Assembly: GCF_902522795.1 (NCBI RefSeq)
Contig: NZ_CABYWZ010000003.1
Span: 34,309-98,308 of the forward strand
DNA from: an uncultured Prochlorococcus sp.
Lineage (GTDB): Bacteria > Cyanobacteriota > Cyanobacteriia > PCC-6307 > Cyanobiaceae
DNA length: 64,000 nt
Reading direction: 5' to 3'
The position numbers were made by a program, and so were the translations under genes. A model generated the notes under the pieces. It was not told where the DNA came from, did not search any database, and saw only the letters and a list, made by a program, of their open reading frames with translations. Below are positions 1 to 64,000 of the stretch, piece by piece (within the stretch, counting starts at the first letter, position 1; each line of letters opens with the position of its first letter).

Positions 1-788
1 ACTTTATCTCCAGGGAATCCATCTTTAGCAGACCAAACGGGCAAAGTTGACTCACTATCTCTTCCAAAAAAGGCAACTCCTTTTTTCGAGCAGATTGGAG
101 CATATACACCATATCTAGGCCTAGGGGTGGCATTAAGTATCCCATGACCGTCTAAGATTGCATATCTTATTCCGGAATTAATTAGTATTTTGTCTAGATT
201 CTCATAATAAGCACATTCAGGTAACCAAATACCTAATGGCTTTGTTCCAAAAATATTTTTATGGCTCCTAATTGCGGTATTAATTTGTCCTTTAACAGTT
301 TCAGGATTCTCCCTTAGAATTGGCAAATATCCGTGAGTAGCAGCACAAGTAAGAATATCCAAATTTCCAGAGTTGTTTAAAACCCTAAACTTCTCAATTA
401 AATTTCCAGAACAATTTTTCCAATATAAATATTTTTCATTAAGATTTTTCATTAAAAATGCAGAGGCATTTTTTTCTTCTAGTGGTAGTTCGTTTAAGAA
501 ATCATTTCTTGTTTTAATCCAACTTGGGAAAGTTTCTTGAATTTGTTTATTATTTAGAAGTGATAATAATGTTGGAGACAAACTAATAGTAAGTTTTGTA
601 TTCTCAGGATTTTCATTTTTGGAAGTTTCTATTGATTGAAGTAGTGGTATATAACATTCCAAAATCGCCTGAAACAACCAATCCTCTTCTAATGAGTTTT
701 TCTCATTTTTTCTGACATAAGGTAGATGAGCATGTAAAACTATCGCTAACTGACCTAAAACATTTTTTTGTGGGTATTGCCCATTCAT
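1..788 (-). CDS. GH57 family glucan branching-type enzyme, C-terminus cut off by the window edge
   Basis: Reading leftward from the ATG at 786-788 gives about 262 uninterrupted residues that run off the window. The N-terminus carries the GH57 signature HAHLPYV at about residues 19-25, and further on WLPECAY, which matches GH57 motif 3 holding the catalytic glutamate. GH57 enzymes of this type act on alpha-1,4-glucans; the cyanobacterial members are usually 1,4-alpha-glucan branching enzymes or related (DUF1957) proteins. A role in glycogen metabolism is therefore inferred; the distinguishing C-terminal domain is not visible. The next gene, leuA, is divergent. I see no frameshift in the visible part. 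Confidence 0.85.
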   Translation of the reverse strand, partial: MNGQYPQKNVLGQLAIVLHAHLPYVRKNEKNSLEEDWLFQAILECYIPLLQSIETSKNENPENTKLTISLSPTLLSLLNNKQIQETFPSWIKTRNDFLNELPLEEKNASAFLMKNLNEKYLYWKNCSGNLIEKFRVLNNSGNLDILTCAATHGYLPILRENPETVKGQINTAIRSHKNIFGTKPLGIWLPECAYYENLDKILINSGIRYAILDGHGILNATPRPRYGVYAPICSKKGVAFFGRDSESTLPVWSAKDGFPGDK

Positions 789-1016
789 ACTTTTTATAAT
801 TTATACATGTTATTTTTATAAGAAATCAAAAATAACGTTTTATAAAAGGAGGATTTAATCTTAAAAGAATACTTTAATAATTTAAGTATTTCATTTTTAT
901 CTCCATAATTTTAACCAATATTGTTTAAGTTACAAAACTTGCAGCAAATCATTATTGAACTAAATCTAGTCAAATTTTTTTAATTAGCTTAATATAAGTT
1001 TAGGTTATTTCCCTTA

Positions 1017-2657
1017 ATGTCAAAAGATCCTGGAAGAATTTTGATCTTTGATACAACTCTTCGAGATGGAGAGCAATCTCCTGGTGCAAGCTTAAATCTC
1101 GAAGAAAAGCTTGCTATCGCGCATCAATTAGCAAGATTAGGAGTTGATGTTATAGAAGCTGGATTCCCTTTCGCAAGTCCAGGCGATTTTAAAGCTGTTA
1201 ATAAAATTGCCAACTCCGTAGGGAAAGAAAATGGCCCTATAATATGTGGTTTGGCTAGAGCGTCTAAAGGAGATATAAAAGCATGTTACGAAGCAGTCAG
1301 TCCAGCTCCCAAGAAAAGAATACATACTTTTATTGCGACAAGTGATATACATCTTAAACATAAACTTAAAAAATCCAGAAAAGATGTACTTCAAATAGTT
1401 CCAGAAATGGTTAATTATGCAAAATCATTGGTAGATGATATTGAATTTTCTTGTGAAGATGCCTCAAGGAGTGATCCTGATTTTTTATACGAAGTGATTC
1501 AACTAGCAATTGCTGCAGGAGCGACAACAATAAATATCCCTGATACTGTTGGATTTACAACTCCTAGTGAATTTGGAAAACTAATTGCCGATATAAATAA
1601 AAACGTTCCAAATATTGATGAGGCAGTAATCTCTGTTCATGGTCATAATGATTTGGGTTTAGCAGTAGCCAATTTTCTAGAGGCAGTAAAAAATGGAGCA
1701 AGACAACTAGAATGTACTATTAATGGAATTGGGGAAAGAGCCGGTAATGCCTCTCTAGAAGAATTAGTAATGGCACTGCATGTTCGGAAAAGTTTTTTTA
1801 ATAGTTTTTTCAAAAGAAATCAAGATTCACCAACTCCTCTTACAGCTATAAGAACAGAAGAGATAACAAAAACCTCCAGACTTGTTTCCAACCTAACTGG
1901 AATGACTGTACAACCTAATAAAGCAATTGTGGGGGCTAACGCTTTTGCACATGAGTCAGGTATTCATCAGGATGGGGTTTTAAAAAATAGACTAACTTAC
2001 GAAATTATCGATGCAAAAACTGTTGGTTTGAGTGACAACAAAATATCTTTAGGAAAACTTAGTGGAAGAAGTGCAGTAAGAGCAAGATTAGAAGAGATGG
2101 GATATGACTTGAGCCGAGAAGATTTAAATGACGCTTTTGCTCGTTTTAAGGATTTAGCAGACAGGAAAAGAGAAATTACTGATAGAGACTTAGAAGCAAT
2201 TGTAAGTGAACAAGTTCAACTACCTGAAGCTAAATTTCAATTAAGTCTTATTCAAGTAAGTTGCGGTAACGCATCTAAACCTACTGCTACCATTTCACTA
2301 CTAAATACGGAAGATAATACTGAGGACACTGCTGTATCAATAGGGACTGGACCCGTCGATGCAGTATGCGAGGCTTTAAATAAATTAGCTAAAGTTCCTA
2401 ATGAATTAATTGAATTCTCTGTTAAGTCGGTTACAGAAGGAATTGATGCTTTGGGCGAAGTAACAATAAGAATAAGAAGAGATAATAAAATATATTCTGG
2501 TCATTCTGCTGATACGGATGTTGTAGTTGCCGCAGCGAATGCTTACGTTAATGCTCTAAATAGGCTTGTCTTTTCTGAGAAAAAAAATTCAATTCACCCA
2601 CAATTTGATAATTTAGAAAATTCAAAAGATACATTTTTCTCTAATCACGCAAATTAA
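1017..2657 (+). CDS. leuA: 2-isopropylmalate synthase
   Basis: First committed step of leucine synthesis: acetyl-CoA plus 2-oxoisovalerate gives 2-isopropylmalate in the cytoplasm. The 546 residues fit the family. The HMGL-like TIM barrel starts with [10 protein letters not shown] at residues 11-20, and the metal-binding HGHND lies at residues 208-212. The C-terminal third is the LeuA regulatory (allosteric leucine) domain, so feedback inhibition is expected. The ATG at 1017 is in frame and places the barrel motif at the usual distance from the N-terminus. It stands alone, with a 228-bp gap from the divergent GH57 gene upstream. Confidence 0.97.
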
Positions 2658-2738
2658 ATTATTTCTTAGGAATATTAAGTAGCATTAAAAATAGCCTCTT
2701 AATATTGTAGATTTATTTAATAGTTAAAGTAGTAAATA

Positions 2739-3131
2739 ATGACAGAAAGGTTATTAGGATATTGGTCACTTTCATGGGTTGGGTTAATCAGCAATATAAT
2801 TGCACTTCCAATAATCGCTTTAATAATAAGTTATGGACCTCCACTAAAAGTCGCAAATATAACTCTTGCTATAAGTCTTGGTTGGCCTGCTGCAATAGTT
2901 GGAATAGTTTCTTCGGCAGCTCTTTTAGCAGAGAGAAAATGGGGAGTAACTTTAACTCTAGTATCTTTATCAATGGTAATTTCCGGGACGGGTCCTTACT
3001 CAGTGGTGAGACTCATAACTCTTAAAGACATTTTTGGAATTGGTGGGTTTACTCTTTTAACAACATTATTAAGTACACTAGCCCTTATATATTGGTGTAA
3101 TCCAAAACATCGAAAAAGTATTAGGCTATAA
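2739..3131 (+). CDS. Small hydrophobic membrane protein of unknown function
   Basis: The 130-residue product is strongly hydrophobic, with about four predicted membrane segments (roughly residues 10-33, 38-62, 70-88 and 97-118) and a short basic C-terminus (KHRKS). I recognise no family motif. It lies 81 bp downstream of leuA and converges on the HD phosphohydrolase gene with only 9 bp between stops. Codon use resembles its neighbours. An overlapping frame inside it is a shadow. It is probably a conserved picocyanobacterial hypothetical inner-membrane protein. Confidence 0.7.
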   Translation: MTERLLGYWSLSWVGLISNIIALPIIALIISYGPPLKVANITLAISLGWPAAIVGIVSSAALLAERKWGVTLTLVSLSMVISGTGPYSVVRLITLKDIFGIGGFTLLTTLLSTLALIYWCNPKHRKSIRL

Positions 3132-3140
3132 GATTGAAAA

Positions 3141-4613
3141 TCAAGAAAAAGTATTATTCTTGCTAGTAGGATACTGAATTCTTCTATGTCTAATTCTTTT
3201 CCACACATTCAAAAATGCCCTTTTAATTAGAAAAATTTCTCCTTTCGATAAATTACTATCATCTAATTGCCCATCTTTTTGACGCGAGTAGATAATATTA
3301 GATATTATTTCCAAAGCTTCTTTATCAGATGCATTAATATTCATAGCTCTCAATGCTGCTTCACATCCATCTGCAAGCATTAAAATAGCTGTTTCTTTTG
3401 ACTGAGGAATAGGGCCTTTGTATCTAAAATAATATTCACTAATGTCAAGATTTTTTTCTTTAGCTTTTTGAAAAAAATATCCCATTTTTAGGGTACCTTG
3501 ATGTTCAGGGATAAAATTAGCTATAGGTTTAGGTAGTCTATTTTTTCTTGCAAACTTCAATCCTTCATCAACATGCGCTTGTAGTACTTCTGCACTTTTA
3601 ATCGGATCATCTAATTCATCATGCGGATTTTTTGAACCATCCTGATTTTCGATAAACCAATTAGGTGCATGTAATTTACCAATATCATGATATAAAGCTC
3701 CAGTTTTAATCAGATCAATATCACCACCAATCATTCTTGTAGCTTCCTCTGCTAAACCACATATAAGTAAGGTATGTTCAAAAGTACCAGGCGCTTCAAG
3801 AGATAATCTTCTAATTAAAGGTTTCTCCTTATCAGCCAATTCAAGTAATCTTGCTTTAGTTAATAATCCGAATAGCGATTCAAAAATAGGAATAAATAAA
3901 ATAGTAAAAAGCATTACAATTGCCAATAGCAAAGAATCAGAAAATATATCACCATTAGCTAAAACAAAATCTTGCTTATTAATAAGAGATATTTTATCTT
4001 TACCTATCAATATCCATTGACTAAAGAATGATCCTATGGGGACAAAAATTGATAGTTGAAGTAATTGAGCTCTACTTCTTATTCTTCCACCAAGTAGAGA
4101 TACCGCTAAAGAGCAAACTAGTAAAATAATAAATAAATTATTATTTATAGCAACTGCTGGGTCTGGCCAACTAAAGCTCGCTATGGATACCCAAGCTAAA
4201 GCTGTTATGCTTCCCATTCCTTGAGATATTATTAAAGCTGGTGGTATTATCATAGATAATGGACTTATTGTTGCAGCTAAGGCTAATTTCGTAACTTGTA
4301 CTGCTAAAAGAAGAGTAATAATCAAGATAATCTGTCTTGAAGAAATTGTGGGATTCTCTTTTTTTGAAACTAATATCAAAACTCCCGAACTAATAAGTAT
4401 TTCAGTAAAGGTTAAAAGCCAAGAAAAAATATCTGCGATATTTAACGGCGAAATAAGAAGTAGTTTATAAGAAGAAATTATTGAATTTAAAATGCATAGT
4501 AAAAAAATTATGAGATTATCTATTCTTGAAATTTTAATTAGTTGTTTTACTGGAACTTGACTTCGCCTCCATAGATAAAACAATTTCTTTAAGGTAGTTG
4601 TGATGTTTTGCAC
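3141..4613 (-). CDS. Membrane HD-domain phosphohydrolase, PgpH-like (likely c-di-AMP phosphodiesterase)
   Basis: 490 residues. The N-terminal half (about 30-250) contains multiple membrane helices like the 7TM segment of 7TMR-HD proteins. A cytoplasmic HD domain follows: His280 in FEHTLL, HD at 309-310 in YHDIGKL, then further metal-ligand histidines (PHDELDD, LQAHVDEG and PEHQG). PgpH-type enzymes hydrolyse c-di-AMP to pApA. The large extracytoplasmic 7TMR-HDED domain of PgpH is absent, so this is a shorter cyanobacterial form. A diadenylate cyclase gene lies at 29618-30526 in the same window, which supports the c-di-AMP reading, although HD domains can have other nucleotide substrates. Confidence 0.82.
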   Translation of the reverse strand: MQNITTTLKKLFYLWRRSQVPVKQLIKISRIDNLIIFLLCILNSIISSYKLLLISPLNIADIFSWLLTFTEILISSGVLILVSKKENPTISSRQIILIITLLLAVQVTKLALAATISPLSMIIPPALIISQGMGSITALAWVSIASFSWPDPAVAINNNLFIILLVCSLAVSLLGGRIRSRAQLLQLSIFVPIGSFFSQWILIGKDKISLINKQDFVLANGDIFSDSLLLAIVMLFTILFIPIFESLFGLLTKARLLELADKEKPLIRRLSLEAPGTFEHTLLICGLAEEATRMIGGDIDLIKTGALYHDIGKLHAPNWFIENQDGSKNPHDELDDPIKSAEVLQAHVDEGLKFARKNRLPKPIANFIPEHQGTLKMGYFFQKAKEKNLDISEYYFRYKGPIPQSKETAILMLADGCEAALRAMNINASDKEALEIISNIIYSRQKDGQLDDSNLSKGEIFLIKRAFLNVWKRIRHRRIQYPTSKNNTFS

Positions 4614-4687
4614 AGAATATAAATAAATCTATTTGAATAATTTAAAATTATAGGCATGCTAGATGTAAAAAGGAGATGTTTTTATAA

Positions 4688-5584
4688 ATGTCATTAAAAT
4701 TAGACGGTAAGAAATTATCTCTTGAAATTGAAGAGAGATTAAATGACTATATCTCTAGTAATAAAAACCTCGCAAAAAGAGTTCCTGGTTTAGCTGTAAT
4801 AAGAATAGGTGAAGACCCTGCAAGTGGGGTTTACGTTAATAACAAGGAAAAAGCTTGTTCAAGGGTTGGAATAAAGAGCTTTATCTTTCACCTAAAAGAT
4901 AGTGTAGAGCAAAAAGAAGTTGAACAATTAATAATCAAACTTAATTTTGATAAGGATATTGATGGAATATTGCTACAACTTCCCATATCAAAGAAGTTTG
5001 ATGAGCAAAAACTGATCAGCCATATTAATCCTAGCAAGGATGTAGATGGATTAAATGAGATAAACATCGGAAAATTAGTGAAAAATGAGCCTGCGATGAG
5101 ATCATGCACACCAGCAGGAATTATTAATTTATTAAGATCCCAAAATATTACAATTGAAGGTAAGAAAATTGTTGTTATTGGAAGAAGTTTGCTTGTTGGG
5201 AAACCCCTTTCACTTATGTTATTGAATTTAAATGGTACGGTAACAATGACTCATTCAAAAACATTAAATTTGAATAAAGTTTGTAAAGAAGCTGACATCC
5301 TAATTGCGGCTGCAGGAAAACCTAATCTTGTAGATTCTAGTTTTGTGAAAGAAGGAGCAGTAATTATTGATGTTGGAATACATAGATTAAAAAGTTCCGA
5401 TAAAAATCAAACCAGATTATGTGGCGATGTATTATTAGAAGATGTTATTTCTAAAGTTTTTGCTTACACTCCTGTACCAGGAGGTGTTGGACCAATGACA
5501 GTAACAATGTTACTAGTAAATACTATTTTTAGCTGGCAAAAAAAATTTGGTTTATCATCATCTCTTAATGACCTTTTGCCATAA
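4688..5584 (+). CDS. folD: Bifunctional methylene-THF dehydrogenase / methenyl-THF cyclohydrolase
   Basis: Interconverts 5,10-methylene-THF and 10-formyl-THF with NADP in one-carbon metabolism. The 298 residues are a normal FolD length. Motifs: the [13 protein letters not shown] segment with the catalytic lysine, the Rossmann segment [13 protein letters not shown], and the C-terminal signature [14 protein letters not shown]. The ATG at 4688 is preceded by an unusually good Shine-Dalgarno (AAGGAG at 4669-4674, about 13 bp upstream), which supports this start. It is divergent from the HD phosphohydrolase and followed after 36 bp by the prenyltransferase gene. Confidence 0.97.
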
Positions 5585-5620
5585 ACTCCAAGATGAATTT
5601 TTTTTTATTAAAGGTATAAA

Positions 5621-6523
5621 ATGAATGAAGTAATAAATAGTATTTCTGATTTTGAAAAATATCTTAAAAACACAAAAAAGGTTGTAGAAGAAGCACTTGA
5701 TTTTTCCTTAGGCCCTGAGAATCCAGAAATATTAAGAGAATCAATGAGATATTCCCTTTTAGCTGGAGGCAAAAGAATACGTCCAATTTTATGTTTAGCA
5801 TCTTGCTCACTGGCTGGAGGAGAACCCTCTCTTGCTGTTCCTACAGCAGTAGCAATAGAAATGATACATACAATGTCCTTGATTCATGATGATCTGCCCG
5901 CTATGGATAATGATGACTTAAGGAGAGGTAGGCCGACAAATCATAAAGTTTATGGAGATGCAATAGCTATTCTTGCTGGCGATGCTTTATTAACCAGGGC
6001 ATTTGAAATGGTTTCTTTGAGAAGCCCTGGAGTCGATTCAAATAGATTATTAAAAGTAGTTGGCGAATTATCCCTAGTTGCTGGCGCACCAGGCCTAGTC
6101 GGGGGACAAGTTGTTGATTTGGAATGCGAAGGCAAAGAAGTAGACCTTGAAACTCTTGAATATATTCATCTTCATAAGACTGGAGCTTTATTAAGGGCTT
6201 GCGTGAGAACAGGTGCGATTATCGCAGGTGCCAACGAAAAACTATTGCAAGCTTTAACAACATATGCAGAGGGAATTGGTTTAGCCTTCCAAATAATAGA
6301 TGATATTCTTGATTTAACTTCCAGCAGTGAAAAGCTTGGTAAAACTGCCGGCAAAGATCTTTTGGCCGATAAAACCACTTACCCTAAATTACTTGGAATG
6401 GAGGAGTCAAAGAAAAGAGCATTTGATTTAGTTGAAAAAGCAAAAAAAGCAATTGAACCTTGGGGTGCAGATGCAAAACATCTAATATCTTTAGCCGACT
6501 TTATTACAAATCGAGACAGATAA
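5621..6523 (+). CDS. crtE: Geranylgeranyl diphosphate synthase (short-chain trans-prenyltransferase)
   Basis: Builds C15/C20 prenyl diphosphates from IPP and DMAPP for carotenoids, the chlorophyll phytyl tail and quinones. 300 residues. The first aspartate-rich motif is DDLPAMDND (residues 90-98) followed by RRGRPTNH, and the second is QIIDDILD at about 225-232. GGKRIRP (about 49-55) binds the allylic or IPP diphosphate. Cyanobacteria normally use one CrtE-type enzyme for both FPP and GGPP, so product length is not decided by sequence here. Same strand as folD and the DUF212 gene (13 bp downstream), probably one operon. Confidence 0.93.
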
Positions 6524-6536
6524 TTAATTTTAATTT

Positions 6537-7016
6537 ATGTCTAATTTTTTTTCCTTTTTTAATAATTCAGTTCTTTTCTGGAGCTTATTATCCTGTTTAC
6601 TAGCTCAATTTTTTAAAATCATATTCAATTTCTTTTCAACTGGAGAGATAAGATTTGGAATTATGTTCGAGACGGGTGGTATGCCTTCAAGTCATTCCGC
6701 TTTAATAACTGGTGCCGCATCAGGGATAGGTTATGAATTGGGATTTGATAGCTCAATATTCGCATTATCAGTTGCTGTGGCACTAATAGTTATGTATGAC
6801 GCTAGTGGTGTTCGAAAATCAGCTGGAATTCAAGCTGCAGAAATTAATAAACTATCAAAAAAACTTGACCCTCAATCTGAATTACTGTTAAAAGAAACCC
6901 TGGGTCATACAAAAGTTGAGGTCATAGTGGGGAGTTTTTTAGGTCCATTAATTACTTTGCCTGGAATGTTTTTTTTAGGTTCTCCTCTCAAAATATTTAA
7001 TTTGATAATAAATTAA
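6537..7016 (+). CDS. Divergent PAP2 (DUF212) family membrane protein
   Basis: 159 residues, with an N-terminal membrane segment and the DUF212 signature GGMPSSHSALITG at about residues 49-61, then YDASGVRKSAGIQA. Low similarity to vanadium haloperoxidase/acid phosphatase folds is recorded for the family, but no substrate is established. It ends with a hydrophobic segment. Its position just after crtE suggests, without proving, lipid or prenyl-diphosphate handling. Its stop codon shares the bases TTAA with the stop of the convergent cobB gene. Confidence 0.85.
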   Translation: MSNFFSFFNNSVLFWSLLSCLLAQFFKIIFNFFSTGEIRFGIMFETGGMPSSHSALITGAASGIGYELGFDSSIFALSVAVALIVMYDASGVRKSAGIQAAEINKLSKKLDPQSELLLKETLGHTKVEVIVGSFLGPLITLPGMFFLGSPLKIFNLIIN

Positions 7017-8404
7017 GAATGCTTTGAAAAAGTAATTTGGGTAGCATCTATAAAGTTTTTTGCGACTTCTGGAGAACTTGGCATATGTAAGTGAATCCAA
7101 CTTGCATGCAATTTTTCATCAAAAAAACCTTCATTTTTGTATTCAGTTTCCCAAGATTTAATTTTCCATGGGGAAGAAAGTTTCTTATGATGCTCAGCTT
7201 TTTCAAGATCTAGTTCAGATGAATTATTTTCAATTTCCCAATAATGAAATTCATGTCCTCTAATTAATTGATTTTGTTTAATAATCGGAGTATCTTTTAA
7301 ACCCTCAATGTATCTATAACCTACTGAAAGTTTACTTTTTTTTGATCTAAAAGGCAGGATGCCACTCATTTTATGATTATTACCATTTTCATCTTTTATA
7401 AAGTCTCCTAAAATCATCAACCCTCCGCACTCAGCATATATAAATCCATTTTTGCGGAATTTCCTTAACGAATTTAAGCTTTTTGTAGAATTACTTATAT
7501 GATAAGCATATTTTTCAGGGAACCCCCCAGGAATAATTAAAGAAGAAGCCTCATTAGGTATTTCTTCATCATCATAGATACTCCATGAAATCAATGGTAT
7601 GCCTATTTCACTCAAAAACTCCTTAGTATCAGGGTATTGAAAATGAAAGATTTTATCTTCTGCAATTGCGATAGGTTTTCTTTTGTCTATTTTAAAATCT
7701 TTAAAATTGACAGAATTAAAAATTTTCTTTTGAGGAGATTTTAGGAATTTAATAAGAGAAAAAACATCAAGATTTCTTTCGGCAAAATTTGCAAAATAAT
7801 CAACATCAATTTCTTTTCCATTATCCAATGGAGATATCAAACCTAAATTAGCTTTGTTTAAAGTTATTTTTGAATCAGTAGGTAAAAAACCAAGAATTTC
7901 GATGTCTTCATTTTTAAAAACTTCTTTTATTAATTTTTTATGTCTATCTGAATTAACGTTGTTAAATATAATTCCTGCTATTAATAACTCACTATCGAAA
8001 TCTCTAAAACCTCTAATAGTTGCCAAAAGAGAAGCTACTTGACCTTTAGCATTAACAATAAAAATTATTGGAGCATTGAGAAGTTTAGCGATATTTGCTG
8101 TGCTGGAATATGTTGTTGCCCCTAATCCGTCAAAAAGACCCATTGCTCCTTCAATTAATGAGAATTCATATTTCAAAGAATGTTTATAAAAACTTTCTTG
8201 AACCCACTCCTCACCATTTAAAAAAATATCTAAATTCCTACAAATAGGTTGGCCAATTGAACTAAGTTGTTGTTGATCAAGATAATCTGGTCCAACCTTG
8301 AAAGTTTGTATTTTTATTCCTTTTGAGAACGCCCAACAAGATAGCAAAAGCGATAATGTAGTTTTCCCACTATCAGTTGAAGGAGAAGATATTACACAAG
8401 GCAT
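7013..8404 (-). CDS. cobB: Cobyrinic acid a,c-diamide synthase (CobB/CbiA)
   Basis: ATP- and glutamine-dependent amidation of cobyrinic acid side chains a and c in cobamide synthesis. 463 residues. The N-terminal P-loop domain has SPSTDSGKTTLSLLLS (about residues 7-22). The C-terminal class I amidotransferase domain has the nucleophile cysteine in YAECGGLMILG and a histidine-containing segment near the end (SWIHLHMPSSPE). The ATG at 8402-8404 lies 3 bp downstream of the opcA stop, so it is probably cotranscribed with zwf-opcA. Prochlorococcus is known to make pseudocobalamin, which fits. Confidence 0.93.
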   Translation of the reverse strand: MPCVISSPSTDSGKTTLSLLLSCWAFSKGIKIQTFKVGPDYLDQQQLSSIGQPICRNLDIFLNGEEWVQESFYKHSLKYEFSLIEGAMGLFDGLGATTYSSTANIAKLLNAPIIFIVNAKGQVASLLATIRGFRDFDSELLIAGIIFNNVNSDRHKKLIKEVFKNEDIEILGFLPTDSKITLNKANLGLISPLDNGKEIDVDYFANFAERNLDVFSLIKFLKSPQKKIFNSVNFKDFKIDKRKPIAIAEDKIFHFQYPDTKEFLSEIGIPLISWSIYDDEEIPNEASSLIIPGGFPEKYAYHISNSTKSLNSLRKFRKNGFIYAECGGLMILGDFIKDENGNNHKMSGILPFRSKKSKLSVGYRYIEGLKDTPIIKQNQLIRGHEFHYWEIENNSSELDLEKAEHHKKLSSPWKIKSWETEYKNEGFFDEKLHASWIHLHMPSSPEVAKNFIDATQITFSKHS

Positions 8405-8407
8405 CTA

Positions 8408-9709
8408 TTAGTTTTTAAAACCATTAAATATTTGAAGGGCTATATTAATAGAATTTTCAAAAAGTGGGCTGGTATTACCCCTACTACTTCCCAATAATTT
8501 ACTAACATCGTACTCTGATGTAGAAAAAGAATTTGGAACAACTTGTTCTATTAATTCCATATTAGCCATTCCCCCTGCTTCAAGTCTCATACATTCCACT
8601 GATTCGCAGCCAAGTATTACACAAGTGTTATTTTTTTGAACCTCACTAATTTTTGAAATCAGCCTCAATCCAATAACTTGGCCTAAATGAATACTTGGAT
8701 TTCCCAAAGATAAGGAATTAATTGATGCAGAAATTATTTCGCCATTAATTCTTTCAAATTCTATTTTTGTTGATTCTGTATGCCTTTCAGCTCTTAGAAA
8801 AGACCAACCAAGTTTATCGCTAATCCATGAAATCAAAAACAAAGCTTGAATCATATGATCTCCTGCGATATCAATATCAATATCAGTAATGTGATCTAAA
8901 ACTGGTCTTCTAGAAGGCGGATCAAAAATCATTGCCAATGATTCCCTCCAATTTTTCAATCTAACCCAATTCAAATCATTAATAGCTTTATTTGAATTAT
9001 TTAATTGATCTAAAACTTTTAAACATCTTTGAGGCGATCCAAGAGCAGTATCAATTATTAACCGTAGACCATATTTAGTAAAATATTCGAAGATTTCAGG
9101 TGATTCGTCCAAGCTTCCGTTCCACCAGAGCCATGAAGGTAACTCTTCAATAGACAATTCTTCTATTATTTTTAACCCTTTATTAGATATTGAGGCCGAG
9201 CCCCCCCTAATAACAACTAAATCCCCACATATAGGTTGTATAGCTGGAGTATCACTTAATGGACAATAAGCGGATACAAAAGTTTTGATATCTGAATTTT
9301 TATTTAATGTTGGCGCTAGAGTTATTAATCTTCTTGGATTCAATGTACTTATTGTTGATTCAAAAAATTGTCCTCTAAAATCATCAAAGTCTTTATTAGA
9401 TAAATTTTCCTTCAACAAAGTCAATAATTCTTCACTATTAAGGGAAGTAGTGATAGGAAGTCCTTGATCTAATATAAATTTCTTAGCAACTTCAATTATC
9501 TCTGGACTTAAATTCCCAGTAATTGGTCCATTTACTAATCCTTTTTGAACCAAACATTGTTCTAGCCAAGCAGGCTGCCATACCATTAATGTAAAAGTAT
9601 TAGCTCCACTATTATCTTTATCTTCTGATATCCACAATTTATTGAGGTAATTAGAAATTTCCTGATAAGGAAGCTCTAACGGTGTTTGGAGTGTTAGTTG
9701 AGGTTTCAT
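8408..9709 (-). CDS. opcA: Glucose-6-phosphate dehydrogenase assembly/activator protein OpcA
   Basis: 433 residues matching cyanobacterial OpcA across its length, including the ILGCESVECMRLEAGG stretch near the C-terminus with its conserved cysteines. OpcA activates and stabilises Zwf and links it to redox control by thioredoxin in cyanobacteria. The gene begins 2 bp after the zwf stop on the same strand, the usual zwf-opcA pairing. No enzyme active site of its own is expected. Confidence 0.93.
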   Translation of the reverse strand: MKPQLTLQTPLELPYQEISNYLNKLWISEDKDNSGANTFTLMVWQPAWLEQCLVQKGLVNGPITGNLSPEIIEVAKKFILDQGLPITTSLNSEELLTLLKENLSNKDFDDFRGQFFESTISTLNPRRLITLAPTLNKNSDIKTFVSAYCPLSDTPAIQPICGDLVVIRGGSASISNKGLKIIEELSIEELPSWLWWNGSLDESPEIFEYFTKYGLRLIIDTALGSPQRCLKVLDQLNNSNKAINDLNWVRLKNWRESLAMIFDPPSRRPVLDHITDIDIDIAGDHMIQALFLISWISDKLGWSFLRAERHTESTKIEFERINGEIISASINSLSLGNPSIHLGQVIGLRLISKISEVQKNNTCVILGCESVECMRLEAGGMANMELIEQVVPNSFSTSEYDVSKLLGSSRGNTSPLFENSINIALQIFNGFKN

Positions 9710-9711
9710 TT

Positions 9712-11235
9712 TTAAGGTCTGCGCCAGAAAATATTATCTTTTGAAATTAATTGATCAGACTCAGGAGGTCCCCACGTCATGGATTCATAATTATAAATAG
9801 GTAACTTCCAAGGAGAGTTATCCATCAATTCTATTAATGGGGTATAAAGTTTCCAGGCTGCCTCTACTTCATCACTTCGAGTAAATAAGGTTGGGTCTGA
9901 AAGCATTGCATCTGCTAATAATCTTACATAGCCTTCATCTGAGGGTTCTCCAAATGATTCATCATAAGAAAATTCCATCTCAACAGGTCTTGATTTCATT
10001 CCAGAACCAGGAGATTTTACCTCAAATTTGAAAGTAGCACCTTCATTTGGCTGAATTCTAAGGATAAGTTGATTTGGGGCAGGATTTATTATTGTTGATT
10101 CAAATAAATGAACAGGAACGTCTTTAAAAGTCAAGACTATTTCTCCAAGTCTTTTAGGTAGTCTTTTCCCTGTTCTTAAATAAAAAGGAACACCCTGCCA
10201 ACGCCAGTTATCAACGAAAACTTTTGTAGCAATATAAGTTTCTGTTGTGCTATTACAATCAACACCATCTTCCTGCCTATATCCTTTGAGTCGATTTGAG
10301 ATATTTCCTCCCTCTCCATATTGACCTCTTATGCAACTATTCCACGGTTCGTTTTCGTCAGCAAGTTTTGAAGCTTGAAGAACCTTAGCTTTTTCATTTC
10401 TTATTGCTTCTGGTTCAAACTTTCCAGGAGGTTCCATTGCAGTAACAGCTAGCATTTGAGTCATATGATTTTGAAGCATATCTCTTAAAGCACCAGAACT
10501 TTCGTAATAACCTGCTCTATCTTCAACACCCACTGTTTCAGATGAAGTAATTTGAACACTTGATATATAATTTCTGTTCCAGATTGGTTCAAAAATAGTG
10601 TTAGCAAACCTCAAAACAAGAATATTCTGAACTGTCTCTTTACCTAAATAATGATCAATCCTATAAATCTGACTTTCTTCAGCACAACTTTGAACGATCT
10701 TGTTCAATTTTTTTGCGCTTGAATAATCTCTTCCAAAAGGTTTTTCAATCACTAAACGACTTTTCTTAGGGTCACATAAAAGCCCAGCTGCTTTAAGAGC
10801 TTTACATCCACTTGCATAAAAATTCGGAGATACTGATAAATAAAATGTTCTATTACCATGAGTAGCTTGTGTTTTATCAATTTCATTTAATCTTTTAGAA
10901 AGCCTTACGACATGATCACTTTGTTGTAAGTTAACTGGTTCATAGAAAAGATAATTAGAAAATTGTTCCCACTCCTTTTCTTTACCAGATATTTGATTTG
11001 ATAGCTTTACTTTCATCTTTTCTCTAAACTCATTATCAGTCCAAGGTCTTCTCGCACAACCAACTATTCCAAATTCACTTGGGATTCTTCGTTGCAAATA
11101 GAGTTCAAATAAGGCTGGTATTAATTTTCTATGAGTAAGGTCTCCACTCGCACCAAATATTACTAAGCATTGTGGAGAAATGACTCTTTCCTGCCGTAAA
11201 CCTAATCTTAGAGGATTACTTAAAGTTGAAGGCAT
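9712..11235 (-). CDS. zwf: Glucose-6-phosphate 1-dehydrogenase
   Basis: Entry enzyme of the oxidative pentose phosphate pathway: glucose-6-phosphate plus NADP gives 6-phosphogluconolactone and NADPH, the main night-time NADPH source in cyanobacteria. 507 residues, normal length. NADP-binding GASGDLTHRKL lies near residues 29-39, and the active-site signature RIDHYLGKE is present near residue 195. First gene of zwf-opcA-cobB; petH lies 110 bp upstream on the same strand, giving a block of NADPH-related genes. Confidence 0.97.
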   Translation of the reverse strand: MPSTLSNPLRLGLRQERVISPQCLVIFGASGDLTHRKLIPALFELYLQRRIPSEFGIVGCARRPWTDNEFREKMKVKLSNQISGKEKEWEQFSNYLFYEPVNLQQSDHVVRLSKRLNEIDKTQATHGNRTFYLSVSPNFYASGCKALKAAGLLCDPKKSRLVIEKPFGRDYSSAKKLNKIVQSCAEESQIYRIDHYLGKETVQNILVLRFANTIFEPIWNRNYISSVQITSSETVGVEDRAGYYESSGALRDMLQNHMTQMLAVTAMEPPGKFEPEAIRNEKAKVLQASKLADENEPWNSCIRGQYGEGGNISNRLKGYRQEDGVDCNSTTETYIATKVFVDNWRWQGVPFYLRTGKRLPKRLGEIVLTFKDVPVHLFESTIINPAPNQLILRIQPNEGATFKFEVKSPGSGMKSRPVEMEFSYDESFGEPSDEGYVRLLADAMLSDPTLFTRSDEVEAAWKLYTPLIELMDNSPWKLPIYNYESMTWGPPESDQLISKDNIFWRRP

Positions 11236-11345
11236 ATTTTTAGTATTCTTTATTTAAAATCCTCTTTTTTTTGAATATTAGCTACATATTGTGTCTAAAC
11301 CAAAAAGTATTTATTATGTAAAAATTAAATCTAAATATAAATGAT

Positions 11346-12476
<1,131 letters not shown>

Positions 12477-12655
12477 TTAGATTTCTTTTATAAAAGATTA
12501 TCAATTTGTAGTTTAATTTGTAGTGATTTTACAAAAATGGTTACGTTTTGAGATCGGGATAAATAAAAGAAATTATTTTAATTTTTCAGTATTTTTTGTT
12601 TTTATCAGTATAGTTACACAGAAATAATTTTTTATCTAATTTAAAAAATTTATTT

Positions 12656-13198
12656 ATGAATAATCCTCAAGAATCAGTAGATCATTCTAAAAGCAATGAT
12701 TACAGAACAATTGAGCAAACGATGGAAAAGCTTTCTGGCGGAACAAGAAGACTTGCAGCTCAACTTACAACCTCTGCGAGTCTAGATTCATTATGGGATG
12801 TTCTAACAGATTATGATCGACTAAATCTTTACATTCCAAATTTACTTTCAAGCAAAAAAATATATCAAAAGAATAATAATGTGCACCTTAAACAAGTGGG
12901 GGCTCAGGATTTTCTTGGTATGAAATTTTCTGCTGAGGTAACTATTGATTTATTCGAAGATAGGGAGCTTGGCCTTTTAAAATTCAATTTGATTAAAGGA
13001 GATTTCAGAAAATTTGAAGGAAGTTGGAAAATTCAAAATATTAAAAATACTTCCAAAAATTCATTAATTTACGATCTCACTGTTCAAGGATGTCAGTGGA
13101 TGCCAATCGGTATGATAGAAAAAAGACTAAAAAAAGATCTATCAGAAAATTTAATTGCCGTAGATAGACAAGCAAAAACCCTAATAAATTTAATTTAA
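12656..13198 (+). CDS. SRPBCC/START-type lipid-binding protein (COQ10/cyclase-like)
   Basis: 180 residues. The central part (about 30-170) resembles the polyketide cyclase/dehydrase (SRPBCC) fold found in COQ10-like and cyanobacterial proteins: a SLDSLWDVLTDYDRL segment, a central VGAQDFLGMKFSAEVTIDL strand region and a C-terminal long helix. Such proteins bind hydrophobic ligands; no ligand can be assigned. The 182-bp gap to divergent petH may hold promoters for both. It is followed by a tRNA-Glu gene on the opposite strand. Confidence 0.75.
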   Translation: MNNPQESVDHSKSNDYRTIEQTMEKLSGGTRRLAAQLTTSASLDSLWDVLTDYDRLNLYIPNLLSSKKIYQKNNNVHLKQVGAQDFLGMKFSAEVTIDLFEDRELGLLKFNLIKGDFRKFEGSWKIQNIKNTSKNSLIYDLTVQGCQWMPIGMIEKRLKKDLSENLIAVDRQAKTLINLI

Positions 13199-13208
13199 GT
13201 TTTTAAAA

Positions 13209-13281
13209 TAGCCCCAAGGGGATTCGAACCCCTGTCGCCTCCGTGAAAGGGAGGTGTCCTAGGCCTCTAGACGATGGGGCC
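13209..13281 (-). tRNA. trnE: tRNA-Glu (UUC)
   Basis: On the minus strand the sequence folds into a full cloverleaf of 73 nt. The acceptor stem begins GGCCCCA and closes with a G1-U72 pair and discriminator A, the anticodon TTC sits in a CCTTTCACG loop context, and the T arm is GGTTCGAATCC. CCA is not encoded. In phototrophs tRNA-Glu also supplies glutamate for 5-aminolevulinate, hence chlorophyll. Convergent with the SRPBCC gene, 10 bp from its stop. Confidence 0.97.
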
Positions 13282-13323
13282 AGGAAATTAGCATATACAG
13301 CTTATTAAAAATTAAGAGTAAAG

Positions 13324-14442
13324 CTAGCCTTTCGTCAAGTATTGTTGATCTTTATTTTGTCCTTGCCACACAGGAACAGTGAAATGAAAGCAAGAACCGA
13401 CGCCAACTTCAGATACAACCCATATTCTTCCCCCATGGACCTGTACTAGTCTCCTACATACAGATAGCCCTATCCCAAATCCTGAAGTTCCTTCAGATGT
13501 CTGTGGAAGCCTTACTCTATCAAGAAAAATTCTTTTTTGTTCGCTCAAAGGAATCCCTGCACCTTTGTCACAAATTGTTATTTCTACCCACTGATTTGTC
13601 TTGTGGATCATTGTAATTTTTATGGATCCAGAGTCTTTAGAAAATTTAATAGCATTTTCAATTAAATTTAAAAATACTTGCCTCATTCTTCTTTGATCAG
13701 CGAATACACTTGGTAGATCGGATGGGATGTCCGTATCAATTTCAATTTTTCTTAATCTCCAGAACTTTTCTAATTCGAGTATTACTTCAGCACTAATAGT
13801 ACCTAGTTCAATTTTTTGAGGATTAAATAAAGCTTCCCATTTTGTTGTTCCAACCTCTAAAAGATCCTGAGATAAGAGTTCAATCTCTTCTAACCTTCTT
13901 TTAATTACCTCTTGCAATTTTGTAATATCTATTTGTCCAAGTTTTTGACTTTGGACTGCCAAAGTAGCTGCAGTTAAGGGAGTTCTTAATTCATGTGCGA
14001 CCATTCTTAGTAATCTTTCCTGAGACTCTATTCTCTTTGTTAAAGTTTCATTCTCTTGTCTTAAAACAAGAAGTTCGTCTTCCAGAAGAAATTCTTTTTG
14101 AGTTCTTATTGAATCAATTTTGGATGGTTGCAAATTAATCCCTAGATTTTTTGTTAAGCCTTCCTGTGTCCATCTTGGCAACCACTTTTGCAACTGAGAA
14201 AATATATTACTTCCAGCAAATATTTGCTTTGGAGCTGGCGAAACCTTAATAAGAGCAGGGATAGCAACTAATCTATGTAATTCGAGTAATTCTGGCTGTT
14301 CTGTAGGCTCAGAAATCTGAAGAGATATCTCAAATTCACAATCATCTGACTCTAAATAAGCTATCAGAGACTTAATATCATTACTAGAGAGTTGATTTCT
14401 AGCTGCTACAAGTATTAATTTTAGCTCTTTTTTATCATTCAA
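13324..14442 (-). CDS. sasA: Circadian clock output histidine kinase SasA
   Basis: 372 residues. The N-terminal ~95 residues are the KaiB-like thioredoxin-fold domain by which SasA binds KaiC. A coiled-coil region precedes the HisKA box [10 protein letters not shown] with the phospho-acceptor His150. The ATPase domain has [10 protein letters not shown] (N box), DKGAGIP (G1) and GFGIGLSVC (G2). SasA phosphorylates RpaA, whose gene is not in this window. Prochlorococcus lacks kaiA, so SasA is an important clock output. The ATG at 14440-14442 lets the KaiB-like domain start at once. Confidence 0.95.
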
Positions 14443-14547
14443 ATGATTTCCCCAGAAGTGTTGAAAAGCTGTTAATCCTTATAAACACCTTAAGATATTT
14501 AATTTTATTCTACAAATAAGCTATTAATAAATAGGACAAATTTATAA

Positions 14548-15087
14548 ATGGTTGTTATTAATCAACAGAAAAATCCTAATTTTGGAGCTAATCCTCCCGA
14601 AATTAGTTTAAATAACAATCTCAAAAGATGGTTTTCGAGAAATATTGGTTTGTGGCAATCTAATAGAACATATTTCCTTGATGAACCACAAAAAACTTAT
14701 AATTTAACTATGAATATAAACATACAAGCTATTGAGAGTAAAACAGAATGGGAGTCGCATTATAAATTCACTTGGTACCCGGAAAAAAAATATAATTTCT
14801 TTGACGAAAATCCCCAGTATGAGGAACAAGGCGAAATGCGAGCATTCCTAAAAGGTCATCAACTTTTCAGGGAAAATTTTTACTTAAGTAATGATGAAGG
14901 GATTTCAAATATTAAGCAAGTTGACGAACACGAGATGATTTTTGAATCTTCTTACAAAGATTGGTACATACTTGAACATACAAGACTTTTAGATTCGGAT
15001 AATTATAGATTTAGGGTTATATATTCTTGGAACAACAACAAACTAAAAATAGTAGAGAATCATCACGAAATAAAAATTATTAAGTAA
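14548..15087 (+). CDS. CpcS/CpeS-like lipocalin-fold protein (possible phycobilin lyase relative)
   Basis: 179 residues. The segment RWFSRNIGLWQSNRTYF (about 27-43) resembles the start of the CpcS/CpeS chromophore lyase barrel, in which a W-x-S-x-R-x-Y pattern begins strand A. The rest alternates hydrophobic and aromatic residues as expected for a beta barrel (HYKFTWYPEKKY, YRFRVIYSWNN). CpeS lyases attach bilins to phycobiliproteins; high-light Prochlorococcus keeps only a remnant phycoerythrin. The match is by pattern only and the protein could be another lipocalin. Divergent from sasA with a 105-bp gap. Confidence 0.55.
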   Translation: MVVINQQKNPNFGANPPEISLNNNLKRWFSRNIGLWQSNRTYFLDEPQKTYNLTMNINIQAIESKTEWESHYKFTWYPEKKYNFFDENPQYEEQGEMRAFLKGHQLFRENFYLSNDEGISNIKQVDEHEMIFESSYKDWYILEHTRLLDSDNYRFRVIYSWNNNKLKIVENHHEIKIIK

Positions 15088-15148
15088 GAAATTTTTTTAA
15101 TAAAAATCAAAATTCAAAATGTTATCTTGTATTAAATGTTGTTAGTTA

Positions 15149-15589
15149 ATGGGTCTTAAGTTTTATTCAAAAAGAATTCTCAAATTGGTTGGTATTTGCC
15201 TTATTTTACTTTCCCCAATTATTGAGATTAATACAATAAATAAAAAAATTAAAGCCGAAACAAAACTAACTGCTGCTTCTGAAAAAGATCTATTCCTATA
15301 TAGACAAATGGGCGCTTCTTATCTTTGTATAGCCTCAAAGGCTGAAGTGGATTTCAAAAAAGGTCTCGGCGTTGCTAGTGCTACTTTTGCGAACGTTATT
15401 GTTGGCAAACATGGTGGGGTTATTAAAGAATTAGGTAATGAAAGACAAGACGAAAAGAAATTATACAACGCAGGTACATTTCAAATTGTTGGAAGTGCAC
15501 TTAATATTTGTCCTGAAAGCATTCCAGATAAGGTAAAAAAAGATTATGAAAAAAGATTAAAGGAATTAGTAAAGGGAAACAAAAAATAA
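15149..15589 (+). CDS. Secreted small protein of a picocyanobacterial family, unknown function
   Basis: 146 residues with a basic N-terminus and a hydrophobic signal segment (about 10-28), so probably exported to the periplasm or lumen. The mature part has an LFLYRQMGASYLC segment, a KHGGVIKELG segment and a second cysteine in LNICPESIP; the two cysteines could form a disulfide. The C-terminus is lysine-rich. Relatives in Prochlorococcus have been labelled as phosphodiesterase precursors, but I see no catalytic motif supporting that. It ends 9 bp before the convergent prs stop. Confidence 0.75.
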   Translation: MGLKFYSKRILKLVGICLILLSPIIEINTINKKIKAETKLTAASEKDLFLYRQMGASYLCIASKAEVDFKKGLGVASATFANVIVGKHGGVIKELGNERQDEKKLYNAGTFQIVGSALNICPESIPDKVKKDYEKRLKELVKGNKK

Positions 15590-15598
15590 TTATCTTTA

Positions 15599-16594
15599 TT
15601 ATCTAAACATTGAACTAATGGAACTTTCTTCGTGGATTCTCCAAATAGCTTCACCCAGCATATTTGCAACAGAAAGAACTTTTAATTGAGGAAAATTATC
15701 CTTCACTATAACTGGTATGCTGTTAGTCACAATAACTTGTTCGAAAAGATTCTTAGTACTTAACCTTTCATAAGAAGGAGGGGAGAATACAGCATGTGAG
15801 GCACATGCGAATATTCTATTTGCTCCTTCTTTTTTTAGTAAATTAGCTCCAGAACAAATTGTGCCTCCCGTGTCTATCATGTCGTCTATAAGAATAGCTG
15901 TTTTACCTTTGACTTCACCAATAACTGTAAGACTTTCAGCAGTATTATGTGCAGATCTCCTTTTATCAATGATAGCCAACGGAGCATCCTTCATTAATTT
16001 TGCGAATGCTCTTGCTCTCGCTACTCCACCTACATCAGGAGAGACTACAACTATTTCTTCTAAATCTAAAGTTTCTAGATAATCAATTAATACAGGTGAA
16101 CCGTAAATATGATCGCATGGAATATCAAAATAGCCTTGTATTTGAGCCGAATGTAAGTCCATAGCAAGAACTCTATCGACTCCTGATTTTTCTAGTAAAT
16201 TAGCAGTTAGTTTTGCAGTTATAGACTCTCTTCCTGAGGTCTTTCTATCTGCTCTTGCATATCCAAAATAGGGAATTACAGCAGTTATTTGTCTTGCAGA
16301 CGCTCTCTTACATGCGTCCACCATTATCATAAGCTCCATTAAACTATCGTTTACAGGAGCGCATGTAGGTTGTATTAGGAAGACATCACAACCTCTAATA
16401 GATTGCTGAATCTGGACATAAAGTTCTCCATCTGCAAATCTTTTAGATATTAAAGGTACATTTTCAATTCCTAAATATGATGCAATTTCTTCAGCTAATT
16501 TAGGATTTGTTGTCCCACTTACTAACCTTAATCTGCTATTAGTTAGATTAAAGTTCGATTCTTTACTTTGCATTGCCGTGATAAAACTTGTCAC
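15599..16594 (-). CDS. prs: Ribose-phosphate pyrophosphokinase (PRPP synthase)
   Basis: Makes PRPP from ribose-5-phosphate and ATP for nucleotide, histidine and tryptophan synthesis. 331 residues, normal for class I. Visible motifs: FADGELYVQIQQSIRG near the N-terminus, the divalent-cation binding segment AMDLHSAQIQGYFDIPCDH, VVSPDVGGVARAR, and the PRPP loop ILIDDMIDTGGT. The ATG at 16592-16594 gives about 17 extra N-terminal residues before the conserved core (LRLVSGTTNPKLA); the next in-frame ATG is a possible alternative. Upstream is a 248-bp gap shared with divergent malQ. Confidence 0.97.
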   Translation of the reverse strand: MTSFITAMQSKESNFNLTNSRLRLVSGTTNPKLAEEIASYLGIENVPLISKRFADGELYVQIQQSIRGCDVFLIQPTCAPVNDSLMELMIMVDACKRASARQITAVIPYFGYARADRKTSGRESITAKLTANLLEKSGVDRVLAMDLHSAQIQGYFDIPCDHIYGSPVLIDYLETLDLEEIVVVSPDVGGVARARAFAKLMKDAPLAIIDKRRSAHNTAESLTVIGEVKGKTAILIDDMIDTGGTICSGANLLKKEGANRIFACASHAVFSPPSYERLSTKNLFEQVIVTNSIPVIVKDNFPQLKVLSVANMLGEAIWRIHEESSISSMFR

Positions 16595-16842
16595 GAAATT
16601 TACACCATAAAACTATATTCTTATCCTAGTCGTTAATGTGAATTTCGCAAAAGATAATAACTACATTTTTTCAAAGATCTCATCAATTAAGCCAAAAAAA
16701 TTTTTTAATAAAAATCAGGATTTATATTTATTGAGTCTTAAAAACTAGGAATAATATTTGTCAATTAAAAAAAATTTGTATATGGTTTATTTAGAGAATT
16801 AAAAACACTTTTAATTGTAAAGAATCAAAATATAATTAAAAC

Positions 16843-18363
16843 ATGCCTATAGAGTCAATTCTTGCAAAAAAATCATTAGGCGTACTTATGCATCCATCTT
16901 CTATTCCCGGAGGAAGGGTATGTGGAACTTTTGGAAGAGGTGCTAAAGGGTGGATAAATAAACTACATAAACATGGAATTGAGTACTGGCAATTTTTACC
17001 TCTTACACCTACTGACTCAACAGGTTCTCCATATAGTTCTCCATCTAGTTTTGCACTAAACCCATGGTTTTTGGATATAGATGATTTGATTGAGAAAGGT
17101 TTTATCCTAATTTCAAATAAAGATAATCTAGGTCCAACAAATCAGAATAATGATCATTTTGATTTTGATTTTGCGAATGATTTAACTACGAAATTAGGTC
17201 ACCTCCTTTTAGAAGGTTGGAGTTCACAATCTGAAGAAAGAAAAATTAATTTTAATGAATGGATCAGGAGTAATTCTTGGGTTGAAGATTATGCAACATT
17301 TGCTGTTATCAGAGAGGAATTTAATATGTTGCCTTGGTGGGAATGGCCTCAAAAATTTAAAATAAAAAATAACAAGTTCTTAAAATCTTGGATTAAGAAA
17401 AAAAGTGAAGAGATACTTATTAAAAAATTAATACAGTGGCATCTTGATGAGCAATGGCGCGATATTAAAAAATATGCAAAATCAAAAAATATTAAGCTAA
17501 TAGGAGATTTGCCTTTTTATGTCTCTAGGGACAGCGCCGACGTATGGAGTAATAAATCATTATTTTCAATTTTTAGAAATGGAGATTTAATTTTTCAGAG
17601 TGGTGTACCACCTGATTATTTTTCATCAACAGGACAATTATGGGGAACCCCAACTTACTTTTGGTCAAAACATAAGAGGACTAATTTCGATTGGTGGAGA
17701 AAAAGATTTCAAAGGCAATTTGAACTTGTGGACATATTAAGATTTGATCATTTCAGGGGGTTAGCAGGTTACTGGAGAGTTAATGGAAGTTCTAAAACAG
17801 CGATTATTGGGAAATGGATAAATTCTCCAGGTAGAACACTTTTAAATAAAGTAAAAAAGGATCTGGGGGCTGACTATCTGCCCATTATTGCGGAGGATCT
17901 GGGAGTAATAACCCCAGATGTTGAGAAATTAAGGAAAAAATTTGAACTACCTGGCATGAAAATATTACAATTCGCTTTTGATGGCAATGAAGATAATCCT
18001 TATTTACCCAAGAATATTGAAGGACGAAATTGGGTTGTTTATACAGGTACACACGACAACTCAACTTCTGTTTCTTGGTGGGAATATCTAGATAATGAAT
18101 CCAAAAAAAGAATAAAAGATGAGTACAAATTTTCAGGAAATCCTTCTTGGGATTTAATCGAACTTGGAATGGAAACAAATGCTAATCTCTTTATCGCTCC
18201 AATTCAAGATCTATTATCTCTGGACGATTCAAGTAGATTAAACACACCTGGTACAACAAAAGATAACTGGAAATGGAAATTAAATCGATCTTTAGAAGAA
18301 ATTGAAGATAATATAAAAATCTTTAGTGAGCTAGGAAATAATTTTGGTAGAACTCGAAAGTAG
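16843..18363 (+). CDS. malQ: 4-alpha-glucanotransferase (amylomaltase)
   Basis: GH77 enzyme that disproportionates alpha-1,4-glucans during glycogen breakdown. 506 residues. Family motifs in order: QFLPLTPTDSTGSPYS (sugar-binding loop), LIGDLPFYVSRDSADVW, ILRFDHFRGL with the nucleophile aspartate, PIIAEDLGVITPDV with the acid/base glutamate, and YTGTHDNSTSVSWW with the transition-state stabilising aspartate. All catalytic residues are present. Preceded by a 248-bp AT-rich gap shared with divergent prs, in which I see no RNA gene or ORF. Confidence 0.97.
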   Translation: MPIESILAKKSLGVLMHPSSIPGGRVCGTFGRGAKGWINKLHKHGIEYWQFLPLTPTDSTGSPYSSPSSFALNPWFLDIDDLIEKGFILISNKDNLGPTNQNNDHFDFDFANDLTTKLGHLLLEGWSSQSEERKINFNEWIRSNSWVEDYATFAVIREEFNMLPWWEWPQKFKIKNNKFLKSWIKKKSEEILIKKLIQWHLDEQWRDIKKYAKSKNIKLIGDLPFYVSRDSADVWSNKSLFSIFRNGDLIFQSGVPPDYFSSTGQLWGTPTYFWSKHKRTNFDWWRKRFQRQFELVDILRFDHFRGLAGYWRVNGSSKTAIIGKWINSPGRTLLNKVKKDLGADYLPIIAEDLGVITPDVEKLRKKFELPGMKILQFAFDGNEDNPYLPKNIEGRNWVVYTGTHDNSTSVSWWEYLDNESKKRIKDEYKFSGNPSWDLIELGMETNANLFIAPIQDLLSLDDSSRLNTPGTTKDNWKWKLNRSLEEIEDNIKIFSELGNNFGRTRK

Positions 18364-18376
18364 ACTTTATAATCAA

Positions 18377-18871
18377 TTATTTATTAATGATTTGATTTTC
18401 AATATCTTGAATCTCAATAACATTTACATTTAAAATAAGATATCTCTTTAATATAAATATAGTTAGAACTAATATAAAAAAATACAAAAGACTTCCTTGC
18501 CATGTATTGATAAGATCGAATTTCCTGAAAAGAAAATCATTTCCCTTTTTCTTTGAATTTTTTTTTTCTTTAACTGCTAAATTTAATAATGTATTTTTTT
18601 TTAATACTAAGCATTCCTCTAATTTAATTAATATAGATCTTATAAAAGGATACTCTGGTCTAATATTTTTATTATTATTTTCAATAGAGTTTATAATTCG
18701 TTCAGGAATTTTTGAATTGTTTGACAATTCTTGAATTGTAAGATTTTTTTGAATTCTTGCTTCTTTTACTAATTTTGCAATTTCTAAATATTGGTCAACC
18801 AATCCAGGAGTAAATTCTTTATTTTTTTCAGATTTTTTATTTAATAAAAAGAGATTTTTCAAAATATTCAT
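18377..18871 (-). CDS. RodZ-like helix-turn-helix membrane protein
   Basis: 164 residues. Residues about 28-75 form an HTH_25/RodZ-type helix-turn-helix (VKEARIQKNLTIQELSNNSK, then IPERIINSIENNN). A lysine-rich linker follows, then one membrane helix (about 130-148), so the topology is cytoplasmic HTH with the C-terminus outside. RodZ links MreB to the cell wall; this protein is short on the periplasmic side, so the role is inferred. An adenine-rich gap of about 100 bp separates it from the ABC1 kinase gene upstream. Confidence 0.72.
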   Translation of the reverse strand: MNILKNLFLLNKKSEKNKEFTPGLVDQYLEIAKLVKEARIQKNLTIQELSNNSKIPERIINSIENNNKNIRPEYPFIRSILIKLEECLVLKKNTLLNLAVKEKKNSKKKGNDFLFRKFDLINTWQGSLLYFFILVLTIFILKRYLILNVNVIEIQDIENQIINK

Positions 18872-18972
18872 TTAATGTTCCAAAAGCAAAATAATCCTTT
18901 TACTTCTCATTATTAAAACAATACTAATAAAATTGAAACTATAGGTAAGATTATTAGATATAAATATTCAAA

Positions 18973-20628
18973 TTAAACTGTAGAAATAATATTTTGCACC
19001 GCACTTTTTGCAATATTCAGAGGGCTAAAAGTATCTCTAATTAAAGCTAAGAGTTTTTTCGCATCAGTAAATTCTAATTTTTCATCTTTTATAAGACTTA
19101 AAAGAAGATTCTTCCTCACTTCGGATCCTTTTTTACTAACAAATAATTTCAATCCCGCGTTTGCAACTGGTATGAGGTCTGAATTAATATTCTCTGAATC
19201 TTTAAATAAAATATTTAACAAACTTTCAACTTTTTCTATTTGAATATTGCCTTTTTTATCAAAAACGACTTCTAAAAGAATTTCTAAAATCTCTTCAGAA
19301 TTATCAGTAAGTAGTTTTTTAGCAATATATGGATAAGCTATTTTTAAAATTTTAAATTCGGGATCTAACCTTAGTGCTAAACCTTCTTGACTAACAACGG
19401 CTCTTATTATTAAGGCAAACCTACTGGGAACTCTGAAAGGATAGGAATACATTAGTTTTGAGAATTTGTCAGTTACATTTTTAAGATTAAAATTACCAAC
19501 CTCAGCTCCAAAAGATCCTCCTAAAACTTCTTTTAATGGTTCAACAAGTTTTTTGAGATCTTGTTCTTTGGTTAAAAAACCTAATTTCTGGAAATCTTCT
19601 GCGAGAAGATAATATTCTTCGTTTATTATGTGAACAATTGCTTTAATAAGAGTAAGTCTATCTGAATTTGTAATAGTATCCATCATACCGAAATCAACAT
19701 AAGCTAAATTCCCAGAATCTGCATTTCCTCCTTTGAGAGCAAACATATTTCCTGGGTGTGGATCTGCATGAAAATATCCAAATTCAAATAATTGCTGCAG
19801 TCCACTTATGACACATGTTTTTATAAACGAAGCAGGTATTAAGTTATTTTCCTCTAGTAAAGCTCGGTCTCTTAACTTGACTCCATCAATCCAAGAAGTT
19901 GTGATTACCCTTTTGGATGAAAACTGTTTTTCTAATTTAGGAATAAAAATATTTGGGTTTTCTTTGAATAAATTTGCAAACCTCAAAGCATTTTCGGCCT
20001 CTTTTAGATAGTCAATTTCATTAAAAAGTGCCTTACCGAATTCATCTATTATTTCTCCAATTCCAACACCAATATTTAATGGCAAGAGTGGGGATAAAAA
20101 AGTTCCTAAAAATCTTAAGATTGCAATATCCCTTCTTATGAGAAAGTATAAATTTGGCCTCTGTACTTTCACAGCTAGATAAGAATTATTTATTTTTGCT
20201 TTATAAACTTGACCTAAGCTTGCTGAAGCAATAGGACTATCTGGAAACTCTTCAAATAATTCATTAGCAGGGGATCCAAGTTCCTCTTCAATTATTTTTA
20301 AAGCAATTTTTTGATCAAATGCTGGGAGATTATCTTGTAATTTTGTAAGCTCTGTAAGCCAATCTTGTCTAACAAGATCTGGTCTAGTTGAGAGTGCTTG
20401 GCCTAATTTGATAAAACAAGGTCCTAAATCAGTTATTACATCGAAAAGATATTTCGAGAGATTTTTTTGTATATTTTTATTTTTACTGTTACCTTGAAAA
20501 AGTATTCTTAAAAAAAGAAAAATAAAAGTTAAAAGGATATATAAAACTCTTGGGATAAAAATCCATGGTCTCAAAATCAACCAAAGAAAGTCATCTTTTG
20601 CTGAATATTTCGAATAAGATCTTTCCAT
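18973..20628 (-). CDS. ABC1/UbiB family atypical kinase
   Basis: 551 residues. The UbiB/ABC1 KxGQ motif is seen in CFIKLGQALSTRPDLV (about residues 74-89), followed by the alanine-rich ATP loop SASLGQVYKAKI, the lysine of LAVKVQRPN, FHADPHPGNMF (catalytic loop) and VDFGMMD (metal binding). Members support quinone or tocopherol metabolism in plastids and bacteria; the client here is unknown. Hydrophobic segments lie near the N-terminus (about 20-45). It is divergent from the decarboxylase gene, 64 bp away. Confidence 0.92.
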   Translation of the reverse strand: MERSYSKYSAKDDFLWLILRPWIFIPRVLYILLTFIFLFLRILFQGNSKNKNIQKNLSKYLFDVITDLGPCFIKLGQALSTRPDLVRQDWLTELTKLQDNLPAFDQKIALKIIEEELGSPANELFEEFPDSPIASASLGQVYKAKINNSYLAVKVQRPNLYFLIRRDIAILRFLGTFLSPLLPLNIGVGIGEIIDEFGKALFNEIDYLKEAENALRFANLFKENPNIFIPKLEKQFSSKRVITTSWIDGVKLRDRALLEENNLIPASFIKTCVISGLQQLFEFGYFHADPHPGNMFALKGGNADSGNLAYVDFGMMDTITNSDRLTLIKAIVHIINEEYYLLAEDFQKLGFLTKEQDLKKLVEPLKEVLGGSFGAEVGNFNLKNVTDKFSKLMYSYPFRVPSRFALIIRAVVSQEGLALRLDPEFKILKIAYPYIAKKLLTDNSEEILEILLEVVFDKKGNIQIEKVESLLNILFKDSENINSDLIPVANAGLKLFVSKKGSEVRKNLLLSLIKDEKLEFTDAKKLLALIRDTFSPLNIAKSAVQNIISTV

Positions 20629-20692
20629 TAAAATTATAAAATATTAAAAAAAATTATTACCTACTCCATTCTATATATGTCAATAATACTTT

Positions 20693-22090
20693 ATGACCAT
20701 TTCTTCTTTTCTAACTAAAAAGTTTTTAAAGTCCTTATTCTTTCCCGCTCATAACAGAGGGGCAGCTTTACCAAGGAAATTAGTAAAGTTATTAAAATAT
20801 CCACCTGGGTATTGGGACTTGCCTGAACTACCAGAAATAGGTTCCCCACTATCCCAAAGCGGATTAATTGCTAAATCTCAAAGAGAATTCTCCGACAAAT
20901 TTGGGGCTAAAGGATGTTTTTTTGGAGTAAATGGAGCTTCAGGATTAATACAATCAGCAGTAATTGCAATGGCAAATCCAGGCGAAAATATCCTGATGCC
21001 TAGAAATGTTCATATAAGTGTTATAAAAATCTGTGCGATGCAGAATATAAATCCAATATTTTTTGACCTAGAATTTTCAACCGTAACGGGGCATTACAAA
21101 CCAATTACAAAAATTTGGTTGAAAAATGTATTTAAAAAATTAAATTTTGATGACAATAAAATTGCAGGGGTTATTCTTATAAATCCCTCTTATCATGGGT
21201 ATGCCGGAGATTTAGAGCCTTTAATAGATTGTTGTCATCAAAAAAATTTACCTGTTTTAGTTGATGAAGCCCATGGCTCATATTTCCTTTTTTGTGAAAA
21301 CCTTAATTTACCAAAACCAGCCTTATCATCTAACGCTGATTTAGTAGTTAATTCATTGCATAAGTCGCTCAATGGATTAACTCAAACGGCGGTACTTTGG
21401 TACAAAGGGAATTTAATAAATGAAGGTAATTTAATCAAAAGTATTAATCTGCTGCAAACTACTAGTCCAAGTTCCTTATTACTTTCTTCTTGTGAAGAGT
21501 CCATTAGGGACTGGCTTAACAAAAAAAGTTTATCAAAATATCAAAAAAGAATTTTAGAAGCAAAAAGTATTTATAAAAAATTAATTCAAAAAAATATTCC
21601 TCTCATAGAAACTCAAGACCCCTTAAAAATTGTAGTAAATACCTCAAAGGCTGGGATTGATGGTTTTACTGCTGATAAATTTTTTTATAGAAATGGCCTT
21701 ATTGCCGAATTGCCAGAAATGATGACTCTCACTTTTTGCTTAGGATTTGGAAATCACAAAGATTTTCTCAATTTATTTGAAAAGTTATGGAAAAAATTAC
21801 TATTAAATTCCAAAAAATCAAAAAGCTTAGAAGTACTCAAATCGCCCTTTAAATTAGTTCAAACTCCCGAAATCGAAATTGGAATTGCTTGGAGAAGTAA
21901 GACTCGGAGTATTTCTTTCTCACAATCGTTAAATAAAATATCTGGTGATATTATTTGCCCTTATCCTCCTGGGATACCTATACTAATTCCTGGAGAAAAA
22001 ATTGATTTAGATAGGTTTAATTGGATCAATAATCAAAGTTTATGCAACAAAGATCTGGTAAATTTTAATATAAGAGTTCTAGAAACATAG
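20693..22090 (+). CDS. Orn/Lys/Arg decarboxylase, short cyanobacterial form
   Basis: 465 residues. PLP-dependent fold-I decarboxylase with PPGYWDLPELPEIG near the start, FFGVNGASGLIQSAV, the aspartate of VDEAHGSYF, and the PLP lysine in NSLHKSLNGL. It lacks the N-terminal wing domain of enteric inducible decarboxylases and ends with the family's proline-rich CPYPPGIPILIPGE segment. Substrate (arginine, lysine or ornithine) cannot be fixed from sequence. cdsA starts 9 bp downstream on the same strand, so they are probably cotranscribed. Confidence 0.9.
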   Translation: MTISSFLTKKFLKSLFFPAHNRGAALPRKLVKLLKYPPGYWDLPELPEIGSPLSQSGLIAKSQREFSDKFGAKGCFFGVNGASGLIQSAVIAMANPGENILMPRNVHISVIKICAMQNINPIFFDLEFSTVTGHYKPITKIWLKNVFKKLNFDDNKIAGVILINPSYHGYAGDLEPLIDCCHQKNLPVLVDEAHGSYFLFCENLNLPKPALSSNADLVVNSLHKSLNGLTQTAVLWYKGNLINEGNLIKSINLLQTTSPSSLLLSSCEESIRDWLNKKSLSKYQKRILEAKSIYKKLIQKNIPLIETQDPLKIVVNTSKAGIDGFTADKFFYRNGLIAELPEMMTLTFCLGFGNHKDFLNLFEKLWKKLLLNSKKSKSLEVLKSPFKLVQTPEIEIGIAWRSKTRSISFSQSLNKISGDIICPYPPGIPILIPGEKIDLDRFNWINNQSLCNKDLVNFNIRVLET

Positions 22091-22099
22091 CAATTTCAT

Positions 22100-22954
22100 A
22101 TGAGATTAAGGAGCGGATTACTTATAGGAATTTTTGGTTTAATTGTTGTTTTGTTGGGTGGATGGTTTTTTACATTGGCAACTGCTTTGCTTACATATCT
22201 AGCATTATTAGAATTTTTTAGAATGGCAGAATTTAAAGGAATAAGACCAGCTACAAAAACCACATTATTTTCTTCCTTTATTATTATGATTTCTACTTAT
22301 CTTGAGACTATTGGTTTGCTTGAAGGAGAAATTTCAAATTCAATTTTGCCAATCTGTTCAGTTGGGATATGCACTTGGCTACTTTTGCAACCAAAACCTG
22401 GGACAATTTCAGATATTGCAGCATCTATTTTTGGATTATTCTATTTAGGTTTTTTACCTAGTTACTGGATTAAGTTAAGGGGATTAGATTCAATAATAGG
22501 TACAAATCAGGGTTTTATCTCACTTGAGAACTTATCAAATACTACAGGTCTTCATTTAACTTTAACTTCTTGTTTTTTAATTGTAGCTAGTGATATTGGT
22601 TCTTATTTTATTGGGAAGTCATTTGGTAAAACATCTCTATCTCCAATATCTCCGAGCAAAACTATAGAAGGTTTAATTGGAGGAATATCCTGTTCAATTT
22701 TACTAGCAATATTTTTCGCATTTTTAATGAATTGGGAAAATCCATTAATTGTTGGAATAATTTATGGGATTTCAATTTCTCTTATGGCATTAGTTGGAGA
22801 TTTAATTGAATCTATGATGAAGAGAGATGCAAAAATAAAAGATTCCGGAACTTTTTTACCGGGACATGGAGGAATTCTTGACAGAATTGACAGTTACATC
22901 TTTACTCCATCTGTTTTATATTATATTTTTATAATTCTCAAGTATCTAAATTAA
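22100..22954 (+). CDS. cdsA: Phosphatidate cytidylyltransferase (CDP-diacylglycerol synthase)
   Basis: Converts phosphatidic acid and CTP to CDP-diacylglycerol for phosphatidylglycerol, the main phospholipid of thylakoids. 284 residues with about seven or eight hydrophobic segments. The C-terminal signature is present: KRDAKIKDSGTFLPGHGG then LDRIDSY (about 240-268). SPSKTIEGLIGG (about 193-204) is the conserved upstream motif. It ends 12 bp from the convergent hydrolase stop. Confidence 0.96.
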   Translation: MRLRSGLLIGIFGLIVVLLGGWFFTLATALLTYLALLEFFRMAEFKGIRPATKTTLFSSFIIMISTYLETIGLLEGEISNSILPICSVGICTWLLLQPKPGTISDIAASIFGLFYLGFLPSYWIKLRGLDSIIGTNQGFISLENLSNTTGLHLTLTSCFLIVASDIGSYFIGKSFGKTSLSPISPSKTIEGLIGGISCSILLAIFFAFLMNWENPLIVGIIYGISISLMALVGDLIESMMKRDAKIKDSGTFLPGHGGILDRIDSYIFTPSVLYYIFIILKYLN

Positions 22955-22966
22955 TTAAGAAATCTT

Positions 22967-23899
22967 TTATTCCAAAAAATAATCTTGGATAATTTTACTA
23001 GATAATGATGGAAGATCTATATGTGGAAGATGACCACAATTTTGTAACCCTACAAAATTTAATTTTTCAATATTTCCTATTTTTTTAAGCTCTTTTTTTC
23101 CAAGAATTCGATCATTTTCTCCACATAATGTTTTAATTGGTATATTTTGGATATATTTTTGAGTTCCTGCAAACCCACCACTTTTTGCAAATGATGCAAG
23201 TGAATTCCTCCATCCTTTACAACCTAAATGAATTGAAGCAATTTGTTCTTCCATCTTACCAACGCATTCGTCTGGGAAAGCAAATGCTTGCCTACAAAGA
23301 CTTTTTCTAACCTGAGGCAATCCAAGAAATGAGGCGCCAATTTGGTTAAGAGGAAAAGGGATACTCTTAGGTTCTCCAAACAATCCGGCGGGGGACAAAA
23401 GGATAATTTTATCAATAGAATCAGGAATTTCATAAGCAAGTTTTAATGCTGTTGAGCCTCCCATAGAAGCACCTATAATTTTTAGATTCTTTGTTATTTT
23501 TAATGTCTTAAGGAGATCAATTAAATGCGAAATTATTTTCGTCGAATTGAATTCATTTGTTGCGCACCTGGGACTAAAACCAAAACCCAGAAGATCTGGA
23601 ACGATAACTTGAAAATTTCTTTTTAGTGATTTATATATTCTTCTGAATTCTAAAAAACTACTATCAAAGCCATGTAAAAGAAGTATAGGTTGTCCTTTTC
23701 CTCCCATAACTACTGGGAATTTTGAGGAGTTCCAATTTTGGTTGAGTTTTATCCACTTAACATCATTTGCCAAATAAAGACCTAAAGGATCTAATAGTGA
23801 CAATTTGGCACTTTCGAAAAATTCTGCATTTAAATCACTTAATTGTTCAAAATTGTTTTTAGTCAAAAAATATTTATGTTTTAATTTTTTGTTGTTCAA
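22967..23899 (-). CDS. Alpha/beta-fold hydrolase
   Basis: 310 residues. Alpha/beta hydrolase with the oxyanion segment LLLHGFDSSFLEFRR, the nucleophile elbow GASMGGSTAL (Ser), an acid in the late LCGENDRILGKK stretch and a catalytic histidine in NCGHLPHIDLPS. A complete triad is therefore visible, but no substrate is implied. The start overlaps the end of the GldA-like gene by 26 bp on the same strand, indicating translational coupling. Confidence 0.88.
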   Translation of the reverse strand: MNNKKLKHKYFLTKNNFEQLSDLNAEFFESAKLSLLDPLGLYLANDVKWIKLNQNWNSSKFPVVMGGKGQPILLLHGFDSSFLEFRRIYKSLKRNFQVIVPDLLGFGFSPRCATNEFNSTKIISHLIDLLKTLKITKNLKIIGASMGGSTALKLAYEIPDSIDKIILLSPAGLFGEPKSIPFPLNQIGASFLGLPQVRKSLCRQAFAFPDECVGKMEEQIASIHLGCKGWRNSLASFAKSGGFAGTQKYIQNIPIKTLCGENDRILGKKELKKIGNIEKLNFVGLQNCGHLPHIDLPSLSSKIIQDYFLE

Positions 23900-24965
23900 A
23901 ATTTGAAATAACCTCTATTATGTCTCGTTTATTAATTTCAAAAGGCAAAAAGTGAATCTCAGATTTATCTCGACAAGTAAAATCAGCAATTTTCTCTAAA
24001 TTATTATTTTCAAAAACATTTATTCCAAGTTGTCCGATAGTAGTTGGCAAATTTAATTCTTTCATAAGAACAAATAATTGTTTAATTGATTGATCAGCTA
24101 ATTTATTATTATTTTTCATTTCTTCTAGCCTTAATTGCAATAATAATCCAACCCCAACAATCTCACCATGTAAGAATTTATTAGGGGTGATTATCTGAGT
24201 AATTGCATTATGAATAGCATGTGCTGCTGCAGTCCTACATTTTTCTCCACCAATACCGCCAACTAATCCTGCTGTAAGTCCACATGCTTCTACAGTATTT
24301 TGCCAAGATGAATTATTTTCAAATTGACCCTTAAATGCTTTACCTCCATCTATTAATAGTTGATCTCTTAAAACTCTTGATATCTGAATTGCTTGTTGAA
24401 TAAGACCGTCATCTATTTTTGAACTTGTTATTGAGGATTCGTACCATTTTGCCAAGGCATCTGCTATACCACTTGCAAGAGTTCTTGATGGAGCTGTTTG
24501 AATAAATTTATGATCAAAAACTAGTATTTTCGGACAAGATCCTAATGCAACATCTTTTATAAATTGCCCATCCTTTGTATAAATATTAGATAAGGCTGTC
24601 CAACCAGCACATGTAGAGGCGCTAAGGGGAACTGTAATACAAGGGATATTAAGGGACTCGGCTATATATTTTCCAGAGTCTAGAACTTTGCCTCCTCCAG
24701 CTGCGATAACACAATCATTATTGTTATTTGAAATAATATTCTTAATTCTTGAAATATCTTCGTGACAACAATCAAATTGTAAATTAGCAGAATTTACATT
24801 AAGTTTTTGATTTTTTAAATCATTAAAAATATTAGTTCTCAAATTACTCGTTTGAATACCTCTCCCTAGAATTAATGGACTTTGAGTTAATTTAGTAATT
24901 TGAGGTAGAGATTTTTCCCAAGCAGAATTTCCCCTATATATAGTTTCTGGAGAGATAGACTGCAT
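23874..24965 (-). CDS. Iron-containing alcohol dehydrogenase, glycerol dehydrogenase-like
   Basis: 363 residues. NAD-binding AAGGGKVLDSGKYIAESL with SASTCAGWTALSN, and metal-ligand residues in SGIADALAKWYE, AAAHAIHNAI and LHGEIVGVG, match the GldA group. The reaction assigned to the family is glycerol to dihydroxyacetone, but related enzymes act on glycerol-1-phosphate or other polyols, so the substrate is open. Follows clpC by 15 bp on the same strand and overlaps the hydrolase gene. Confidence 0.88.
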   Translation of the reverse strand: MQSISPETIYRGNSAWEKSLPQITKLTQSPLILGRGIQTSNLRTNIFNDLKNQKLNVNSANLQFDCCHEDISRIKNIISNNNNDCVIAAGGGKVLDSGKYIAESLNIPCITVPLSASTCAGWTALSNIYTKDGQFIKDVALGSCPKILVFDHKFIQTAPSRTLASGIADALAKWYESSITSSKIDDGLIQQAIQISRVLRDQLLIDGGKAFKGQFENNSSWQNTVEACGLTAGLVGGIGGEKCRTAAAHAIHNAITQIITPNKFLHGEIVGVGLLLQLRLEEMKNNNKLADQSIKQLFVLMKELNLPTTIGQLGINVFENNNLEKIADFTCRDKSEIHFLPFEINKRDIIEVISNFEQQKIKT

Positions 24966-24980
24966 ATTTAATTGGAATGA

Positions 24981-27509
24981 TTAGAAATTAGCACCTGCTA
25001 GCTCTTGAGAAGATTCTTCAGAAGAAATATTTATTGTAACTTTTTTATTATCATCTATATCAACTAAAGCATTATCTCCATCTTTTATTCTCCCAGAAAG
25101 AACTTCTTCGGCCAAACTATCTTCTAGTAAACGCATAACTGCCCTTCTCAAAGGTCTCGCTCCATATGAAGGATTATAACCTTCTTCAACAAGTCTTTCT
25201 TTGAAAGCCTCGGTGACATTTAATTTAATACCTTTATCCTGTAGTCGGGCAAAAACTTCTTGCAACATTATTTCAGCAATTTCTTTAACTTCAATTTTAG
25301 TTAATTGTCTGAATACAATTATTTCATCAAGCCTATTTAAAAATTCAGGCCTAAAGTATTGCTTAAGTTCTTCATTAACTAGTGATTTAATTCTGTTATA
25401 TTGGCTATCTTCAACTGAATCTCCTGAGAATTCAAATCCTAGTCCGCCACCACCTTTCTCGATTACTTTTGAACCGATATTAGAGGTCATTATTAACAAT
25501 GTATTTTTAAAATCTACTGTTCTACCTTTGGAGTCAGTTAATCTTCCGTCTTCAAGTAGTTGCAATAATAAGTTGAAAACATCTGGATGCGCCTTTTCAA
25601 CTTCATCAAATAAAACGACAGTATAAGGGCGTCTTCTAACAGCTTCAGTAAGCTGACCACCTTCATTAAAACCAACATAACCAGGAGGCGAGCCTATAAG
25701 TTTACTAACTGTATGTCTTTCCATAAATTCTGACATATCTAATCTAATCATTGCTTCTTCACTACCGAAGAAATATGAAGCCAATGATTTAGTCAATTCA
25801 GTTTTACCAACACCGGTAGGTCCAGAGAAGATAAAACTTGCTATGGGTCTATTAGGATTTTTTAATCCAACTCTTGCTCTTCTTATGGCTCTTGAGACAG
25901 CCTTTACAGCTTCATCTTGTCCAATTAGCCTTTGGTGAAGTGTTTCCTCCATATTAAGAAGCTTTACTGATTCAGTTTCTGTTAATTTTTGAACTGGTAC
26001 ACCTGTCCATGAAGCCACAATATGAGCTACATCTTCTTCACAAACAAGTGGGCTTTGTGAGAATTTCGAATCACCTTTTACAGACTTATCATCAGAATCA
26101 GATTGATCTCCAGCTGTAGATTCTTTTTTATTATCCAAAACCTCTTTAATTTTTGCAGACAACTCCATCTCTTTTTCACGTAACTGACCAGCCTGATCAA
26201 AATTCTGATCTCTTACAGATTCTTCCTTCTGTTTTTGCACTTGTCTTAGTTCTATATCTATTTGTTTGGCTTCAGGCGGAAGTTTAGAATTTATTAAACG
26301 AACTCTACTTCCAGCCTCATCAATAAGGTCTATCGCCTTATCTGGAAGATATCTATCTGAGATATAACGATCGCCTAGATGAGCTGCAGCCTCTAATGCA
26401 TCATCAGTAATTTTTAAACGATGATGTTGTTCATAACGCTCTCTAAGGCCTTTTAAAATTTCGATTGTATCTTCTATAGATGGCTCCCCTACCATTACAG
26501 GTTGAAATCTTCTTTCCAAAGCTGCATCTCTCTCAATATGTTTTCTATATTCATCGAGAGTGGTTGCTCCAATACATTGAAGTTCTCCTCTAGCTAATGC
26601 TGGCTTCAAAATATTTGCTGCGTCTATAGCACCTTCGGCAGCCCCAGCACCAATTAAAGTATGTACCTCATCTATAACAAGAATTACATTACCTGCTGAT
26701 TTAATTTCTTCCATTATTTTTTTTAACCTTTCTTCAAATTCGCCTCTATATTTTGTTCCAGCAACTAGAAGACCTATATCGAGTGTCAAAACTCTTTTAT
26801 CTTCAAGAATGTCAGGGATATCTCCGGTTTGTATTCTTTGCGCTAAACCTTCTGCAATAGCTGTTTTACCTACACCCGGCTCCCCAATAAGAACAGGGTT
26901 ATTTTTTGTCCTCCTGCCTAAAATTTGAACGACACGATCTATTTCTGAATGACGGCCAACTACTGGATCTAATTTTGATTCGCTAGCTAATTTTGTTAAA
27001 TTTGTCCCAAATTCATCAAGAGTAGCAGTTTTCAAATTTCCCTTATTTGAACTAGCCCCTGTACCAACTTCGGCGGTTTCACCAAGCATTCTTATAACTT
27101 GAGTTCTAACTTTTGTAAGGTCAATATTAAGATTTTCAAGAACTCTTGCAGCCACACCTTCGCCTTCTCTTATTAAGCCCAACAATAAATGTTCTGTACC
27201 AATGTAATTGTGGCCAAGTTGACGAGCCTCTTCTAAAGATAGTTCTAAAACTCTTTTAGCCCTGGGAGTAAAAGGTATTTCTACAGCTACAAATCCTGAA
27301 CCTCTACCTATTATCTTTTCCACCTCTATCCTTGAATCTTTTAAATTGACTCCAAGTGATTTAAGTACTTTCGCTGCGACCCCAGTTCCTTCTCCTATTA
27401 AACCCAAAAGAATTTGTTCTGTTCCAACAAAATTATGACCAAGTCTTCTCGCTTCCTCTTGAGCAAGCATAATGACTTTTATAGCCTTTTCTGTAAATCT
27501 TTCAAACAT
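24981..27509 (-). CDS. clpC: ATP-dependent Clp protease ATPase subunit ClpC
   Basis: 842 residues, typical for ClpC. Two N-terminal Clp repeats (about 1-145), AAA1 with GEPGVGKTA, a UVR-type middle segment ([20 protein letters not shown]), AAA2 with GPTGVGKTE, and a C-terminal D2-small domain. A Ser/Asp/Lys-rich insert precedes AAA2 (about 458-485). ClpC unfolds substrates for ClpP/R and is essential in cyanobacteria. Upstream is a 179-bp gap; downstream the GldA-like gene follows closely. Confidence 0.97.
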
Positions 27510-27688
27510 TAGAAGATTAAATTCCTATTAATAACCTACCAGTAATATGTCAATTTTGTGTTCAGAATGAGCTTTTGTGAATACCCAAAAGTAGAATTTA
27601 TCAAATTAAATTGAACTTTTTTAGTGATATAGCAAGAAATTATAGTAATTTCAACGATTCTGGTTATCCGAACATTTAAATTTTTACA

Positions 27689-28129
27689 TTATTTTGTTGT
27701 TAATTTTTTTTCTTTTAAAAGAGCATGTGAACCATCTTTATAATAATTTTTTCTTATTCCCACAGTAGAAAAATTAAAGCGACTATAGAAGCTTTCAGCA
27801 GTAATATTGCTTTGAGAAACCTCTAATAGTAATTTCTTTAAATTTAATTTTTCACATTTCTTTACTAAATAGCTCATAAGATAAGATCCAAATCCCTTTT
27901 TTCTAAATTTCTTATTTACAACAAAATAATTTATTTGAGCTTCATCAAGAACAACTTGAAAAACACATATACCAACGACATAATTTTTAATTAATAATCC
28001 AAAGATTTTTGCGCCATCTTTTTTGAATTCGTTAGTCCATTGTTCTCTACTCCATAGAGAAATCGTATTTGAATCTAATTCATAACATAAATCAATATCT
28101 TTCTTATTTATTTGTTTAATAGATATCAT
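27689..28129 (-). CDS. rimI: Ribosomal-protein-alanine N-acetyltransferase-like GNAT protein
   Basis: 146 residues, a single GNAT domain. The acetyl-CoA binding loop is KKFRKKGFGSYLM (about 74-86), followed by the LLEVSQSNITAESFYSRFNF stretch typical of RimI. RimI acetylates the N-terminus of ribosomal protein S18 in E. coli; the substrate here is inferred. Divergent from lysA with an 86-bp gap. Confidence 0.82.
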   Translation of the reverse strand: MISIKQINKKDIDLCYELDSNTISLWSREQWTNEFKKDGAKIFGLLIKNYVVGICVFQVVLDEAQINYFVVNKKFRKKGFGSYLMSYLVKKCEKLNLKKLLLEVSQSNITAESFYSRFNFSTVGIRKNYYKDGSHALLKEKKLTTK

Positions 28130-28215
28130 TTATTATGTATTTATATCTAAAAGTTCAAATCTAGAGTCATTATAAATTATGACAGTTTTGGCAAAGCTTT
28201 ATTTGAAGTTCTCCC

Positions 28216-29589
28216 ATGGAAGAAAAACAATCTTTTTTAAAACAAAAAATTGACTTGGAAAGTCCTAACAGAAATATTATTCCCATTACCACTTCCATTA
28301 AAAGAGATGGGAAATTATCAGTTGGTGGATGTTCTATTGAAGAACTAGTTAAAAAATATGATTCTCCTCTTTATATCTTGGATGAAATCACTTTAAGAAA
28401 TTCTTGTAAAGCGTACAAAAAAGCATTAGAAAAATATTACCCAGGAAAATCCTTGCCTATATACGCTTCTAAGGCAAATAGTTCCATTTTCATGAGTAGT
28501 CTTGTTTCCTCGGAAGGTTTAGGACTTGATGCTGTTTCAGAAGGAGAACTATTAACTGCTATTAAAGGTGGGGTTCCAAATGAAAAAATTGTTTTTCATG
28601 GTAACAACAAATCAGACAAAGAATTAGAATTCGCAGTTAGAAATAATATTAAGGTTATTGTAGATAACGATTACGACTTAGAGAGATTAGATGAGATCTC
28701 AAATTCATTTAATCATGATATAGAAATAATGATTCGCTTTACTCCTGGGATAGAATGCCATACACATGAATATATTAGAACTGGATCATTTGATAGCAAA
28801 TTTGGTTTCGGAATAGAATATTTAAATACTCTATTTAACAGAATCAGCAATACAAAGCACCTAAAATTAAAAGGTTTACATGCTCATATTGGATCACAGA
28901 TTTTTGAACTAGACCCTCATAAGGATCTGGGAGAAATAATGGTAAAGGTTATCTTAGACGCCAAAAAATTTGGTCATAATATTGAAGAACTAAATGTTGG
29001 CGGGGGTTTAGGTATCAGGTATACAGAAAGTGATGATCCCCCTTCAATTGATGAATGGGTAAAAACAATTTCTTCTTCCGTTGTTGAAGCTTGTAAAAAA
29101 AACAATTTAGACTTTCCCACATTAATGTGTGAACCTGGTAGATCTATTGTATCTACAGCAGGTATAACCATTTACAAAATTGGGGCTTTTAAAGAAATTC
29201 CTGGTATCAGAACATATTTATCTGTTGATGGTGGTATGAGTGATAATCCAAGACCAATTACATATCAATCAAACTATTCTGCATGTTTAGTAAGTAATCC
29301 ATTTAATATTAATTCCAAAAATAAATATACTATTGCTGGTAAGCACTGCGAATCGGGAGATGTATTGTTTAAAGAAATTGAACTAGCAGAATGTAAAACG
29401 GGAGATCTTATATGTGTTTTTGGTACTGGGGCATACAATAATTCAATGAGTTCTAACTACAACAGAATTCCAAGACCTGCTGCTCTCTTAGTTAAAGATG
29501 GAGAGGCAGAAATTATTCAAAAAAGAGAAAGCCCAATGGATCTTTTAAAATATGACGTATTACCTGATCGCTTTATCAAACAAAATTAG
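28216..29589 (+). CDS. lysA: Diaminopimelate decarboxylase
   Basis: Last step of lysine synthesis; also draws on the meso-DAP used in peptidoglycan. 457 residues, PLP fold-III. The PLP lysine is in PIYASKANSS; GLDAVSEGELLTA, HAHIGSQIF, the glycine loop NVGGGLGIRY and EPGRSIV follow, with FGTGAYNNSMSSNYN near the C-terminus. The ATG at 28216 gives a ~30-residue leader before the barrel. First gene of a rightward operon with cdaA, uppS, bioB and trhO. Confidence 0.96.
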   Translation: MEEKQSFLKQKIDLESPNRNIIPITTSIKRDGKLSVGGCSIEELVKKYDSPLYILDEITLRNSCKAYKKALEKYYPGKSLPIYASKANSSIFMSSLVSSEGLGLDAVSEGELLTAIKGGVPNEKIVFHGNNKSDKELEFAVRNNIKVIVDNDYDLERLDEISNSFNHDIEIMIRFTPGIECHTHEYIRTGSFDSKFGFGIEYLNTLFNRISNTKHLKLKGLHAHIGSQIFELDPHKDLGEIMVKVILDAKKFGHNIEELNVGGGLGIRYTESDDPPSIDEWVKTISSSVVEACKKNNLDFPTLMCEPGRSIVSTAGITIYKIGAFKEIPGIRTYLSVDGGMSDNPRPITYQSNYSACLVSNPFNINSKNKYTIAGKHCESGDVLFKEIELAECKTGDLICVFGTGAYNNSMSSNYNRIPRPAALLVKDGEAEIIQKRESPMDLLKYDVLPDRFIKQN

Positions 29590-29617
29590 GTACATTTAAA
29601 TTAATTTTGTTTTTAGT

Positions 29618-30526
29618 GTGAATTTCTGGGGGATTATAAATTTAAAGCTTTTATTAGATGTCTTATTTGCTGTTGGTTTCGGACTTTTATTATTCTCTAG
29701 AGTAAAAGAACAACGGACATTATGGCTTCTAAGAGGATATTTGTTTTTAGTATCATCCGCATGGTTTATTCAAAGATATGCATATTTACCACTAACATCA
29801 AAATTAATTGATGCTGTAGTCCTCGCTTGCTCTCTCTCATTAGCGATCCTTTGGCAAGGAGAGTTAAGAAGATTAATGGAATTACTAGGCACCGGGAGGC
29901 TGGCTGTATTACTAGGGAATCCACCAAAGGAATTTAGGGCAACTTCAACTACCATTACTCAATTAGTAGATACAGCCGGTAAACTCTCTCAAAATAGAAG
30001 AGGTGCTTTAATCGTTGTAGATTTGGGGAGTGATTTAAGACCTGAAGATTTTTTATATTCAGGTACCAATATTGAGGCACAATTATCAACTGACCTTTTA
30101 ATAAATCTTTTTGCTACAGATACGCCTTTACATGATGGAGCAGTTCTTGTGAAAGGAAATAAAATAATTTCTGCTGGCGTAATACTTCCTCTCTCAAGAC
30201 AAGGAATAAGTAGATATGGCACAAGACATTTAGCAGCATTAGGTATTACAGAAAGATTTGATAGATGTATTTGTATTGTTGTTTCTGAAGAAACAGGTAC
30301 GTTATCATTAGCAAACCAAGGCAAACTTGAAAGGCCAATTACAAGCAGCAGATTACAAGAACTTCTTGCAAAATTGATTGGGAATCAAAACTCTATGGGA
30401 GCAAATAAAGCATCTTTAAGTAAAAATGTTTTATCCCAAAAGACAGACTCGAGTGATAATATCATCAGTGATATTAATAAAAAAGAGTCAGAAAAATCAG
30501 AAATTTTTATTAACAAAAAGGATTAA
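29618..30526 (+). CDS. cdaA: Diadenylate cyclase, CdaA type
   Basis: Makes the second messenger c-di-AMP from two ATP. 302 residues with a GTG start at 29618. Three N-terminal membrane segments (about 8-28, 37-55, 62-79) precede the DAC domain. Its DGA motif lies at residues 173-175 (PLHDGAVLV), and the second motif reads GTRHLAA at 201-207, where many DAC proteins have RHR. The C-terminal ~50 residues are polar and low in complexity. uppS starts 3 bp later; lysA ends 28 bp before. Confidence 0.92.
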   Translation: MNFWGIINLKLLLDVLFAVGFGLLLFSRVKEQRTLWLLRGYLFLVSSAWFIQRYAYLPLTSKLIDAVVLACSLSLAILWQGELRRLMELLGTGRLAVLLGNPPKEFRATSTTITQLVDTAGKLSQNRRGALIVVDLGSDLRPEDFLYSGTNIEAQLSTDLLINLFATDTPLHDGAVLVKGNKIISAGVILPLSRQGISRYGTRHLAALGITERFDRCICIVVSEETGTLSLANQGKLERPITSSRLQELLAKLIGNQNSMGANKASLSKNVLSQKTDSSDNIISDINKKESEKSEIFINKKD

Positions 30527-30529
30527 CTA

Positions 30530-31333
30530 ATGAGTTTAGAAAAAGTAATAGACGATAAAATTACTGACTTATTAATGAAAATAGATAAGCAAAAATTGCC
30601 CAATCATATAGCAATAATTATGGACGGCAATGGGAGATGGGCTACTAGAAAAGGTTTACCCCGATCATTTGGACATAAACAGGGCGTCAGTGTATTAAAA
30701 ACAATTCTCAAAGCTGCAAAAAATTTAGGTTGTAAAGTTATTACTGTTTATGCTTTTTCAACTGAGAATTGGACAAGACCAACAAAAGAAGTTGATTTTC
30801 TTATAAATCTTTTTAGCGAAGTTTTAAAAAACGAAATTAAAGAGATACATGAAGAATCAACAAAAATAAAATTTATTGGAGATTTAACTCCTTTCCCAAA
30901 AAATTTAAAAGAAATAATATCTAGTTCAGAATCACTTACTAAAAACAACAATAAATTTTTATTCAATGTTTGTGTTAATTACGGAGGCAGACAAGAAATT
31001 GTAAAAGTTGCAAAAGAACTAGCATTAAAATCTTCTTCAGGAGAAATAAAACCAAGTGAAATTAATGAAGAATTATTTAATTCAGAGTTATTAACTAGAG
31101 GAATTAAGGATCCAGAATTACTAATAAGAACTAGTGGTGAAAAAAGGATAAGTAATTTTTTATTATGGCAATTAGCATATTCAGAAATTTATATATCTGA
31201 CGTACTATGGCCAGAGTTCAATGAGCATGAATTTCTTAAAGCAATAATTGATTACCAATCTAGAAATAGACGTTTCGGCGGTATAGAATCATTACCAAAT
31301 GAATCTTTTGAAGATTCTCAATATATTTCCTAA
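30530..31333 (+). CDS. uppS: Isoprenyl transferase (undecaprenyl diphosphate synthase)
   Basis: Cis-prenyltransferase extending FPP to the C55 carrier lipid for peptidoglycan and polysaccharides. 267 residues. Signature [12 protein letters not shown] near residue 30 with the catalytic aspartate, then [18 protein letters not shown], and the C-terminal [18 protein letters not shown] with the diphosphate-binding arginines. Sits between cdaA and bioB with gaps of 3 and 5 bp. Confidence 0.97.
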
Positions 31334-31338
31334 TAAAA

Positions 31339-32346
31339 ATGACTAATTCGAATAATCAGTTATTAAAAGAAATTAGGTTTGATTGGAATAAAGAGGAGAT
31401 TTTGAAAATACTCAATATGCCTCTAATTGATTTAATGTGGGAATCACAAACCGTACACAGGAAATTCAACAAATACGATATTCAATTAGCATCATTGTTC
31501 AGCGTAAAAACTGGTGGATGCGAGGAAAATTGTTCGTATTGTAGCCAATCAATTTATAGTGCTAGCCAAATCAAAAGTCATGCACAGTTTCAAGTTAAAG
31601 AGGTTTTATCAAGAGCTCAAGTAGCAAAAAATGAGGGTGCAGATAGGTTTTGTATGGGTTGGGCGTGGAGAGAAATTAGAGATGGGAAATCTTTTAATGC
31701 AATGTTGGAAATGGTTAGCGGTGTAAGAGATTTAGGGATGGAAGCATGCGTTACTGCGGGGATGCTTACAGAAGAACAAGCTTCCAGACTAGCTGATGCA
31801 GGTTTGACCGCGTATAACCACAATCTTGATACTAGTCCTGAGTATTATAAAAATATTATTACGACTAGAACTTATCAAGACAGACTGGACACTATCAAAA
31901 GAGTAAGAAATGCAGGAATAAATGTTTGTTGTGGAGGAATAATAGGCTTGGGTGAAACTAATGGCGATAGAGCATCTCTTTTGGAAGTTCTTTCAAACAT
32001 GAATCCACACCCTGAAAGTGTTCCTGTAAATTCATTAGTAGCTATTGAAGGCACTGGTTTAGAAGATAATCAAGATATTGATTCTATTGAAATGATAAGA
32101 ATGATCGCTACAGCAAGAATTCTTATGCCTAAAAGTAAAATAAGACTAAGTGCAGGGAGAGAAAAGCTTTCAAAAGAAGCCCAAATATTATGTTTTCAAT
32201 GTGGGGCAAATTCAATATTTTATGGAGATGAGTTACTCACAACTTCAAATCCATCTTTCCAATCAGACAGAAAACTTCTTAAAGAGGTAGGAGTATCATT
32301 TAACAAAGATTTTGAAACTTGTGAAAAAACATTATCTTCTTTATGA
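31339..32346 (+). CDS. bioB: Biotin synthase
   Basis: Radical SAM enzyme inserting sulfur into dethiobiotin. 335 residues. The SAM cluster motif [13 protein letters not shown] has the CxxxCxxC cysteines; further [2Fe-2S] ligand cysteines are visible in [17 protein letters not shown] and NVCCGG, and SAGREKLS carries the conserved arginine. The stop overlaps the start of trhO in ATGA (32343-32346), a clear translational coupling. Confidence 0.97.
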
Positions 32347-33275
32347 AAGGCAAAAATTATAAAATAGTTTCTCTTTACTCTTTCTTCCCATTTCAAGAAA
32401 AATTAATTCTTGATCTAAAAAATAAATTATTAGAAATCGAAAATGAAAAAGATCTTTCAGGTTTACTTATTTTTGCTAATGAGGGAATTAATGGAACTAT
32501 TTGTGCTGAGAGACATGTAATTGATATTGTTATCAATTTAATTAATAAATATGCAAATAATAGAAATTTGAATATTAAAGTAAATTTTTCAAAAAACAAA
32601 GTCTTCAAAAAATTAAAAATAAAAATCAAGAAAGAAATAGTCACAATGGGTGTCCCTAAAATAAACCCTTCAGAAGATAATGGGACCTATATTGACTCAG
32701 CTGATTGGAATAATTTAATTAAAAATCAAAATACAATAGTCATTGATACTAGAAATCATTATGAGGTGTCTATAGGCACTTTTCAGAACTCTATAAACCC
32801 AAATACAAAAAATTTTAGTGAATTCCCCAAGTGGGTAGATGATCATTTAGATACCCATTTAGAAAATAAAGAGTCTACAAATATAGCAATGTTTTGTACC
32901 GGAGGAATAAGATGTGAAAAAGCTTCGTCTTTACTGAAAAAGAAAGGTTATAAAAATATATATCACCTACAAGGGGGCATCCTTCAATACCTTGAAGATA
33001 TACCAAAAGAAAAAAACTTATTTGAAGGTGAATGTTATGTTTTTGATAAAAGAGTTGCTTTAGATCAAGAATTAAAAAAAGGCTCCTACTCTATTTGTCA
33101 TGCATGTGGAATGCCAGTTTCAATTCAAGATCAAGAAAGAAAAGAATATATAAAGGGTATCCAATGTCATTTCTGCATAGATCAATTTAGTGATGATGAT
33201 AGGAAAAGGTTTGAAGAAAGACAAAAACAGATCGACAGATTAGAAGTGGCAAATCATAAAATCTATAAGGACTAA
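32343..33275 (+). CDS. trhO: tRNA uridine(34) hydroxylase TrhO (YceA/rhodanese family)
   Basis: Oxygen-dependent hydroxylation of uridine 34 in tRNA anticodons. 310 residues. An N-terminal ferredoxin-like domain contains [14 protein letters not shown], the rhodanese domain (about 120-220) has the active cysteine in [13 protein letters not shown], and a C-terminal cysteine cluster (CHACGMPVS and CHFC) is typical of the family. Overlaps bioB by 4 bp; the next gene starts 11 bp later. Confidence 0.92.
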
Positions 33276-33286
33276 TTTTCAAAATC

Positions 33287-33787
33287 ATGAAGGTTGAAGA
33301 ATTAGAAAAATTAGCAAGTAACATTGGATTATTAATTAAAATTCAAGTTAGAGAAACTCTCGGATTATCTTTCTTTAGAATTGTTATAGCAGAACAGAAA
33401 GATAACATCGTTAAGATTTGGGCCGAAATGAAAGGTTGGACTTATTTAAACAAACAAGGTATTCAGCTTGATACATTAAGAATCCTTAGTAAGGCTCCTG
33501 CTTTTGTTTCGGAATTAATATGGGCAACAACTATGGCTTGGGCAATTGAAAAAAAATCAAGCCATAAAGCAAGACTTTTAGCTATTTTTGATAGTGAAGG
33601 ATATAGTAAAAAACTTGTAAGATATTTCAAGTTAATAGGATTCAAAATTGTAAAAGAAGTTGGTTCTAGCCCAGTAGATCTTTTATTAAGATTGGTTTGG
33701 GGAGGGGCAGGAACACTTATGAACGGAGAATGTATTTCCATATTGAAAAAACTTGCAAAGAAACTCTCTTTAATTGAAAAAAGTTAA
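33287..33787 (+). CDS. Conserved cyanobacterial protein of unknown function
   Basis: 166 residues. I recognise no named domain. The middle (WATTMAWAIEKKSSHKARLL, IFDSEGYSKKLVRYFKLIGF) has a helix pattern vaguely like the last part of a GNAT fold, but the acetyl-CoA loop is not seen. The C-terminus is lysine-rich. Last gene of the lysA operon. Its stop shares TTAA (33784-33787) with the convergent lipA stop. Confidence 0.75.
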   Translation: MKVEELEKLASNIGLLIKIQVRETLGLSFFRIVIAEQKDNIVKIWAEMKGWTYLNKQGIQLDTLRILSKAPAFVSELIWATTMAWAIEKKSSHKARLLAIFDSEGYSKKLVRYFKLIGFKIVKEVGSSPVDLLLRLVWGGAGTLMNGECISILKKLAKKLSLIEKS

Positions 33788-34683
33788 CCCGCATGATAAC
33801 TACTTCTAACTAATGGGCCAGAAGATACTTTTTTGAAACCTAATTCCTTAGAGAAGCGATATAAATATTCAAACTCTGATGGATCCCAATATTTTTTAAC
33901 TGCCAAATGATTGAATGATGGCCTTAAATATTGGCCAATTGTAATTTGATCACAATCTATTTTTTTAAGATCGTAAATTGTATTTTTTATTTCATCCAAT
34001 GTTTCCCCAAGACCCAACATAATGCCTGATTTAGTTTGAATATGAGGAGCAATATTTTTTGACTTTTCTAGTAAACATAGGGATTTTTTATAATTTGCAC
34101 CCCTCCTAACTTCTTTTTGCAGTCTTTCAACAGTTTCAAGATTATGATTAAAGCATACTGGATCTTTTTCTAAAATCATCTTTAATCTCTCAGTCTGAAG
34201 GTTATTAGTTTCATTAAGATTTTTTCCCCCACCCCATAAATCGGGAGTTAAAACTTCTATTTTGATTGTTGAATCAATTTTTCTAATCTCATCAATTGTA
34301 CTTATAAATAAATTTGCTCCATGATCAGGGAGATCGTCTCTAGCTACAGATGTCAAAACAACATATTTTAAATTTAGTACTTTCACTGCTTTAGCGACTT
34401 GAGTACATTCATCAATATTGATAGAACTAGGTCTACCTTTATTTACCTGGCAAAAAGCACATGAACGAGAACATATCGATCCACCAAGTAAGAAAGTAGC
34501 TGTTCCTGAGGCATAACATTCTGCTCTATTTGGACATCTTGCTTCTTCACAAATAGTATGAATATTTGATTTTTTGATGAGAGTTTGTATTTTTTCGAAC
34601 TCTGAAGCTTTACTAATAGGAAATTTAATCCAAGAGGGAAGTCTTAAGATTTTTTCTTTCTTGATTAGATTATTTTCTCTCAT
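33784..34683 (-). CDS. lipA: Lipoyl synthase
   Basis: Radical SAM enzyme inserting two sulfurs into octanoyl groups on lipoyl domains. 299 residues. The auxiliary cluster cysteines are in CEEARCPNRAEC (about 40-51) and the SAM cluster cysteines in CSRSCAFCQV. The C-terminal RSSYHAG contains the conserved serine ligand. It begins 3 bp downstream of recR on the same strand. Cyanobacteria often carry two lipA genes; which copy this is cannot be told here. Confidence 0.95.
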   Translation of the reverse strand: MRENNLIKKEKILRLPSWIKFPISKASEFEKIQTLIKKSNIHTICEEARCPNRAECYASGTATFLLGGSICSRSCAFCQVNKGRPSSINIDECTQVAKAVKVLNLKYVVLTSVARDDLPDHGANLFISTIDEIRKIDSTIKIEVLTPDLWGGGKNLNETNNLQTERLKMILEKDPVCFNHNLETVERLQKEVRRGANYKKSLCLLEKSKNIAPHIQTKSGIMLGLGETLDEIKNTIYDLKKIDCDQITIGQYLRPSFNHLAVKKYWDPSEFEYLYRFSKELGFKKVSSGPLVRSSYHAG

Positions 34684-34686
34684 TGT

Positions 34687-35286
34687 CTAATTTAGTTTTG
34701 TTCTTCCTTCTAACGCCCTTGCAAGTGTAACTTCATCCACATATTCAAGTTCACTGCCCATTGGGAGGCCATATGCAATTCTCGTAACTTTAGTAAAAGG
34801 GGCTAACAATTTCCCAATATAAAGACTTGTTGTATCTCCCTCAACACTGGGAGTCAATGCCAATATGATCTCATCTATTTCAGACTTGCTAACTCTTTCT
34901 ATCAAGCTTCTTATTTCTAAGAGTTCGGGGCCAACAGAATCCATTGGAGATATTAAGCCACCAATAACATGATAAACACCTTTAAATTCTCTGGCGCGCT
35001 CCAAAGCAAGCAAATCTTTAGTTTCTGCTACTACACAGATTAATTTTTGATTTCTTTCAGTATTTTTACAAATTTCACATTCATCTTCTGAAGTCAAATT
35101 GAAACATTTTTTGCAACGACCAACATTACTATGTGCTTCTAAAAGAGCCTTTGAAAAATCTCTTATTGTACTTTCAGGTTGTTTTAAAATAAACAGAGCT
35201 AGTCGTTGCGCTGTTCTTGGACCAATCCCTGGGAATTTCTCAAAATGACCAATTAATTTTGAAAGCGGTTTTGTATAGGTAATCAA
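34687..35286 (-). CDS. recR: Recombination mediator protein RecR
   Basis: 199 residues, normal length. The N-terminal helix-hairpin-helix segment is [15 protein letters not shown], a four-cysteine zinc motif is seen in [16 protein letters not shown], and the Toprim domain follows ([12 protein letters not shown]). RecR works with RecO and RecF to load RecA on gapped DNA. Leads a two-gene unit with lipA and is divergent from psbP. Confidence 0.96.
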
Positions 35287-35389
35287 AATTAAACTATTTC
35301 TAGGAATAATTTAGACGCAAAATTCTGAATTGCCATAATTGTTTGCTTTTAATGTCTTATTATGTTTTTAGTTAGTAATTTCAAACAAA

Positions 35390-35947
35390 ATGAAAAATAT
35401 TAAATTTAACCCTTTCAAATATTTATTTTTGATTTTTTTGTGTTTAACACTGAGTGCATGTAGCGGCGGACTCAATGCGGGATTAGAAGCTTATCAAAGT
35501 CCAGATGGAAGATATGCCTTTTTGTATCCAACAGGATGGACTAGAGTAAAAGTAGATGGAGGCCCTGAAATTATTTATCATGATTTAATAAATAGTAATG
35601 AGACCTTAAGTTTAGTAATTTCTGATGTAAATAAAGAGGTTCAATTAGAACAGTTAGGAAGCCCAAGTGAAGTAGGTCAAACATTAATTGATAAAGTCAT
35701 TGCTCCGGAAGGTTCAGGTAGAGAGGTAAAACTTTTAAATGCCAATCAGAGGGAGGCATCTAATCATATTTTTTATGATTTAGAGTATGAATTAAATTTA
35801 AATGAACAGGCAAGACACGAATTAGCTACTGTCGTAATTGATAGAGGAACACTTTACACTTTCGCTGTGGGTACAAATGAAGAGAGATGGAATAAAGTTG
35901 ACGGTATGTTTACTAATGTAATTGAATCATTTAACTTCTTAATATAG
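35390..35947 (+). CDS. psbP: Photosystem II PsbP family lipoprotein (CyanoP)
   Basis: 185 residues. The signal peptide ends in the lipobox LSAC with the lipidated cysteine at about residue 24, so the protein is anchored to the lumenal side of the thylakoid membrane. The PsbP domain has DGRYAFLYPTGWTRV and a C-terminal VIESFNFLI. CyanoP assists PSII assembly and is sub-stoichiometric. The ATG at 35390 gives a normal signal peptide. It converges on the ABC exporter gene with 15 bp between. Confidence 0.92.
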   Translation: MKNIKFNPFKYLFLIFLCLTLSACSGGLNAGLEAYQSPDGRYAFLYPTGWTRVKVDGGPEIIYHDLINSNETLSLVISDVNKEVQLEQLGSPSEVGQTLIDKVIAPEGSGREVKLLNANQREASNHIFYDLEYELNLNEQARHELATVVIDRGTLYTFAVGTNEERWNKVDGMFTNVIESFNFLI

Positions 35948-35962
35948 TTTAGAAATTCTATA

Positions 35963-37735
35963 CTAGATTCCTACTTGAACATTCCACAATTCAGCATATA
36001 TTTTGTCCTGATCTAATAGTTCTTCATGTTTTCCGCTTTCAACTATTTTACCTTTATTAATAACAAGAATATTATCCGCATTTTTTATAGTGCTTAATCT
36101 ATGAGCTATTACTATAGTTGTTCTTTCTTTTGTAATTTTAGATAAAGATTTTTGAATTAAAGCTTCTGTTTCATTATCAACTGAGGCAGTAGCTTCATCT
36201 AATATTAATATTGGAGCATCCTTTAAAACAGCTCTCGCTAAGGCAATTCTTTGACGTTGTCCTCCTGAGAGCCTTTGACCTCTTTCCCCAACAATAGTTT
36301 TGTAACCATCTGGTAATTGTTCAATAAATTTATGAGCTTCAGCAATCTTTGAAGATTTAATAATATCTTTAAGACTTGGGTTTATTGATCCATATGCAAT
36401 ATTTTCTTGTACACTGCCATGAAATAAATAAGTTTCTTGACTTACTAAAGAAATACACTTTCTTAAATCCCTCAAATTTATTTCTTTGATAGAAATGCCA
36501 TCCAAGGTTATTGAGCCATTATTACTATCATAAATCCTAAGAAGAAGTTTTATTATTGTACTTTTTCCAGAACCTGTTAGACCAACAATTCCTAATGTTG
36601 AGTTATTTTCAATTTTGAAATTTATGTTTTTTAAAGTTAAATCTCGTCCAGGATAATTAAAATTTATATTGCTAAAAATAATTTCTCCTTTGATATCTTT
36701 AGGTTCAATTTTTATTTTTCCATCTTTTATTTTTATAGGCGTATCTATAAGATTAATTACTCTATCTATTGAAGCCATAGATCTCTGAAAATCATCTAAA
36801 ACATGCCCCAAAGTAGTTAAAGGCCATAATAGTCTTTGTGTTATGAACACTAAAAAACTATAAGTACCTACATCAAGTGTCTTATTCCAAGTTTGGAAAC
36901 CTCCAATTAATAGAATTGCTATAAAAGCAAATAAAATTGCGAATCTTATAAGAGGAATAAAAGCAGAAGATAATTTTATTGCAGCCTTATTACTTCTTTG
37001 ATAATCGAGACTTTCTTTATTTAATCTATTTAGTTCCCATTTTTCTTTAGTAAAACTTTTTATGGTTAGAATTCCACTTAAATTATTATTAAGTCTTGAT
37101 GCCAATAGTCCAGCTTTATTTCTAACATCTCTGTATTTTGGAGCAAGCTTCCTTTGAAATTTAATTGATCCTAAAAATATAATTGGAATAGGAAAGAAAG
37201 CAAATAAAGCAATTTTTGGAGCGACAAAAATCATAGTGCCCCCAATTATTAAGACAGTTATAAATAACTGAATAATCTGATTAGCCCCTTGGTCTAGAAA
37301 TCTCTCGAGTTGATTTATATCATCATTCAAAATAGATAATAGCCTTCCAGTATTATCATTTTCAAAAAAATCCATATCTAATTCCTGTATATGCTCATAA
37401 GCTTTTATTCTTAATTTATGTTGCGATAGCTGAGCCAAATTTCTCCATAAAATCGAATATAAATATTCAAAGGAGGATTCACCAGACCAAACTATTCCTG
37501 AAGCAAATGCGAGAAAAATCAATTGTGCTGGAACTTCTTTTATCCCAAAACCAGCAATCCATGAATTCTGTTCCTTTACAACGATATCAACTGCGAGACC
37601 AATTATTACAGGGGGAGCTAAATCTAATATTTTATTAATTATGGAACTAAGAAAAGCAAAAAATAGTAATCTTCTTTCTTCAATCAGATTTAAATAAAGT
37701 CTTATTATTGGATTTTGATTGTTCTGAGACCTCAT
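35963..37735 (-). CDS. ABC exporter, fused membrane and ATPase domains (MsbA-like)
   Basis: 590 residues. Six membrane helices over about 25-310, then the ATPase domain: Walker A GLTGSGKST, signature LSGGQRQRIALARA, Walker B ILILDEATASVD, and H-loop VIAHRLSTI. It acts as a dimer exporting lipids, peptides or drugs; the substrate is not predictable. It follows the small 97-aa gene by 10 bp, with the DEAD-box helicase upstream, all leftward. Confidence 0.93.
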   Translation of the reverse strand: MRSQNNQNPIIRLYLNLIEERRLLFFAFLSSIINKILDLAPPVIIGLAVDIVVKEQNSWIAGFGIKEVPAQLIFLAFASGIVWSGESSFEYLYSILWRNLAQLSQHKLRIKAYEHIQELDMDFFENDNTGRLLSILNDDINQLERFLDQGANQIIQLFITVLIIGGTMIFVAPKIALFAFFPIPIIFLGSIKFQRKLAPKYRDVRNKAGLLASRLNNNLSGILTIKSFTKEKWELNRLNKESLDYQRSNKAAIKLSSAFIPLIRFAILFAFIAILLIGGFQTWNKTLDVGTYSFLVFITQRLLWPLTTLGHVLDDFQRSMASIDRVINLIDTPIKIKDGKIKIEPKDIKGEIIFSNINFNYPGRDLTLKNINFKIENNSTLGIVGLTGSGKSTIIKLLLRIYDSNNGSITLDGISIKEINLRDLRKCISLVSQETYLFHGSVQENIAYGSINPSLKDIIKSSKIAEAHKFIEQLPDGYKTIVGERGQRLSGGQRQRIALARAVLKDAPILILDEATASVDNETEALIQKSLSKITKERTTIVIAHRLSTIKNADNILVINKGKIVESGKHEELLDQDKIYAELWNVQVGI

Positions 37736-37745
37736 AAAATAACAA

Positions 37746-38039
37746 TTAAATTTTTCTATTATGATTTAAATTTTCTTTAGTTTCTAATTTACATTTTATT
37801 TTTGCATCTTGATGACTTGCAGTTTGTGTAAATTCTTCGTAGTAACAATCACAAGTTTCATTTGCAATTTTCTCACTATATACTATTTCTGCTTTCAAAA
37901 ACTCCTCTTTGACACTCTGAAGACAAAATAGTTTTATGATTGAATTTTGTTTAGTTTGAGCTAGATAAAAACTATTAAAAGAGTTGTATAGGATTATCAT
38001 ATTCACAAAAATAAAGAATTTATATTTGCCAGCTTTCAT
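37746..38039 (-). CDS. Small exported cysteine-containing protein, unknown
   Basis: 97 residues with a hydrophobic N-terminal segment (about 8-26) resembling a signal peptide or anchor. The remainder contains cysteines in LFCLQ, CDCYYEEF and KCKLE that could form disulfides outside the cytoplasm. No known motif. It fits exactly between the helicase stop (9 bp) and the ABC exporter start (10 bp) with the same strand and normal codon use, so it is probably real. Confidence 0.62.
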   Translation of the reverse strand: MKAGKYKFFIFVNMIILYNSFNSFYLAQTKQNSIIKLFCLQSVKEEFLKAEIVYSEKIANETCDCYYEEFTQTASHQDAKIKCKLETKENLNHNRKI

Positions 38040-38048
38040 TCTCTATCC

Positions 38049-39830
38049 CTAGTTTCTGACTTTAATTTTTTTTAATTTATTTTTAGTTTCTCTATGCAGA
38101 TCTCTGGGTAAATCTACCAAACTGTAATCATTAAAAATCTGTATCTTACCTATGGATCTACCATTTATATTTGTTGAATTACAGATTGAGGATATGATAT
38201 TTGCAACTCTAACCCCATCAAATTTACCAAAGTTAAATTTATAGGTTTCAAAAGAATCATTTTGATAATTATTTCTTCTATTTGAATTTCTCACTCGATT
38301 ATTAATATTCCTATTTGATCTATTTCGATCAGTATTATTTTGTTTAAGAATCCAAGAATCATCTTCATTAACAAAAAATGATTTATTACCTATTACTAGG
38401 TTAATCGCCGCCATTGCAATATTTGAGTCATCCATAGAGTATTTTTCTTTTAAATTATCTAGTACATCAATAATTAAAGCTTTATTTTCTTCATTTTCAT
38501 CTTTAGCTAAAGAACTTTCATTAACATTCTCTATAAGTTTCTCCATCCTTTTTTCATTTATTATTTTATTACTTGGTATATTGATTTCTTCAATTTTAGT
38601 TCTTGTTGAGTTTTCTAAGTTTCTTAGGAAATGTTTTTCTCTTTGATTAACAAATAAAATTGCTTCTCCTGATCTGCCTGCTCTTCCAGTTCTTCCAATC
38701 CTATGAGTATATGTTTCCTTATCAAAAGGAAAATCATAATTAACAACAAGTTTTATCCTCTCAACATCTAATCCCCTAGCTGCGACATCAGTTGCAACAA
38801 GGATATTAATAAATCCTTTTTTTAATCTATCTACAGTATTTTCTCTTTGGTTTTGAGGTATATCTCCATTAAGTACTGCCACAGTATGACCTGAATTCTC
38901 TAAAGCTTCAGCTATTGAAGTAGTAAGTAGTTTTGTCCTTACAAAAATTATTACTCCCTCGTTATTAAGTTCTAATATTCTTTTTAATGCATCTAACTTA
39001 TGATGCCTTTGAACATATAGAAATTTTTGAGAAATTAATTGAGTTTCTTTTTTGACACTTTTGATTAATATTTCGGCGGGATTATTTAAATATTTTTTTG
39101 CTATGTTTCTTATCTCACTAGGCATTGTTGCTGAAAACAATACCATTTGTTTAGTTTCAGGAAGCTGATCTATTATCCATTCAATATCTTCAAGAAAACC
39201 CATATTTAACATTTCATCTGCCTCATCTAAAACAAGACAATTTATTTCTTTGATTTTAAAAGTTCCCTGCCTTATATGATCCATTATTCGACCAGGGGTC
39301 CCAACTACTACGTCAACTTTTCTCTTCAATGCAGAAATTTGATTTCGATAGTCCGTACCTCCATATATTGCAACCGTCTTAAAATTACTAGTTTCAGAAC
39401 TATAACTCTTAAAAGATTCTGCTACTTGAGTTGCTAATTCTCTTGTAGGAGTCATAACTAAAACCTTGGCATTTAATTCTTTATTATCTGCAAGTTTTTC
39501 TATTAATGGTAGTGCGAAAGCTGCAGTCTTTCCTGTTCCTGTTTGTGCTTGGCCTAATAAATCTCTGCCTAACATTAGTTCTGGAATTGCAGCTTTTTGG
39601 ATGGGAGTTGGATTTTTATATCCTTTATTTCTTAACGAATTTAAAATCGATTGATTAAATCCAAAATCGAGAAATCCATTTTCATCATCATTTCCTCTCG
39701 ATAATTCCAATGGTTGAGATTCAATTTCTTTTTCTTTCTCTAAGTTCTTTAAATCAATCAGGGAAGAATCTTCATTCTGAGATTTTTCCTGATCACTACC
39801 AAGAGAGTTATTATCTTTTTTTAAAGCCAT
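38049..39830 (-). CDS. deaD: DEAD-box ATP-dependent RNA helicase (DeaD/CsdA type)
   Basis: 593 residues. The acidic N-terminal ~50 residues are followed by the helicase core: Q motif with GYKNPTPIQ, Walker A AQTGTGKT, DEAD box (LDEADEML), SAT, and motif VI HRIGRTGRAGR. The C-terminal part has an Asn/Arg-rich linker and a DbpA-like RNA-binding domain (VRVANIISSICN), as in CsdA. Such helicases unwind structured RNA in the cold and in ribosome assembly. The leader carries a hairpin that buries the ribosome-binding site (separate entry), suggesting autoregulation. Confidence 0.95.
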   Translation of the reverse strand: MALKKDNNSLGSDQEKSQNEDSSLIDLKNLEKEKEIESQPLELSRGNDDENGFLDFGFNQSILNSLRNKGYKNPTPIQKAAIPELMLGRDLLGQAQTGTGKTAAFALPLIEKLADNKELNAKVLVMTPTRELATQVAESFKSYSSETSNFKTVAIYGGTDYRNQISALKRKVDVVVGTPGRIMDHIRQGTFKIKEINCLVLDEADEMLNMGFLEDIEWIIDQLPETKQMVLFSATMPSEIRNIAKKYLNNPAEILIKSVKKETQLISQKFLYVQRHHKLDALKRILELNNEGVIIFVRTKLLTTSIAEALENSGHTVAVLNGDIPQNQRENTVDRLKKGFINILVATDVAARGLDVERIKLVVNYDFPFDKETYTHRIGRTGRAGRSGEAILFVNQREKHFLRNLENSTRTKIEEINIPSNKIINEKRMEKLIENVNESSLAKDENEENKALIIDVLDNLKEKYSMDDSNIAMAAINLVIGNKSFFVNEDDSWILKQNNTDRNRSNRNINNRVRNSNRRNNYQNDSFETYKFNFGKFDGVRVANIISSICNSTNINGRSIGKIQIFNDYSLVDLPRDLHRETKNKLKKIKVRN

Positions 39831-39834
39831 TTTA

Positions 39835-39863
39835 AATGCCTAACAATCTTCTGATTAGGCATT
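39835..39863 (-). promoter_or_regulatory. Leader hairpin enclosing the deaD ribosome-binding site
   Basis: Read on the minus strand, AATGCCTAA (39855-39863) pairs perfectly with TTAGGCATT (39835-39843), a 9-bp stem with an 11-nt loop that ends 4 nt before the deaD ATG. The only Shine-Dalgarno-like bases close to the start (AGG, 8 nt before the ATG) lie inside the 3' arm. There is no U-run after it, so it is not a typical terminator. Sequestration of the ribosome-binding site is inferred. Confidence 0.6.
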
Positions 39864-39967
39864 CAACAAATATCTAAATTGACTTGAATTGTTGACTAGC
39901 CTACAGAGCCGAATTATTAATCTAACATCTTGGGGTTAAGATCTTACTAATTTCTCAAAAATAAGAT

Positions 39968-41671
39968 TTAATTTAAATAATATATATCAAGAAATTTTTT
40001 TGCTCTTGTAACAGCAGTATAAAACAACCTTCTTTCAAAATTATCTCTGCAAAAGATATTTTCACTATCTTTTTGTTCTTTTACAGCATATTGATTTCTT
40101 TTGTATTTTTCGGACCATAAAATGCTTACTTTCTCAGATTCACTCCCTTGAGATTTATGTATAGTAATGGCTATTGCTGGCACAACATTTTCTAAATTAG
40201 ATGGATCAACTAATGAGACAATTTCTTCATTATTATCATTAAATTTTCTAAAGAGATATTTTCTGTTATTTTTCAAACCTATAATTACTCCGATATCCCC
40301 ATTTGACAATCCAAGTTCATTATTATTTTTTGTACACATTATCGGAACACCTTCACTAAGAGTTTGAAGGTCATATGGTTTTTTTTGACCAAAAATAATT
40401 TCATTCAAATATTCAACACTCCATATTCCAGAATTTTTTTCACATAAGATCAAATGACTTTGTAAATCCAGAAATATCTTATCTACTAAATCTTTTTCAA
40501 TAAGCAATAAATTAGAAATACCCTTATCAAATATATATTTTTTTTTACTTAAATTTGAAGTTGAAAGATTTAACTTATTTAGATGACTTTTAATCGAAAA
40601 AAATAGATATTTTGGAATATCTTTTTCTCTATTTTTTAAAATAGTAACTTCTTTTGAATTGTTATCTTTTTCTAATTCTTTTATCTTTTGATTAAGTAAA
40701 GAATAATCATTATTAAATATTAAACTACTAATTACTGCTATATCTCCAAAATTTCTATAAGTTTTTTCTAAATTAACTACAGAAGATTTAATTAAACTAT
40801 TTTCACCATATTCAAACAAATAATTCCAGATAGAACAGTTATTTATTGGAGACAATTGATTTTTATCTCCCACTAAAATAATTTTACAGTCCTTTGCTAG
40901 TAAAATTAAAACAGATTCAATCAAATCGATATTTACCATTGACATTTCATCAATTATAAAAATATCAAGTTCTTTAAGTTTAAATTTCAACTTAAGAGAT
41001 TTATTTTGAGAATTTAAAATCCATCTATGTAAAGTTTGAAATTCTATTTGGTCTAGAAATTCGCTGGAGGAAATATTTTTTTTATCATTAAGAGCTTCTT
41101 TTAGACGAGCTGTAGCTTTACCCGTTGGAGCAGATAACCCAATATTTAAAAAGTTATCAATTAGAAGGAGTTCTTGTATTAACTTTATTATTAAAGTGGT
41201 CTTACCGGTACCTGGTCCTCCTTGAAGGAAAACTAAGTTTGAATATTTAAATATATTTTTAATTTGATCAATTTTATTATCATCTTTATAAATTATCGAG
41301 TTCATTAAATTATCGGTATCTATTTTTTTTAAAAATAAATTCATAACTCTTTCTATCTTTTTTGACCATTTTGATAGGGATAATTTTCTATTTGCTAACA
41401 CAAATGGAGAATCAAGGGAACCTATCAAACCTATATTTTTTAAAACATCTATATGTTTATTGGGCCAGCCATCTTCTAACAATTCAAAAATTATTAAACT
41501 ATTATCTACATCAATAATAGTTTCACCATTTTTTTCAAAGCCTATTAAAATTCTTATTACATCTTTTACGAAATTTCCATATTTTTTTTCATTGAATTTA
41601 AAAATACCTAAGATTAAATTAAATATGTGATCATATTGGAACTTTTCAATATCCGCAGTAGTTTTGTTCAT
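39968..41671 (-). CDS. recD: Exodeoxyribonuclease V alpha subunit RecD
   Basis: 567 residues. SF1 helicase with Walker A GGPGTGKTT (about 154-162), IDEMSMVNIDLI (motif II), GDKNQLSPI (motif III) and the C-terminal AITIHKSQGSE and YTAVTRAKKFL. RecD is the fast 5'-3' motor of RecBCD, which processes double-strand ends for repair and degrades foreign linear DNA. Begins 1 bp after recB. Its upstream neighbours are recB, an ICMT-like gene and recC. Confidence 0.93.
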   Translation of the reverse strand: MNKTTADIEKFQYDHIFNLILGIFKFNEKKYGNFVKDVIRILIGFEKNGETIIDVDNSLIIFELLEDGWPNKHIDVLKNIGLIGSLDSPFVLANRKLSLSKWSKKIERVMNLFLKKIDTDNLMNSIIYKDDNKIDQIKNIFKYSNLVFLQGGPGTGKTTLIIKLIQELLLIDNFLNIGLSAPTGKATARLKEALNDKKNISSSEFLDQIEFQTLHRWILNSQNKSLKLKFKLKELDIFIIDEMSMVNIDLIESVLILLAKDCKIILVGDKNQLSPINNCSIWNYLFEYGENSLIKSSVVNLEKTYRNFGDIAVISSLIFNNDYSLLNQKIKELEKDNNSKEVTILKNREKDIPKYLFFSIKSHLNKLNLSTSNLSKKKYIFDKGISNLLLIEKDLVDKIFLDLQSHLILCEKNSGIWSVEYLNEIIFGQKKPYDLQTLSEGVPIMCTKNNNELGLSNGDIGVIIGLKNNRKYLFRKFNDNNEEIVSLVDPSNLENVVPAIAITIHKSQGSESEKVSILWSEKYKRNQYAVKEQKDSENIFCRDNFERRLFYTAVTRAKKFLDIYYLN

Positions 41672-41672
41672 T

Positions 41673-44600
41673 CTAAAAAAGGTTATCTAAATAATTAATT
41701 CTCTTTATAGGTGCTTTACCAATAAAAATACCCGGGGATATATCTTTCGAATTAGATTTTTCAAATAGTTCAAAATCTGGCAATCCTTTTAAAAACAAAT
41801 AAATATATCCTCCTAGATGTTTATTAGGTTGATAATTTTTAAGTCGCCACTTTAATAATCTATGCAATGCTAATAAATAAAGATGAGATTGCAATGGATA
41901 ATGATGTTTAATCATTTCATTTCTCATATTTTCATAGTTATAGTTTCTTGGTAAACAATCATTATTATCACTTCCAGTAATCAAATTACTTTTCCAATCA
42001 ATTACCCACCATTTACTATCTTCTAATTTATCTCCCAAAGGGAAAACACAATCAATACATCCTGAATGAAAGCCTTTATTAATAATTTGAAGATCATTTA
42101 TTTTGTTTGCATATTCTTCACCAAATTCATATTCGTGATCTAAAAGAAAGCATTTTGATATATCATGAGAATTAATAATTTTTCCTTCATAAGATAGAGT
42201 TAAATCATATTTAAGCTCCTTAATTAAGTATTCATTTGGAATATCAACTAGTTTCTTATTTTGTAATTCACTTCCTAAAGATAAATTTATAATTCTCAAA
42301 ATCGCATCTTTTACTTTAAAAGCCAAAGAAGTATCGATTTGATGAAAGTTCAGTTCCTCAATAATTAAATCAATTAATTCTTGATTATTATCATTTCTAA
42401 ATTCAAATCTTTCTATTATTTTGTGCAGGCAAGTCCCAGCAATAGTTCCATTTGGAAATTCACTTAAGGGATTTGGATAAGAAAAATATTTAGGATAATT
42501 CTTTGATTTCCTAAGATTAGACTCTTTGATAATTGATATATTCTCTTCATAATCCTTATATTGATTAATTACTAAATCAATATTTTTATCTTTACGTATC
42601 CAAGAAGAATAACTTGAATAAGAAATAAATTGATCAGAATTAAATTCTTTTGATATTTTTTTATTAACCTTATCGATTTTCCAAAGATTATTATTCAATT
42701 GAGTGGTTCTGAACTTAGCAAAAATTTCTTTTATTTCCTCTTTTTCTATCCTTTCTTCAAAAGTAGACTTATAAATATTAATATTTTCTAAATTATTAAA
42801 TAAATCATTATTTAAAATATTATTTGTATCTTCTAAATCATTAAACACTATAAGTTTATATTTGCTCCTTGTAAGTGCTACATAAATTAACCTCTCACTC
42901 TCTTTAAATAAATCTTCTTCTTCTATTAATTTAAATCTTTCAACTTTAGAGTAATTATTAGAAATATTAATATATATGTTTCTATCAATATTTGATTTCC
43001 AAAGAGGTCCTTTAATTTTATTTGACTTATTTGAAATAATTGAAAGATATGGACATAGGACCACTTCAAATTCTAGGCCCTTACTACTATGAATGGTAGA
43101 AAGATTTATTCCATTTTGAAGATTATAATCTTTTGTCAAAAAATCTTCTCCAGTACAAATTCTTAAACTATGATCTAACTGATTTTTATACCATTTGAAA
43201 ACTTTATTGAGATTGAAATCATTATTTATTAATTCTATTTCAACAATTTCTGAAAGTTGAAATAAATTTGAATTTAGATCTAAATCTTGAATAATCGAGG
43301 AGGATTTGTAATTTGTAATGAGTTCATTAACGATATTTAAAAAACCTTTTTCTCTTAGTTCCTTGGACCAAGTAATGCATTTATTAATTAATATTTCTAA
43401 ATTATTACTTATTCCATCATCAAGTAAGTCTTCTAATTCTATTTCTATAAACTTTGAAGTAGCAAGCAAAGTTATATTTTTAAAAAACCTCGGATTTAAT
43501 AAACATTCAATGAATGAAAATAGTAGAGAACTTGCTTCTGTATCAAAAATATTTTGTTTATTTTGAATTTTGCATGGGAGGTTAAACTGATTTAATTTTT
43601 TTTTAAAATCTAAGCATTGCGAATTATTTAATGTAAGAATCGCAATTTTATTAATATCAATTTCTTCATTATTTAAAATAAAGTTAACTATATAATGAGT
43701 TACAAGATCCTCTATATCAGTCTCTCTTTTTGAAAATTCTACAATTTCAAAAACATCCTTATATTTAAATTCAGAATTAATTTTTTCATTAATTCTAGAG
43801 GTTAATTTCCTATAGTTTAATTTTGATTGTTTAAGTCCATTTTTATAAAGTTTATTAAGAACATCGATTAACTTTTTTGAGGATCTATAGTTATCTGTAA
43901 GACTAAAAACTTCGATTGCATTAGATCTTGCATCTAAGTAAGTTTCAATATCTCCACCTCTAAATTTGTAGATCGCTTGTTTTGGATCACCTACACAAAG
44001 TAAAAAATGATTATTAGTATTAAAGAACTTTTTTATTAAATTCCACTGTGTTTTATCTGTATCTTGAAACTCATCTACTAAGACACATTTAAATCTTTTT
44101 TGAATTTTAGATAGAGTAATACTATTACTAACTTCTGAATCAAGAAATGTTTTTTCTATAGTCTTTATAAGATCATTGAAGTTGAAAATAGAAAAACGTT
44201 TCTTTAATTCAATTAATTTTATATAAGCTAATTGGGTAAATATTCTTACAAATTCGGTATAGAAACCTTCTTTTATTTTATAAATTTTATCTTGTAATAA
44301 AGTAAATTTAGTAAAATCTAATTTTAGATTATGTTTATAAATTTCTTTAGATATATTTTCATTATAAAAATATTTAGATAAAAGATCATCTTTAGAAATA
44401 TCATATATAAAGTCACTCACATTATTCGAATTAAGCCTTCTATTAATCTTTTCAATCCAACAACTTATTTGATTAAACTTATCATTTCTTGGTTTTGCTG
44501 CATATATTTGACTTTTACCGCCACTCTCCTTAATTAATCTTCCCAACTCTATGAGTTGTAGAAATAATTCCTCTCCTTTCTTATTCCATTCAACACAAAA

Positions 44601-45299
44601 CTCGTTCCAATTTAGATAAAAAAATTCATTAAAATAATTATTTAAATCAATAATCTGATATTTATTATTTATTTGAAATTTACAGATATTTTCTTGATCT
44701 ATATTTTTTAAAATTTCTATAAAAAATGACTTATTTATCCTACTTCCAAATCTAGAACTTATTTTTTTTTGGTTGACTGCTGCAATAAGCTCATGATTAA
44801 GATTCAGAAAATCATCAATCCACAAATTATCTATTACATCTTTATACAAATTATCTATATTATTATCAATGTATGGATCTTGAGTTAAACCTATTTCAAT
44901 ACTATACTCATCAATAATATTATTGCAAAAAGAATGGAATGTAGTTACTTGTAACTTGTAAAATTCATTAACAAAATTATCAATTTCGGATATGATTTTT
45001 TTCTTGGATTTTTCCTTCTTCTTAAATTTTAGATACCAATCCTTAAGGGTATTATCTATCTTACTTTCATTATGATTTTGCAAATATAATTTTAAATCCT
45101 GAAATCTCAAAAGTATTTTATCTCGTAATTCAGAACACGTATTTTTTGTAAAACTTAATAAGAGTATCTGATCTGGTTTAATTTTCTTCTCCAAAACATT
45201 TCTTAAAACGAGGTGAGCCAAAGTGAAACTTTTGCCAGTTCCTGCACTTGCTTCTAATAATTTAAATTTGTTATCTAAATTAATTTGATTAATATCCAT
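41673..45299 (-). CDS. recB: Exodeoxyribonuclease V beta subunit RecB
   Basis: 1208 residues. N-terminal UvrD-like helicase with EASAGTGKSFTLAHL (about 16-30), VDEFQDTD (motif II), GDPKQAIYKFRGGD (motif III) and STIHSSKGLEFEVV. The C-terminal nuclease domain has GTCLHKIIERF, then CIDCVF and VIDWKSN with the metal-binding aspartates, so the RecB nuclease seems intact. Very Asn/Lys/Ile-rich, as the base composition forces. Forms the RecBCD complex with its operon partners. Confidence 0.95.
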   Translation of the reverse strand: MDINQINLDNKFKLLEASAGTGKSFTLAHLVLRNVLEKKIKPDQILLLSFTKNTCSELRDKILLRFQDLKLYLQNHNESKIDNTLKDWYLKFKKKEKSKKKIISEIDNFVNEFYKLQVTTFHSFCNNIIDEYSIEIGLTQDPYIDNNIDNLYKDVIDNLWIDDFLNLNHELIAAVNQKKISSRFGSRINKSFFIEILKNIDQENICKFQINNKYQIIDLNNYFNEFFYLNWNEFCVEWNKKGEELFLQLIELGRLIKESGGKSQIYAAKPRNDKFNQISCWIEKINRRLNSNNVSDFIYDISKDDLLSKYFYNENISKEIYKHNLKLDFTKFTLLQDKIYKIKEGFYTEFVRIFTQLAYIKLIELKKRFSIFNFNDLIKTIEKTFLDSEVSNSITLSKIQKRFKCVLVDEFQDTDKTQWNLIKKFFNTNNHFLLCVGDPKQAIYKFRGGDIETYLDARSNAIEVFSLTDNYRSSKKLIDVLNKLYKNGLKQSKLNYRKLTSRINEKINSEFKYKDVFEIVEFSKRETDIEDLVTHYIVNFILNNEEIDINKIAILTLNNSQCLDFKKKLNQFNLPCKIQNKQNIFDTEASSLLFSFIECLLNPRFFKNITLLATSKFIEIELEDLLDDGISNNLEILINKCITWSKELREKGFLNIVNELITNYKSSSIIQDLDLNSNLFQLSEIVEIELINNDFNLNKVFKWYKNQLDHSLRICTGEDFLTKDYNLQNGINLSTIHSSKGLEFEVVLCPYLSIISNKSNKIKGPLWKSNIDRNIYINISNNYSKVERFKLIEEEDLFKESERLIYVALTRSKYKLIVFNDLEDTNNILNNDLFNNLENINIYKSTFEERIEKEEIKEIFAKFRTTQLNNNLWKIDKVNKKISKEFNSDQFISYSSYSSWIRKDKNIDLVINQYKDYEENISIIKESNLRKSKNYPKYFSYPNPLSEFPNGTIAGTCLHKIIERFEFRNDNNQELIDLIIEELNFHQIDTSLAFKVKDAILRIINLSLGSELQNKKLVDIPNEYLIKELKYDLTLSYEGKIINSHDISKCFLLDHEYEFGEEYANKINDLQIINKGFHSGCIDCVFPLGDKLEDSKWWVIDWKSNLITGSDNNDCLPRNYNYENMRNEMIKHHYPLQSHLYLLALHRLLKWRLKNYQPNKHLGGYIYLFLKGLPDFELFEKSNSKDISPGIFIGKAPIKRINYLDNLF

Positions 45300-45311
45300 A
45301 TCTTTATTTAA

Positions 45312-45785
45312 TTAATATTTGACCTCATTTTTATAAAGTAAGTAATTCTTAAATTTATTTTTTAAATATTGCTCTTCTAAAGCAATCTTAAATTTAATTA
45401 TTAAACCGAGAGTTATTGATAAAAATAAATAATAAATAGATAGCTTGGTTATAAAAACGCCACAGGAAATAAATATTAAACAATAGTACATAGGATGACG
45501 CGTAAATCGATATATACCAGTAGTTACAAGATTGCTGTTGTTTAGAGGTCTTGGGAAAGGGGATAAATTTCTTCCTAAGTCTTTAATTGCAACTAACAAT
45601 ATTATGAAAGCGATTATGATAATTAAGAACCCCAATAAATAAGATAAAGGACTAACTTGAATTATTTGTTTTTGTGGTATAAATTCCCATTGAAAAAAAT
45701 GGAGACTTATAATAAAGAACTGTAAAAAAACAAGGATTATTTCATAAGCAGCTGTAAAAAAATTTTTATACTGAAATTTATTCAT
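45312..45785 (-). CDS. Isoprenylcysteine carboxyl methyltransferase-like (ICMT/PEMT family) membrane protein
   Basis: 157 residues with about four hydrophobic segments. The family signature is visible: LVTTGIYRFTRHPMYYCL (about 85-102), followed by EEQYLKNKFKNY, the usual EE-containing end. The fold binds SAM in ICMT and PEMT enzymes, but bacterial members have diverse or unknown substrates. It is wedged between recC (3 bp) and recB (12 bp) and must be cotranscribed with them; no functional link to recombination is known to me. Confidence 0.82.
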   Translation of the reverse strand: MNKFQYKNFFTAAYEIILVFLQFFIISLHFFQWEFIPQKQIIQVSPLSYLLGFLIIIIAFIILLVAIKDLGRNLSPFPRPLNNSNLVTTGIYRFTRHPMYYCLIFISCGVFITKLSIYYLFLSITLGLIIKFKIALEEQYLKNKFKNYLLYKNEVKY

Positions 45786-45788
45786 TAT

Positions 45789-48700
45789 TTATTTCTTTAA
45801 TGCATTAATAAGAGGACCATATAATATGGAAGATAATTTATCAAAATTATTATTTTCCAAAAAGAAATCTGGTTCTTTTTCATTTCCAAAACATAATTTC
45901 ATTTCGATATTATCTCTTTCTCCTTTAGTAAAAGATTTATTACCAATCCATCTATCAGCAAAAGCTTTTTTCTCATTTTTTGATTTTATTTTTGCTTCTA
46001 CGTATTTATAAGCACTTTCTGGAGGGAGAGGTAAACATTTATCAGAATAATTTTTAAAAATATTTATATATTCCTCCAAAATTAAATTTGACTTAATTAC
46101 TCCAGGTAATTGAATAATTTGCGATTTATAATAATTTTCTTTTCTAAAAATTACTTTAGTCTTTTTTATATTCTTCTTTGAAGAATTAATGAAGAGTGAT
46201 TTTATCCAAGCCTCTGTCAAACTTCTTAAAGTTAGTTTCGAATGAATTAATTCAATAACGGTGTCATCAGCAATGAAATATTCTTCTTTATTTGCATTTG
46301 ATTTGACATAAATTCTATTAATCTTATTATGTTGACTCAAAATTATAGATAGACTTTCTAATAAATCCTTGATTTCTTTTTCTTTTGTAAAAACACTATT
46401 TTTGGGCATAATAATACCATTTTCAACCAATAAAGAATTGATATTCAAATTTTTTAAATCATCAATAAAATTATGGTTATCAATCTCTAATTCATGGATT
46501 ATTTTTGTAATTATTTGCGACTTCTGCAGATTACTTACATACTCATCATCTGGATTATGAAAAAATATTTCCTTGGGAGAAATACTTTTTTTATTTAGCC
46601 AATATTTTTGTGGAGTCTTGAACCAATAAATCAGTTCTGATAATTTATAGTTCTTAATATCAAATTTTTTTTCATTCCAATCTATATCTTTTACTAAAGA
46701 GTAATTACTTATAATCATCTCAGAACTATCAAGATCAATTATTTCTTTTTTATTTAAATCAGAATATTTAATTATTATTTCTCTTTGGGCTTGGTTTAAA
46801 AAACTATCAAAAAAAGAAATTAACTCTTTTATAGGAAAAGAAACATCTAATTTTTTATTGTTTTTGTCATTCTTTACCCAATTAACAATAAATTTATCTC
46901 TACAGGAAATTAACAATTCAAGAAATGAATATTTCTCTCTTTCATACAATGATGGATCACCAAGATGATATTTATTATTTAATAAATTAATATTTTCGTT
47001 CTTCGATAATTTTGGATAATAAACACTATTCATGTCTATTAAGAAGATAATTTTGTGTGGAATATACCTTGAATTTTCAATATCACTTATAAGGATCTTG
47101 TTGATAAGTGATTTGCTTTGATATTTAGCTTCATTTATGCAAGAAATTAATATCTCTCTAAAAACATTTAACAAAATAAGATCATTAGGTATTAAAGGTA
47201 TTGCGTGATTATGAAGAATTCTATTTATTTCACTTATTTCTAAATTGAAATTTGCATTAGAATCAGAGATGCTTTTTAATATAAGCTTTATCTTTTCAAC
47301 CCAACTTAAGTAAGAAAAAGATCCTCTTAGCAAATTAATATATTTTTTAAAATCATGTAATAATTTAACCCATTTATTCAAATCCAAACTTGTATTTTTT
47401 AAGCTAAATGGTTTTAAATTAAAAGTACCTAAATTGACTTCTTTTTCATAAATTAGGCCTAAAGTAATTCTATTTAAACACCAGTTTAGAGTATTTTTTT
47501 CTTCACCTAATCTTTCATTACCATCTAATCCCCAATGAAAACCAACTTGGGTAAGTAAGAAAATAATTTCATCCTTCTCAGTAATATCAAAATCAAAAAT
47601 GTTCTGAGTTACTTTTTTTGAAAGAATATAATCTATTTTTTCAAGTGTAATTTTCTCATTTGCTATTTCAGTGATGTCAATTAAAAATTTAAAAATGTCT
47701 GGATAATCATAATTATCATCATCAATAAAAAAATAAGGTATCTTCTCACCGTTAATTAATTCATTATTAAATATATACTTTAGATATGGTTTGATTTGAT
47801 TAGTTTGTGGAGATAAAACAGCAATATCACTATATTTAATATTCTCAGAAGAATTTATTATTTCTATAATTTTATTTCTTATATATTCTAATTGACTATT
47901 TTGATTAAAATGCTCACAAAGTAATATTGAATCATCTCTTTTATTTACTATAAAATTATTACTATTATTATCAATTAGTCTTTTTTGTATTTGATTAAGA
48001 AAAGAGATATCTTTCTTCTCATTAAAATCAGTTGTTGGATCGATATATATTAAATTATTTTTTAAATTTATACCTTCTTTATTAATATTTTCCTCAATTA
48101 ATTTCTGAAAGTTTGCTCCATACTTACCAAATATTTTTTCTATATTTGTATTTTTTAAATTCAAATTACTTTCAAAATTATCAAATTCCAACTCACCTTC
48201 AAGATAATTAATTCTATTCCATAAATCTTCTCCTACTGATAATAAATATAAATTTACCTTAGTAAATTTTGAAATTTCTGAATAAAAATTAATATGCAGT
48301 TTAGATAAGTTATTATCGGTAATAATGTAAATTTGATTTGGTACTTTAATTTGAAGGTTTTCAATTTTTCTTAAATTTTTTATTAATTTAATCATGTATA
48401 AACATGAAGGCTTTTCAGATATCTTTTTCTCTAGTAATTTATATAAAATAGGTTGCCAAAATTGATCTGAATTTAAATTCTTAAATAGATTTATTGAATT
48501 AATTTCATATCTATTCCATTCAGCAATCATTTCAGGTCTAAAAATTAGATAATCAATAAAATTATTCGCGATCTTTTTTGTCAGATTATAAAGGTCTCCA
48601 TCAATTGTTTTTTCATTATCCAAATATTTATTAATCCAAATTCTAAGCGGAAATGATTCTTTAAAGCTATTTAATTCTTCTAATGAATCAATAATGCCCC

Positions 48701-48971
48701 ATTTAATTGATTCAAAATTCCATAACCCCATATCAATTTCAGGGAAGAAATTTGTCAATAATGATTCGGTGAAACTTGATATTGTCTTAAATTCATAAAG
48801 AGCACTTATTTTATTTTTTATAGTTATTTGTTCACTTAACCACTTTCCCAAAAAATAATTAGGCACAGCTATTTCTAAATTATCAGTTATGAGAGGTGGA
48901 CATATTTTTAATTCTTCTGCCAACAGCTCGCTAATCACTTCAATTTTATTTGACTTATATAGATTTAGCAA
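45789..48971 (-). CDS. recC: Exodeoxyribonuclease V gamma subunit RecC
   Basis: 1060 residues. RecC has no active motor or nuclease. Family features are seen across the length: NYFLGKWLSEQI near the N-terminus, ILLCEHFNQNSQLEYIRNKI, an IAVLSPQTNQIKPYL segment, and LSELIYWFKTPQKYWLNKK in the C-terminal third. RecC recognises Chi in E. coli; the Chi of this lineage is unknown. It lies 17 bp downstream of ycf54 and 3 bp upstream of the ICMT-like gene. Confidence 0.9.
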   Translation of the reverse strand: MLNLYKSNKIEVISELLAEELKICPPLITDNLEIAVPNYFLGKWLSEQITIKNKISALYEFKTISSFTESLLTNFFPEIDMGLWNFESIKWGIIDSLEELNSFKESFPLRIWINKYLDNEKTIDGDLYNLTKKIANNFIDYLIFRPEMIAEWNRYEINSINLFKNLNSDQFWQPILYKLLEKKISEKPSCLYMIKLIKNLRKIENLQIKVPNQIYIITDNNLSKLHINFYSEISKFTKVNLYLLSVGEDLWNRINYLEGELEFDNFESNLNLKNTNIEKIFGKYGANFQKLIEENINKEGINLKNNLIYIDPTTDFNEKKDISFLNQIQKRLIDNNSNNFIVNKRDDSILLCEHFNQNSQLEYIRNKIIEIINSSENIKYSDIAVLSPQTNQIKPYLKYIFNNELINGEKIPYFFIDDDNYDYPDIFKFLIDITEIANEKITLEKIDYILSKKVTQNIFDFDITEKDEIIFLLTQVGFHWGLDGNERLGEEKNTLNWCLNRITLGLIYEKEVNLGTFNLKPFSLKNTSLDLNKWVKLLHDFKKYINLLRGSFSYLSWVEKIKLILKSISDSNANFNLEISEINRILHNHAIPLIPNDLILLNVFREILISCINEAKYQSKSLINKILISDIENSRYIPHKIIFLIDMNSVYYPKLSKNENINLLNNKYHLGDPSLYEREKYSFLELLISCRDKFIVNWVKNDKNNKKLDVSFPIKELISFFDSFLNQAQREIIIKYSDLNKKEIIDLDSSEMIISNYSLVKDIDWNEKKFDIKNYKLSELIYWFKTPQKYWLNKKSISPKEIFFHNPDDEYVSNLQKSQIITKIIHELEIDNHNFIDDLKNLNINSLLVENGIIMPKNSVFTKEKEIKDLLESLSIILSQHNKINRIYVKSNANKEEYFIADDTVIELIHSKLTLRSLTEAWIKSLFINSSKKNIKKTKVIFRKENYYKSQIIQLPGVIKSNLILEEYINIFKNYSDKCLPLPPESAYKYVEAKIKSKNEKKAFADRWIGNKSFTKGERDNIEMKLCFGNEKEPDFFLENNNFDKLSSILYGPLINALKK

Positions 48972-48988
48972 TTTAGTAATTGGTTATA

Positions 48989-49306
48989 TTACTCAACTTT
49001 AAATGGATCATTTATTTCTGCATTAGGAAATTCGAATTCCCCAACAGCAACAAACTCTAAACGCAGCTTTAAGAAAGTTATAAATTTTTTATCAGTCGAT
49101 AAAATAGCTGCTGGAGGTGATGGAATCTTTGCTTTTAGATCAACAAATTGGGTGGTTTTCAAAAATGATGGATTTTTTAAAAGCCAAAAATCTATTTCTT
49201 TATTATTTTCTTTATAGTTCCTAATCCTCTCTTTCAAAATCTCCTCAATTGGTTCTTCAACAGTTAAAAACTTTTCACTAGCCGCAACGAAAAAATATTT
49301 TGTCAT
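48989..49306 (-). CDS. ycf54: Ycf54, Mg-protoporphyrin IX monomethyl ester cyclase accessory protein
   Basis: 105 residues matching the Ycf54 family from end to end: YFFVAASEKFLTVEEPIEEIL at the start, IDFWLLKNPSFL, then AAILSTDKKFITFLKLRLEFV and GEF. Ycf54 is needed for the oxidative cyclase (AcsF) that forms ring E of chlorophyll. It follows pdxJ by 8 bp and leads into recC, an unrelated set of functions in one operon. Confidence 0.93.
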   Translation of the reverse strand: MTKYFFVAASEKFLTVEEPIEEILKERIRNYKENNKEIDFWLLKNPSFLKTTQFVDLKAKIPSPPAAILSTDKKFITFLKLRLEFVAVGEFEFPNAEINDPFKVE

Positions 49307-49314
49307 TTTAAAAT

Positions 49315-50031
49315 TTAATTTGAATTAATAAGGGACTTCATTTCACGTACAGACTTTTCTAATCCTATCGCTAAAGCCCTTGCAACAATACTATGACCAA
49401 TGTTCAACTCGTTCATATTGTTAATTGATGCAATTTTTTTAACATTATTGTAGTTGAGGCCATGACCAGCATTAACAACTAATCCAAGGTCATTTGCTAA
49501 ATGTGTAGACTCTATGATTCTTTGGAGCTCATTATATTGATCAGATCCTGATAGCTCAGCATATTTTCCAGTATGTAATTCTATAAAATCAAACCCTATT
49601 TCTTTGGCATAATTTATCTGTTCACCAAGAGGATCAATAAATGCACTTACTTCTATATTTGAATCCTTTAAATTACCAACAAAATTTTTAAGGTATTGTA
49701 CATTATTTTTTAAATCCAAACCGCCTTCAGTAGTAACTTCCTTTCTTTTCTCGGGTACAAGCGTTACATAATCGGGAAGAGTTTTTTTGGCAATTTCTAA
49801 CATTTCTTCTGTAGCAGCCATCTCTAAATTGAGTTTTGTTTTAATAGTATCTTTCAGAAGAAATACGTCTCTATCTTGTATATGTCTTCTATCTTCTCTT
49901 AGATGCACTGTTATGGAGTCTGCCCCTCCTAATTCAGCTAAAAAAGCAAATTGCACAGGGTCAGGCTCGACAGTTTTCCTTGCTTGCCTTACATTTGCAA
50001 TATGATCAATGTTTACCCCTAAAGTAGCCAT
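49315..50031 (-). CDS. pdxJ: Pyridoxine 5'-phosphate synthase
   Basis: Last step of de novo vitamin B6 ring formation from 1-deoxyxylulose-5-phosphate and aminoacetone-3-phosphate. 238 residues, normal. LGVNIDHIANVRQAR at the start, TVHLREDRRHIQ, VTLVPEKRKEVTTEGG, and NAGHGLNYNNV with NIGHSIVARAL near the end are all family motifs. Likely first gene of the pdxJ-ycf54-recC-ICMT-recB-recD operon. Confidence 0.97.
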   Translation of the reverse strand: MATLGVNIDHIANVRQARKTVEPDPVQFAFLAELGGADSITVHLREDRRHIQDRDVFLLKDTIKTKLNLEMAATEEMLEIAKKTLPDYVTLVPEKRKEVTTEGGLDLKNNVQYLKNFVGNLKDSNIEVSAFIDPLGEQINYAKEIGFDFIELHTGKYAELSGSDQYNELQRIIESTHLANDLGLVVNAGHGLNYNNVKKIASINNMNELNIGHSIVARALAIGLEKSVREMKSLINSN

Positions 50032-50131
50032 AATTTTGAAAATCTTATTTTCTAGACAGTCTAGTAACCGCCCAATAATAGCTAATAAAAAAATTCAAAC
50101 ACTTAAATTATTAAAATATAGTAAATAGAAA

Positions 50132-50806
50132 TTGAAGAAGAATTCCTTAAATATTTGGCATAAAATCAACCCCACATTGGGATTTATTGCAATGTTCATT
50201 ACCCAGGACGTTGTTTTGAAATTCTTTTTTAGAAAAAAGAAAATATTAAAAAATGGTTTTTCGATTCCCATAAATTCCTCTATTATTTTGGCTCCAACCC
50301 ACAGATCAAGATGGGATGGCTTAATACTCACCATGGCAATGGGTAGAAGGGTAACAAAAAAGGATTGTAGATTTATGGTTACTAAATCCGAAATGACAGG
50401 AATACAAGGTTGGTTTTTAAGAAGACTTGGATGTTTTTCGATAAATCAATTATCGCCATCTCTTTCAGCGTTAAGATATGCGATTGATCTTATAGAAAAA
50501 GGAGAACAACTAGTTGTTTTCCCCGAAGGAAAAATTAATAGACATGGGAAAAAATTAGTTCTCAAAGAAGGCCTATACAGATTAGCTAGATTAGCTACAA
50601 AAAAAACAACCTCTATTTCTATTATTCCAATTGGAATTGCTTACAGCAAAATACCTCCGAACTTTAGGGGGGAATTTTGTTTATCCTTTGGAGAACCAAT
50701 CCCAATTAATGATTATTTAAACTTTACTATCAAGGACTTTAATAAATTTCTTAATGAAAAAATGACTCAAGAGGAAGAAAAAGCATTAAAAAATGTAGGT
50801 AGATGA
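50132..50806 (+). CDS. 1-acyl-glycerol-3-phosphate acyltransferase family protein (PlsC-like)
   Basis: 224 residues from a TTG start at 50132; an in-frame TAG lies two codons upstream, so no earlier start exists. An ATG at 50192 is possible, but the 20 residues before it (with NIWHKINPTLGF) look coding. The acyltransferase motif I HRSRWDG lies near residue 63 (the HX4D box), and FPEGKINRHGKKL is motif III. These enzymes add the second acyl chain to lysophosphatidate. Divergent from pdxJ. Confidence 0.88.
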   Translation: MKKNSLNIWHKINPTLGFIAMFITQDVVLKFFFRKKKILKNGFSIPINSSIILAPTHRSRWDGLILTMAMGRRVTKKDCRFMVTKSEMTGIQGWFLRRLGCFSINQLSPSLSALRYAIDLIEKGEQLVVFPEGKINRHGKKLVLKEGLYRLARLATKKTTSISIIPIGIAYSKIPPNFRGEFCLSFGEPIPINDYLNFTIKDFNKFLNEKMTQEEEKALKNVGR

Positions 50807-50850
50807 ATCTGCAATAAGTTACTATAAATCTTAATAATTTAAAAAATAAA

Positions 50851-51366
50851 ATGAAATTCTTAAAATTACTCCCGATTTTATTTATATTTTTTGGAAATGT
50901 TCCTTATAAAAATGAAGTTCATGCAGAAATAAAGAATCCAGAAGACTTCAGAGTACTCTCAAATGAGAGTAAAAAGCTTTCTATCTCAAACGTAGATTTT
51001 TTTATTAAAAAAGGTGATGAATATTTAAAAAACGGGGATTTTGATAAAGCTAAAGATTCTTACTTAGACGCTAGAAAACTAGCAAAGCAACTTGCGTCTT
51101 TTTATTCAGATCTAAATTCCTCCTTCAAAGGAGTTGATGCGAGAATACCAAAAGAAATGCAAATGAAAGGTAAGCAAACATTACAAATTTTGGCAGAATC
51201 AAATGGGAGATTAGCCTCGATTTATATAAAAACTAAAAAGCCTGAGGTTGCAGTACCATTACTTGTTGAAACAATTAGAATAATGTCTCCTAATAGTCCA
51301 GAAGGTAAAGAAGCTTATGGAAGATTGCTCCAACTAGGATTTGTTGAGACAAAATACAAAGGTTAA
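50851..51366 (+). CDS. Exported TPR-like protein of unknown function
   Basis: 171 residues with a signal peptide (about 1-25, ending near VHAEI). The mature protein is mostly helical, with a tetratricopeptide-like stretch GDEYLKNGDFDKAKDSYLDA and a second helix pair (EVAVPLLVETIRIM). No enzyme motif. It probably mediates protein contacts in the periplasm or thylakoid lumen. Same strand as the acyltransferase (44 bp) and bolA (12 bp). Confidence 0.75.
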   Translation: MKFLKLLPILFIFFGNVPYKNEVHAEIKNPEDFRVLSNESKKLSISNVDFFIKKGDEYLKNGDFDKAKDSYLDARKLAKQLASFYSDLNSSFKGVDARIPKEMQMKGKQTLQILAESNGRLASIYIKTKKPEVAVPLLVETIRIMSPNSPEGKEAYGRLLQLGFVETKYKG

Positions 51367-51378
51367 TTAAAACTTACC

Positions 51379-51609
51379 ATGATTACGAAAACAGATGTTA
51401 TTAAATTAATCACTAAAAAGATTCCAAGTTCCCAAGTTTTTGTTGAAAACCTAAAAGGAAATGATCATTTGCAAGTAACTGTAATTGCATCTGAATTTAA
51501 TGGATTATCATTAGTTAAACAACACAAGCTAGTATATTCTGCTCTAAAGGAAGAATTAGCTTCAGAAGCTATCCATGCACTGGCATTAAAAACAGAAACT
51601 CCAAATTGA
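51379..51609 (+). CDS. bolA: BolA family protein
   Basis: 76 residues, a whole BolA/YrbA domain: DHLQVTVIASEFNGLSLVKQHKLVY with the conserved histidine in KQHKLVY, and IHALALKTETP at the end. BolA proteins pair with CGFS monothiol glutaredoxins around a [2Fe-2S] cluster; the glutaredoxin gene starts 3 bp later, an expected partner arrangement. Confidence 0.94.
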   Translation: MITKTDVIKLITKKIPSSQVFVENLKGNDHLQVTVIASEFNGLSLVKQHKLVYSALKEELASEAIHALALKTETPN

Positions 51610-51612
51610 ATT

Positions 51613-51936
51613 ATGGACAACCCAACAAAAGATAAAATACAAAAACTGATTGATTCTAATCCAGTGATGGTTTTCATGAAAGGGACAAAATTAATGCCTC
51701 AATGCGGTTTTTCCAACAATGTAGTTCAAATACTTAATTCCTTAGGGGTAGAATTTAGTACTTTTGATGTTTTAAGTGATTTTGCTATACGAGAAGGTAT
51801 CAAAGAATATTCAGATTGGCCAACAATTCCACAAGTTTACTTAAAAGGAGAATTTCTTGGTGGATCAGACATTCTTATTGAGATGTACAACTCTGGATCT
51901 CTTAAAGAAAAAATAGAAATTGAATTAGCGTCTTAA
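51613..51936 (+). CDS. grxD: Monothiol glutaredoxin, CGFS type (Grx4/GrxD)
   Basis: 107 residues. The active-site motif CGFS is in [15 protein letters not shown] (about residue 32), preceded by VMVFMKGTK with the glutathione-binding lysine, with [19 protein letters not shown] following. It carries or delivers [2Fe-2S] clusters rather than reducing disulfides. Forms a pair with the adjacent bolA. Confidence 0.96.
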
Positions 51937-51984
51937 AACAATTAGTAAGTATAAATACTGTATTGATTAATAAAAATTAATATT

Positions 51985-52254
51985 TTAAATCCTTTTTTTA
52001 TCAAAAAAACCTTTATTTCCATCTCCATCTGGATCAATAAAACTTGATGGATCTAAAATCCATCTTTCAATTAATCTTTCTAATTTATCTTGATCCTTTT
52101 GCTCTAAACTATTGCAATTCCTTAATGCTTGGAGATAACCATCGCTATATAATTTAAGATCAGATGGGGTATGAAAACGAGTAACTAAGTCCTGACAACT
52201 ATCGCAAATTGATTGAAAGTGACGAATTGCTTTGGGGTTTTCAAATGATGTCAT
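51985..52254 (-). CDS. DUF6761-type small cyanobacterial protein
   Basis: 89 residues, helical and charged, with RHFQSICDSCQDLVTRFHTPSDL near the start and a conserved-looking ERWILDPSSFIDPDGD end. Two cysteines (CDSC spacing) are present, but no second pair for a zinc site. This matches a widespread cyanobacterial family of unknown function. The ATG at 52252-52254 is divergent from the response regulator. Confidence 0.8.
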   Translation of the reverse strand: MTSFENPKAIRHFQSICDSCQDLVTRFHTPSDLKLYSDGYLQALRNCNSLEQKDQDKLERLIERWILDPSSFIDPDGDGNKGFFDKKRI

Positions 52255-52340
52255 AATTCGATAAATTCTGATTTTTATTTTGCATTTGTTATACCTTATT
52301 AAAGACTATTAAAAATTGCCTGGCCAAACAGTAATTAAGA

Positions 52341-53078
52341 ATGCAATCAACTGAGCAAATCTTAGCTTCAACTCCTGGCAGTTCACAATTGCCTACGAGC
52401 TCTCAAACTCCCTCAAGAGTTCTAGTTGTTGAACCTCATCCCACTCTTAGAACAGTCCTCGTGCAAAGGCTTCGCCAAGATGGCCATTTAGCAGCAGCAG
52501 TTGGTACAGCTGCAGAAGCTATTGACTTGTGCAGAGAACAATCACCTGACTTATTAGTTAGCGCTGAAATCCTTGAGCAGAATACTGCAATGAGGCTAGC
52601 CCAACAACTGGGGTCTTCAGTCATAGTTTTAACGGCAAGATCAGGTGTTGAAGCATTAGTTAATCTATTAGATGATGGAGCAGATGATGTTCTCAGGAAA
52701 CCTTTTGGACTTGAAGAGCTTGCAGCACGCTGCAGAACACTCCTAAAAAGGGGCAGAATAGGCTTACAAGAGAAAGTTGAGGTTGGACCTTTAGAGGTAC
52801 ATCTTCTTTTAAGACAAGTTACTCTAAGCGAAAAGCCCGTAGAATTAAGTCCTAGGGAGTTTGCACTGCTTTGCGCTCTTTTGATGCCACCAGGTATGGT
52901 AAGAAGTCGTCAAGAGCTCTTAAGGATGGCTTGGCCGCCCTTCAGTGGTGGCCCTAGGTCTGTGGATACTCAGGTATTGACTTTGCGGAGAAAATTAGAA
53001 CAAGCTGGATTGGGAGAAGGTGGGGGAATAACCACTGTTAGACAACAAGGTTATAGATTCAGTATTGATAATATTTAA
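52341..53078 (+). CDS. OmpR/PhoB-type response regulator with a degenerate receiver
   Basis: 245 residues. A ~25-residue Ser/Thr/Pro-rich leader precedes a receiver domain (about 26-138). The acidic pair is replaced by Glu31-Pro32, and the phospho-acceptor position is Ala75 (PDLLVSAEIL); Thr98 and Lys120 (RKPF) remain. The C-terminal winged helix (about 145-245) is normal: LSPREFALLCAL, RSVDTQVLTLRRKL, VRQQGYRF. It should bind DNA without aspartyl phosphorylation. The gene uses more G/C-ending codons than its neighbours. Confidence 0.88.
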   Translation: MQSTEQILASTPGSSQLPTSSQTPSRVLVVEPHPTLRTVLVQRLRQDGHLAAAVGTAAEAIDLCREQSPDLLVSAEILEQNTAMRLAQQLGSSVIVLTARSGVEALVNLLDDGADDVLRKPFGLEELAARCRTLLKRGRIGLQEKVEVGPLEVHLLLRQVTLSEKPVELSPREFALLCALLMPPGMVRSRQELLRMAWPPFSGGPRSVDTQVLTLRRKLEQAGLGEGGGITTVRQQGYRFSIDNI

Positions 53079-53581
53079 TTTAGAAAAGCAAAAAGTTCAC
53101 CAATAATCATTAAAACTGATAGTAATGTCAGTAATTTATATGTCCAAAGTGGTGATATGTAAGTTATTTCATTAATATCGATCCCAGTATTACTGGAAAC
53201 AATTAATAAAAACTTTTCAAATTCTTCCACTCTTTGTGGGACAAGAATATTATCACCTTGAAAAGTATTAAAGTAATAAACTTTACTACCCTGACTGGTT
53301 GGCAAAGATTTGATTAATTTAATATCTTTCCAAGAAATCTCCCAATTTTTTCTTCCTAAGAATTTTGAAATAAAGCTACTTTTATATGAAATTTTATTAC
53401 TACAAGTTTCAACATAATCACTAGTGATATTGATTATCAAATAAAGTCCTATGGCAAAAATTATAATAGAAGGGATTTTTAATTTTTCGATTGCAATAAA
53501 TGGTAAGGGAATTGTCAGCGCTAAATAAAGAGAAATTAACGAACTTTTCACAAAAAAAAGAGTTTTAAATTTTTCTATCAT
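53075..53581 (-). CDS. Membrane protein of unknown function
   Basis: 168 residues with two N-terminal hydrophobic segments (about 10-50) and one at the C-terminus (about 145-165). Between them lies a soluble part with a PH-like pattern (EISWKDIKLIKSLPTSQGSKV). No enzymatic motif. The stop shares TTAA (53075-53078) with the convergent response regulator gene. crtH ends 15 bp upstream of its start. Confidence 0.7.
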   Translation of the reverse strand: MIEKFKTLFFVKSSLISLYLALTIPLPFIAIEKLKIPSIIIFAIGLYLIINITSDYVETCSNKISYKSSFISKFLGRKNWEISWKDIKLIKSLPTSQGSKVYYFNTFQGDNILVPQRVEEFEKFLLIVSSNTGIDINEITYISPLWTYKLLTLLSVLMIIGELFAFLN

Positions 53582-53596
53582 TTCAGAAGGATCCTT

Positions 53597-55141
53597 TTAA
53601 TCGGGCAATTTTAAACTGTTTATGTTTAACTTTGCACCTATTTTGTGAGCACATGCGTATCCACTAAAAGCAACTGCATTTAGCCCTTGGCCAGGGAAGC
53701 ATGAATCCCCTACACAATAAAGATTTTGAATTTTAGTAGTGTTGAAAGGCATTGGCAAAAGTCCGAGCAACTTTTTTCTGGGAATTGGCCCATAACTACC
53801 TTCAAATCTTCCAAGAAACTTTTTATGAGTTTTGGGAGTACCAATTTCTTTGTGATCAATATATTGTTCAAGATTAGGAAGAATGGTTGATATTTTTTCA
53901 ACAAGGAAAGAAAAATATTTTTCTTTCTTTTGCAAATATTCTTTCCTTGATAGGCCTTCCCATTCACTAATCGATGAAGGAGTAAATGCATGTACGATAT
54001 GTTTACCTTCTGGAGCCAAAGACGAGTCAAGCAAAGTAGGTATAGAAACAAAAATAACTCCCTTTTCGCTTTCTAATTCATCCCAATTTTCAACGATTAT
54101 ATGATGACAATTAAAATTATCGGATATTAGATTTTTTTCTACTCCAAGGTGAATCGAAACAAAAGAAGGTGAGGGTTTATAAGTTTCAGACCACTTATAT
54201 TCACTTTTTGGTACGTTTTTGCTAGAAATTAATCCTTTAGTATTATCTTTTAATCCAAATGTATCCCATCTAGTGGAGTTAGATACAATGATGTTTGAAT
54301 ATATCTCCTCCCCATTTGAGAGCTTAACTCCTACCGCTTTCTCATCCTTTAAGAGGATTTCAGTCACATTTGCTTTATATCTAACTTTTCCTCCTAATTT
54401 TTCAATACCAGAAACAAACCTCTCTGCTATCGTTCCAACACCCCCTTTTGGATAATTTATTCCCCCAGCATGCCTATCTGTAAATACCATTCCCGCATTA
54501 ATCATAGGGGTTTTTAGAGCTGGCATTACAGACCAACAAAAACATTCGATATCGATAAATTTTAAAAGTTCAGGATCTTTTATAAACTTTCTTGCAACAT
54601 CTCCCGCATTTGCTGGTAACCATCTAGCTAACCCTAAACAGGATAATGGAGATTTAAAGAAAACTTTAAAAAGATAACTTGGATCCTCTATTGATAAAAG
54701 AGGCATTGAGTCTAAACATTTAAATACACTTGCACAAGTATCATAGAATTTCTTGATTCCTTTTTTTTCCTTGGGGAAACTAGCTGATAATTTACTGATA
54801 AATTGCTCATAATTTTTATCTACAGAAATATTAAAGTTATGAGGTAAGTGATATTCCAATTGAACGGGATCAGGAATAGTTTCGCATTTTTCATTTACAT
54901 CTTTTAAGGCACGAGTTAATAAATTGGTATAACCCTTTTCTCCAAATCCAAAAATCATTGAAGCCCCTACATCAAAGGTATAGCCTTTTCTCTTAAAAGA
55001 GCCTCCACTCCCGCCTGGAATAATATATTTTTCAAGAACTAATACTTGAGCTCCTTTCGCCGCCAATTGTGAAGCGGTTACTAACCCTCCTATTCCTGAG
55101 CCAATAATAATTGCATCAAACTTTTCCTTATTTAATTCCAT
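53597..55141 (-). CDS. crtH: Carotenoid isomerase (CrtISO/CrtH)
   Basis: Converts poly-cis-lycopene to all-trans-lycopene, using FADred. 514 residues. The FAD dinucleotide fold is at the N-terminus (AIIGSGIGGLVTASQLAAKG), then GGSGGSFKRKGYTFDVG, and the C-terminal CVGDSCFPGQGLNAVAFSG binding segment. It resembles CrtISO more than phytoene desaturase. Follows trmFO by 23 bp on the same strand. Shadow frames inside it are not genes. Confidence 0.93.
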   Translation of the reverse strand: MELNKEKFDAIIIGSGIGGLVTASQLAAKGAQVLVLEKYIIPGGSGGSFKRKGYTFDVGASMIFGFGEKGYTNLLTRALKDVNEKCETIPDPVQLEYHLPHNFNISVDKNYEQFISKLSASFPKEKKGIKKFYDTCASVFKCLDSMPLLSIEDPSYLFKVFFKSPLSCLGLARWLPANAGDVARKFIKDPELLKFIDIECFCWSVMPALKTPMINAGMVFTDRHAGGINYPKGGVGTIAERFVSGIEKLGGKVRYKANVTEILLKDEKAVGVKLSNGEEIYSNIIVSNSTRWDTFGLKDNTKGLISSKNVPKSEYKWSETYKPSPSFVSIHLGVEKNLISDNFNCHHIIVENWDELESEKGVIFVSIPTLLDSSLAPEGKHIVHAFTPSSISEWEGLSRKEYLQKKEKYFSFLVEKISTILPNLEQYIDHKEIGTPKTHKKFLGRFEGSYGPIPRKKLLGLLPMPFNTTKIQNLYCVGDSCFPGQGLNAVAFSGYACAHKIGAKLNINSLKLPD

Positions 55142-55164
55142 TTTTTGGATCTTTGATAATTATC

Positions 55165-56577
55165 TTAGTAAATTTTGCTGAGTAAGTGGTCTTTATCAAA
55201 ACAAGAGTCTATTTTATCTTTAAAGTCATTCAAGGCTTCTGTAGATCTTTCTTGATAAGCTTTATACCTTAATCTTTTATCTTTTATTCTTTTAGTTAGT
55301 TCTGGAACTAAACCAAATGAGGCAGGCATTGGTTGGAATTTATTTTTTTTCTGATTAGACAAAATTTGATTTTTGTTACTAATAAAATTCATTAAAGAAC
55401 CAATCATTGATTCACTAGGAAAACTTACTGGTTTTTTACCCTTAGCTAATAAGGATGCATTTATTCCTGCAAGCAAGCCACCTGCCGCTGCTGCTGCATA
55501 ACCTTCCGTCCCCGTTATTTGACCCGCAGCAAAAAGATTTTCCCTTTTCATAAATTGCAATGTCGGTAAAAGTAATTTTGGAGATTCTAAAAAAGTATTT
55601 CTATGCATTACTCCAAAGCGTACAAACTCAGCTTTTTCTAAGCCAGGAATCATCCTAAATATTCTTTTTTGCTCAGACCATTTAAGGTTAGTTTGAAAAC
55701 CTACCATATTTAGTAATTTCCCTTCTAAATCTTCTTTCCTTAATTGAACTACTGCATGAGGTCGCTTTTTTAATCTATTTTCCCTATCAAATAAATCTCC
55801 CCACTTTGGATTCCACAAACCAATAGATTTCAATGGTCCGTATCTCATTGTATCAACTCCTCTTCTAGCAATTTCTTCAATTGGTAAGCAAGCTTCAAAG
55901 AAATTAGCTGATTCTTTCTCAAAGTCTTTTAAATTAGCTTGTTCTCCTTCTATTAATTCATTTCTGAAATGGATGTAATCATTTTCATCCATAGGGCAAT
56001 TAACATATGCCGGATCTCCTTTGTCGTATCTACTAGCTTTAAATACAATCTCTTGATCAATAGTATCTCCATAAATAATAGGACTGGCGGCATCAAAAAA
56101 ATGACACGCATCGATACCTGTAAATGCTTGAATTTCATAAGACAACTCATCGGCAGTTAATGGACCAGTTGCAAGGATCGTTATATTTTCTTTGCCTGGG
56201 AGATCCAATTGTTCAAATCTCTTAATTTCAATTAGAGGATGATTAGATAAAGCATCAGTTAAAGCAATACTAAATTTAGATCTATCAACCGCTAAAGCGC
56301 CACCTGCTGGTACAGCAAATTTGTCTGCTGTTTGAACAATCAATGATTTAAAAATCCTAAGTTCTTTTTGTAATAAACCTGCAGCTCTATCAGGACTTAA
56401 AGCTCCAAAACTGTTGCTACAAACCAATTCTCCAAATTCACCAGTATGATGAGCTGGAGTTGATTTGATAGGTCTCATTTCAACTAGTTTGACTGGTACG
56501 CCAGAATTTGCTATTTGCCAAGCAGCTTCTGACCCTGCAAGACCTGCACCAATAACTATTACTTCTTTATCTAACAA
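55165..56577 (-). CDS. trmFO: Methylenetetrahydrofolate-tRNA (uracil-5-)-methyltransferase TrmFO
   Basis: Makes m5U54 in the T arm of tRNAs using methylene-THF and FADH2. 470 residues. FAD fold [16 protein letters not shown] at residues 8-23, EMRP with [15 protein letters not shown], and the C-terminal [19 protein letters not shown] match the family. It starts 6 bp after the psbY stop, on the same strand. folD in this window supplies the methylene-THF pool. Confidence 0.96.
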
Positions 56578-56583
56578 ATTAGA

Positions 56584-56700
56584 TTAATCCTTGCCCAAAA
56601 AGTCCCTATTGAATTGCTCTCTTGCTGGTTTTTGTATATTGAATATAACCCAAGCTAAAGCTGCAATAATGGGTGCAAAAACTACGATAGTTCTAAGCAT
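56584..56700 (-). CDS. psbY: Photosystem II protein Y
   Basis: 38 residues read from the ATG at 56698-56700 to TAA at 56584-56586: one membrane helix (about 5-20, [18 protein letters not shown]) and the polar tail [15 protein letters not shown]. This is the standard cyanobacterial PsbY, a peripheral one-helix subunit of PSII near cytochrome b559. It sits just upstream of trmFO. Confidence 0.95.
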
Positions 56701-56877
56701 TTTAGAAATCCTATTAACAATTAAATTATTTTAACTTTTAACTGTAAATTTAGAGAGAAAATTTAATTTTTTATTTCATAAGTTAAGAATTGTTTGTCTA
56801 TTGTTCAACTTGAGATAAAAAGTTGTTTTTTTTACCTTAAAAAGGGATAATTCCATATGTACTCAATTTTACAAAAT

Positions 56878-56949
56878 GGGTCGCTAGCTCAGCGGTAGAG
56901 CATCCGGCTTTTAACCGGCTGGTCCTGAGTTCGAATCTCAGGCGACCCA
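56878..56949 (+). tRNA. trnK: tRNA-Lys (UUU)
   Basis: 72-nt cloverleaf. Acceptor stem GGGTCGC pairs with GCGACCC, discriminator A; the D arm is GCTC...GAGC, the anticodon TTT lies in the loop of CCGGC/GCCGG, and the T arm is CTGAG TTCGAAT CTCAG. CCA is not encoded. Confidence 0.97.
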
Positions 56950-57123
56950 CATTTTTATTGAGTTCATCTTCTTACCTTAGAAAGACAATAGATCCCAAAT
57001 TTAAAGTTTACTTTTTTTAGTCATCTTGCCTTAATTTTAAATAAGGACCTTAGTTAACTTCAAGCAAAACGTCACCTTATAAATCTAGGATTATTGTCAT
57101 TATTGTCAAAATTTAAAGTAGGT

Positions 57124-57207
57124 TTAAATCTCATCAAGTTGGAAAGAATACCATTCAATTTTATTTAAAACTTTCTTAAACTTGTAATGGATAATCAGAG
57201 ACTTCAT
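57124..57207 (-). CDS. Possible 27-aa micro-ORF
   Basis: Runs from ATG at 57205-57207 to TAA at 57124-57126. The product starts MKSLIIHYKFKKVL and ends WYSFQLDEI, a composition less biased than random AT-rich frames. There is no clear ribosome-binding site, only an AAAG before the start. I do not recognise it. Confidence 0.25.
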   Translation of the reverse strand: MKSLIIHYKFKKVLNKIEWYSFQLDEI

Positions 57208-57321
57208 CTTTCAAGGTTTACTTGAGAAAAATATTTTTTAACGCATTTCTGTCACAATAATGTAAAAAGAAGGCAGAATTACTGCTAAATAATGAAATTT
57301 CGCAAAATAACTAAAAATTAC

Positions 57322-57351
57322 TTTACAAAGCTTCATATATCCTGTTAGAAT
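57322..57351 (+). promoter_or_regulatory. Predicted sigma70-type promoter of hli
   Basis: TTTACA at 57322-57327 and TAGAAT at 57346-57351, separated by 18 bp, lie 27 bp before the hli ATG. Pattern-based only; no transcript start is known from this sequence. Confidence 0.4.
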
Positions 57352-57377
57352 AATTTACATAATTTACTTTTTTAATC

Positions 57378-57485
57378 ATGACACCTGAAGCAGAACGTTT
57401 TAATGGTTGGGCAGCAATGTTAGGTTTCGTTGCAGCAGTTGGCGCATATGTAACTACTGGACAAATCATCCCTGGTTGGTTCTAA
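57378..57485 (+). CDS. hli: High-light-inducible protein (Hli), 35 aa
   Basis: 35 residues from ATG at 57378 to TAA at 57483-57485. It contains ERFNGWAAMLGFVAAVGAYV, a single chlorophyll-binding-type helix with the E-x-x-N-G core, ending in QIIPGWF. Hli proteins are thylakoid one-helix relatives of LHC proteins that protect photosystems under high light and stress; Prochlorococcus has many copies. It has its own predicted promoter and terminator, so it is probably monocistronic. Confidence 0.93.
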   Translation: MTPEAERFNGWAAMLGFVAAVGAYVTTGQIIPGWF

Positions 57486-57563
57486 ATCCTATACAAATAG
57501 TTTAAAAATTTTATTACCAACTATTAAATATAATTTAATGGATTTGTAATACCTATTAATTTT

Positions 57564-57624
57564 CCTCAAATAATTTTGGAATCAAGGTTTCTACTAAAAC
57601 CCCAAAATTTTGAGGAATTTTTTT
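57564..57624 (+). terminator. Rho-independent terminator after hli
   Basis: CCTCAAA...ATTTTGG (57564-57579) pairs with CCAAAATTTTGAGG (57602-57615) apart from a 2-nt bulge. A run of seven T follows at 57618-57624. It lies about 80 bp after the hli stop. Confidence 0.65.
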
Positions 57625-57812
57625 GGAAATTTTTATTATTCATATTTTTATTTAATGCCCGAAATTATTGCTCTAAAGCTCTAAGAACTAACTGAAAAAT
57701 TACCATTACAAGCTTTATTGCAATAAAAGTGAATTACGGTTTTTTTGGCTAGATAGCTCCACCAATGATTAAAAAACTAAATTTAAACTAATTTATATGT
57801 AAATTTAATAAT

Positions 57813-57941
57813 TCAAAGCTTCTTTTTATCTATATTATCCAAGCATGACGAACATAACAGGTGACCTTTTTTACTCCAAAATGTTTTCGTCGATCTTTCT
57901 ATATCTTTTTTACATATTAAACATTTAAAAATTGGAACCAT
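57813..57941 (-). CDS. 42-aa zinc-ribbon-like microprotein
   Basis: Runs from ATG at 57939-57941 to TGA at 57813-57815. Two CxxC pairs are spaced as in small zinc ribbons: CLIC at about residues 7-10 and CSSC at about 30-33, with basic residues between (KKDIERSTKTFW). A tetrahedral zinc site is inferred. No partner gene or function is evident. It stands alone between the hli terminator and the first porin terminator. Confidence 0.6.
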   Translation of the reverse strand: MVPIFKCLICKKDIERSTKTFWSKKGHLLCSSCLDNIDKKKL

Positions 57942-58098
57942 GGAATTATAAAATTCTGAACTAGGATTTTCTATTAATAATAATAATAATTAAACTAAAT
58001 AATATCCATAACAAAAATTAAAGTAATTTAAATAAGTCAAAAATATCATTTATATCTAAAATTTTTTAAGTTTTAAATAATAAAATACTTAAATTTAT

Positions 58099-58135
58099 AA
58101 AAAAAAAGACCTGCTATTAAGCAGGTCTCTTTTTG
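58099..58135 (-). terminator. Terminator of porin copy 1
   Basis: GACCTGC (58108-58114) pairs with GCAGGTC (58121-58127) around a 6-nt loop. On the minus strand it is followed by a nine-U run (58099-58107). A T-rich stretch on the other side also makes it potentially bidirectional. Confidence 0.9.
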
Positions 58136-59044
58136 TATGCAGTTTTTTTCTAAACCTATTTATTTAGAGGTTATTTAGAAACTAAAGCTTGTTGTTACAA
58201 CTACACCTGTTTCATCATCACCAGATGTTTCCTTAATAAAAATACCAGGAGTGATTGTCATACCATCATTTAGTGGGTATGAGTATGCAAGTTCATACTG
58301 GTAGTAATCATCAGAAGATAAGTCAGTTGACGCCATTCCAAGACTTACTGATCCAGGACCAACTTCAGCGAATGTAAGACCTGCGAAAATTGCATCTGCA
58401 TCATCATCATCAGTTTCGTAACCAACACTTAGAGAAGGATAGCCTTCTGGTGCAAGCATTGCTTGAACACTCCAGTAAGTAGTAGCTTCGTCATCTGTGT
58501 AAGCAACTGAAACACCATAAGTATCAGCTGTATAAGCAGCTTCTAAACCAATAGTACTAGCATCTTGCTCTGTGAAGAAACCGTCAGTTCCAGTACCACC
58601 ACCAGCACCACCAGCTAAGGTGAAGCCATTATCGAAGTCATATGCGATAGCAAATGCTGAATCAGCAGATCCTCCAACATTTGAAGTACCGCAGTCACTC
58701 AAAAGGTCAGTAAACGCGCTGTAAGCACATGCACCAGTGTTCAGATCATCAACACCTACACCATCACCAACAATTACAGTCGCTCCACCTAGAGGGAATG
58801 TATAAGAAACTCCATCAAGTTCTAGTGTATCAGATGTGCCATCTCCACCCATGAAACCGTCAACAGCTGTTACGTTGGCATTACCACCAATAACAGCTAT
58901 GTCTAATGAATCTTCACCTGTGAAAGATGTTGATAGATCCATTCCGAAATCATAAGAGAAAGTAGTAGCTTCTCCAGTAGCTGAATTTTCTACAGCACCT
59001 ACATAAAAAGTAGATCCAAATGATGCTGATGTTGTTTCTGAGAA
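58101..59044 (-). repeat. Direct repeat copy A: 944-bp porin block
   Basis: As far as I can read, identical to 59366-60309 (offset 1265). It covers the terminator and the mature barrel coding part of porin copy 1 and stops within the SETTSASF codons. Flanking bases differ at once (58100 versus 59365, 59045 versus 60310). Confidence 0.92.
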
Positions 59045-59278
59045 TGAATTCTCATCAATAGAGCTCTCATCAGCAGAACTCTCAACAAGACCTTCACCAC
59101 CAGATAACAGTAAAGATTTATTATCAATATTAGATTTAAAAGATTTTACATTTAAATCAATATTTTCTTGATAAAGATTTGAAATTGCCTCTAAATCAGA
59201 CTCAGTAGCGTTAGCAGTAACAGGAGCAATGAGACCTAAAACAGCAGGCGCCACTAATAAATGCTTAAAAAGCTTCAT
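58175..59278 (-). CDS. Outer-membrane porin, Prochlorococcus type, copy 1
   Basis: 367 residues from the ATG at 59276-59278 (MKLFKHLLVAPAVLG), chosen because GAGG sits 7 nt upstream; a longer in-frame start adds 9 residues without a ribosome-binding site. Signal peptide to about residue 22 (ANATES). A Ser/Asp/Glu-rich N-terminal region unique to this copy precedes SETTSASFGS, after which the protein is identical to copy 2. The beta-barrel part is rich in Gly/Asp/Thr, has two cysteines (ACAYSAF and SDCG) and ends in SFSF, the terminal aromatic expected for Bam-dependent outer-membrane proteins. It likely forms diffusion pores. Confidence 0.9.
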   Translation of the reverse strand: MKLFKHLLVAPAVLGLIAPVTANATESDLEAISNLYQENIDLNVKSFKSNIDNKSLLLSGGEGLVESSADESSIDENSFSETTSASFGSTFYVGAVENSATGEATTFSYDFGMDLSTSFTGEDSLDIAVIGGNANVTAVDGFMGGDGTSDTLELDGVSYTFPLGGATVIVGDGVGVDDLNTGACAYSAFTDLLSDCGTSNVGGSADSAFAIAYDFDNGFTLAGGAGGGTGTDGFFTEQDASTIGLEAAYTADTYGVSVAYTDDEATTYWSVQAMLAPEGYPSLSVGYETDDDDADAIFAGLTFAEVGPGSVSLGMASTDLSSDDYYQYELAYSYPLNDGMTITPGIFIKETSGDDETGVVVTTSFSF

Positions 59279-59283
59279 AAAAT

Positions 59284-59292
59284 TCCTCACAC
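59284..59292 (-). promoter_or_regulatory. Putative Yfr1 sRNA target site over the ribosome-binding site of porin copy 1
   Basis: The plus strand reads TCCTCACAC, which equals nine bases of the conserved unpaired Yfr1 motif ACUCCUCACAC; the mRNA here is therefore perfectly complementary (GUGUGAGGA). It overlaps the GAGG ribosome-binding site. Yfr1 is reported to bind two porin mRNAs in Prochlorococcus MED4. The yfr1 gene itself is not in this window. Confidence 0.7.
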
Positions 59293-59365
59293 AGAATATT
59301 TTCAAATATTAATTTGATTAATAATAAAAAGCAATCAGTAGTGGACAAATTCCCATTCGTCCGAT

Positions 59366-59400
59366 AAAAAAAGACCTGCTATTAAGCAGGTCTCTTTTTG
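59366..59400 (-). terminator. Terminator of porin copy 2
   Basis: Same hairpin as in copy 1: GACCTGC (59373-59379) with GCAGGTC (59386-59392), followed on the minus strand by seven U (59366-59372). It separates the two porin genes, so copy 1 needs its own promoter in the 87 bp at 59279-59365. Confidence 0.9.
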
Positions 59401-60309
59401 TATGCAGTTTTTTTCTAAACCTATTTATTTAGAGGTTATTTAGAAACTAAAGCTTGTTGTTACAACTACACCTGTTTCATCATCACCAGATGTTTCCTTA
59501 ATAAAAATACCAGGAGTGATTGTCATACCATCATTTAGTGGGTATGAGTATGCAAGTTCATACTGGTAGTAATCATCAGAAGATAAGTCAGTTGACGCCA
59601 TTCCAAGACTTACTGATCCAGGACCAACTTCAGCGAATGTAAGACCTGCGAAAATTGCATCTGCATCATCATCATCAGTTTCGTAACCAACACTTAGAGA
59701 AGGATAGCCTTCTGGTGCAAGCATTGCTTGAACACTCCAGTAAGTAGTAGCTTCGTCATCTGTGTAAGCAACTGAAACACCATAAGTATCAGCTGTATAA
59801 GCAGCTTCTAAACCAATAGTACTAGCATCTTGCTCTGTGAAGAAACCGTCAGTTCCAGTACCACCACCAGCACCACCAGCTAAGGTGAAGCCATTATCGA
59901 AGTCATATGCGATAGCAAATGCTGAATCAGCAGATCCTCCAACATTTGAAGTACCGCAGTCACTCAAAAGGTCAGTAAACGCGCTGTAAGCACATGCACC
60001 AGTGTTCAGATCATCAACACCTACACCATCACCAACAATTACAGTCGCTCCACCTAGAGGGAATGTATAAGAAACTCCATCAAGTTCTAGTGTATCAGAT
60101 GTGCCATCTCCACCCATGAAACCGTCAACAGCTGTTACGTTGGCATTACCACCAATAACAGCTATGTCTAATGAATCTTCACCTGTGAAAGATGTTGATA
60201 GATCCATTCCGAAATCATAAGAGAAAGTAGTAGCTTCTCCAGTAGCTGAATTTTCTACAGCACCTACATAAAAAGTAGATCCAAATGATGCTGATGTTGT
60301 TTCTGAGAA
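59366..60309 (-). repeat. Direct repeat copy B: 944-bp porin block
   Basis: Matches 58101-59044 with no difference that I can see. See that entry for the boundaries. Confidence 0.92.
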
Positions 60310-60486
60310 ACTACCAGCTTCAAAATTGTTTAATCTAGCTTCTAAACCGTCTACACGGCTGTTAGTTACTGCAATTTCCTCTGCAGCGTTGAAGTCATTA
60401 ATTGTGACTTCATTTGCAGTAGCAGACAAAGGCGCAAGTAGGCCTAAAGTCGCTGGTGCTACTAGCAAGCTTTTAAAAAGCTTCAT
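59440..60486 (-). CDS. Outer-membrane porin, Prochlorococcus type, copy 2
   Basis: 348 residues from the ATG at 60484-60486 (MKLFKSLLVAPATLG), again set by a GAGG ribosome-binding site; an upstream in-frame ATG would add 21 residues with no signal. Signal peptide to about residue 23 (SATANEV). The N-terminal mature part has an alpha-helical segment VDGLEARLNNFEAG, typical of the short helical region before the barrel in cyanobacterial porins and lacking in copy 1. From SETTSASF to the terminal SFSF it is identical to copy 1. Richer in G/C codons than most of the window, as for highly expressed genes. Confidence 0.92.
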   Translation of the reverse strand: MKLFKSLLVAPATLGLLAPLSATANEVTINDFNAAEEIAVTNSRVDGLEARLNNFEAGSFSETTSASFGSTFYVGAVENSATGEATTFSYDFGMDLSTSFTGEDSLDIAVIGGNANVTAVDGFMGGDGTSDTLELDGVSYTFPLGGATVIVGDGVGVDDLNTGACAYSAFTDLLSDCGTSNVGGSADSAFAIAYDFDNGFTLAGGAGGGTGTDGFFTEQDASTIGLEAAYTADTYGVSVAYTDDEATTYWSVQAMLAPEGYPSLSVGYETDDDDADAIFAGLTFAEVGPGSVSLGMASTDLSSDDYYQYELAYSYPLNDGMTITPGIFIKETSGDDETGVVVTTSFSF

Positions 60487-60491
60487 AAAAA

Positions 60492-60500
60492 TCCTCACAC
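60492..60500 (-). promoter_or_regulatory. Putative Yfr1 sRNA target site over the ribosome-binding site of porin copy 2
   Basis: TCCTCACAC on the plus strand, as at porin copy 1, lies 5-13 bp upstream of the start codon. The shared string extends to TCCTCACACAGAAT at both genes although the rest of the leaders differ, suggesting selection on it. Confidence 0.7.
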
Positions 60501-60666
60501 AGAATTTAAAGTACACCTCAAGATAGTGTATTTGGGTATACAAAATCAAGTATTAACGGCTACACTTTTGCATTATTTGTGCCACTTTCTAAACTTATAC
60601 AGTCAGTTTATTCAATAATTCTTTATTTTTTATTTTTTATTTCTTATAGATTAGTTATTTAGAAAA

Positions 60667-60849
60667 TTATATTTTTTTGGAAATTTTGAAAGAAACTTTT
60701 TCCGTTTTATATTTTTTCTGCTTTTTATTATCAACCGCATCAACGTACCATCCAGAAGCTAATCTAGTATCAATTTCCTCGTAACTTTCTTTTTTGTTTA
60801 ATTTATTTAAAGATTTCTTTTTATAATCCATAAACTTTAATAATTTCAA
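60667..60849 (-). CDS. Small basic protein of unknown function
   Basis: 60 residues, lysine-rich. The core YEEIDTRLASGWYVDAVDNKK is more complex than the flanks, suggesting a real, conserved piece, but I recognise no family. Alternative starts exist: Met1, or Met7 in FMDYKK. It stands alone in the AT-rich stretch between porin copy 2 and the 34-aa ORF. Confidence 0.5.
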   Translation of the reverse strand: MKLLKFMDYKKKSLNKLNKKESYEEIDTRLASGWYVDAVDNKKQKKYKTEKVSFKISKKI

Positions 60850-61056
60850 ATTAATAAAAAAAATATAGCATTTAAATATGATTTGAGCAGTAAAATAATT
60901 TGGTTAAAAGTTGTAATAGGATTTTTATAATTATTTTCATTTAAAATTTACTTTTCTGAAATCTTTAGAAAAAAGAAAAAAAACTTTTATTTCCCTCAAC
61001 AAAAAAAATAATTAGTTATAGTTTTTTAAATTTAAACCTGAGGAGCACAAGGTCAA

Positions 61057-61159
61057 ATGACTCACCTTAATCTTATAGTGAATTCTTTACCGAGAGATTT
61101 ATTAGAATTTGTTTTTTTTCTTGCAGTTGGCTTTACAGCAGGATCGGTAGGTATCATAT
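61057..61159 (+). CDS. 34-aa single-helix membrane microprotein
   Basis: Runs from ATG at 61057; the TAA stop occupies 61159-61161. The product starts MTHLNLIVNSLPRD and continues LLEFVFFLAVGFTAGSVGII, a single hydrophobic helix at the C-terminus. GAGGAG lies 11 nt before the start. Size and topology resemble one-helix photosystem or cytochrome subunits, but it matches none that I know (PsbX, PetM, PetL and PetN are excluded). Confidence 0.5.
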
Positions 61160-61288
61160 AAATTTAACTAGCTAACTTTTATTTTGTTTGTATATACTTA
61201 AATGTTCCATACAAAATATGTTATCTGTTAACTGAAAAACATAAAGTCGATCAACCCAATTTTGTTCTGATTTTAATAATCCTTTCTT

Positions 61289-61801
61289 TCAAAGCGAAAT
61301 AATTGATTCAACAGGAAAATTAATGTTCGACCTACCTTTCAATTTACTTAATTCAATAACGGTAATTAAACCTAGAACTTCCTTCCTTCGATCTTGTAGC
61401 AACCTCGAAACACAATTTACAGTCCCTCCTGTCGCTAACAAGTCGTCTACGATCACGAAAGAATTGAATTTTTTCATGGCATTACTTTGTATTGAAAGAG
61501 AATTCTTTCCATATTCCAAATCATATTCTCTTGTTAATAAGTGTCCTGGTAGCTTGCCTGGTTTTCGTGCAACAATCATGGGTTTAGATGATTCTAGAGC
61601 AACTGCAGAACCAAAAATAAATCCCCTCGCATCTATTGAAACTATTGCTTCAGCATTTTTTAAAAAATTACTTGAAGACATTTTTGAAATAAGGTCCTGA
61701 AAAATATCTGGATATTGAAGAATTTCTAGAACATCTTTAAAATCAATACCCTTTTTTGGAAAATCCTTATAAGTGAAAATCAAATCTTCTAATTTTTTCA
61801 T
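61289..61801 (-). CDS. apt: Adenine phosphoribosyltransferase
   Basis: Salvages adenine with PRPP to AMP. About 170 residues from the ATG at 61799-61801 (MKKLEDLIFTYKDFPKKGI); a longer frame starting 7 codons earlier lacks a ribosome-binding site, and family members begin at this MKKLED-like point. The PRPP loop is VIVDDLLATGGT. AIVSIDARGFIFGSAVA and MIVARKPGKLPG are family motifs. prs in this window supplies PRPP. Confidence 0.94.
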   Translation of the reverse strand: MKKLEDLIFTYKDFPKKGIDFKDVLEILQYPDIFQDLISKMSSSNFLKNAEAIVSIDARGFIFGSAVALESSKPMIVARKPGKLPGHLLTREYDLEYGKNSLSIQSNAMKKFNSFVIVDDLLATGGTVNCVSRLLQDRRKEVLGLITVIELSKLKGRSNINFPVESIISL

Positions 61802-62060
61802 ACTTCTAAGTCTCGAAAGCAATTCAGATGGACATGCTTATGGAATTCAATTTATATTATAGATATGTCATAATTCAAAAAATTTCAAAACCATTTATAA
61901 ATAATGTAATTTCGATGTCTAAGTAGGAGCAAATCTATAAGTATAAATTAGTGATGAAATAGTGCTGGAGATCAATTTTTAGATAAAAAAGTGATTTTTT
62001 ATAAAAAATTTAGCTATTTGGTCTTTTATAGATGTCTGTTATGAACTAAGATCTTATGAG

Positions 62061-62134
62061 CGGGGCGTGGCGCAGCTTGGTAGCGCGGGTGCTTTGGGAG
62101 CACTAGGTCGCAGGTTCGAATCCTGTCGCCCCGA
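62061..62134 (+). tRNA. trnP: tRNA-Pro (UGG), complete; also the left attachment site
   Basis: 74-nt cloverleaf: acceptor CGGGGCG with CGCCCCG, discriminator A; D arm GCGCAGCTTGGTAGCGC; anticodon TGG in the GGTGC/GCACT arm; T arm CAGGTTCGAATCCTG. The last 47 bases (62088-62134) recur at 63746-63792, so this gene was probably reconstituted by an element that entered at the anticodon arm to 3' end, as many tyrosine-recombinase elements do. Confidence 0.97.
62088..62134 (+). repeat. 47-bp direct repeat, left copy (attL-like)
   Basis: Identical to 63746-63792 (offset 1658). It starts in the anticodon arm and ends at the tRNA discriminator base; the flanking bases differ on both sides. Confidence 0.92.
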
Positions 62135-62157
62135 CTCTTAAAAACCAAGTCATACTA

Positions 62158-62182
62158 GCGAGTTACCCAGACTCGCTTTTTT
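62158..62182 (+). terminator. Rho-independent terminator after tRNA-Pro
   Basis: GCGAGT (62158-62163) pairs with ACTCGC (62171-62176) around a 7-nt loop, then six T (62177-62182). It lies inside the element, so the element supplied both the tRNA 3' end and a terminator. Confidence 0.75.
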
Positions 62183-62194
62183 ATTGCAAAAATA

Positions 62195-62226
62195 TGACCA
62201 CTCGAAATGTGGTCAAATAGTGGTCA
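62195..62226. repeat. GTGGTCA repeats: inverted pair plus direct doublet, left end
   Basis: TGACCAC (62195-62201) is the inverse of GTGGTCA (62209-62215), and a second direct GTGGTCA follows at 62220-62226, 11 bp after the first. The 18-bp string GTGGTCAAATAGTGGTCA recurs exactly at 63638-63655 on the far side of the protease gene. Possible integrase or excisionase arm sites; the inverted part could also be a protease transcript terminator. Confidence 0.8.
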
Positions 62227-63588
62227 TTAGTAGACAGTAATATTTCCACATTCGTTTAAAGAAGAATCTTTTATTCCACTTAAGTCTGGTCTTTCCACAT
62301 TTAGTTGTTGAAGTATGTCAATAATCGAAACAGCAAAATTAAGCCCTTGGGTGCCTCCAGTTGTAGTTCTAGCAAATGTATTTATTCCAATAACTTCTCC
62401 TCTTGAATTAAGAAGTGGTCCTCCACTATTTCCTGGATTAATGGCCGCGTCAGTCTGAATAAGTGATGCTCCTGAAGTAGCAAAACCCTCAAAATTCCCT
62501 GACCTTCTGAATGCACTTACTATTCCTCTGGTAATAGTATTTGTTAAACCTCTCGGGGATCCAAGTGCAATAACTTCTTCTCCAGGTACTGGATAACTCG
62601 AATAACAAATCGCTATTGAACTTGGATAGTTTTCTCCAATTGTCTTTAAAACAGCAAAGTCGTCTTCCCTACTAACAAAAATTACATTTGCAAAAAGTTT
62701 CGCTCCAGTTGCTGTTTCAATTTGAATTTTTCCTTTTGTACCAGAACCTATCACATGTCTATTAGTTATTAATAATCCATCATTATTGATAAAAAACCCT
62801 GTTCCCTGTCCTCTACTTGATTTAACAGTTACTACCTTTGGTAAAGATTTACCTGCTATTTCTTTAATAGATGATTCGTTTTTTACTTCAGAAGGATTTA
62901 AAGAAATTTTAGGTATTTCCCATTTTCTAATAGCTTTGGAATAAAGTTGGGATAATTTTTCAACTGTTCCTTCTCCCATTGGAACAAACCTATTGTTTTT
63001 TCTTATAGCTAAACCTTTATAGTCTTTTGTATTTTTAACAAGGTTTATAAAATCATTTGGGAGAGTGAAACGGCCATCGTCTCCATAGAGAGTAAAATTT
63101 TTATCTTTAAATTTAATTTCTAGAGGTGAAGATAAGTTTCCTTCATCTGTAATAAAATTTGGGCATCCAAAATAAGAACAGTTTTCTTTAACAAAATAAA
63201 TAGCTTGAACATAATCTGCAGTCCATTTTGTAAGAATCGTATACTCCTTAATGTTGTAACTATTGGAAAAATCTTTTTTGTAATCCCTATCAAAAACTGC
63301 ATAGTCAACTGACCCATCAAAGCTGGAAGTTAATTTGACGATGTTGTTATAAGGGATTTTAGGATTTTGTTCTGCCCACTCAATATCACTTTCCATCTCA
63401 ATAACCATCAATCCAGTTTCTGGATCTAGAGTGGTTTCCTCTTTTTTTGGTTTGCCATTCTCTCCTTTACATCGGGGCTTATTTTTATAAACTGGTGAAT
63501 TGCAGTTTATTTCCACCGCTTTCGAAGGTTGATTAATAAAAATTTGAGTAACGAACAAAAGTAGGATTGAGAATATAGTTTTTTTCAT
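62227..63588 (-). CDS. Secreted trypsin-like (HtrA-type, no PDZ) serine protease
   Basis: 453 residues with a signal peptide (about 1-24). Residues 28-240 form an unassigned region with two early cysteines (INCNSPVYKNKPRC) and a later pair (ENCSYFGC). The protease domain (about 255-440) has a full triad: His in LLITNRHVIG, Asp in SREDDFAVLK and Ser in INPGNSGGPLLN. No PDZ domain follows; it ends at about LNECGNITVY. Extracytoplasmic proteolysis is inferred, substrate unknown. It is the only cargo gene between the two tRNA-Pro repeats. Confidence 0.9.
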   Translation of the reverse strand: MKKTIFSILLLFVTQIFINQPSKAVEINCNSPVYKNKPRCKGENGKPKKEETTLDPETGLMVIEMESDIEWAEQNPKIPYNNIVKLTSSFDGSVDYAVFDRDYKKDFSNSYNIKEYTILTKWTADYVQAIYFVKENCSYFGCPNFITDEGNLSSPLEIKFKDKNFTLYGDDGRFTLPNDFINLVKNTKDYKGLAIRKNNRFVPMGEGTVEKLSQLYSKAIRKWEIPKISLNPSEVKNESSIKEIAGKSLPKVVTVKSSRGQGTGFFINNDGLLITNRHVIGSGTKGKIQIETATGAKLFANVIFVSREDDFAVLKTIGENYPSSIAICYSSYPVPGEEVIALGSPRGLTNTITRGIVSAFRRSGNFEGFATSGASLIQTDAAINPGNSGGPLLNSRGEVIGINTFARTTTGGTQGLNFAVSIIDILQQLNVERPDLSGIKDSSLNECGNITVY

Positions 63589-63637
63589 AAAAAACCAAAA
63601 TTTATTTAAAATTTGAATTTAGTGTAGTTTAGAAAAA

Positions 63638-63655
63638 GTGGTCAAATAGTGGTCA
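63638..63655. repeat. GTGGTCA doublet, right end
   Basis: GTGGTCA at 63638-63644 and 63649-63655, period 11 bp; identical to the 18-bp string at 62209-62226 and in the same orientation. Confidence 0.85.
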
Positions 63656-63681
63656 AATACTTCATGATTTGTCTTGAGAAA

Positions 63682-63700
63682 GTACGCAAGGGTACGCAAG
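63682..63700. repeat. GTACGCAAG doublet
   Basis: GTACGCAAG at 63682-63690 and 63692-63700, period 10 bp, between the GTGGTCA doublet and the right 47-bp repeat. Confidence 0.85.
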
Positions 63701-63745
63701 AAAATAGTTATAGCTTAAAAACCTAGTGATGCCAATATGTTGTGC

Positions 63746-63792
63746 GGTGCTTTGGGAGCACTAGGTCGCAGGTTCGAATCCTGTCGCCCCGA
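63746..63792 (+). repeat. 47-bp direct repeat, right copy (tRNA-Pro 3' fragment, attR-like)
   Basis: Carries the anticodon arm, T arm and acceptor 3' strand of tRNA-Pro without the 5' half, so it cannot fold as a tRNA. Probably the original 3' end displaced by the insertion. Followed at 63794-63808 by GACTTCTCAGAAGTC, an inverted repeat that may be the old tRNA terminator. Confidence 0.92.
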
Positions 63793-63823
63793 TTGACTTC
63801 TCAGAAGTCTCAATAATTCAAAA

Positions 63824-63860
63824 AGCGATTAAATAGCGATTATTTGTATAGCATTGTATA
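63824..63860. repeat. AGCGATTA and TTGTATA doublets beyond attR
   Basis: AGCGATTA at 63824-63831 and 63835-63842 (period 11), then TTGTATA at 63844-63850 and 63854-63860 (period 10). They lie outside the 47-bp repeat. The remainder to 64000 shows no gene that I can support. Confidence 0.75.
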
Positions 63861-64000
63861 ACTTTGTCCAGTTAATCGGTAAAGTAAAAGCTTCCTGATC
63901 TTATTGATTTTTTTACTGTCATTAATGCAATCTTAGTTTTTTTTACAATTTTTTCTTTGATTATTACTATTAAACCTTTTTATTTTTAATTTAAATCACT

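Follow-up and report, generated by a model that had tools for sequence, protein, structure and literature searches.

The window, i.e., the whole stretch of 64,000 nt that was analysed, carries close to its right end an intact tRNA-Pro gene (anticodon UGG, TGG in the DNA; 62061–62135, plus strand; ARAGORN). The part of this gene from the anticodon arm to the 3′ end belongs to an exact 47-nt direct repeat with the left copy at 62088–62134 and the distal copy at 63746–63792, both on the plus strand and 1658 nt apart from start to start; the chance of such a repeat is about 3e-26 per position pair under the window's base composition. The 3′ part of the intact gene would be element-derived (attL), and the distal copy would represent both attR and the left end of the next unit. 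Between the two copies a single long ORF is found (62227–63588, minus strand, 453 aa). No integrase ORF is encoded within the 1.66-kb unit, and according to the ORF list and Pfam packaging, capsid-interference, and replication genes are absent too, the protease ORF being alone. This anatomy agrees with the original prediction, which had described a complete tRNA-Pro, a 47-bp stretch repeating exactly its anticodon arm to 3′ end, one large gene for a signal-peptide trypsin-like protease, and no integrase; its reading as a scar of tyrosine-recombinase integration at a tRNA gene is also supported.

The cargo protein, assessed by Pfam, motifs, and predicted structure, is a predicted secreted HtrA-type protease. 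It matches Trypsin_2 at 9e-28, contains the motifs TNRHV, EDDF, and GNSGGP, and consists of a signal-like N-terminal peptide, a β-rich N-terminal domain, and an HtrA-type trypsin domain, with no match to a PDZ domain. In the AlphaFold model (mean pLDDT 78.9) the fold search resulted in 50 listed PDB matches, all of them HtrA-type proteases, and none of these 50 covered the β-rich N-terminal domain.

Just inside both ends of the unit the heptamer GTGGTCA is directly repeated with a period of 11 bp. On the left side the plus-strand motifs lie at 62209–62215, which is 121 nt after the repeat start, and 11 bp further on at 62220–62226, and motif scan detected an additional inverted copy TGACCAC at 62195–62201 (minus strand); on the right side they lie at 63638–63644, 108 nt before the distal copy, and 11 bp further on at 63649–63655. 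In the whole 64 kb GTGGTCA or TGACCAC occurs 7 times, 5 of them in the ends of this unit. Comparison of GTGGTCA-coded cassettes delimits a conserved left end at 62135–62226 and a conserved right end at 63636–63745 (plus strand). The left end includes a hairpin followed by a T-run (62157–62177, plus strand, z −2.66), a predicted replacement terminator for the tRNA; hairpins of this kind with a T-run are present in 59/199 unit left ends of the collection described below versus 0/199 unit middles. The right end includes CCTAGTG (63722–63728, plus strand), which recurs in many right ends and is the reverse complement of a tRNA-core heptamer, CACTAGG.

To the right of the distal copy the next array element starts (63793–64000, plus strand), where motif scan found AGCGATT at 63824 and again 11 bp later at 63835. 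The rest of this array is not visible because the contig ends at window position 64000, 208 bp past the distal copy (contig C3 of genome G000). With these 208 bp for comparison no clean empty site of the window's cassette came to light: their likeness to the genomes G002, G050, and G054 is limited to about 85 bp, which correspond to the left end that AGCGATT-coded elements have in common. Other tRNA-Pro fragments of the same genome are located on contigs C33 (0 mismatches), C21 (1 and 12 mismatches), C36 (3 mismatches), and C6 (10 mismatches). The paired GTGGTCA arms, the AGCGATT element, the further tRNA-Pro fragments, and the contig end had all gone unnoticed in the original prediction.

tRNA-Pro arrays and the code of their units

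The tRNA-Pro core with up to 3 mismatches, the intact gene being counted, was present in at least one copy in 52/61 genomes of the genus, Prochlorococcus, and in at least two copies in 49/61, by which a lone element is ruled out. In many genomes same-strand copies are spaced from a few hundred bases to several kb, the longest series, in G002, counting 11 copies if the intact gene is included, and the unit content at the tRNA-Pro site differs between strains. The unit of the window is the tRNA-proximal member of such an array, so the lone minimal element of the original prediction gives way to one of a number of stacked cassettes with code-matched ends. At tRNA-Thr no long array was found; each of 18 genomes holds 1–3 copies there, counting the intact gene.

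For comparison 110 stretches were fetched, which yielded 202 non-redundant inter-fragment units; 199 units of at least 380 nt were used and 3 were dropped. The stretches were picked for listed fragments, an integrase, or the GTGGTCA motif, and hence are a non-random sample. The further a fragment ranks from the intact tRNA, the more mismatches it tends to have (rho 0.54; 123 fragments, 32 arrays), the mean going from 1.06 at rank 1 to 5.67 at rank 7, with 3.4 for the five fragments at rank 8 or above. Such a gradient is to be expected if the intact tRNA is where new units enter; older cassettes would then be pushed distally.

The code of a unit end was defined as a tandem 7-mer with a period of 10–12 bp. 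Such a 7-mer was detected in 149/199 left and 141/199 right ends (shuffle means 3.2 and 4.7, respectively) and in 6 unit middles, and the period peaks at 11 bp over the 199 units. Codes differ from unit to unit, but the left and right codes of the same unit match in 122/199 cases, versus a mean of 15.7 and a maximum of 32 in 10,000 permuted pairings. The measure of shared 8-mers in the same unit ends gave a similar result (116/199; permuted mean 12.5, maximum 25), and on the first unit set this measure had given 83/137. When 129 adjacent pairs were used as controls, 8-mers were shared across one fragment in 7, between outer ends in 12, and within the own unit in 81; the same code on both sides of an array fragment, i.e., in different units, occurred in 18/273. 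The remaining 77/199 units have no left/right match, and many of them may be decayed or fused. Also, inverted-orientation 8-mers are shared in 31/199 units (permuted mean 6, maximum 16), which indicates that the direct-repeat layout is not the sole one.

GTGGTCA pairs were found in 33/266 genus genomes, and among 400 family genomes 12 matched, all from 1 of 59 genera. In 27 of 30 loci, these being all loci fetched for 44 matches, the pair lies 120–124 nt after or 107–118 nt before the fragment start.

In IMG/VR contigs the exact core was found at 20 sites; 17 of them are evaluable once 2 intact tRNAs and 1 truncated site are set aside. One code stands on both sides of the core at 14/17 sites (Fisher p 1e-12 versus array fragments), which is the lambda-type att architecture of a core with tandem arms on both sides when unintegrated; the exceptions are L153, L158, and L165. 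These 14 sites carry 8 distinct codes, and 7 of them share the GTAATCTAG code. The first attP measure, based on 8-mers with at least 3 G/C, had given 8/18 sites; since its G/C filter misses AT-rich codes such as GTAATCTAG, it was superseded by the tandem-code one. Judging from their layout the two-sided viral sites are attP-like, resembling what an unintegrated attP should look like, and the attP form of the window's cassette can be predicted from its two ends. The GTGGTCA arm pair itself was not found in viral contigs, and the search of named phages resulted in a single match, an unannotated faecal phage record.

The same observations bear on the idea that the 47-bp fragments of different arrays serve homologous recombination or transformation, that cassettes spread in this way, and that the arms are fossils. 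Shared 47-bp sequences flank every unit, although by construction, and opposite-orientation fragments, which G041, G012, and G052 show in the stretches fetched from them, would be in line with such exchange. But a length of 47 bp is rather little for homologous exchange to be efficient, the arm spacing kept in those 27 of 30 loci is not the drift to be expected of fossils, and the two-sided sites in viral contigs also speak against this explanation, making it very improbable.

Integrases and candidate helpers

The integrases collected from the arrays are tyrosine recombinases of one diverse family, whose minus-strand genes lie next to the right arm at the right end of the unit, and in 79/84 of them a tRNA-Pro fragment adjoins the integrase start. 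They appear to resemble the deep-branching tyrosine recombinase of tycheposons, and we take them to be tycheposon-type. Integrase-bearing units account for 32/199 (median 8.1 kb; same code at both ends in 21/32), a share which is likely overstated because some stretches were chosen for holding an integrase. The other 167/199 are integrase-less, with a median of 1.7 kb and 101/167 not exceeding 2 kb. Also 19 of 29 tRNA-proximal units, presumably the youngest ones, lack an integrase.

Integrase similarity tracks the arm sequence (Mantel rho 0.55 for 53 integrases; maximum 0.14 in 1000 permutations). Eight type-A integrases are associated with six arm codes, namely, GATGTCA, GCCGTCA, TTCCGTCA, GCCAACA, GCCGACA, and GTGGACA. 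By arm layout the GTGGTCA code would belong with the integrase clade of NNNGTCA/NNNACA arms, and GTGGACA is the closest helper code found to it. Among the integrase-less units with matched codes 71/101 share their code with an integrase arm, a generous count since any shared tandem 7-mer is accepted, including the common tail GTCAAAT.

The search for an integrase of the GTGGTCA code itself gave negative results at every level. None of the 84 collected integrases belongs to a GTGGTCA-coded unit, and inspection of all 84 right ends placed none beside a GTGGTCA arm (0/79 with an adjacent fragment and 0/5 without). In the 30 GTGGTCA loci, inspected to about 1.5 kb on each side, no intact integrase lies inside the GTGGTCA unit, and one locus holds a 126-aa integrase piece. 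No GTGGTCA helper was detected in 266 genus genomes, in 400 family genomes, or in the 21 named Prochlorococcus loci among 36 stretches, the 15 stretches of other bacteria being set aside. The original prediction had proposed to look for tyrosine recombinases in the same genome (92% complete), and the search did recover one core-located recombinase, one linked to tRNA-Thr, and one broken remnant, but no cognate one.

The core-located gene, which encodes 389 aa beside cobO- and pyrH-like genes, could in principle act as a single resident recombinase that moves all cassettes of any code, and open frames of 370–398 aa that match PF00589 are widespread (23/26 genomes; also in the own genome). Against such a universal enzyme stand the wide variation of the codes and their tracking of dedicated integrases, as well as the restriction of GTGGTCA pairs to 33 genomes, so it deserves hardly any credence.

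The reading considered probable is that 62088–63792 is a non-autonomous unit, inserted and potentially excisable by an integrase acting in trans that reads the GTGGTCA arm sites. A tyrosine integrase supplied from elsewhere would bind the cassette's own arm pair, the code possibly being read by its N-terminal domain, and the helper may be a phage or a tycheposon with the same or a near-identical code. Strand exchange probably takes place in the anticodon loop (TTTGGGA), where it is placed because identity begins there in variant sites, and the 3′ tRNA part and terminator hairpin brought by the element would restore a working tRNA unit. With respect to the suggestion that the unit is a tycheposon-related satellite, the link to tycheposons is supported by the integrase-bearing units of related arrays, whose tycheposon label is presumptive, but the satellite part is not borne out, as packaging and replication genes are missing.

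Recurrence of integrase-less cassettes

The main rival to a helper in trans is a decayed remnant, namely, a full tycheposon stripped by internal deletion of its integrase and most of its genes but with its att ends kept in a CIME-like manner. It would move only in cis, when another element arrives next to it. The predominance of integrase-less units (167 of 199), the decay of fragments with distance from the tRNA, the existence of fused units with a lost fragment (G041b), and the published CIMEs of the same anatomy (PMC7563491) all favour this explanation, which accounts for the missing integrases.

It accounts less well for the same units in new contexts. Unit pairs sharing more than 80% of their length numbered 44, and 33 of them were integrase-less. 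Flanks were compared by shared 12-mers, a measure by which diverged and unrelated flanks are indistinguishable, and for all 44 pairs by alignments. In 30/33 integrase-less pairs the flanks, taken up to 1.5 kb per side, gave only short or displaced alignments, the residual matches being shorter than 180 bp except for a displaced 597-bp downstream match in G058/L139. The other three pairs share flanks, two being one contig fetched twice and one coming from closely related genomes. The 30 pairs fall into 13 families with 76–99.7% identity, each in at least two genomes; flanks co-inherited with a 94–99% identical unit should align, whereas for the pairs at 76% the comparison says little. The examples include 3222 bp at 99.7% (G038/G034), 1372 bp at 99.5% (G012/L238), 4.3 kb at 98–99.5% (G049, G002, G050, and G054), and two GTGGTCA-coded families (911 bp at 98.9% and 2104 bp at 94.3%). 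Three pairs among G002, G050, and G054 are tRNA-proximal in both genomes and occupy the same left locus.

Ten GTGGTCA cassettes were compared, and their conservation is limited to about 95 bp on the left and about 110 bp on the right, the cargo being different in all but one pair. Among the longest ORFs of ten units with GTGGTCA in at least one end are a succinate-dehydrogenase-like flavoprotein, a DEAD-box helicase, a PDZ protein, and a DsrE protein, and in 5/10 the longest ORF has no Pfam match. In 20 other small units the cargo comprises, among others, autotransporter and YadA-like proteins, Mrr nuclease, TPR proteins, and RTX repeats. Such integrase-less forms with the same ends recurring without their neighbours, the lack of an integrase already in most tRNA-proximal units, and the conservation of ends alone are not readily expected of remnants, and this origin is regarded as rather unlikely.

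The protease gives a particular case. Its presence at this place in all close relatives, which would have spoken against the original prediction, was not observed: a homologue well above the generic HtrA level was found in 24/266 genus genomes (1 partial), with a tRNA-Pro fragment within about 1.5 kb in 19 of the 24 and absent in 5, and the cassette recurs in G041 with 92.4% identity over 1571 nt among different neighbours. There it lost its left fragment and is fused to a GTGCCCA-coded unit which still shows its own right arm. In L095, L096, and L105 the protease unit lies directly behind the intact tRNA-Pro, like that of the window. The codes of the protease cassettes vary, being GTGGTCA in the window and G041, GTGCCCA in L089, GCCGTCA in L095 and L096, and of GAGCTAG type in L103 and L105. 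The three nearest database clusters of the protease have 157, 95, and 15 members with the longest contigs of 1.6–1.7 kb, and this near-cassette size would fit a cassette sitting in many contexts.

Beyond the single trans-mobilised unit, a wider proposal can be made tentatively: an integron-like cassette economy at tRNA-Pro with phage-type integrases, in which the codes work as an addressing system of gene flow. Single-gene cassettes with ends of about 95 and 110 bp would each bear one of many arm codes, a virus or tycheposon with an integrase of a given code would move the corresponding cassette set, and the protease cargo may have been re-packaged under its four different codes.

Relation to known systems

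The islands of Prochlorococcus hold much of its flexible genome, and the present findings bear on how single genes enter and leave islands without visible recombinases. If the helper reads the arm code, about 20 bp of sequence would suffice to place an orphan cassette in a helper class, and the array would reveal in what order the insertions occurred. The eight type-A integrases with six codes provide a panel for finding the residues of arm specificity.

Copies of the tRNA 3′ end are a feature of tycheposons, and the addition of small cassettes without their own recombinase at one end of an array is known for integron cassettes and CALINs; unlike the latter, the arrays described here use a tRNA with phage-type arms as their site. 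Unlike a PICI-type phage satellite, the unit has no packaging or capsid-interference gene. Coleman et al. in 2006 reportedly described the 48-bp PRE1 repeats. As in the known cases of tRNA-end repeats, multiple tRNA-end copies lie here in hypervariable islands, but the available parts of those accounts present them as repeats or a putative att site, without unit structure or arm codes.

Descriptions of tycheposons, additive islands, CIMEs, and tRNA-Met copies are spread over PMC10872708, PMC5217437, PMC7563491, PMC2784084, and PMC11389934. Tycheposons integrate with cargo at tRNA genes of Prochlorococcus (Hackl et al. 2023, as cited in PMC10872708 and PMC11389934), and the unit resembles them in lying at a tRNA gene and in ending distally with a copy of the tRNA 3′ part. 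It differs in its size of 1.66 kb, which is below the 4–200 kb given for tycheposons in PMC10872708, and in having neither a recombinase nor another hallmark gene of a mobile lifecycle; the tycheposon descriptions in the available text of PMC10872708 and PMC11389934 do not mention an arm-site code. According to PMC7563491, CIMEs keep att sites, have lost the integrase, measure 1.2–13 kb, and stand in tandem with the most decayed members farthest from the target gene. The unit likewise keeps its att sites and has no integrase or transfer genes of its own, but CIMEs derive from ICEs/IMEs with conjugation (PMC7563491), whereas no conjugation gene was noticed here, and the cassettes recur without their neighbours.

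In Methylophilaceae the cassettes of additive islands are bounded by repeats of the last 20 bp of tRNA-Lys (PMC10872708), and in Alteromonas variable cassettes are added at one site (PMC5217437), both as given in the accessible excerpts. The arrays described here are similar to additive flexible genomic islands in the addition of strain-variable cassettes at one tRNA site, and they differ from these islands, as described in the same excerpts (PMC10872708 and PMC5217437), in the integrase arm sites, the code matching, and the helper classes. In the literature covered by titles and the opening of abstracts, with subscription papers mostly outside that coverage, no arm-site codes on such cassettes were recognised. 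In summary, the unit is read here as a member of a cassette system with an integrase arm-site code, a variant of the tycheposon/CIME-type islands.

Recurrent motifs at the unit ends

In the arrays behind tRNA-Pro a hairpin followed by a T-run lies directly after the tRNA part in 59 of the 199 left ends of non-redundant units (segments between consecutive tRNA-Pro fragments) versus 0 of the 199 unit middles, as exemplified by window positions 62157-62177, and perhaps plays a role in re-terminating the tRNA transcript. The heptamer CCTAGTG, which is the reverse complement of a piece of the tRNA core, occurs in many unit right ends at a comparable position and under several arm codes (7-mers of the 11-bp-period direct repeats inside unit ends); in the window it occupies 63722-63728, 24 nt before the distal 47-bp copy of the tRNA-Pro 3' end.

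Tyrosine recombinases of the genome

The gene of a 389-aa tyrosine recombinase on contig C10 of the same genome (stretch L084, 696-1865) adjoins cobO- and pyrH-like genes, has matches close in size in 23 of 26 genomes, and is a core-like relative of the element integrases found at right ends of some array units. A second tRNA-linked integrase of this genome, of 453 aa, is located on contig C9 (L270, 5469-7043) immediately behind tRNA-Thr(GGT), and TTAGTGCGA repeats lie between them.

Duplicated genes and units

In the window (58101-60549, minus strand) two tandem genes encode similar secreted or outer-membrane-like products of 376 and 369 aa with identical C-terminal parts, and a 300-bp downstream repeat shows 100% identity. 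The complete genome G049 (contig C1) carries a 16.3-kb integrase-bearing unit twice, at ~1.076 Mb and ~1.290 Mb (L061 and L063), on opposite strands and with 100% identity across the aligned part.

A unit without a gene

At about 6609-6884 of stretch L145 a 182-bp unit with GTGGTCA arms is too short for any gene; it is an empty cassette or a remnant resembling a microCIME, CIME being a cis-mobilizable element.
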